Virus record (IMG/VR): IMGVR_UViG_3300043466_000467
Coordinates: 1-26,727 of that record
Direction: 5' to 3' (one strand)
Source of the DNA: a virus
DNA length: 26,727 nucleotides
Positions within the stretch are counted from its first letter, which is position 1, and every line of letters begins with the position of its first letter. A program made the position numbers and the translations under genes. Below are positions 1-26,727 of this stretch, piece after piece. The notes below the pieces were generated by a model, which searched no databases, was not told the DNA's origin, and worked only from the letters and a program-made list of their open reading frames with translations.

Positions 1-316
1 GATAAATTTTAATTTATCTGCAGTTACGGGTTAGCATGCGTGCAAGAGCAAGCAAAGTTTTTTGACAGAGGAAAAAAAGTGCAGCGCAGCTCAGCACAGC
101 ACAAAGCCACCTGAGAAAGCAGGGGGGGTACCACCTGCAGCTGGAGGCGGGGGGGTGGCTGCAGTAGGGGGTCATCACATACTCTAGCACAAAACATTTT
201 TACCAAACCTAAAATTTTATATATTTGTTTTGATCTTATGTTCATAGGATTGTTTAGTGGTTAAGCAATAAAGACCCCAGGTAATATTATACTGGGGTTT
301 TTTCTTATATTATAGT
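1..316. other. Non-coding region with G/C-rich, G-run block
   Basis: No convincing gene lies here. The stretch opens with the perfect inverted repeat GATAAATTTTAATTTATC (1-18). Positions about 80-175 are strikingly G/C-rich against an A/T-rich genome and carry G-runs at 122-128 (7 G), 149-155 (7 G) and 167-171 (5 G). CTGCAG occurs three times. From about 180 the composition returns to normal, with TATATTTG at 220-227 and a terminator at 275-303. A minus-strand open frame spans 24-245, but it has no recognisable domain and an unnatural composition. An upstream gene could end in plus frame 2 with the TAG at 32-34, but the visible part is too short to support it. Confidence 0.6.
275..303 (+). 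terminator. Intrinsic terminator
   Basis: CCCCAG (275-280) pairs with CTGGGG (292-297) across an 11-nt A/T loop and is followed by six T (298-303). It isolates the G/C-rich block and the TATATTTG box from the 59-aa gene at 317. Confidence 0.8.
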
Positions 317-496
317 ATGAGAGTTTATATTATTAAGTCTGGTAAGGAATATGAACTTAGCATTCCTGCACCGGATCCTGATACTGATCAGGTTATGTAT
401 ATGTTGGAAAAGATGACTAAGGTGCTAAAGTTGCCCGAGGATGAAGTAAATAATTATATCTTAGCTTGGGCAGAAGAAATACAAAATAAAGTTTAA
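317..496 (+). CDS. Small phage protein, unknown function (59 aa)
   Basis: This 59-aa open frame starts at ATG 317, 13 nt after the T-run of the upstream terminator, and ends 9 nt before the HExxH gene, so it fits as first gene of the accessory cluster. The predicted protein is acidic in its second half (PEDEVNNYILAWAEEIQNKV) and has no signal peptide or membrane segment. Codon use matches the neighbours. A TTATATTATAG stretch at 305-315 just before the ATG may belong to its promoter. I do not recognise a family. The case for a real gene is its position between a terminator and the next gene, with no gap or frame problem. Confidence 0.6.
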   Translation: MRVYIIKSGKEYELSIPAPDPDTDQVMYMLEKMTKVLKLPEDEVNNYILAWAEEIQNKV

Positions 497-505
497 CTTA
501 GTATT

Positions 506-952
506 ATGAAAAAGATAGACATGGGGAAGTATATAGTCCTTATAGGAAAGGATGCCACCGAGATCTTTGATTACTATGATGTAGAAGAGATGCATGGTCT
601 TAACCGTGCAGATGCTCAAGCAGAAGAAGTAGATAAGACTTCTGGCAATGGAGTTTATATTTATGGGTGGACTAACTATGATCCTGCAGATAAAAAGTTA
701 ACTGCCAAAGCTCCTTATAAACCATTCTTGTTTTTAAACATGGGTACCTTTAAAAAGTATAATGTTACAGAGAAAGCTACAGCTATTATGCATGAGACAA
801 TGCACATGAGTATCTTACTTAATAACTGGAAGATCACTGATAAGGAAGAAGAAGTAATTACTTTTGCTGAAGATGAAGCAAACAAAATCATAGAAAAACT
901 AAAGACTACTAAAGTAGAATCCCCAAAGAAAAGTTTCTTCACTAGAAAATAA
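506..952 (+). CDS. Putative HExxH (zincin-like) metallopeptidase-like protein
   Basis: The protein has 148 residues. Its clearest feature is MHETMH at residues 95-100, an HExxH zinc-binding signature inside a predicted helix (H96, E97, H100). Downstream, EEEVITFAEDEAN (about 114-126) supplies acidic residues that could be the third zinc ligand, as in HExxH...E zincins. The first 90 residues are mixed alpha/beta with no motif I know, and the C-terminus is basic (PKKSFFTRK). No signal peptide is visible, so it should act in the cytoplasm. It sits 1 nt before the AlkB-like gene. Whether it cleaves proteins is inferred from the motif alone; HExxH can occur by chance in a short protein, so function remains tentative. 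Confidence 0.6.
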   Translation: MKKIDMGKYIVLIGKDATEIFDYYDVEEMHGLNRADAQAEEVDKTSGNGVYIYGWTNYDPADKKLTAKAPYKPFLFLNMGTFKKYNVTEKATAIMHETMHMSILLNNWKITDKEEEVITFAEDEANKIIEKLKTTKVESPKKSFFTRK

Positions 953-953
953 T

Positions 954-1445
954 ATGACACCTATACTTAATGTTATATCTATAGAAGAAGAACTAGCTTT
1001 ATTAGAGTCTCTGGCAAAAGCTGAAAAAGATAGTAAGGTATCTAATGATAGAACTCTTGTAAGATATGGTAACTCTATATATAGTAATGAGAAGCTAGAG
1101 CCTATTCCAGACTATCTACTAGATCTGTGTTATAAGTTGATAGATCAAAAGATACTAGATGCCTTACCGGAAGATATAACTGTTAATACTTATTACCCAG
1201 GAAATAAAATGGTTCCACATATAGATAAAATAGATGCCGGACCTGTGATAACTGTACTAAGTTTGTTATCAGATGCAAAACTGATTCTAACCTATGGTGC
1301 CAAAAGAGAAAACATATTGTTACCTTCAAGATCTATTATACAACTTAAAGGTATCTACAGAACACACTGGAAACACAGTATAGAAAAACTAAAAGACAAA
1401 AGAATATCTATAGTATTTAGACAACTAGGAAAAACCAATAAATAA
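954..1445 (+). CDS. AlkB-like 2-oxoglutarate/Fe(II)-dependent dioxygenase
   Basis: The 163-residue protein matches the AlkB superfamily core. The segment NTYYPGNKMVPHID (78-91) carries the iron-binding HxD pair H89/D91 after the NxYxxG strand typical of AlkB. THWKHSIE supplies the distal iron ligand H141, and RISIVFR provides R150 and R156, equivalent to the 2-oxoglutarate-binding RxSxxxR strand. The family oxidatively demethylates alkylated bases (1-methyladenine, 3-methylcytosine) in DNA or RNA, and some members act on tRNA. The protein is close to a minimal catalytic domain and lacks an obvious extra nucleic-acid-binding domain. It follows the HExxH gene by 1 nt and precedes the 210-aa gene by 3 nt. 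The substrate, whether phage DNA, host RNA or protein, cannot be read from sequence. Confidence 0.85.
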   Translation: MTPILNVISIEEELALLESLAKAEKDSKVSNDRTLVRYGNSIYSNEKLEPIPDYLLDLCYKLIDQKILDALPEDITVNTYYPGNKMVPHIDKIDAGPVITVLSLLSDAKLILTYGAKRENILLPSRSIIQLKGIYRTHWKHSIEKLKDKRISIVFRQLGKTNK

Positions 1446-1448
1446 AGT

Positions 1449-2081
1449 ATGGCATATATAGAGTCTAATTTTTTTCCTATCAAACTCTTTCTTCGGAATG
1501 AGTATATGTATCAGCATACTAAAGGTCTTGGAGAGTTTACTGAATGTGTAGTACTTTCAGTAAGATGTATGCCGGGGCAAGCTGCTCTGTTCCAAGTACT
1601 CTTACCTAATGGAGTTGTTAGAGACAAGCTACCTAGCCACGCTCTTCTATCGGAGCCTAAGCTGCCAGACCAAGATCTACCTTTTCATTTCTTACAGTTA
1701 TGGAATTGCTTCTCTTATAATTTTACTATTATACAGTTGACTTATTTACAAGATGCTCCTGTAGAAGTTTATATGAAAGATAGAAAATGGCACCCGGGGA
1801 AATACTTTGCTACAATTAACTGGGGGTCTAATGATCCTAACTTAGACTTAACTCTCTCTGAAACACCAGATGAACATAAGTGTCATCATATAATATTTCT
1901 TTCCAATGGACAGATAGCACTACAGCCTAACAACCGTATTAAATGGTCAGAGCCAAGTTTTGTTACTAAACCATTCCCAGAAAAACCAGATTATTTAGTA
2001 TGCAAAGAGTTTTATAATTGTGAGGATAAAGAAAAATGGCACACAGAAGATTCCGATAGAATGTTCTATGATAATGAGTAA
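1449..2081 (+). CDS. Phage protein of unknown function (210 aa)
   Basis: A 210-aa protein with many aromatic residues, beta-rich by inspection, with four cysteines (C33, C40, C86 and one near the C-terminus) and two histidine-rich spots (PDEHKCHH, EKWHTEDSD). There is no signal peptide or membrane helix. The N-terminus (MAYIESNFFPIKLFLRNEYM) resembles nothing I can name. It is the last gene of the first accessory unit: it follows the AlkB-like gene by 3 nt and is followed by a strong terminator at 2130-2155. A link with the AlkB-like enzyme is suggested only by the tight spacing. Codon use is like its neighbours and length is intact. Confidence 0.75.
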   Translation: MAYIESNFFPIKLFLRNEYMYQHTKGLGEFTECVVLSVRCMPGQAALFQVLLPNGVVRDKLPSHALLSEPKLPDQDLPFHFLQLWNCFSYNFTIIQLTYLQDAPVEVYMKDRKWHPGKYFATINWGSNDPNLDLTLSETPDEHKCHHIIFLSNGQIALQPNNRIKWSEPSFVTKPFPEKPDYLVCKEFYNCEDKEKWHTEDSDRMFYDNE

Positions 2082-2129
2082 TTAGTAACTTTAACTAAGT
2101 TTAGTATCTTACTTGTTAGGTAAAAAAGG

Positions 2130-2155
2130 CTCCTTGTTTTTGCAAGGAGTTTTTT
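2130..2155 (+). terminator. Intrinsic terminator
   Basis: CTCCTTG (2130-2136) pairs with CAAGGAG (2143-2149) with a T-rich 6-nt loop and a following run of T (2150-2155). It closes the unit ending with the 210-aa gene. The hairpin overlaps the promoter-like elements for the next gene. Confidence 0.85.
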
Positions 2156-2165
2156 ATTATATTTG
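2134..2165 (+). promoter_or_regulatory. Bacteroidota-type promoter candidate
   Basis: TTG at 2134-2136 and TATATTTG at 2158-2165 are separated by 21 bp, close to the Bacteroidota consensus (TTG or TTTG, 19-21 bp, TAnnTTTG). A transcript would begin near 2172, giving a leader of about 9 nt before ATG 2181. The -33 box lies inside the upstream terminator stem. Confidence 0.5.
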
Positions 2166-2180
2166 TTCCAAAACCAACTT

Positions 2181-2363
2181 ATGTCAAATAAAAAGTTACT
2201 TCTACAGGTCATTGTAGATGATGAGGACAACATAGGTATTGCCTATGGAGAAGATGCTGATAAAAATCATTTAGTACTTATCGGAGTCCTAGAGCAGATT
2301 AAGCATGAGCTTATTAGTTCTAATAATGTTATGGTAACTGGTAAACAAAAGTATGATGCCTAA
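2181..2363 (+). CDS. Small phage protein, unknown function (60 aa)
   Basis: I place the start at ATG 2181 rather than the in-frame TTG at 2163, because that TTG lies inside the TATATTTG promoter box. The 60-aa product alternates hydrophobic and polar residues (KKLLLQVIVDDEDNIGIAYG), suggesting a beta hairpin, then a helix (EQIKHELISSN). It has no membrane segment and no family I can name. Its stop overlaps the next gene's start by 11 nt, so the two are probably translated together. It begins the second small accessory unit. Confidence 0.65.
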   Translation: MSNKKLLLQVIVDDEDNIGIAYGEDADKNHLVLIGVLEQIKHELISSNNVMVTGKQKYDA

Positions 2364-2619
2364 GAAGTATACAAAAAAGCCACTTGTTGTTGAGGCTGTT
2401 ATATGGAATGGAAGTAATAGGTCAGAGATATTTGATTTCTGTAGTTTGTCTTATTTTAATTATGAGTTTGGATCTAGTGATCCAAAGCTTATGATACAAA
2501 CTTTAGAAGGACCTATGAGTGCTTCTGTAGGTGACTATATTATTAAAGGTATCAAGAATGAGTTCTACGCATGTAAACCTGATGTGTTTAAACTCACATA
2601 TGATTCAATAGAAGAGTAA
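2353..2619 (+). CDS. PGDYG-like small phage protein
   Basis: The 88-aa protein follows a pattern common in phage genomes: an N-terminal KKYTKKPLVVEAVIWNG (a K-kP-v-vEA-qW-G strand), a middle variable section, then VGDYIIKGIKNEFYACKPD, matching the PGDWIIkGvkGEFYpCkPdiF ending of PGDYG-type proteins. It is a compact beta-rich domain without membrane or signal segments. The biochemical role of this family is not established as far as I know. The start overlaps the previous gene's end by 11 nt; two consecutive ATGs (2353, 2356) are both possible. Confidence 0.7.
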   Translation: MMPKKYTKKPLVVEAVIWNGSNRSEIFDFCSLSYFNYEFGSSDPKLMIQTLEGPMSASVGDYIIKGIKNEFYACKPDVFKLTYDSIEE

Positions 2620-2635
2620 ACTAAATAAATGTAAA

Positions 2636-2899
2636 ATGGAAGTTAAAGAAATAAGAGTGCCAAGTTTTGGTGAGCAGCTTATTGGTATAAACATAGATGA
2701 TGAAAATACTGATGAGGTAACCAAAGTAAAAAAGTTATTTGCTGAGATAGCAGAGATCATGAAGAAAAACTACACAAGTGATAACAAGCACCCACTAAAA
2801 AGTCTTTTATTTGATCATGCTGTGGGAGAAATAGTAAATGCACAAATGACAGTAGTAAAAGTATTAACCCTTAAACATTACACAGAAGATGAAGCTTAG
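2636..2899 (+). CDS. Possible Acb2/Tad1-hairpin-like nucleotide sponge (anti-CBASS)
   Basis: An 87-aa, mostly helical protein. A short lead with FGEQLIGINID (11-21) precedes a helix VTKVKKLFAEIAEIMKKN (28-45), a polar break, and a second helix that ends in EIVNAQMTVVKVLTLKH (65-81). This two-helix pattern, with a closing AqM-aVKalt segment, resembles the Acb2/Tad1 hairpin family as I remember it. Acb2 members form oligomers that bind cyclic di- and trinucleotides and blunt CBASS immunity. The resemblance is by eye only and ligand-binding residues were not checked. It lies between PGDYG-like and GroES-like genes in an accessory cluster, a usual site for anti-defence genes. The next gene overlaps its end by 11 nt. 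Confidence 0.45.
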   Translation: MEVKEIRVPSFGEQLIGINIDDENTDEVTKVKKLFAEIAEIMKKNYTSDNKHPLKSLLFDHAVGEIVNAQMTVVKVLTLKHYTEDEA

Positions 2900-3164
2900 A
2901 GGAAAAAGAGTGTTGATCTCAACACCAGAATTAAAAAAATCACCAATTGAATTATCAGCATCAGATGAAGATATGATAATGAGAGATGCAATGAAACAGT
3001 GGCAAAAGCTAGAAGTATTTGCAGTAGGAGATGAAGTAACTAATCTTAATGCCGGAGACTCAGTATATATCCAGACATATGCACTAGAGTCCGGAGAAAG
3101 AATTGAGATTGAAGGAAATATAAAATTCTTAGTACCAGATACAGCAGTAGCAATTATCTGGTAA
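2889..3164 (+). CDS. GroES-like (Cpn10 fold) small protein
   Basis: A 91-aa beta-rich protein laid out like a co-chaperonin: an N-terminal GKRVLIS strand, a polar flexible stretch (about residues 13-32) where the GroEL-contacting mobile loop would lie, then KLEVFAVGDEVTNLNAGDSV (41-60), which matches the kVlavGd-V--lk-GDkV pattern of GroES, and a final TAVAIIW strand. Phage co-chaperonins such as T4 gp31 replace or supplement host GroES for capsid folding, which would fit a phage with a large capsid gene. Identity is by pattern only; another small beta-barrel is possible. It overlaps the preceding gene by 11 nt and ends the accessory cluster. Confidence 0.5.
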   Translation: MKLRGKRVLISTPELKKSPIELSASDEDMIMRDAMKQWQKLEVFAVGDEVTNLNAGDSVYIQTYALESGERIEIEGNIKFLVPDTAVAIIW

Positions 3165-3170
3165 GATTAT

Positions 3171-3178
3171 TATATTTG
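3171..3178 (+). promoter_or_regulatory. TATATTTG box (-7-like)
   Basis: TATATTTG matches the Bacteroidota -7 element and lies 6 nt after the GroES-like stop, but no TTG is visible 19-21 bp upstream. The only thing between it and the terminator at 3212 is about 30 nt of non-coding DNA. Confidence 0.3.
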
Positions 3179-3211
3179 AAGTATTCTAATAGTCACGTAT
3201 AGGTAAGAGAG

Positions 3212-3246
3212 TCCTCAGATATTTATCTGGGGATTTTGTTTTTTAA
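3212..3246 (+). terminator. Intrinsic terminator before tail module
   Basis: TCCTCAGAT (3212-3220) pairs with ATCTGGGGA (3225-3233), including one G-T pair, around a 4-nt loop, followed by TTTTGTTTTTT. It separates the accessory cluster from the tail fibre block. Confidence 0.8.
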
Positions 3247-3254
3247 AAAGTTTT

Positions 3255-3268
3255 GAGTATATTATATC
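3255..3268 (+). promoter_or_regulatory. Candidate phage promoter, tail block
   Basis: GAGTATATTATATC lies just after a terminator and its GTATATTA core starts 33 nt before ATG 3290. The same core sits 30-33 nt before the first gene of the lysis (12156), packaging (15618) and scaffold/capsid (23310) blocks. No good host -33 box is visible. Confidence 0.45.
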
Positions 3269-3289
3269 TATACATTATATTTTAGAGAA

Positions 3290-3451
3290 ATGGACGTTTT
3301 AAATTTTATTTATTGGATACGCGCTGGTAGAAAGGTAACTACTGTTGATGCAAATAGAACACTTATCCCTTTAGGATTAAAGGATGGCAGAAGAGATGAT
3401 GAGTATCTTGCTGGTGCAATAAGTGTAGCTGATTTTGTAAGTCAGTATGGA
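3290..3451 (+). repeat. Anchor-domain repeat, copy 1
   Basis: This encodes the 54-residue N-terminal domain that recurs at 4342-4503. At the protein level 41 of 54 positions are identical, including all of GLKDGRRDD and AGAISVADF. After this point the two proteins do not resemble each other. Confidence 0.85.
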
Positions 3452-4324
3452 CAAGGACCTGTGGGTCCTGCTGGTCCACAAGGTGTTCAAGGACCAATTG
3501 GTGCACAAGGTATACCAGGTCCAGTAGGTCCAGCAGGATTAAACTGGCAAAGTGCATGGTCAGCTTCAGGTACTTATGTAATAGATGATGCTGTAGGATA
3601 TAACGGAGCCTCTTGGTTTTGTATAAATCCAGTAGGACCATCTGTAACTACTCCAGATCTAGACCCGACTAATTGGGCACTATTAGCAGCAGAAGGTGCT
3701 CAAGGACCACAAGGTATTCCTGGTGTACAAGGTCCTACAGGTGCTCAAGGTCCTGCTGGATCAATAGCTCCATATACAAACGGTACTGTATTTGCTGTAA
3801 GCGGTACAGGAACTGTAATGACAGCAGATATTAATGCTATTGTAGCAACTACAAATAACTGGAATGTTAGATTACCTCAGAATGTACCAGCAGGAAAAGA
3901 AGTGTTTGTGTATGGTTCATCACAAATAGGTACAGGCTATACAAACGTACAAGCCTTTAACTTAGGACCTTCAATCATTACTAATAAGTCTAATCAATCT
4001 ACAGGACAGTTTCCAGTATATTTAACTGACATTGTAAGATTTACTTCAGCTGGTAATGATTTTTGGATTGCTGAAAACATTACATCTTCTCCTCTAAGAT
4101 TTAATAATCAGATTGTAAGTGGTGTTGGTAATATTATTAATGAAATAACTACTAATCCCACTACAAGTGCTTTGAGTTTAGCATCTCTAAACTCTACTTA
4201 CAGCAACTCTCAATATGCATTTGGATTTAAAGTAGTTTGCCCTAGTATCACAGGTGGTGGATTGATGTATATTAAAACAGGCACAGCTACTTGGGTAAGT
4301 GTTCCTGTAACAGCAGTTGTATAA
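3290..4324 (+). CDS. Tail fibre/adhesin: anchor domain, two collagen-like segments, CBM-like insert
   Basis: A 344-aa fibre protein. Residues 1-54 form an N-terminal anchor (MDVLNFIYWIRAG, then GLKDGRRDD, then AGAISVADF) shared with the next fibre gene. Residues about 56-83 and 136-157 are Gly-X-Y collagen-like repeats, which normally trimerise into thin rods. Between them, 85-132 (WQSAWSASGTYVIDDAVGY, then GASWF and a final W129) resembles type 5/12 carbohydrate-binding modules. The C-terminal half (160-344) is a beta-rich domain of unknown fold, probably the distal tip. It is the first gene of the tail block, behind a terminator and promoter-like motif. Role in surface adsorption is inferred from domain layout and neighbours. 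Confidence 0.85.
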   Translation: MDVLNFIYWIRAGRKVTTVDANRTLIPLGLKDGRRDDEYLAGAISVADFVSQYGQGPVGPAGPQGVQGPIGAQGIPGPVGPAGLNWQSAWSASGTYVIDDAVGYNGASWFCINPVGPSVTTPDLDPTNWALLAAEGAQGPQGIPGVQGPTGAQGPAGSIAPYTNGTVFAVSGTGTVMTADINAIVATTNNWNVRLPQNVPAGKEVFVYGSSQIGTGYTNVQAFNLGPSIITNKSNQSTGQFPVYLTDIVRFTSAGNDFWIAENITSSPLRFNNQIVSGVGNIINEITTNPTTSALSLASLNSTYSNSQYAFGFKVVCPSITGGGLMYIKTGTATWVSVPVTAVV

Positions 4325-4341
4325 TTTTAAATAAGGCAATC

Positions 4342-4503
4342 ATGGATATCTTAAATTTTATCTCTTGGATCCGTGGGGGTAGACAAGTTACTACTGTAGA
4401 CCCTGCCAAAACACTTTTACCTGTAGGTTTAAAAGATGGAAGACGTGATGATGGTTATCTTGCAGGGGCTATCTCTGTAGCAGACTTTGCCAGTTTAGTT
4501 GGA
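4342..4503 (+). repeat. Anchor-domain repeat, copy 2
   Basis: Second copy of the 54-residue N-terminal domain of the gene at 3290, about three quarters identical at protein level with many synonymous differences, so the duplication is not recent. Confidence 0.85.
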
Positions 4504-4971
4504 GAGCCTTCTGTAACTTTTGTAAACGGTGTTTTTGATCCTCAAGTACAAGCAACAATGACTGCTATAGGAGGAACTATTACTGATTCTCTTGGTGATG
4601 TATATGATAGATATAGAATTCAAGGAGTTGCTAAAATAAATGGAGCTGCAAGTTATGCATATCTTATTGGTGTAGTAGTTGGTTCAACTCCTCTATTAAG
4701 AGTAAGAGAAGATAGTACTATACTAGCAACAGATACTAATGTTTATGACACAGTAGCTTCAGCTATGAACTTTAATGTTCTTGTAAAAGATGGAACAGGT
4801 GCTTTAATTTCAACTATTTCAGCATTTATTGCAGATGACAATACAATATCATCTCCTGATGAACATTGGTTTACATTAGTAATGACAGCAGGAGCACCTT
4901 TTAGTGCAGATGTCAGTATTGATTTTACAATTGCAGTACCACAAGGACCAGTAATAGAATTTTTTAATTAA
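4342..4971 (+). CDS. Tail fibre/adhesin sharing the anchor domain
   Basis: I set the start at ATG 4342, which begins the conserved MDILNFISWIRGG anchor; an in-frame ATG at 4291 lies inside the previous gene and would add 17 unrelated residues. The 209-aa protein has the 54-residue anchor followed by an unrelated beta-rich C-terminal domain (about 55-209), with a VMTAGAPFSADVSIDFTIAV strand region near the end. No collagen repeats are present. Shared anchor with different tips suggests that both proteins attach to the same or equivalent virion sites and bind different targets. The receptor is not evident. Confidence 0.85.
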   Translation: MDILNFISWIRGGRQVTTVDPAKTLLPVGLKDGRRDDGYLAGAISVADFASLVGEPSVTFVNGVFDPQVQATMTAIGGTITDSLGDVYDRYRIQGVAKINGAASYAYLIGVVVGSTPLLRVREDSTILATDTNVYDTVASAMNFNVLVKDGTGALISTISAFIADDNTISSPDEHWFTLVMTAGAPFSADVSIDFTIAVPQGPVIEFFN

Positions 4972-4980
4972 TTAACGGCT

Positions 4981-5097
4981 ATGAAAAAGACTAATTTAAA
5001 TGAATACTTGCTTGCTAAATATGGTAATAAAGTAAAAAACATTGCTAAAAAGTTTACTGAACAAAAAGCAAAGTATGTTCAACAAGGTAAAAAATAA
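4981..5097 (+). CDS. Very small lysine-rich protein (38 aa)
   Basis: ATG 4981 opens a 38-codon frame that fills the space between two fibre genes, 9 nt after one and 6 nt before the next. The product has 11 lysines among 38 residues and a probable single amphipathic helix (KVKNIAKKFTEQKAKYVQQ). No family is recognised. The snug fit between neighbours supports translation, but a fortuitous frame cannot be excluded. A nucleic-acid-binding or virion-associated peptide is conceivable from charge only. Confidence 0.5.
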   Translation: MKKTNLNEYLLAKYGNKVKNIAKKFTEQKAKYVQQGKK

Positions 5098-5103
5098 ATA
5101 ATC

Positions 5104-5655
5104 ATGGATATATTAAATTGGCTGTACATTAAAAAACAAGAGCTTATAAGAAAAAAAGCAAATGATGCTAAGACAGATCTTATAGCTCTGGGTGCTAATG
5201 TAGGATTTAACAGAAGAGATGATCAGTATCAGACTTATGCTATGCCTTTAAATGACGGAGTTCAAGCAGGTATAGAAGCTAATACTGCGCATTATGAGTT
5301 AGATATTACAGCTACTAGTGTTGTAACAGTATCTACACCAAGAGGTATTATTGATATTCTTGGTATGGGATCATCTGCTCCTTTAACTCCTGATCCAGCA
5401 TTTGCTACAACAGTATCTTTTTTAATTGATAATCCAGATTTAGATCTTACTTTAGCTAACAGAGATAATATATATGTACAGTACTCAGTATATTACAAAA
5501 ACACCATAACTGATAATGTTATACCGTATTTAATATCTACAGGAGTTGCAAATGGATTAGAGTTTAATCTTTATAATGCTAATCCTACATTAGCCGGAGT
5601 TAATAACTGGGATGGCGCACTATATATTTATTATGAACTTTATACAATTAATTAA
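5104..5655 (+). CDS. Tail fibre/adhesin with diverged anchor domain
   Basis: The 183-aa protein starts MDILNWLYIKKQELI and keeps the general anchor pattern, with a dLIALG segment and FNRRDDQYQTYAMPLNDGV (about 40-58) at the place of GLKDGRRDD...AISVADF in the two preceding fibre genes. The rest is beta-rich (DITATSVVTVSTPRGIIDIL, later NIYVQYSVYYKN and GALYIYYELYTIN) and looks like a single jelly-roll-like tip domain, though the fold is unassigned. It probably occupies a virion position related to that of the first two fibres. Overall homology of the anchor is weak and rests on pattern. Confidence 0.75.
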   Translation: MDILNWLYIKKQELIRKKANDAKTDLIALGANVGFNRRDDQYQTYAMPLNDGVQAGIEANTAHYELDITATSVVTVSTPRGIIDILGMGSSAPLTPDPAFATTVSFLIDNPDLDLTLANRDNIYVQYSVYYKNTITDNVIPYLISTGVANGLEFNLYNANPTLAGVNNWDGALYIYYELYTIN

Positions 5656-5657
5656 TT

Positions 5658-7178
5658 ATGTTAAACAATCTAACAAACTTCTTCAATCTAATTACAAGTA
5701 GAAGAATCAAGACAACTCTAGAAGATTCAGATCTTATTGCTATAGGTACTAAACAATCTCCAGCACTTGGAGATTATAAACCTACTGCAATTAAGTTCTC
5801 AGATCTTGCAGCTCAAATTGGAGCGGGAGGATTTAGTGAAGTTACAGTCAATGGAATTTTAGCTAATAACTTACAAATAGGACCAAGTTCTTTAGTAACA
5901 GTTTCTGGATCAAGTCCGAATGCTACAATAACACTAAAACCAGAAATACCATACAAAGCTTATAGAGCTAAGTTAACTGCTCAATCAATTGATTGGCCTG
6001 GATATGGTTATCTTTATAACTGGTTTGCAGTAGATGATGCAAGAGGATTAGCTAATCCAGATGGCGGTACAGGATTAACAGCTCCTAATGAATGGAGAGT
6101 TCCTAGTGAAACAGATTGGATTACATTAGCAACATTTGCTGGTGGCGGTAGTGTAGCAGGTGGTAAATTAAAATCTACATTAAGTTCTACAGCTTATCCT
6201 TTTTATGGATGGTTAAGTAACGGTGGAGGAACAGATGATTATAATTTTAGTGCATTACCAGGTGGAAGACGTGATGATACTGGTCCATTTGACCAAATTG
6301 GTCAAGCTGCTTGGTTTTGGGCATCTACACCTTTTAATAGTAGTGATTCTAGAATAGCTGTTATTACTAGTAGTAGTACTGAGATAGGTATATACACTGC
6401 AACTAATCGCAAAGGTTTGTCTGTGCGTTTAGTAAGAGAAGCAACAGCTGGAGAACTTCTTCTTACTGATGGAGATACATCAGATACCAGTTCACTTGAT
6501 CCATATACAGGTAATAATGGTACTGTATATGTTACAGTTAAAATAGATACACAAATATGGCTTGCTCAAAACTTAAGAGAAACTCTTTATAATAATGCAG
6601 ATCCTATATTTAATGCTTCACTATTACCTGGGGGTGATACATTGGGTACTACTTGGAATGCAAAAGGAATTGCAGGAGAAGGTGCCTGGACACTTTATGC
6701 TTTATGTGGACCATATGGCAGCCCTATAGGTTGTCCTGTACCTTATTTGCCAGATACAATTGAACTAATCTATGCAGATGTTTTAGAAAATTCATTAGGG
6801 TTACTTGTTAACTGGTCATCTGAGCTTGATGGTACAAATGTTTACTATAAAGCAATTTTTGCTGGAGCAAGAACATGGTTCAAGACACATATAAAACTTA
6901 CTCCAGGATATGATGTAAGTGATTATGATAATTCTATACCAACTCTAGTTCAGAAAAATCTAATAGTTAAAAGAGCTGTTGCAGGAGAAACTAACATAGA
7001 TTTCTTCCCAGTAACAATATCAGCTACCGGAGCATTAACAATAGAACCTTTAAATAACTACAGTGATTTACTAGGTTCACCAGATTCTAGTGTGTATGTA
7101 GAGATTTTAGAATACCAACCGGAGTCTTATTACTATTCTAGTTCACTATCGCAAGGTATTGGTATAAGTAATTTATAA
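5658..7178 (+). CDS. Tail adhesin with FISUMP / C-type-lectin-like domain; possible DGR target
   Basis: A 506-aa protein in several parts. Residues 1-55 are a remote version of the anchor (DSDLIAIGTKQS, then AIKFSDLAAQIG). Residues about 116-261 match the Fibrobacter succinogenes major paralogous (FISUMP) domain: YGYLYNWFAVDDARGL, EWRVPSETDWITLATF, GGKLKS, FSALPGGRRDD, AAWFWASTPF and a closing RKGLSVRLVRE. This fold is related to formylglycine-generating enzyme and C-type lectins. VKIDTQIWLAQNLRETLYNN (294-313), usually found before this core, lies after it here. The last 140 residues are another beta domain. FISUMP-type domains are frequent variable proteins of diversity-generating retroelements, with variation in the C-terminal part of the core; no reverse transcriptase is in the window. 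Confidence 0.85.
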   Translation: MLNNLTNFFNLITSRRIKTTLEDSDLIAIGTKQSPALGDYKPTAIKFSDLAAQIGAGGFSEVTVNGILANNLQIGPSSLVTVSGSSPNATITLKPEIPYKAYRAKLTAQSIDWPGYGYLYNWFAVDDARGLANPDGGTGLTAPNEWRVPSETDWITLATFAGGGSVAGGKLKSTLSSTAYPFYGWLSNGGGTDDYNFSALPGGRRDDTGPFDQIGQAAWFWASTPFNSSDSRIAVITSSSTEIGIYTATNRKGLSVRLVREATAGELLLTDGDTSDTSSLDPYTGNNGTVYVTVKIDTQIWLAQNLRETLYNNADPIFNASLLPGGDTLGTTWNAKGIAGEGAWTLYALCGPYGSPIGCPVPYLPDTIELIYADVLENSLGLLVNWSSELDGTNVYYKAIFAGARTWFKTHIKLTPGYDVSDYDNSIPTLVQKNLIVKRAVAGETNIDFFPVTISATGALTIEPLNNYSDLLGSPDSSVYVEILEYQPESYYYSSSLSQGIGISNL

Positions 7179-7179
7179 T

Positions 7180-8034
7180 ATGGTAGAAAGAGCAGTATAT
7201 TCATTATGGACAAAGCCAGCAGATGGTGAACATGTAGGATTTAATTCAGAAAAATCCTTAATGGAATGTTTTGCTTTATCTTTAAACTATTCAAAAAAAT
7301 GGTTTAAAGAAGTACATTTAGTTACAGATAAAAAAGGTAAAAAATTAGTAAAAAAATATGGATTAAAGTTTGATCATATTAATACTGATTTAGAAACCGT
7401 AATGGATGGAGTATATCAGAATCACTGGTCATTAGGAAAAATATATGCTTGTAAAATACAAGATGCACCTTTTATTCATATTGATATTGATGTAATACTA
7501 TTTAAACCATTACCAGAAACATTTTTAAAATCAGATGCTGGTTTTCAAAATATTGAAACTGATGAACAAGAACAATGGTATAAATTGTTATTAGATCATG
7601 CTGATCAGAATTATTTAAACAAACCGGTTTGGTTTAATGCTAAAAATTTTAAAGCATATAATTGTGGTATAATTAGTTTTAATAAACTTGAATTAACTAA
7701 AATTTGGTGGGATGAAGCTTTAAAATATATTGAGTATTTAGACAATTCTAATTTTGATTATAATCACCATTTGTCATGTTTAATATATGAACAATTTGCA
7801 ATATATCATTTGTGTAATTATCATAAGTACTCAGTTGACTTACTAACTTATTACGGAACAAAAGATCAAAAAAATTTAGGATGGCTTCCAGAAGATTTAT
7901 CACAAAAGTTAGGATATACCCATCTCATAGCTAGTTCTAAAAGAAGATTGGACATAGAGGAAAAAATAACTAACAGAGTAATTAAAGAAAAAATAAAACT
8001 ACCTCATTTAACTTATGATACGGTTTGCTTTTAA
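7180..8034 (+). CDS. GT-A type glycosyltransferase-like protein
   Basis: A 284-aa protein. HIDIDVILFKPLP (100-112) contains the DxD motif (D102, D104) that binds the metal and nucleotide-sugar in GT-A glycosyltransferases, in a strand context like GT8 and related families. Upstream, KSLMECFALSLNYSKKWFKE and VHLVTD resemble the helix-strand start of such folds, and FNAKNFKAYNCGIISFN (152-168) resembles the N-x-G-i-f conserved later in the family. No signal peptide or membrane helix is seen. The gene lies between fibre genes, 1 nt after the FISUMP adhesin, and looks more A/T-rich than its neighbours, possibly a later acquisition. It may glycosylate a tail protein or a host surface component; the acceptor is unknown. 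Confidence 0.7.
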   Translation: MVERAVYSLWTKPADGEHVGFNSEKSLMECFALSLNYSKKWFKEVHLVTDKKGKKLVKKYGLKFDHINTDLETVMDGVYQNHWSLGKIYACKIQDAPFIHIDIDVILFKPLPETFLKSDAGFQNIETDEQEQWYKLLLDHADQNYLNKPVWFNAKNFKAYNCGIISFNKLELTKIWWDEALKYIEYLDNSNFDYNHHLSCLIYEQFAIYHLCNYHKYSVDLLTYYGTKDQKNLGWLPEDLSQKLGYTHLIASSKRRLDIEEKITNRVIKEKIKLPHLTYDTVCF

Positions 8035-8074
8035 GAACAATAGAATAAAAGTGTGCAATTAAAAATAAAAGATT

Positions 8075-8572
8075 ATGTCAATAGGAGATTTAAAAGATTA
8101 CGGTAACAAAGGAAATAACTTTCCTTGGCAACTTAAGATGTTACAAGGTATGCAGTGTGTATGTGATCAATTAAAAGAGATCAACATAGATACTGATGAT
8201 CTAGAGCAGTTACTTGCAGATCTTATAGTAGAATTACAAAACGGTATAGATGTAACTATAGTAAATCCATTAGGTCAACAAATAATGGATGATAGTATAT
8301 CTGTAACTGTAGCTTCTGATCAAACAGGTATTGCAAGAACACCTGGTATCATTAGACCTACAGGATCCGGAAATGTTAATACAGCAGCCGCAACATTTTA
8401 TTCTGTATCAGTAGCTAATGTTGGTTCAGCAGATGGAAGTGTATTAGGTGGAACTAATAATATTAAACCAGGAGAAGTATTAAATTTCTCGGGAGATGCT
8501 TTAAATAACTACTTTACATCATTTGCTTATAATGCAACAGGAACAGAGTTTATAATAATTTATGTTTCTTAA
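8075..8572 (+). CDS. Tail/baseplate-associated structural protein (165 aa)
   Basis: The N-terminus IGDLKDYGNKGNNFPWQLKM (2-21) is a signature I associate with small structural proteins of Bacteroidota phages; it is followed by a helix up to about residue 60. The second half (64-165) is beta-rich and resembles a domain for display on virions (VTIVNPLGQQ, VASDQTG, TEFIIIYVS). No transmembrane segment is present. It stands 40 nt after the glycosyltransferase gene and 2 nt before the next fibre gene. The N-terminal part may be the virion-binding end. Exact location in the tail is not deducible. Confidence 0.65.
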   Translation: MSIGDLKDYGNKGNNFPWQLKMLQGMQCVCDQLKEINIDTDDLEQLLADLIVELQNGIDVTIVNPLGQQIMDDSISVTVASDQTGIARTPGIIRPTGSGNVNTAAATFYSVSVANVGSADGSVLGGTNNIKPGEVLNFSGDALNNYFTSFAYNATGTEFIIIYVS

Positions 8573-8574
8573 TT

Positions 8575-9438
8575 ATGGCTATTATCCTTGGTGGAAATAC
8601 TAGTATTTATTTAGGAGCTCCTCCAGCTCCTCCTGCGCCTGTATCTGATCCAGATGCACAGGCTTTTCTAACTGCAGCTGCTATAACAAATCCTACAATA
8701 AGAACAGCAGTTAATCAATTAGTTATTGATTTAAAAGCTTACAGTATTTGGACAAAGATGAAAGCTATATACCCATTTGTAGGTGGAACAGCAAGTACAC
8801 ATAAGTTTAACTTGAAGAACCCTTTAGATACAGATGCTGCATTTAGATTAACTTTTTTTGGAGGATGGGTGCATTCAACAACTGGAGCAAAACCTAATGG
8901 TACAAATGCATATGCAGAAACTTATTTTGTTCCATCTGTAGAATTAACAACTAATTTTGGATCTGCCCATTACTATTCCAGAACAGGAACTCCAGAACCT
9001 ACAGCAGGAGATGCTAATGGTATAGTAATAGGAGCCAGAGCAACTGGAGCTAATGATACATTTGCTTTAGCAATTAAAACAAATCCTAGTAATTTTACTC
9101 AATTTTTCTTTTCAGCAAGTGGAACTACTACAGATCAATTTGCTAGATCTATAGATACTTTGGGTACAGGATTTTATTCAGGGGCATTATCTGTAACAGG
9201 CTCTAAGATTTATAGAAATGGTGTAAATACTACTTCTACAAATCTTTCTTATACCAGAAATACTCCTAATGTATCACTTTATATTGGAGCAATAAATAAT
9301 AAAAATATAGGACCTGCAGATCTTACAGCAAAAGAATCAGCACTAGCTGCTATTGGAGATTCATTAACAGATACAGAAAATGCAAACTATAATTTAGCAG
9401 TTACTGCGTTTGAAACAACTTTAGGAAGAAACGTATGA
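8575..9438 (+). CDS. Tail fibre protein with lectin-like C-terminal domain
   Basis: A 287-aa protein. After a short proline-rich lead (APPAPPAPVSDPDAQAF, 15-31) comes a helical stretch and WTKMKAIYPFVGGTASTHKF (about 59-78), a motif recurrent in fibre proteins of Bacteroidota phages. From about 80 to 250 the protein is a beta-sandwich-like domain (FFGGWVHSTTGAKPNGTNAY, FYSGALSVTGSKIYRNG, VSLYIGAINN) that looks like concanavalin A/LamG-type lectins, so a carbohydrate target is likely. The end is helical (LTAKESALAAIGDSL). Its stop overlaps the next start (ATGA). Fold assignment is by pattern. Confidence 0.75.
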   Translation: MAIILGGNTSIYLGAPPAPPAPVSDPDAQAFLTAAAITNPTIRTAVNQLVIDLKAYSIWTKMKAIYPFVGGTASTHKFNLKNPLDTDAAFRLTFFGGWVHSTTGAKPNGTNAYAETYFVPSVELTTNFGSAHYYSRTGTPEPTAGDANGIVIGARATGANDTFALAIKTNPSNFTQFFFSASGTTTDQFARSIDTLGTGFYSGALSVTGSKIYRNGVNTTSTNLSYTRNTPNVSLYIGAINNKNIGPADLTAKESALAAIGDSLTDTENANYNLAVTAFETTLGRNV

Positions 9439-9644
9439 TAAAAGTTGGACTATTAACAATAGAGCAAAAAGAAGAAATTGTTGGTCAAATGTATGATACA
9501 GATTCATACTTTTTTCCAATTCAAGATATTAATGATAACTGGGTTATATCTCAAGAGGAAATGAATCAATGTACTAATCCTAAGTTTATGTGGGTTAAGA
9601 ATTTACCTCTTATTGAATATACTCCAAAACCTTCTGAAGAATGA
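9435..9644 (+). CDS. Small conserved tail-region protein (69 aa)
   Basis: This 69-aa frame is translationally coupled on both sides: its ATG overlaps the fibre gene's stop at 9435-9438, and its own stop TGA (9642-9644) overlaps the next ATG (9641). The sequence has an N-terminal helix (LTIEQKEEIVGQMY) and a polar, aromatic C-terminal half (FMWVKNLPLIEYTPKPSEE). No membrane segment. A small protein of this shape often follows the lectin-like fibre gene in Bacteroidota phages as I recall, so it could be a fibre chaperone or fibre-associated subunit. That function is a guess from position. Confidence 0.7.
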   Translation: MIKVGLLTIEQKEEIVGQMYDTDSYFFPIQDINDNWVISQEEMNQCTNPKFMWVKNLPLIEYTPKPSEE

Positions 9645-10882
9645 GTACAACAATATCTACAATAGCAGCATCCAATTCTAATATTCTTACTAATCTTCCT
9701 ATGCTTGCAGATGCATTTGGAAGATTAAGAGTAAGTGAACCATTTACATTATTTGACTCTAGTCATAGATTTGCAGATAATAATTTGTGGTCTACAGCCA
9801 CTGCTGTAAGTGGAACTGCTACATTTGATGCTAACGAAGGGTTAATTAACTTAGGTGTAACAGCAGCATCAGGTTCTGAAGTTATTAGAGAAACTACAAA
9901 GGTATTTTCTTATCAACCTGGTAAGAGTCTTCTTGTGCTTAATACATTTGTAATGAATGCTGCTAAGACAGGACTTAGACAAAGAGTTGGATATTATGGA
10001 GCAGCTAATGGATATTATCTAGAACAAAATAGCAGCACAGTAAGCTTTGTTGAAAGAAGTTCTGTTTCAGGATCATTAGTAAATAATCCAGTTGCTCAAG
10101 CAAATTGGAATGTAGATCCTATGGATGGCTCAGGTCCTAGTGGTATTACACTTGATTTAACAAAAGCTCAAATCTTATTTATGGATTTAGAGTGGTTAGG
10201 TGTGGGAACAGTTAGGATAGGATTCATTATAGATGGCAATTATTATGTTTGCCATAAATTCAACCACGCTAATTTAATTACATCTACATATATTACTACA
10301 GCTTCTTTGCCTCTTAGATATGAAATAACAAATACAGCTGCTACAGCTTCATCAAGTAGATTAAAACAAATATGTTCTACTGTAATATCTGAAGGAGGAT
10401 ATGAACTTCGTGGCTTACAACAGGCTGTAGGTACGCCAATAACAACACCTAAGACCTTAACTACGGCAGGCACATTGTATCCTATAGTTTCATTAAGATT
10501 AAAATCAACTAGATTAGATGGAATAGCTATAGCTACAGCTGTTTCTATAATAGGAAATACATCTGCTAATTTTAATTGGCAATTAATATCATCAGGAGCA
10601 ACTACAGGTGGAACTTGGATTAGTGCAGGAGTAAACTCAAGCGTAGAATACAACATTACAGGAACTGCTTTTGCAGGGGGAAGAATTATAGCATCAGGAT
10701 ATTTTACAGCTACAGCAAGTACAAGTGTATCTATTGATATATTAAAGGCTGCATTGTTTAGTAATCAATTAGAAAGAGATGGATTAACAGGAACTCCTTA
10801 TGAGTTTACAATAGTTTTAACAGCAGGTACAAATAATGAAAGCGTATTTGCATCAATGGACTGGGAAGAAATAAGTAGATAA
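9641..10882 (+). CDS. Tail fibre / structural protein of the DAFGRLRVS type
   Basis: A 413-aa protein whose start region, MLADAFGRLRVSEPFTLFDS (21-40), followed by SHRFADN, matches a family of fibre or structural proteins seen in many aquatic phages. The rest is beta-rich, with hydrophobic strands separated by Ser/Thr/Ala/Gly-rich turns and a C-terminal YEFTIVLTAGTNNESVFASM. No enzymatic motif, signal peptide or membrane helix is seen. Tight coupling with the 69-aa gene and position within the tail block support a virion role. The exact part (fibre shaft, tip or tail appendage) is not resolvable. A minus-strand open frame inside it (10243-10656) is not credited. Confidence 0.75.
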   Translation: MSTTISTIAASNSNILTNLPMLADAFGRLRVSEPFTLFDSSHRFADNNLWSTATAVSGTATFDANEGLINLGVTAASGSEVIRETTKVFSYQPGKSLLVLNTFVMNAAKTGLRQRVGYYGAANGYYLEQNSSTVSFVERSSVSGSLVNNPVAQANWNVDPMDGSGPSGITLDLTKAQILFMDLEWLGVGTVRIGFIIDGNYYVCHKFNHANLITSTYITTASLPLRYEITNTAATASSSRLKQICSTVISEGGYELRGLQQAVGTPITTPKTLTTAGTLYPIVSLRLKSTRLDGIAIATAVSIIGNTSANFNWQLISSGATTGGTWISAGVNSSVEYNITGTAFAGGRIIASGYFTATASTSVSIDILKAALFSNQLERDGLTGTPYEFTIVLTAGTNNESVFASMDWEEISR

Positions 10883-10898
10883 TTAAAATACATTAATA

Positions 10899-11747
10899 AT
10901 GGCAACAGGAATACAAATATCACCATCATCAGACATTACAGTAGGAACTACAGCTATCTCTGGAGGTACAGAAGGTAGGGTATTATTTCAAGGAGCAGGA
11001 AATGTAGTACAGCAAGACTCTAATCTATTTTGGGATAACACGAACAAAAGGCTTGGAATTGGAGCTACACCTTCAACAAGTGTTAGATTAGATGTAAGAG
11101 CGCAAGGAGCTTTGTCAACTGATATAGCATTTAGAGTTAGGAATAGTGCTGATACTGCTAATTTATTAGCAGTGCAAGGGAATAATGTCGTTCAATTAGG
11201 TGCTTCAAACATCAATTTTCCAACTTTAAATTTAGTTAGTTATGTAAATCCTGCCATTACTTTTTCGGATGTAAATGGAAGCACATCTTTTTTTAAACAA
11301 TATTATCAATCTAACGGAGCCGTAGGTTCTCTCTTGAATGAATCTTTAACAATTTCAAAACTTGGAACTCCAGTCGGTGGTAATGGTGAAGCTGGAAGAA
11401 CTAATTTTATTAATTCAACTACAAATTGGGGAACATATTTAGGTAGTGCAGCAAGAGGTGGATATCATTGGTATTTTAAAAACTCAGAAGCCATAACGGA
11501 AACTGACAGAGCATTTTGGATAACACCTGATAGAAGACAATTAATTTACAACAAAAGCGGTGACACAGTGGTTGGGGATGTAAATTCATTTTGTTTTTAT
11601 TCAGATGACCAAACAGCAGGTAACGCAGCACCACATTTTAGAACAGAAGCAGGAGATGTAATTAAATTATATAAACAATCAAGTGCAGGTATAGCAACAG
11701 TTGGTGACTTAGTTACTATATTAACTAATTTAGGATTATTAGGCTAA
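10899..11747 (+). CDS. Tail fibre protein, repeat-rich
   Basis: A 282-aa protein. Residues 22-62 include GGTEGRVLFQGAGNVVQQDS and LFWDNTNKRLGIGATPST, motifs found as repeats along the shafts of phage and metagenomic long fibres; one copy occurs here. The C-terminus (FRTEAGDVIKLYKQ, then VGDLVTILTNLGLLG) is a frequent fibre ending, possibly a trimerisation element. The middle section carries aromatic residues (GGYHWYFKN) and no catalytic motif. It begins 16 nt after the DAFGRLRVS-type gene and is followed 27 nt later by a 103-aa gene. Attachment and receptor are unknown. Confidence 0.75.
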   Translation: MATGIQISPSSDITVGTTAISGGTEGRVLFQGAGNVVQQDSNLFWDNTNKRLGIGATPSTSVRLDVRAQGALSTDIAFRVRNSADTANLLAVQGNNVVQLGASNINFPTLNLVSYVNPAITFSDVNGSTSFFKQYYQSNGAVGSLLNESLTISKLGTPVGGNGEAGRTNFINSTTNWGTYLGSAARGGYHWYFKNSEAITETDRAFWITPDRRQLIYNKSGDTVVGDVNSFCFYSDDQTAGNAAPHFRTEAGDVIKLYKQSSAGIATVGDLVTILTNLGLLG

Positions 11748-11774
11748 TTACTATCTTTACAAATAAAATATATT

Positions 11775-12086
11775 ATGGCAATTTTAATTAAAGCAACAGA
11801 AGAAAAACAGATTACAATCTCAGGAACAGGTATTGAGTTACCAGAGGTTTATGGTAGAATCCGTTTTGTAGGTGACTTTGCAGGTAACACTATTCAAGGT
11901 GAAGTAGCAACATTTGCTAATGCAGAAACATTTGCAGAAGGTAAAATGCTTTATACTGATGTTCCTATTGGATCTTATCAAGCTAACCTTGAAGAAGGAG
12001 AAGTACAATCTTTAGAGACAGCTCACAAATATGCTAAGATAGCTTATGAGCAGCAAGGTTATGAGGTTGTGATTGATTTGACTTAA
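11775..12086 (+). CDS. Small tail-block protein (103 aa)
   Basis: A 103-aa protein with an N-terminal beta part (ILIKATEEKQITISGTGIEL, then EVYGRIRFVGDFAGNTIQGE) and a C-terminal helix (EGEVQSLETAHKYAKIAYEQ). The pattern of two beta hairpins and a helix suggests a compact domain. No membrane or signal segment. It is the last clear gene of the tail block, 27 nt after a fibre gene, and is followed only by a 16-codon frame before the lysis block. A fibre-associated or tail-fibre-assembly role is likely by location but not shown by sequence. Confidence 0.65.
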   Translation: MAILIKATEEKQITISGTGIELPEVYGRIRFVGDFAGNTIQGEVATFANAETFAEGKMLYTDVPIGSYQANLEEGEVQSLETAHKYAKIAYEQQGYEVVIDLT

Positions 12087-12090
12087 TAAA

Positions 12091-12141
12091 ATGGCATTAG
12101 TAAACTTACAAGGTGTGTTATTAGCTTCTTATAATGTGTAA
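12091..12141 (+). CDS. Possible 16-aa peptide or gene remnant
   Basis: ATG 12091 opens MALVNLQGVLLASYNV, 16 codons. It begins 4 nt after the previous stop and ends before the lysis-block promoter motif. It could be a leftover of a lost tail gene, a leader peptide, or chance. No homology is recognised. Confidence 0.2.
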   Translation: MALVNLQGVLLASYNV

Positions 12142-12151
12142 TTGAGATTTT

Positions 12152-12164
12152 TTTTGTATATTAA
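12152..12164 (+). promoter_or_regulatory. Candidate phage promoter, lysis block
   Basis: A run of T followed by GTATATTA (12156-12163), with the core starting 33 nt before ATG 12189. The same core and spacing occur before three other gene blocks. No host-type -33 box is visible at the right spacing. Confidence 0.45.
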
Positions 12165-12188
12165 GTATGTAGACATATTTTTTATATT

Positions 12189-12704
12189 ATGAAAATAGAT
12201 ATCAGATATATATTAGCCCTTTTGACTGCTATTATAGCAAGTGGCTTTATTATGTTTGCTTTTATTTCATGCAGTTCTCAGTATCATTTAGACAAGTTTT
12301 ATGATAAAGGTGGAAAGATAACTTGTGATACAATCTATGTTACAAAAACAGATACCTTAAAAGTTAAAGGTGCAGATGGTAAAGATTCACTTATCTATAT
12401 TACTACTTCTGTACCCTGCAATTGTCCGGAGGCAACTGTAGAAACTAGATGGAAAACTAGGTTTGACAATAAAAGATTTAGAGATAGTCTGAAGGTTATA
12501 TCAAAGATGTACCGTGATTCTTTAAAATTTGCTGTTAAAGAAAATAAAACAAATCAGAAGTTTGCTACAAAACAACACAAGCAAGCTCAAAAAACTAAAA
12601 GAACACAGTTCCGCCAAGAGAATAAATCATTCCCTTGGCTTTGGTTTTTTATAGCAATAAGCTTAGTCTCTACTTTTTTTATTATCAAACAGTTTAAAAA
12701 ATGA
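12189..12704 (+). CDS. Candidate unimolecular spanin (u-spanin)
   Basis: The 171-aa protein has a hydrophobic N-terminal segment (residues 7-27) ending in a lipobox-like AFISC with C28 followed by SS, indicating a lipoprotein sorted to the outer membrane. The central part is charged and includes a helix-rich stretch (RFRDSLKVISKMYRDSLKFA, about 97-116). The end, WLWFFIAISLVSTFFIIKQF (150-169), is a transmembrane helix with a lysine-rich tail. A lipoprotein N-terminus plus an inner-membrane C-terminus is the architecture of u-spanins such as T1 gp11 (161 aa), which fuse the two membranes of Gram-negative hosts in the last lysis step. Its place before holin and endolysin genes agrees. The next gene overlaps its stop by 4 nt. 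Confidence 0.7.
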   Translation: MKIDIRYILALLTAIIASGFIMFAFISCSSQYHLDKFYDKGGKITCDTIYVTKTDTLKVKGADGKDSLIYITTSVPCNCPEATVETRWKTRFDNKRFRDSLKVISKMYRDSLKFAVKENKTNQKFATKQHKQAQKTKRTQFRQENKSFPWLWFFIAISLVSTFFIIKQFKK

Positions 12705-12958
12705 CACCTACTGAAATTACAACATTTATAATTGGCACTGCTGTATTAATTATTGGGTACTTCCTAAAGATAGTTCATAGTGATGTACGCAAAAATACAG
12801 AAGAACAAGGAAAACTTAAAGGTAAGATAGAACTTGTAGAACAAGAAGCCAGATTAAAGTATCAAGCTATTCAAGAACAAACTCAACTAGAGATTAAAAA
12901 TCTAGCTAAGAATGTTGGAGATCTAGCAAATACAGTAAGAGAATTAATAAGTAAGTAA
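12701..12958 (+). CDS. Small membrane coiled-coil protein of the lysis cassette
   Basis: An 85-aa protein with one N-terminal transmembrane helix (TTFIIGTAVLIIGYFLKIVH, 8-27) and a charged heptad-patterned helix (about 28-85) predicted to form a coiled coil. This resembles inner-membrane spanin-like, antiholin-like or hemolysin-type accessory proteins. The gene overlaps the spanin gene by 4 nt and the PAS gene by 1 nt (TAATG), so the three are probably translated in step. The PAS protein also has a coiled coil next to its membrane helices, so direct pairing is possible. No biochemical role can be assigned. Confidence 0.6.
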   Translation: MTPTEITTFIIGTAVLIIGYFLKIVHSDVRKNTEEQGKLKGKIELVEQEARLKYQAIQEQTQLEIKNLAKNVGDLANTVRELISK

Positions 12959-14073
12959 TGAAAAATCTTCCAAAAGAAGAGTTGTTAAGTAGGCTTGAAG
13001 CAATTAATAGAAGTAATGCTATTATTTACTTTGACCTTGGTGGTATTATACTAGGGGTCAATGACATTTTTTTGGAAGCAATGGGTTATGGTAAAGGAAA
13101 CCATGATGATATTATTGGCAAACACCATAGCATTTTTGTATGTGATGATTACGCAAGAACACTTGAGTATGAAAAGTTTTGGGATATACTAAGAAGTGGT
13201 AAGTATTACACTGGAGAATTTGAAAGAAGAAAAAAAGATGGAAGTCTTATAAATCTTCAAGCAACTTATAATCCTATATTTAATGAGGATGGTAAAATTA
13301 CCAAGATAATGAAGATTGCTACTGATATTAGTTTAATTGTCAATAGCAAAAAACAGATAGATGCCATCAACAGAAGCACTGCTCTTATTAGTTTTAACAT
13401 TGATGGATTTATAACAGATGTGAATTCTATATTCTTACAAACAATGGGATACAAAGCCAATGAAAAAAGTAAAGTCATTGGTAAACATCATAGTGTTTTT
13501 GTCAGTTATGAATATTCAAAGTCTGATGAATATACCAAGTTTTGGGAAAGTTTAAGAAAAGGTAAGTACTTTGATGGGATATTTGAAAGAAAAAAAGTAG
13601 ATGGTGCTACTGTTTACTTACAAGCATCTTATAATCCTGTAGTAGACAGCAAAGGAAATATCACGGATGTAGTTAAAATTGCAACTGATGTTACTGCAGC
13701 TGTAAACAATGAGAAAAAAATAGAGGATCTTTCAAAGAATCTACAAATAGAACTAGACAACTCTCAAAAGCTTAAAAATGCAATAGAGATAGAAAAAGAT
13801 GCAGCTTTGAATGACTTAGATGTAATGATGAAAAAAAGTCAGAGTGAGCTAATAAAAATAATTGTTAAAGTTGCATTAGCTGTTATAGTAGGAGTAGGAC
13901 TTGTAACTACAACATTATACTGGATGGCTATTGTTACAAAACAAGATACACAAATAATAGGATCAACTTGGAGTAATATGTTTAGTGTATTATTAACTAA
14001 TGCCTTTTCAATAGTAGGCACAATTATGGGTATCAAGTATGCTACTCAAGAACCTAGTAAACAAACAAAATAA
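12958..14073 (+). CDS. Tandem-PAS protein with coiled coil and two C-terminal TM helices (lysis cassette)
   Basis: The 371-aa protein contains two PAS domains in tandem, residues about 16-127 and 138-249, similar to each other (IIGKHHSIF/VIGKHHSVF; KFWDILRSGKYY/KFWESLRKGKYF; LQATYNPIF/LQASYNPVV; KIATDIS/KIATDVT). They resemble the PAS pairs of soluble chemotaxis receptors such as BdlA, where PAS domains can bind flavin or heme. There a methyl-accepting signalling domain follows; here there is a coiled coil (about 250-297) and two membrane helices (299-324 and 341-361), with a short charged tail. No kinase, GGDEF or methyl-accepting domain exists. It lies between a membrane coiled-coil gene and a holin candidate. 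A sensor acting on holin or on lysis timing is inferred; the ligand is unknown. Confidence 0.85.
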   Translation: MKNLPKEELLSRLEAINRSNAIIYFDLGGIILGVNDIFLEAMGYGKGNHDDIIGKHHSIFVCDDYARTLEYEKFWDILRSGKYYTGEFERRKKDGSLINLQATYNPIFNEDGKITKIMKIATDISLIVNSKKQIDAINRSTALISFNIDGFITDVNSIFLQTMGYKANEKSKVIGKHHSVFVSYEYSKSDEYTKFWESLRKGKYFDGIFERKKVDGATVYLQASYNPVVDSKGNITDVVKIATDVTAAVNNEKKIEDLSKNLQIELDNSQKLKNAIEIEKDAALNDLDVMMKKSQSELIKIIVKVALAVIVGVGLVTTTLYWMAIVTKQDTQIIGSTWSNMFSVLLTNAFSIVGTIMGIKYATQEPSKQTK

Positions 14074-14079
14074 AATAAT

Positions 14080-14364
14080 ATGAGAAAGTTTTTTAGAGAA
14101 TTAATTTCAGATGATAATAACATAAACGAGCAAGCATTTGTAGGAGTAATATCTTTCTTTGCTATGGTAGTTGTATTGCTTGTTGATGTTGTTACAGGAA
14201 TTTTTACCAAAGAATTAATCATCAAAGAGTTTATCTTTGATGGTTTTATGATCTTAACTTTAGGTGCTTTTGGTATTACTACAGCAGGTAGAATACTAAG
14301 CCTAAAAAAGAAAGCAGAGAATAATAATAAAGAAGAAGAAAGTAATAACGAAGAATTAGGATAA
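14080..14364 (+). CDS. Putative holin (two TM helices)
   Basis: The 94-aa protein has a charged N-terminus (MRKFFRELISDDNN), two hydrophobic segments (FVGVISFFAMVVVLLVDVV, 22-40, and FIFDGFMILTLGAFGITTA, 52-70), and a very charged C-terminal tail rich in K, E and N (about 73-94). Size and shape are those of class II or related holins, which form membrane lesions that release the endolysin. It is directly upstream of the endolysin gene (2-nt gap) and 6 nt after the PAS gene. Holin identity is inferred from topology and position, as holins share little sequence. Confidence 0.7.
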   Translation: MRKFFRELISDDNNINEQAFVGVISFFAMVVVLLVDVVTGIFTKELIIKEFIFDGFMILTLGAFGITTAGRILSLKKKAENNNKEEESNNEELG

Positions 14365-14366
14365 TT

Positions 14367-15176
14367 ATGGTACTTAAAAGAGGAGACAACAACGAGGTTG
14401 TTAAAAAAGTTCAAGTAGTATTAGGTGTAGATCCAGTAGGAAACTTTGGACCTAAAACAGAAGAAGCAGTAAAAGCTTGGCAGACTAAGAATGGATTAAC
14501 TCCTGATGGAGTAGTAGGTCCTGCTACACTAGCTAAAATGGGTATTGTTGTAGATAGTACACCAGCACCAGCTAAACCAAAAGCAGCACCTAAGTATACA
14601 GCAGCTCAAGTAAAAACTGCAGTAGCATCTAAAGGTTACAAATGGTTTGAAGGTAAAGACTTAATGCTTAACATTATAGGAGTACGTAACTCTGCTACAG
14701 GGCAAAAAGTAACTAACCTATTTGATGACCATTTAACTTTAACTTACACTGTTGATGGTGTAGAGCACTTCCATTGTTGGCCGGCAACAACTGACCCAGG
14801 AACAAAAGGTGTTATGAAGTTTGGTAACAAAGCAGGAGTTGCAAGACTTGTTGAAGGTCAGTATATAGATTCTCACATTATCAGACTTCACGCAGGTAAG
14901 TATGAAGCATTAGGGCAAAATAAAGCTGTTAAAGTTTTCCGTGATGCTGACCGTAACATGGTATATGCTGAGGATAAAACACAAGAAGGTTTATTTGGTA
15001 TTAACATACACAAAGCAGGTTCAGATTCTACATTTGTAGAGAACTGGTCAGAAGGTTGTCAAGTGTTTAAGAAATCTAAAGACTTTGAAGAATTTATGGC
15101 TATCTGCCGCAAAGCTAGAACTGTTAATGGAAACAAGTTCACTTATACATTAATTGAATCAAATGATATAGTATGA
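14367..15176 (+). CDS. Endolysin: PG-binding domain plus L,D-transpeptidase-like domain
   Basis: A 269-aa protein. Residues about 1-60 form a peptidoglycan-binding (PG_binding_1) domain (VVKKVQVVLG, VGNFGPKTEEAVKAWQ, LTPDGVVGPATLAKM). A proline/alanine linker (62-77) leads to the catalytic part (about 80-269). There, GINIHKAG (H215) followed by ENWSEGCQVF (S228, G230, C231) resembles the YkuD-type L,D-transpeptidase active site H-x(n)-[ST]HGC, but the histidine beside the catalytic site is E229. No signal peptide is visible, so it needs a holin to cross the membrane, which agrees with the upstream gene. Enzyme class (peptidase or transpeptidase-like) is inferred; cell-wall degradation is the probable role. 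Confidence 0.8.
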   Translation: MVLKRGDNNEVVKKVQVVLGVDPVGNFGPKTEEAVKAWQTKNGLTPDGVVGPATLAKMGIVVDSTPAPAKPKAAPKYTAAQVKTAVASKGYKWFEGKDLMLNIIGVRNSATGQKVTNLFDDHLTLTYTVDGVEHFHCWPATTDPGTKGVMKFGNKAGVARLVEGQYIDSHIIRLHAGKYEALGQNKAVKVFRDADRNMVYAEDKTQEGLFGINIHKAGSDSTFVENWSEGCQVFKKSKDFEEFMAICRKARTVNGNKFTYTLIESNDIV

Positions 15177-15331
15177 TAATTAGAAACAGTTGGAGAGTCC
15201 ACAATAAACAGTGGGACAAATTTCAGATAAGATTTAGATTAGGCAAAATAGATGTATTTACTATTGAAGTAGATATATCTAGAGATTTTTACATGCTTAC
15301 TCTTTTTAACTTCACAATCAAAAATAGATAA
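15173..15331 (+). CDS. Small basic protein after endolysin (52 aa)
   Basis: This 52-codon frame starts at ATG 15173 inside the endolysin stop (ATGA overlap) and ends 2 nt before the next ATG at 15334. The product is strongly basic in its first half (RNSWRVHNKQWDKFQIRFRL) and ends in an aromatic, weakly hydrophobic segment (DFYMLTLFNFTIKNR). No family is recognised. Tight coupling to the endolysin gene on one side and the 66-aa gene on the other is the main support for it being real. Confidence 0.55.
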   Translation: MIIRNSWRVHNKQWDKFQIRFRLGKIDVFTIEVDISRDFYMLTLFNFTIKNR

Positions 15332-15333
15332 TC

Positions 15334-15534
15334 ATGAAAAATTTTAAAGGATTAAGGCAATGTGCTTTAGGAGCTGTTATAAATACTGAAGACTTTATGA
15401 GCTCTAATGCAGCTCCTGGTTCTATCTTAGGAGGACCTGGAGATAAAAAGAAAAGAAGGTTTAAGCAAAGCAAGGTTGCAAGGAGAAATACTCCTTGTAG
15501 AGGAAGCAAATGTTATAAGCCAAATACACACTAA
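15334..15534 (+). CDS. Small basic cysteine-containing protein (66 aa)
   Basis: A 66-aa protein with a Gly/Pro turn region (SSNAAPGSILGGPGDKKKRR) and a basic C-terminus with CRGSKCYKP (C55, C60). Basic charge and paired cysteines could suggest nucleic-acid or metal contact, but no known domain fits. An AATCATG leader, as before several other genes here, marks its start. It is the last gene before the terminator at 15558-15587. A minus-strand frame over the same stretch has no support. Confidence 0.6.
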   Translation: MKNFKGLRQCALGAVINTEDFMSSNAAPGSILGGPGDKKKRRFKQSKVARRNTPCRGSKCYKPNTH

Positions 15535-15557
15535 AACCAGCTAATGCTACTACTTAA

Positions 15558-15587
15558 ATCCAGGTACTTACAGTATCTGGATTTTTT
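15558..15587 (+). terminator. Intrinsic terminator after lysis block
   Basis: ATCCAG (15558-15563) pairs with CTGGAT (15577-15582), extended by a G-T pair and TAC/GTA around a 5-nt loop, and followed by six T (15582-15587). It separates lysis and packaging blocks. Confidence 0.8.
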
Positions 15588-15617
15588 GTTTAAATCTGTT
15601 ATGTTTAAACAAATATT

Positions 15618-15626
15618 GTATATTTG
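15618..15626 (+). promoter_or_regulatory. Candidate phage promoter, packaging block
   Basis: GTATATTTG matches both the shared GTATATT core and the Bacteroidota -7 box TAnnTTTG. It begins 30 nt before ATG 15648 and lies just after a terminator. A TTTG at 15585-15588 is 30 bp upstream, too far for a normal -33 box. Confidence 0.5.
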
Positions 15627-15647
15627 TCTAAATAAAAAATATATATT

Positions 15648-15947
15648 ATGGAAAACCAACAAGAAGAAATGAATTTGAGTCCAGAAGAATTGACTCAAAG
15701 AAAAGAGGAAATGAAAAAGTTTTTTGATGATTCAATTCCTTATTTAGAATCTCAATCACAGTATGAAAAATTACTTACTGATATTGAAGAAGCAAGATTT
15801 AAAAGAGCAACATTTCAGTATCAGTTTGCAATGATGGCTCAGAATACAAATTCATTCCCAGATGCAGAAGGTGAAGAAGAAGATAAAGATGATTTTCCAG
15901 TACCACCACCAACACAAAACTCTGGTAAAAAATTGAAAAAGAGCTAA
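15648..15947 (+). CDS. Acidic helical phage protein, unknown (99 aa)
   Basis: A 99-aa protein beginning with a glutamate-rich helix (LSPEELTQRKEEMKKFFDDS), a second helix (YEKLLTDIEEARFKRATFQY), then an acidic stretch (EGEEEDKDDFPVPPP) and a lysine-rich end (SGKKLKKS). No membrane or catalytic motif. It opens the packaging block after a terminator and promoter-like motif, 2 nt before the winged-helix-like gene. The acidic-linker design would suit a small assembly or DNA-binding regulator, but no function is recognised. Confidence 0.65.
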   Translation: MENQQEEMNLSPEELTQRKEEMKKFFDDSIPYLESQSQYEKLLTDIEEARFKRATFQYQFAMMAQNTNSFPDAEGEEEDKDDFPVPPPTQNSGKKLKKS

Positions 15948-15949
15948 TC

Positions 15950-16327
15950 ATGGCTTTAGTAAATCAGGTACAGAAAAAAGTTAAAATGCCCAAATGGGAC
16001 ATTGTAAAGTTTCAGATATTAACTCATTGCTATATTAACCGTATAGCAATGAGTGAGTCTGATCTTAACTGTCTGACTTTACTAAGTTTTAATGAGCCAA
16101 TTGAACTTACTAACTTTTGTTTAGATGCTTCTGCAGAAGAAGGTTGGATTTTTAAATCTCCTCAAACTGTAAGAAACTGTGTTAATAAAGCTGAGAAAAA
16201 TGGATTAGTTGTAAAAGATACAAGCAATAAAAAACTAATCTTATTAAATCCTTTATTAAAAATACAAACTGAAGGAACTGTGTTATTAGATTTTAAATTC
16301 TTAGGATATGATACCAAAGAAGATTAA
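15950..16327 (+). CDS. Possible winged-helix DNA-binding protein (125 aa)
   Basis: A 125-aa protein. The middle, KSPQTVRNCVNKAEKNGLVV (89-108) plus KKLILLNP, has the S-x-T-VRN-i-k-kL-k-gLi-k pattern of a recognition helix and wing, as in winged-helix DNA-binding domains ending in LNP. The first 80 residues are helical with hydrophobic spacing (WDIVKFQILTHCYINRIAMS). In crAss-like genomes a protein of this type tends to accompany the HU/IHF-like and nuclease genes as I recall. It overlaps the next gene by 20 nt. A role as a transcription regulator or packaging-site-binding protein (terminase small subunit-like) is conceivable. Confidence 0.55.
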   Translation: MALVNQVQKKVKMPKWDIVKFQILTHCYINRIAMSESDLNCLTLLSFNEPIELTNFCLDASAEEGWIFKSPQTVRNCVNKAEKNGLVVKDTSNKKLILLNPLLKIQTEGTVLLDFKFLGYDTKED

Positions 16328-16721
16328 TAAATTATATCAACCAGTTGCAGAAGATTTAAATATTGAAGAAAGTTTAGTTGAGCATTTAATGGAGTTTTAT
16401 TATAAAGCTTTAAAAAATCAACTTAGTAATTTATCACACCCTAGAATAAATGTAGAAGGATTAGGTCATTTTGTTATAAGGCCAGGTATGGTTAAGAAGT
16501 CTATAACAAGATATTCTAAAGTATTAGAAAACCATGATACTTCTACATTTAGTGCTTACCATAATAAAAGAATAGTAGAGAATAAACTTGAACTATTAAT
16601 AGAAATGGAAAGAAAGTTAATCTTACAAGAAGAAGACAAGCAGAAATTTAAAGAGAAAAAAGATGAGTATACTAAAAACAATCTGGGAGAACAGGAAGCA
16701 AATTCTGGAGGGGATAACTAA
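16308..16721 (+). CDS. HU/IHF-like DNA-binding protein
   Basis: A 137-aa protein. Residues about 17-90 follow the HU/IHF layout: two helices (ESLVEHLMEFYYKALKNQLS) then INVEGLGHFVIRPGMVKKSI (47-66), matching the i-i-GlGtF strand of HU/IHF subunits. The rest is a long charged helix (about 85-137). crAss-like phages encode such IHF-like proteins beside TerL and portal genes, and these may bend DNA for packaging or nucleoid-like functions. The beta-arm tip (P) typical of HU is not clearly seen, so binding mode is uncertain. The final 59 nt overlap the Zn-ribbon gene in another frame. Confidence 0.55.
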   Translation: MIPKKINKLYQPVAEDLNIEESLVEHLMEFYYKALKNQLSNLSHPRINVEGLGHFVIRPGMVKKSITRYSKVLENHDTSTFSAYHNKRIVENKLELLIEMERKLILQEEDKQKFKEKKDEYTKNNLGEQEANSGGDN

Positions 16722-16953
16722 TTCAGTTATAAGAGATCAAACTGTTGAGGATATTGCTCAGTTAAGATATTCTATCTGTTATGAGTGCCCAAGCAAAGGA
16801 AGAAAGTGTGTAGTAAAAGGTACAGCTCCATGCTGTAATGAATGTGGTTGTTCTCTTGCTTTTAAAACTCGGTCTCTATCTTCTGAGTGTCCATTAGGTA
16901 AATGGGATGCTATTGCTACAGAAGAAGAAGAAGATAAACTAGAAGAGCTATGA
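16663..16953 (+). CDS. Small zinc-ribbon protein (eight cysteines)
   Basis: A 96-aa protein. After an N-terminal helix (LKTIWENRKQILEGITNSVI) comes a cysteine-rich core with C39, C42, C49, C57, C58, C61, C63 and C76 (ICYECPSKGRKC; APCCNECGC; SSECPLGKW), likely binding zinc. The tail is acidic. Zn-ribbon proteins with this CCxxCGC and SLSSxCPxxxW arrangement occur in Bacteroidota phages as I recall; no enzymatic motif is seen. The start lies inside the IHF-like gene in another frame for 59 nt. It overlaps the nuclease gene by 4 nt. It probably binds nucleic acid or protein in the packaging block. Confidence 0.7.
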   Translation: MSILKTIWENRKQILEGITNSVIRDQTVEDIAQLRYSICYECPSKGRKCVVKGTAPCCNECGCSLAFKTRSLSSECPLGKWDAIATEEEEDKLEEL

Positions 16954-17780
16954 TAGTATTCAATGCACAGGATCATAGTTATAGAAGCTTAGATGATGAC
17001 TCTATAGATTGGATAAGTGTTACCACATTAGTGTCTCATTTTAAAACTCCATTTGATGCAAAAAAAATTGCAGCAAAAGTTTCTAAAAGCAAGAAGTCTA
17101 AGTGGTCTGGAATTGAACCAGAAATTATTCAACAGATCTGGGAGAATGAAGCTAATAGATCTACTACTCTAGGTACATGGTATCATAATCAAAGAGAAGC
17201 TGACCTATGCTCTTTAGCATCTATAGAGAGAGAAGGTGTTACTGTACCAGTATTTAAACCATCTGGTGAAAATAACGGAATCAGAGTTGCTCCAGTTCAA
17301 AAACTTGAACCAGGAGTTTATCCTGAGCATATGGTTTATTTAAGATCTGCAGGTATTTGCGGTCAGTCAGATTTAGTAGAAATAGTTAATGGTAAAGTAA
17401 ATATCATAGACTACAAGACCAATAAAGAAATTAAAAAAGAATCTTATGTAGATTGGGAAGGCAAGTCTGCTAAGATGATGCCCCCTGTAGATTCTTTAGA
17501 TGATTGTCATTTCTATCACTATGCTTTACAGCTTAGTATTTATATGTATATTATATTAAAGCATAATCCTAAACTTAAACCGGGTAGAATATTTATACAC
17601 CATGTAGTATTTGAAGTAGAAGGAGAAGATAACTGGGGATATCCTATAAGTAAAAAAGATGCAAATGGAGATCCAATTGTAAAAGAAGTTATACCAATAG
17701 CAATACCATACTTAGTAGATGAAGTATTAGCAATCATACACTACTTACACGATAACAAAGACAAAATTAAAAAGAAATGA
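16950..17780 (+). CDS. PD-(D/E)XK superfamily nuclease (RecB-like)
   Basis: A 276-aa protein with the RecB-like PD-(D/E)XK core. GTWYHNQREA (75-84) gives the N-terminal motif with H79, GQSDLVEIVNGKVNIIDYKT (138-157) gives the catalytic D141 and D154-x-K156, and YALQLSIYMY (191-200) gives the Q-x-x-x-Y helix of this superfamily. Such nucleases cut DNA and, in crAss-like phages, a PDDEXK gene lies near TerL. Possible jobs are recombination, DNA processing before packaging, or host DNA degradation. No membrane or signal segment. The gene overlaps the Zn-ribbon gene before it and the next gene by 4 nt (ATGA). Confidence 0.8.
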   Translation: MIVFNAQDHSYRSLDDDSIDWISVTTLVSHFKTPFDAKKIAAKVSKSKKSKWSGIEPEIIQQIWENEANRSTTLGTWYHNQREADLCSLASIEREGVTVPVFKPSGENNGIRVAPVQKLEPGVYPEHMVYLRSAGICGQSDLVEIVNGKVNIIDYKTNKEIKKESYVDWEGKSAKMMPPVDSLDDCHFYHYALQLSIYMYIILKHNPKLKPGRIFIHHVVFEVEGEDNWGYPISKKDANGDPIVKEVIPIAIPYLVDEVLAIIHYLHDNKDKIKKK

Positions 17781-18295
17781 TGCTAACTAAACTCTTTGAT
17801 GTTCAGAATGGAAAAGTAATTCCTACAGAGCATTGTTATACATTAAAAGCTCTTAAAGATATTATGGATGAGTATCCGGAAGACTATCTTAAGATATATC
17901 AATATATATTTTACATGAGCTGTCCTAATCCAGATCTTAATCCATTTTTCTTTGCTCCAGATGTAGATAAAGAAGCACTTATATTACAACAGATAGAAGC
18001 TGAATTTTCTACAGAAGATGATACTATATATGTAGCATTAGAGTTTTGTAAAAGACTATATGAAACTCCAACATTCAGAGCATATAAAGGTATTGCATCT
18101 ATGTTAGATAGATTAGGAAGATATATGGAGAATACTCCTATTACACACGGTAGAGATGGTAGTATAAATTCAATAATTGCTGCTGCTAAAAACTTTGAAC
18201 AGATTAGAGCATCTTTTAAAGGAGTATATAAAGATCTACAAGATGAACAGCAAAGTAAAGTAAGAGGTGGTCAAGGATTAGCATATGACATGTAA
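17777..18295 (+). CDS. Unknown protein directly upstream of TerL
   Basis: A 172-aa, mostly helical protein (TLKALKDIMDEYPEDYLKIY; REMENTP-type turns absent; helices in ALEFCKRLYETPTFRAYKGI, about 92-111). The end NFEQIRASFKGVYKDLQDEQ followed by SKVRGGQGLAYDM is flexible and basic. The location just before TerL, with a 4-nt overlap to the nuclease gene and a TAATG overlap to TerL, is where a small terminase subunit would be expected. However, no helix-turn-helix or TerS motif is visible, so I do not assign it. Start at 17777 or 17780 (two ATGs). Confidence 0.65.
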   Translation: MMLTKLFDVQNGKVIPTEHCYTLKALKDIMDEYPEDYLKIYQYIFYMSCPNPDLNPFFFAPDVDKEALILQQIEAEFSTEDDTIYVALEFCKRLYETPTFRAYKGIASMLDRLGRYMENTPITHGRDGSINSIIAAAKNFEQIRASFKGVYKDLQDEQQSKVRGGQGLAYDM

Positions 18296-20502
18296 TGAGT
18301 GAAATTTATCAAGATATACCAACCTATGACAATGGAGAATGGACAACAACAAGTTTTGAATCCAGAGAAGACTTCAGTAAGTTTATTTTTGAAATATTTA
18401 AAATACCAGGAAAATATAACTTCAATGAAACTACAAATAAGATATTTATATCTGAGTCAACCAACTTTAGAAAAAACGGAATATACTGTACATCTCCATT
18501 TAAATCATTAGATTATGTAGCATATTGGGATGATCAAAAAATAAAATGCCGTAAAGGAGTTATAGTTAAAGATGCAGATAATACTTGGTTTATAGCTAGA
18601 GAGTATTATATGTGGTTAAACTTCTTACCAATCTTTGATAAAGAACAACAGAAGTTTGACTTTGCTAAAATACGTGATGCCCAGTATCATTTAGCATTAT
18701 ATGAGTTACTTGCTGAGTTAAACTACAAACACTCTGCTATTTTAAAGAAACGTCAGATTGCATCCTCATACTATCATATGGGTAAGCTTATTAATCAGCA
18801 ATGGTTTGAAGCCGGTGTTACTTTAAAAATGGGTGCTAGTCTTAAAGATTACATTAATGAAAAAGGTTCTTGGAAATTTTTAGATGAGTATGCTGCATTC
18901 TTAAATGAACACACTGCTTGGTATAGACCTATGAATCCACAGAAAGTAATGATGTGGCAGCAAAAGATTGAAGTAAGAAAAGGAGATAGAAAGAATGAAG
19001 TTGGTCTCAAAGGTACTATACAAGGTATGTCATTTGAGAAAGATCCAACAAATGGTGTCGGTGGTCCAGTTAAATTCTTCTTTCATGAGGAAGCAGGTAT
19101 TGCTCCTAAAATGGATCAGACCTATGAGTATATGAGACCAGCAATGAGATCTGGTTTAATAACTACAGGAATGTTTATTGCAGCCGGATCTGTGGGTGAC
19201 TTATCACAATGTAATCCATTAAAGGATATGATAATGAATCCATTATCTAAAGATATTTATGCTGTAGAAACAGATCTTCTAGATGAAAAGAATACTGTTG
19301 GTATGTCAGGTTTATTTATTCCTGAACAATGGTCTATGCCACCATACATAGATGACTATGGTAATTCACTTGTAGAAGAAGCATTAAAAGCTTTAGATGA
19401 ACAGTTTGCTCAGTGGAAAAAGGAGTTAGCTCCAGAAGAATATCAGTTAAGAATTTCTCAGCATCCTAGAAATATTAAAGAAGCATTTGCTCATAGAACG
19501 GTATCTGTATTTCCACCGCATCTTCTTGCTGCACAAGAAAGAAGAATAGAAGAAAAAGAATACTCTTATGAGTTTTTAGATATTACTACAACAGCTGAAG
19601 GAAAGCCACATGTTACTCTAAGTGCTAAAAGACCTATTATGGAGTTTCCTGTAAATAAAAAAACAGAAGATAAAAGAGGTTGTCTAGTAGTATGGGAAAG
19701 ACCAATAAAAGAACCAATATTCGGAGTACACTATTATGCATCTATTGACCCGGTGGGTGAAGGTAAAACTACAACATCAGAATCATTATGCTCTATTTAT
19801 GTTATGAAAGCTGCTGTAGAAGTAACTAAAGTTATGGGCACAGAAACAGAAACATATATTGAGCAAGATAAAATAGTAGCTGCATGGTGCGGCAGGTATG
19901 ATGATATAAATCAAACACATAAACAGTTAGAATTAATAATTGAATGGTATAATGCCTGGGCTATTGTAGAGAATAACATATCTTTATTTATTCAGTATAT
20001 GATTCAAAGAAAGAAACAAAGATATTTAGTACCTAAAGGTCAGATTATGTTCTTAAAAGATTTAGGTTCTAATGCTAATGTTTTTCAAGAGTATGGTTGG
20101 AAAAATACCGGTGTTTTATTTAAAGCACATCTCTTAAGTTATGCTATTGAATTTTGTAAAGAAGAATTAGATCAAGAAGTAAAACCTGATGGTACTGTTG
20201 TTAGAACAACATATGGTATAGAAAGAATTCCAGATCCTATGTTAATTAAAGAGATGAGAGAGTACTCTGATGGGGTCAACGTAGATAGGCTAGTTTCATT
20301 TGCAGCACTTGTTTCTTTTATGAAAATACAGAATTCAAATAGAGGTTATGCTAAGACAGTTATTATGGATGAAGCAGCTAAAAACTTGCAAAAGTCAGAA
20401 AATTTATATAAATTATCTCATAGCCCATTCCGTAATATAGGAAGAGGGCAAATAGTTAATGGACAAAAGTTTAAAAAATCTCCATTTAAAAACTTTAAAT
20501 AA
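18295..20502 (+). CDS. Terminase large subunit (TerL)
   Basis: A 735-aa protein with ATPase and nuclease halves. The N-terminal part has a deviant Walker A (KKRQIASSYY, 151-160) and a Walker B-like FFFHEEAG (261-268), a strand followed by acidic residues at the catalytic position. The C-terminal RNase H-fold nuclease shows YASIDPVGEG (D485), IVENN (E559) and NVDRLVSFA (D664), the spaced acidic residues that bind two metals. The enzyme packs DNA into the prohead through the portal and cuts it. Size fits large crAss-like terminases. The start overlaps the previous stop; the portal gene follows after 5 nt. Confidence 0.9.
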   Translation: MSEIYQDIPTYDNGEWTTTSFESREDFSKFIFEIFKIPGKYNFNETTNKIFISESTNFRKNGIYCTSPFKSLDYVAYWDDQKIKCRKGVIVKDADNTWFIAREYYMWLNFLPIFDKEQQKFDFAKIRDAQYHLALYELLAELNYKHSAILKKRQIASSYYHMGKLINQQWFEAGVTLKMGASLKDYINEKGSWKFLDEYAAFLNEHTAWYRPMNPQKVMMWQQKIEVRKGDRKNEVGLKGTIQGMSFEKDPTNGVGGPVKFFFHEEAGIAPKMDQTYEYMRPAMRSGLITTGMFIAAGSVGDLSQCNPLKDMIMNPLSKDIYAVETDLLDEKNTVGMSGLFIPEQWSMPPYIDDYGNSLVEEALKALDEQFAQWKKELAPEEYQLRISQHPRNIKEAFAHRTVSVFPPHLLAAQERRIEEKEYSYEFLDITTTAEGKPHVTLSAKRPIMEFPVNKKTEDKRGCLVVWERPIKEPIFGVHYYASIDPVGEGKTTTSESLCSIYVMKAAVEVTKVMGTETETYIEQDKIVAAWCGRYDDINQTHKQLELIIEWYNAWAIVENNISLFIQYMIQRKKQRYLVPKGQIMFLKDLGSNANVFQEYGWKNTGVLFKAHLLSYAIEFCKEELDQEVKPDGTVVRTTYGIERIPDPMLIKEMREYSDGVNVDRLVSFAALVSFMKIQNSNRGYAKTVIMDEAAKNLQKSENLYKLSHSPFRNIGRGQIVNGQKFKKSPFKNFK

Positions 20503-20507
20503 GAACT

Positions 20508-23249
20508 ATGCAAATATATAATGCATTACAATTAAAAAAGGGAGCCAAGTCTGAACATAACAGAATGGGTAGTATTACTCAACCCTTACAGTTTTTACCT
20601 AAGAAAGATAAAAATGAAGAATGGGCTGCTTGGAATTTAGACTGGTTGGAGTGGAATGGTATTAAACAGATCCGAAGAAATGCCAGAAGACTAATGAAAA
20701 ACTATAAGTTAGCTAAAGGTATTATTGATAAGTCTGATTATATAATAGAAGAAGATAATGAATATAGAGATATTGTAGAAGTACTTACTAGAGAAGACCA
20801 GTCTGCACTAGAATTAAAATTCTATCCAATCATACCAAATGTTATTAATGTTTTAGTAGCTGAATTTGCAAAGAGATCTACTAAACTTACATACCGTGCT
20901 ATTGATGATTTCTCATATAATGATATGATGGAACAAAAGAGAAAGATGGTTGAGGATACATTAATGGCAGATGCACAAACTAAAATTCTTGCTGCACTTA
21001 TGGAGCAAGGTTTAGATCCTCAGTCTCAAGAGTTTCAACAGCAAATAAGTCCTGATAGTATTAAGTCTTTGCCAGAAATAGAAGGTTTCTTTAGAAAAGA
21101 TTACCGGTCTATGGTAGAGCAATGGGCATCACATCAGCATCAAGTAGACACAGAAAGATTCAGAATGGATGAGCTTGAAGAAAGAGGATTCAGAGACATG
21201 CTCATTACAGATAGAGAATTCTGGCACATGAAAATGATGGAGGATGATTATGAAGTAGAGCTCTGGAATCCACCAGTATGTTTCTATCATAAATCTCCTG
21301 ATGCAAGATACCTTTCACAAGGTAACTGGGTAGGTAAAGTTGATATGCTTACTGTTGCAGATGTTATAGATAAATTTGGATACGTACTTACCGAAGAACA
21401 ACATGAAGCATTAGAAGCAATCTATCCTATTAGATCTGCTGGTTATGTTGTCGGAGGTTATCAAAATGATGGAACATACTATGATGCTACTAAGTCTCAT
21501 GATTGGAATGTTAATATGCCTTCTCTTGCTTATAGACAGTATACAACAATGATGGCCGGATCAGTATATGATGGCGGAGATATCATTAACCAAATACTAT
21601 CTGAAGGAGAAGATTACTTTGATCAAGGTACAGCATACCTAGTAAGAGTAACAACTGCATATTGGAAGTCACAAAGAAAAGTTGGACACCTTACTAAGAT
21701 ATTAGATACAGGAGAAGTACTTACAGAAATAGTTACTGAAGACTATAAGATTACTGATAAACCAATTTATGATACAAGACTCTTTAAAAATAAAAACAAA
21801 GAGAATCTTTTATTTGGTGAACACATAGACTGGATCTGGATTAATGAAGTTTGGGGTGGAGTAAAAATTGGTCCAAACTTACCATCATTCTGGGGTATGA
21901 ACAACCCAGGTGGTTTTTCTCCAATATATATTGGTATAGATAAAAACCATATAGGACCATTAAAATTTCAGTTTAAAGGAGACTCAAGTTTATATGGATG
22001 CAAGCTTCCTGTAGAAGGAGCTGTGTTCTCTGATAGAAATACTAAGTCAACAGCTCTGATTGATCTAATGAAACCATACCAGATTGGATACAACATTGTA
22101 AACAATCAGATAGCAGATATTTTAGTAGATGAACTTGGTACTGTTATCATGCTTGATCAAAATTCATTACCAAGACATTCTTTGGGAGAAGATTGGGGTA
22201 AAGGTAATTATGCTAAAGCATACGTAGCAATGAAGAACTTTCAGATTCTTCCATTAGACACATCTATTACTAATACTGAGAATGCATTAAATTTTAATCA
22301 TTTCCAGAAACTTGATCTAGAACAGACCAATAGATTGATGTCAAGGATTAACCTGGCTAATTACTTTAAGCAACAAGCATATGAAGTAATTGGTGTTAAT
22401 CCACAAAGAATGGGTCAACAGATTTCTCAACAAACCGCTACCGGTGTTGAACAAGCTGTTAATGCTTCTTATGCACAAACAGAGATGTACTTTATACAAC
22501 ACTGTGATTATCTAATGCCTAGAGTGCATCAGATGCGTACTGACTTATCACAGTTCTATCATTCTACTAAACCATCTGCAAGATTAAGTTATATGACTTC
22601 TGCAGATGAGAAAGTAAACTTTGAGATAAATGGTACTGATCTTTTGCTAAGAGACTTAAATATATTCTGCACTACTACAGCTAATCATAGAGCTGTATTA
22701 GAACAATTAAAGTCTATGGCTATTCAGAATAACACTACTGGTGCATCTATCTATGATCTTGGTAAACTTATTCAGTCAGATTCATTAGCACAGCTTAATG
22801 ATGTACTTAAAGACGCAGAACAAAAACAACAACAGCAGAAGCAACAAGAAATGCAACAAGCTCAGCAAATGCAGCAAGAACAACTTGCATCTCAAGAAAA
22901 ACAAAAAGAGATGGATATTCAGGCTGCAGCAGATAGAGATGATAAGATGATTCAGAAAGATATAACCGTAGCTGAAATTAGAGCTGCAGGTTATGGAGCT
23001 ACAGCTGATGTTAATCAAAATCAGATGTCTGACTATGCTGATGCTATGAAAGACATAAGAGAAACTGAACAGTATCAAGAGCAAACTAATCTTCAGAGAG
23101 AGAAGGAAGTTAACCGGATGAATGCTGAATCTCAGAAAACTCAAATAGAGCGTGAAAAGATAGCAGCACAAAGAGAAATTGCAAATAAACAATTACAAAT
23201 TGCACAAGAAAATAAAAACAGATTTGATAAAAAATCAGATAATGAATAG
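20508..23249 (+). CDS. Portal protein with long Gln-rich, coiled C-terminal extension
   Basis: A 913-aa protein located immediately after TerL. The N-terminal and central part (about 1-730), with WNLDWLEWNG, ITDREFWHMKMMEDDYEVEL and MSRINLANYFKQQAYEVIGV, fits a portal core, the twelve-subunit ring through which DNA enters and leaves the head. From about residue 765 the sequence turns into a glutamine-rich stretch (KQQQQKQQEMQQAQQMQQEQ) and then a long charged helix up to the end, probably a coiled coil. Phage portals of crAss-like phages are also large. Assignment rests on position and size with helix pattern; no catalytic motif is expected. Confidence 0.8.
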   Translation: MQIYNALQLKKGAKSEHNRMGSITQPLQFLPKKDKNEEWAAWNLDWLEWNGIKQIRRNARRLMKNYKLAKGIIDKSDYIIEEDNEYRDIVEVLTREDQSALELKFYPIIPNVINVLVAEFAKRSTKLTYRAIDDFSYNDMMEQKRKMVEDTLMADAQTKILAALMEQGLDPQSQEFQQQISPDSIKSLPEIEGFFRKDYRSMVEQWASHQHQVDTERFRMDELEERGFRDMLITDREFWHMKMMEDDYEVELWNPPVCFYHKSPDARYLSQGNWVGKVDMLTVADVIDKFGYVLTEEQHEALEAIYPIRSAGYVVGGYQNDGTYYDATKSHDWNVNMPSLAYRQYTTMMAGSVYDGGDIINQILSEGEDYFDQGTAYLVRVTTAYWKSQRKVGHLTKILDTGEVLTEIVTEDYKITDKPIYDTRLFKNKNKENLLFGEHIDWIWINEVWGGVKIGPNLPSFWGMNNPGGFSPIYIGIDKNHIGPLKFQFKGDSSLYGCKLPVEGAVFSDRNTKSTALIDLMKPYQIGYNIVNNQIADILVDELGTVIMLDQNSLPRHSLGEDWGKGNYAKAYVAMKNFQILPLDTSITNTENALNFNHFQKLDLEQTNRLMSRINLANYFKQQAYEVIGVNPQRMGQQISQQTATGVEQAVNASYAQTEMYFIQHCDYLMPRVHQMRTDLSQFYHSTKPSARLSYMTSADEKVNFEINGTDLLLRDLNIFCTTTANHRAVLEQLKSMAIQNNTTGASIYDLGKLIQSDSLAQLNDVLKDAEQKQQQQKQQEMQQAQQMQQEQLASQEKQKEMDIQAAADRDDKMIQKDITVAEIRAAGYGATADVNQNQMSDYADAMKDIRETEQYQEQTNLQREKEVNRMNAESQKTQIEREKIAAQREIANKQLQIAQENKNRFDKKSDNE

Positions 23250-23309
23250 CTAGTAGCTATATATTGCAAAAAATTATCAAAGGGGTAATAAATTTTTCAA
23301 GTTTAATTT

Positions 23310-23322
23310 GTATATTATATTG
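23310..23322 (+). promoter_or_regulatory. Candidate phage promoter, scaffold/capsid block
   Basis: GTATATTATATTG preceded by TTTAATTT. The core starts 31 nt before ATG 23341 in the 91-nt gap after the portal gene. No host-type -33 box is visible. Confidence 0.45.
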
Positions 23323-23340
23323 TAAACAAAAACCAACAAA

Positions 23341-24621
23341 ATGGAAGATTTAAACAAAAAACTTGATGATCAAGTTCAAGACTCTACTGTTGTAGATCAG
23401 ATTGACATCAATTTGGATGAAGTCTTTGGAATGCCAGGTGCAGAAAATGTAATGCTTCCTGACTCAGGCAAAGAAGAAGAAAAACCAAAATCTGTTTTTT
23501 CATCGGAGAATTCAGATTACACGTTCCTTGACAAGTCAGATGTTACTGCTGAAACTAAAGCAGAAACAGCTGAAAAGAAAGCAGAAGTTGAAGAGACTAT
23601 TAGTGAACTAAATGAACTAATTTCTCAGGAAGAAGATGCAGGTAATAAAGGTAGACCTAAAGTAGATAAGTCAGGTCTTTTAGAACTAGCTCAGAAAATG
23701 ATAGAAGATGGAGCTTTATTTCCATTTGATGATGACAAAGATCTAGAAGAATATACTACTAAAGACTTTAGAGAACTATTTGAAGCTAACTTTAATCAGA
23801 AAGAAGCTGAGATTAGAGAAAACACACCAAGAGAATTCTTCCAAGCTCTTCCAGAAGAACTTCAAATTGCAGCTAAATATGTTGCAGATGGAGGTCAAGA
23901 TCTAAAAGGTTTATTTAGAACCTTAGCTCATGTAGAAGAAATGAGAGACTTAGATCCTTCTAATGAAAGAGATCAAGAAGAAATTGTAAGACAGTATCTA
24001 TATGCTACAGGTTTTGCAGATGGTAATCCTGAAGAAATTGAGTCTGAGATCCAAGACTGGGCTGACATGGACAAGATAGCTCAGAAAGCAAATCAGTTTA
24101 AACCTAAGCTAGATAAAATGCAAGAAGAGATTGTTGCAAGACAACTAGCAGAGCAAGAGTATAAGAGACAACAACAAGCAGAACAAGCTAGAGCATACCA
24201 AGATAATGTATACAGTACATTAGCTCAAGGAGAACTAGGTGGTGTTAAGCTTGATAAGAAGACACAAGGTTTACTTTTCTCAGGTTTAGTTCAACCTAAC
24301 TATCCTTCAATTTCTGGTAAGCAAACAAATTTGCTTGGACACTTACTTGAGAAGTATCAGTTTGTAGAACCAAGACATGATTTGATTGCAGAAGCTTTAT
24401 GGTTACTTGCAGATCCAGATGGATATAAAGGTAAGGTAAGAGAGCAAGGCTCAAAACAAACTGTAGAAAAAACAGTGAGACAACTTAAGACAGAAGAAAG
24501 TAGAAAACTAGCTTCATCTGGTACAGGTGTTTATAAAGAAGAAGAACCACAAAGAAAACCAGCAAGTAGTAAACAACAAAGAACTATACCTAGAGCAGGT
24601 AATATGTTCAAAAGATTTTAA
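23341..24621 (+). CDS. Capsid scaffolding-like protein
   Basis: A 426-aa, highly charged and mostly helical protein between portal and major capsid genes. Residues 1-100 are acidic and probably disordered (MEDLNKKLDDQVQDSTVVDQ, then KAETAEKKAEVEETISELNE). A helical central region includes KMQEEIVARQLAEQEYKRQQ. The C-terminus is basic (RKPASSKQQRTIPRAGNMFK, followed by RF), resembling the capsid-binding end of scaffolds. Scaffolds guide shell assembly and leave or are cleaved before packaging. Function is inferred from location, composition and end charge; no protease is visible in the window. The leader AACCAACAAA directly precedes its ATG. Confidence 0.65.
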   Translation: MEDLNKKLDDQVQDSTVVDQIDINLDEVFGMPGAENVMLPDSGKEEEKPKSVFSSENSDYTFLDKSDVTAETKAETAEKKAEVEETISELNELISQEEDAGNKGRPKVDKSGLLELAQKMIEDGALFPFDDDKDLEEYTTKDFRELFEANFNQKEAEIRENTPREFFQALPEELQIAAKYVADGGQDLKGLFRTLAHVEEMRDLDPSNERDQEEIVRQYLYATGFADGNPEEIESEIQDWADMDKIAQKANQFKPKLDKMQEEIVARQLAEQEYKRQQQAEQARAYQDNVYSTLAQGELGGVKLDKKTQGLLFSGLVQPNYPSISGKQTNLLGHLLEKYQFVEPRHDLIAEALWLLADPDGYKGKVREQGSKQTVEKTVRQLKTEESRKLASSGTGVYKEEEPQRKPASSKQQRTIPRAGNMFKRF

Positions 24622-24649
24622 TTAGTAACAAATAAACAAACAAATAAAA

Positions 24650-26269
24650 ATGGCAACTCCAGTTTTAAACAATGGTATCTTTCTACGGGATACAGCCTAT
24701 GCGGCAAGTTCACACGTAGATTCATACCACTTGGTTAACATGTTGAAGGATGCAGAACCAATGGACTTAGGTCCAGTAGACCTATGGGCTATGGCTCAGA
24801 AGGTGGAAATGCCTCTTTACCAAATGTCTAGCTTTGGTGGTAAGAATGTAATTATGGTAGATAATGCTCGTGGTGAGTATAAGTGGCAGACTCCAGTATC
24901 AGTGGATCTTCCTTATATCATTGAAGACATTGAACCAGACAACAGTTTTAAAGGTGTAGATGGTACTACATTCCGTATCAAACTTAGCAGAAGAGAATTT
25001 GGACATGGTGATATCATCACATATGACAAATACAACGGAGCTGAGATGTACATTGTACCAACTGAAGACATCTTACCTGTAGGTGATGGATTTATCTATA
25101 CAGTACAACTTGTAGATAATGACAACAACCGTTTCTTAGATAACAGATACCTTTCTAACGGTACTAAAGTATTCCGTAAAGGTTCTGCTAGAGGAGAATA
25201 TGGTGAGAGATTTTCTGACATCCAAACAAGAACTGGTTTCCGTGAATTCTACAACTTTGTAGGAGGTGCTGAAGCTCACGTACATTATTCTATTTCTAGC
25301 CGTGCAGATCTTATGATCAAAGGTGGTATGAATGCAGATGGTACAGTTCCTGTAACTGAGATCTGGAGAAACTTTGGAGCTACTAATGATCCTTCTATCA
25401 CATCTTTAGAAGATATGGTAAAAGTTCTTGGTAAAGACAAAGTAAAGAAAGCTTTTGATAACGGAGACTTGTCAAGAACATTCTTGACTACTATGGAAGC
25501 TGCTCACCTTTCTAAAATTGCTACTGACATTGAGACTTACTTAATGTGGGGACAAGGAGGTAGAGTTAAGCAAGATGGTCCAGATGATATCAGATTATCA
25601 GTAGGTCTTTGGAAACAGTTGGACAACTCATTTAAAAGAGTATACAACAAGAACAACTTTACATTAGATTTATTCCGTGGAGAAATCTACAACTTCTTCA
25701 ATGGTAAGGTTGAGTTCCAAGGTCCAGATCCAAAAAGATCTCTAGTAGTTCAGACTGGTATGGGTGGTATGAGAATGGTTAATGAAGCTATCAAAAGAGA
25801 AGCAGTATCTTCTGGTCTTTTGATCCAAGCTGCTGACATTGGTGCTATCACTGGTAAAGGTATGGATTTGAACTTTGGATTTGCATATACTTCATATGTA
25901 ATTCCATTCTTGGCAAATGTTAAGTTTGTTCTTAACCCAGCATTTGACAATGTTCATACTAATGACATTGAGAATCCAATCATTGATGGTTTCCCATTAT
26001 CTTCTTACTCATTCATTATCTTTGATATCACAGATAATACTAATGATAACATCTTCTTATTAAAGTTATCTTGGGATAACCAACTTAAGTGGTGGTATCA
26101 GAATGGTACTATGGATTATATGGGTAGAACTCAAGGTTTCCAGTCTTCTGGACAATTCAATGGATACCGTGTAATGATGTCTCAAACAATGCCAGCTATC
26201 TGGGTTAAGGATCCTACTAAGGTTCTTAAGATTGTTATGAGAAACCCAATTACAGGTGGATCATTCTAA
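24650..26269 (+). CDS. Major capsid protein (HK97-fold, inferred)
   Basis: A 539-aa protein with mixed alpha/beta sequence and no low-complexity regions except the end. It starts NNGIFLRDTAYAASSHVDSY and contains VDLWAMAQKVEMPLYQMSSF, a pattern matching capsid proteins of large Bacteroidota phages as I recall. Codon use is somewhat more biased (more CTT, GGT, AAC, ATC) than neighbours, as expected for a highly expressed gene. It lies 28 nt after the scaffold-like gene and is followed by a strong terminator. The HK97 fold is assumed for tailed phages. An N-terminal cleavage site cannot be seen. Confidence 0.85.
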   Translation: MATPVLNNGIFLRDTAYAASSHVDSYHLVNMLKDAEPMDLGPVDLWAMAQKVEMPLYQMSSFGGKNVIMVDNARGEYKWQTPVSVDLPYIIEDIEPDNSFKGVDGTTFRIKLSRREFGHGDIITYDKYNGAEMYIVPTEDILPVGDGFIYTVQLVDNDNNRFLDNRYLSNGTKVFRKGSARGEYGERFSDIQTRTGFREFYNFVGGAEAHVHYSISSRADLMIKGGMNADGTVPVTEIWRNFGATNDPSITSLEDMVKVLGKDKVKKAFDNGDLSRTFLTTMEAAHLSKIATDIETYLMWGQGGRVKQDGPDDIRLSVGLWKQLDNSFKRVYNKNNFTLDLFRGEIYNFFNGKVEFQGPDPKRSLVVQTGMGGMRMVNEAIKREAVSSGLLIQAADIGAITGKGMDLNFGFAYTSYVIPFLANVKFVLNPAFDNVHTNDIENPIIDGFPLSSYSFIIFDITDNTNDNIFLLKLSWDNQLKWWYQNGTMDYMGRTQGFQSSGQFNGYRVMMSQTMPAIWVKDPTKVLKIVMRNPITGGSF

Positions 26270-26281
26270 TATATAAAAGAG

Positions 26282-26316
26282 CAGAGAGTGTCATTAGTGA
26301 TACTCTCTGTTTTTTA
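26282..26316 (+). terminator. Intrinsic terminator after capsid gene
   Basis: A stem from 26282 to 26309 (CAGAGAGT/ACTCTCTG, extended inward by a G-T pair and TCA/TGA around a TTAG loop), followed by a T-run. It sits 13 nt after the major capsid stop and would cap its high-level mRNA. Confidence 0.9.
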
Positions 26317-26320
26317 TTTT

Positions 26321-26349
26321 AACCAACAAAAAAATAAAAACCAACAAAC
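26321..26349 (+). promoter_or_regulatory. Duplicated AACCAACAAA leader
   Basis: AACCAACAAA occurs at 26321-26330 and again at 26339-26348, 1 nt before the ATG at 26350. The same 10-mer ends right at ATG 23341. No Shine-Dalgarno is present, so this A/C-rich leader may help ribosome loading. Confidence 0.4.
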
Positions 26350-26727
26350 ATGGAAAATTTCACAATGGTAGAAACCGGTAAAGGTAGTGTAAGAAAAACT
26401 GCAATTGCTATCAGACCGTTCTTTGACAGTGCATCTTCTAACATGGGATTAGAAGAATATGGTATGACTCTATTTGATGGAGTTACACATACTGAGCAAT
26501 TAGCTTGCTTAGAAAATAATGGTGTAGTAAGATATTTAACTGGGTTAAATGAATTTGCACCAGAAATTAAATTACTTGCTTCAGAGTTAAAAGAAGCTAA
26601 AGTAAAACAAATTAGAGAAGCTATAGTAGAGTTAGAAAAAGAACTTGCAGCTAATGTAATTGATCCTGAAGATAAAGACTTTTGGAATAAAGTAACATTA
26701 CTAAGTCCAAGTAATGCTGACTTTTGG
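26350..26727 (+). CDS. Head/neck-region protein, partial (runs off window)
   Basis: An open frame of 126 codons from ATG 26350 to the window end with no stop, so its 3' end is missing. The visible part has an N-terminal beta section (ENFTMVETGKGSVRKTAIAI), a helix pair (about 75-108, KLLASELKEAKVKQIREAIV) and DPEDKDFWNKVTLLSPSNAD near the cut. It follows the capsid terminator and a duplicated AACCAACAAA leader. In crAss-like phages the gene after the capsid gene usually belongs to the virion or neck, so this is likely structural, but no domain is recognised. Confidence 0.7.
   Translation, partial: MENFTMVETGKGSVRKTAIAIRPFFDSASSNMGLEEYGMTLFDGVTHTEQLACLENNGVVRYLTGLNEFAPEIKLLASELKEAKVKQIREAIVELEKELAANVIDPEDKDFWNKVTLLSPSNADFW

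Follow-up and report, generated by a model that had tools for sequence, protein, structure and literature searches.

The window analysed here, a viral stretch of 26,727 nucleotides, encodes at positions 2636-2899 a short protein that an earlier note had read, from the letters alone, as a possible anti-CBASS sponge of the Acb2/Tad1-hairpin type with which the phage would block the cyclic-nucleotide immunity of its host. The locus raises the question of whether this protein is related to the known sponges and, if so, whether it would capture a nucleotide signal as they do.

We scanned the IMG/VR viral contigs and found relatives of the 87-residue product (MEVKEIRVPSFGEQLIGINIDDENTDEVTKVKKLFAEIAEIMKKNYTSDNKHPLKSLLFDHAVGEIVNAQMTVVKVLTLKHYTEDEA) encoded on 128 viral stretches, 80 of which were kept (55-77% identity to the window protein). 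Frames and motifs are conserved across the 80 kept relatives. Against near relatives, changes at codon position 3 outnumber those at position 1 about twofold and those at position 2 two- to fourfold. Because of these conserved frames and third-position-biased codon differences, we conclude that 2636-2899 is a real gene that encodes a conserved protein under purifying selection. The most conserved segment of the family is the EIVNAQMTVVKVLTLK region, GEI-[LV]-[NS]-AQM-x-V-x-K. It aligns with the second helix of the T4 Acb2 protein Vs.4, in agreement with the earlier view that this closing segment looks Acb2-like. The family also has a strict motif, KSLLFDHAxGE, at the start of helix 2. In many relatives (L012, L013, L016 and others) the N terminus is lengthened by about 30 conserved residues (MTQHQLDIWxKLTAESETNLEARIKFDKYMEE), which are absent from the window protein. 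One contig contains two copies of the gene, the second of them diverged (L067, second frame), a duplication within one phage.

Table 1. Features of the four-gene cassette around the hairpin gene (positions in the window).
Feature	Position	Strand	Details
Terminator-like hairpin ahead of the cassette	2124..2155	+	
Bacteroidota-type promoter-like match at the cassette head	2139..2165	+	TTTG-N15-TATATTTG
Small upstream ORF, 60 aa with ATG 2181 as start (TTG 2163 in the ORF list)	2181..2363	+	6 of the 80 related loci only
PHROG 419 phage protein, 88 aa, upstream neighbour	2353..2619	+	in 51 of 80 related loci
Hairpin-domain protein, 87 aa	2636..2899	+	ATG to TAG ORF; relatives; AlphaFold; superfamily link
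91-aa neighbour (orf91), tentatively GroES/Cpn10-like	2889..3164	+	synteny, alignment, weak profile matches
Terminator-like hairpin after the cassette	3208..3237	+	

Four short ORFs (2181-3164), of which this gene comes third, lie between two terminator-like hairpins (Table 1). The promoter-like match at the head of this cassette is only suggestive, because three such matches were found in the whole window against 2.1 expected, which is the chance level. The start of the downstream gene, orf91, overlaps the end of the hairpin gene by 11 nt; it occurs in 79 of the 80 related loci, usually directly downstream of the hairpin gene. Weak GroES-like and Cpn10 matches suggest that orf91 may be a phage co-chaperonin in crAss-like phages. 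Beyond the cassette lie fibre-like ORFs (3290-5655) whose products begin alike (MDILNFIxWIRxGRxVTTVD type), the first of them with collagen repeats (PF01391); they are probably tail-fibre paralogues with a common anchor. Elsewhere in the window, an AlkB-like 2OG-Fe(II) oxygenase (954-1445; PF13532, 45.6 bits) is found in 7 of the 80 related loci, and a protein encoded in a phage structural region (12958-14073) combines two PAS domains with probable transmembrane segments near its C terminus.

The carrier is a crAss-like phage. Its terminase (18295-20499) has matches in crAss-like, Bacteroides, Flavobacterium and Cellulophaga phages; for its putative major capsid protein (24650-26266 or 26269), the matches came from Leptolyngbya phage Lbo-JY46 and from crAss-like and Cellulophaga phages. 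Among named phages, the best capsid match is Lbo-JY46 (28% over 99%), recorded from a cyanobacterium. A scan of genome contigs returned a single relative of the hairpin protein, on a contig of a Bacteroidia MAG. Given a crAss-like carrier and this single genome match, a Bacteroidota host, as proposed earlier, is likely.

Is the protein homologous to the Acb2/Tad1 hairpins? The Pfam model of that superfamily, PF24729, matched none of the 29 family members that were scanned singly (gathering cut-off 27 bits), and one relative's genome gave a weak 12.1-bit match. Searches of PHROGs, PADLOC and the PDB with the window family returned weak unrelated matches only, and an Rfam search returned no match. 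Nup35_RRM_2, DUF2481 and Csx19 were dropped as identities, their matches being isolated and below the cut-off. A connection appeared through one relative (L054), which matches Aaphi23 ORF38 and the phages Providencia PS3, DSL-LC05 and Pmp11 (tblastn, E 3e-4 to 4e-3). In this intermediate group, DSL-LC05, EcP1 and Pmp11 score above the PF24729 cut-off of 27 bits (40.4, 37.5 and 42.5 bits, respectively) and PS3 reaches 23.9 bits. The first three also match PHROG 717, the PHROG used for Vs.4 homologues (PMC10097602).

The profile of the window family aligned with that of the intermediate group over 83 columns with a score of 105 (hhalign, 99.1%, E 5.9e-19), whereas the top score among 100 column shuffles was 18.6. 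Compared directly with the PaMx33-like and T4-like Acb2 profiles, the window family gave no significant match, so the claim of membership rests on the intermediate group. We also trained an HMM on the intermediate group and the two Acb2 groups, leaving the window family out, and ran it with 6,558 background frames. It recovered the members of the window family (window protein: E 2.6e-8, 32.4 bits); all matches with E < 1e-3 among the 6,558 frames were family members, and so were the three matches that fell outside the labelled groups. By both the shuffled-profile and the background-frame controls, the resemblance to Acb2/Tad1 hairpins is far above chance. The window protein thus has a strong link to the Acb2/Tad1 hairpin superfamily (PF24729), to which it is homologous over the full domain via intermediates. 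A chance likeness of a short helical hairpin, with no kinship to Acb2 or Tad1, would fit the want of a direct match in Pfam, PHROGs and the PDB; it is already disfavoured by the shuffled-profile controls, and the controlled profile, HMM and fold evidence make it highly improbable. The profile comparison that the earlier note had called for therefore succeeded at the superfamily level, via the intermediate group, and failed for PF24729 and for the Acb2 profiles when these were compared directly. The window family is a superfamily lineage that PF24729 does not detect, which bears out the suggestion that known members may not cover it.

The two-helix layout noticed earlier was recovered in both AlphaFold models of the window protein (pLDDT 81.6 and 86.9), which have a short helix at 11-16 (FGEQLI), long helices at 27-48 and 53-78, and no strands. 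AlphaFold and the Foldseek search of viral models (BFVD) agree on two long antiparallel helices. In that search, ranks 1, 2 and 4 were annotated as "Acb2/Tad1 hairpin domain-containing protein", rank 1 with a probability of 1.00 and TM scores of 0.62/0.82 (0.82 by target length), at an E-value of only 0.011. Against the PDB, neither model gave anything significant: Vs.4 stood at rank 38 (E 8.5), and CmTad1 was among the non-significant matches. Because the published layout of Acb2 is a short helix followed by two long ones (PMC10419184, PMC12043709), we liken the predicted fold to that of Acb2.

Membership in the superfamily does not make the protein an Acb2. In a tree of 73 sequences, the window family forms one clade (support 100/96) that adjoins the Bacteroidia MAG protein and lies within the intermediate group, the few columns limiting finer resolution. 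The T4-like and PaMx33-like Acb2 groups are set apart from it with a branch support of 100/98. The window family is therefore a branch of its own and does not group with the tested Acb2 proteins. Published work on Vs.4 (PMC10097602) assigns cGAMP stacking to Y8 and F82, polar contacts to Y8, H11, K23 and R79, and hexamer assembly to L29, A66, A73 and A77. Only a G and a K (Acb2 K26, Vs.4 K23, window K32) are invariant throughout our alignment (A6). The phosphate-contacting K23 and R79 correspond to K32 and K75 of the window protein, both still basic; across the window family and the intermediate group, K75 is invariant and K32 is conserved at 90% or more. Two interface alanines are kept (A66 as A62, A73 as A69) and A77 is replaced by V73. 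Vs.4 T68 and S74 correspond to G64 and Q70. The base-stacking positions have changed: Y8 aligns with I18 (or with G17, as the column hangs on a one-residue gap), the alignment shows no conserved GY-containing N-terminus with the stacking tyrosine, H11 becomes I20, and F82 becomes T78. F82 is not universal in Acb2 itself, since PaMx33 has an alanine there. As judged by alignment, the scaffold and charge are kept and the stacking residues are lost. With other residues at Y8 and F82, a ligand would probably be bound differently from 3'3'-cGAMP in Acb2. Of the type suggested in the earlier note, the superfamily part stands (profile, HMM and Foldseek), but a strict Acb2 does not, because the protein lies outside the tested-Acb2 clade, has no direct Acb2 profile match and has not kept the stacking residues.

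The distribution of the gene bears on its role. In a separate set of capsid-selected contigs, orf91 was complete in nine records, six of which carry the hairpin gene (G009, G010, G011, G013, G018 and G019, the last with a divergent copy at another place in the cassette). It was not found in the other three (G021, G023 and G024): G021 retains otherwise unchanged flanking genes with no hairpin ORF left between them, and in G024 a 317-aa ORF occupies its place. As it is missing from three genomes that retain orf91, we regard the hairpin gene as accessory. Such patchiness among constant neighbours would be more readily expected of an accessory counter-defence gene than of an essential virion gene.

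Considering superfamily membership, the kept basic and interface positions and the accessory distribution, we favour, with moderate confidence, the reading that the protein forms a hairpin oligomer and acts as a sponge for a nucleotide signal, with a ligand preference that has moved away from that of Acb2; both the ligand and the target defence are proposed by analogy. By comparison with T4 Vs.4 and PaMx33 Acb2, the hairpin protomers would associate via the alanine-rich faces of their two long helices, probably as a hexamer. The ligand, a nucleotide second messenger with negative charge, would be held between protomers, with K32 and K75 on its phosphates, and the sequestered signal would be kept from a host immune effector of CBASS, Thoeris or a related system. 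Sponges are known triggers of Panoptes, a system with a decoy signal (PMC12657218, PMC12657230). Four papers came up in a literature search on crAss-like phages and anti-CBASS, and none, judged by title and abstract, deals with such a protein.

A narrower form of the sponge reading, in which the target is not CBASS and the ligand is gcADPR (Thoeris), a cyclic tri- or tetra-adenylate (type III CRISPR) or a host signalling nucleotide, is a distinct possibility. It would accord with the loss of the dinucleotide-stacking residues of Acb2, with a strict helix-2 motif (KSLLFDHAxGE) not found in Acb2, and with Tad1, which has the hairpin in common and binds gcADPR and cyclic trinucleotides (PMC12043709), although in Tad1 the gcADPR pocket loops sit on an N-terminal beta-sheet (PMC12043709), which is missing from the models of the window protein. 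More speculatively, crAss-like phages may possess hairpin-only sponges in which the stacking residues have gone and the KSLLFDHAxGE helix forms a new pocket for another immune nucleotide of Bacteroidota, an extension that we hold to be rather doubtful. Less likely still, the hairpin oligomer was kept and now serves as a structural or assembly factor (a scaffold, a chaperonin partner or a virion component) and not as a sponge. Such a role would suit the altered Vs.4 pocket residues and the steady place of the gene beside the GroES-like gene and the tail-fibre genes in most relatives, as well as the position of the intermediate-group genes, which lie near lysis or terminase genes in Aaphi23, Pmp11 and DSL-LC05 and between internal virion protein genes in PS3. 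However, the gene is absent from three genomes that keep orf91, one of them with otherwise unchanged flanks, and two ligand-contacting basic positions of Vs.4 remain basic in the family. Should the sponge reading hold, it would give crAss-like phages a testable counter-defence and extend the Acb2/Tad1 superfamily to sequences that its Pfam model misses, and the altered pocket would reveal where in the hairpin scaffold ligand choice is determined.

Of the known systems, Tad1 is described as hexameric, each chain ending in two long helices (PMC12043709). Its C-terminal hairpin and the window protein have PF24729 in common, by the name of the Pfam family, whereas the window protein does not have the N-terminal beta-sheet; sequence searches brought in no Tad1 sequences, and the two are compared here by description and models. 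Acb2 (T4 Vs.4, PaMx33 p26; PHROG 717) resembles the window protein in its one short and two long helices, in the G and the K (K23/K32) that never vary, in the basic character at R79 and in the interface alanines A66 and A73. Unlike Acb2, the window protein has neither the IxGYrdLsxEEI N-terminus nor equivalents of Y8 and F82, and the KSLLFDHAxGE of its family is not common to Acb2. The PF24729 "FNPSG" proteins (Aaphi23 ORF38, Providencia PS3 Stuart_43, EcP1 gp26, Pmp11_0039 and DSL-LC05) differ in that the invariant KSLLFDHAxGE start of helix 2 belongs to the window clade, where position 72 changes from W to T, A, S or N. The window-clade carriers are crAss-like, some close relatives have the N-terminal extension of about 30 residues, and in the window protein itself IDDEN replaces FNPSG. 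The FNPSG proteins nevertheless match the family profile over its full length (99%, 83 columns), have the same predicted fold, and share its FGE-x-LVG-x-FNPSG start and AQM-x-V-K-x-x-T end.
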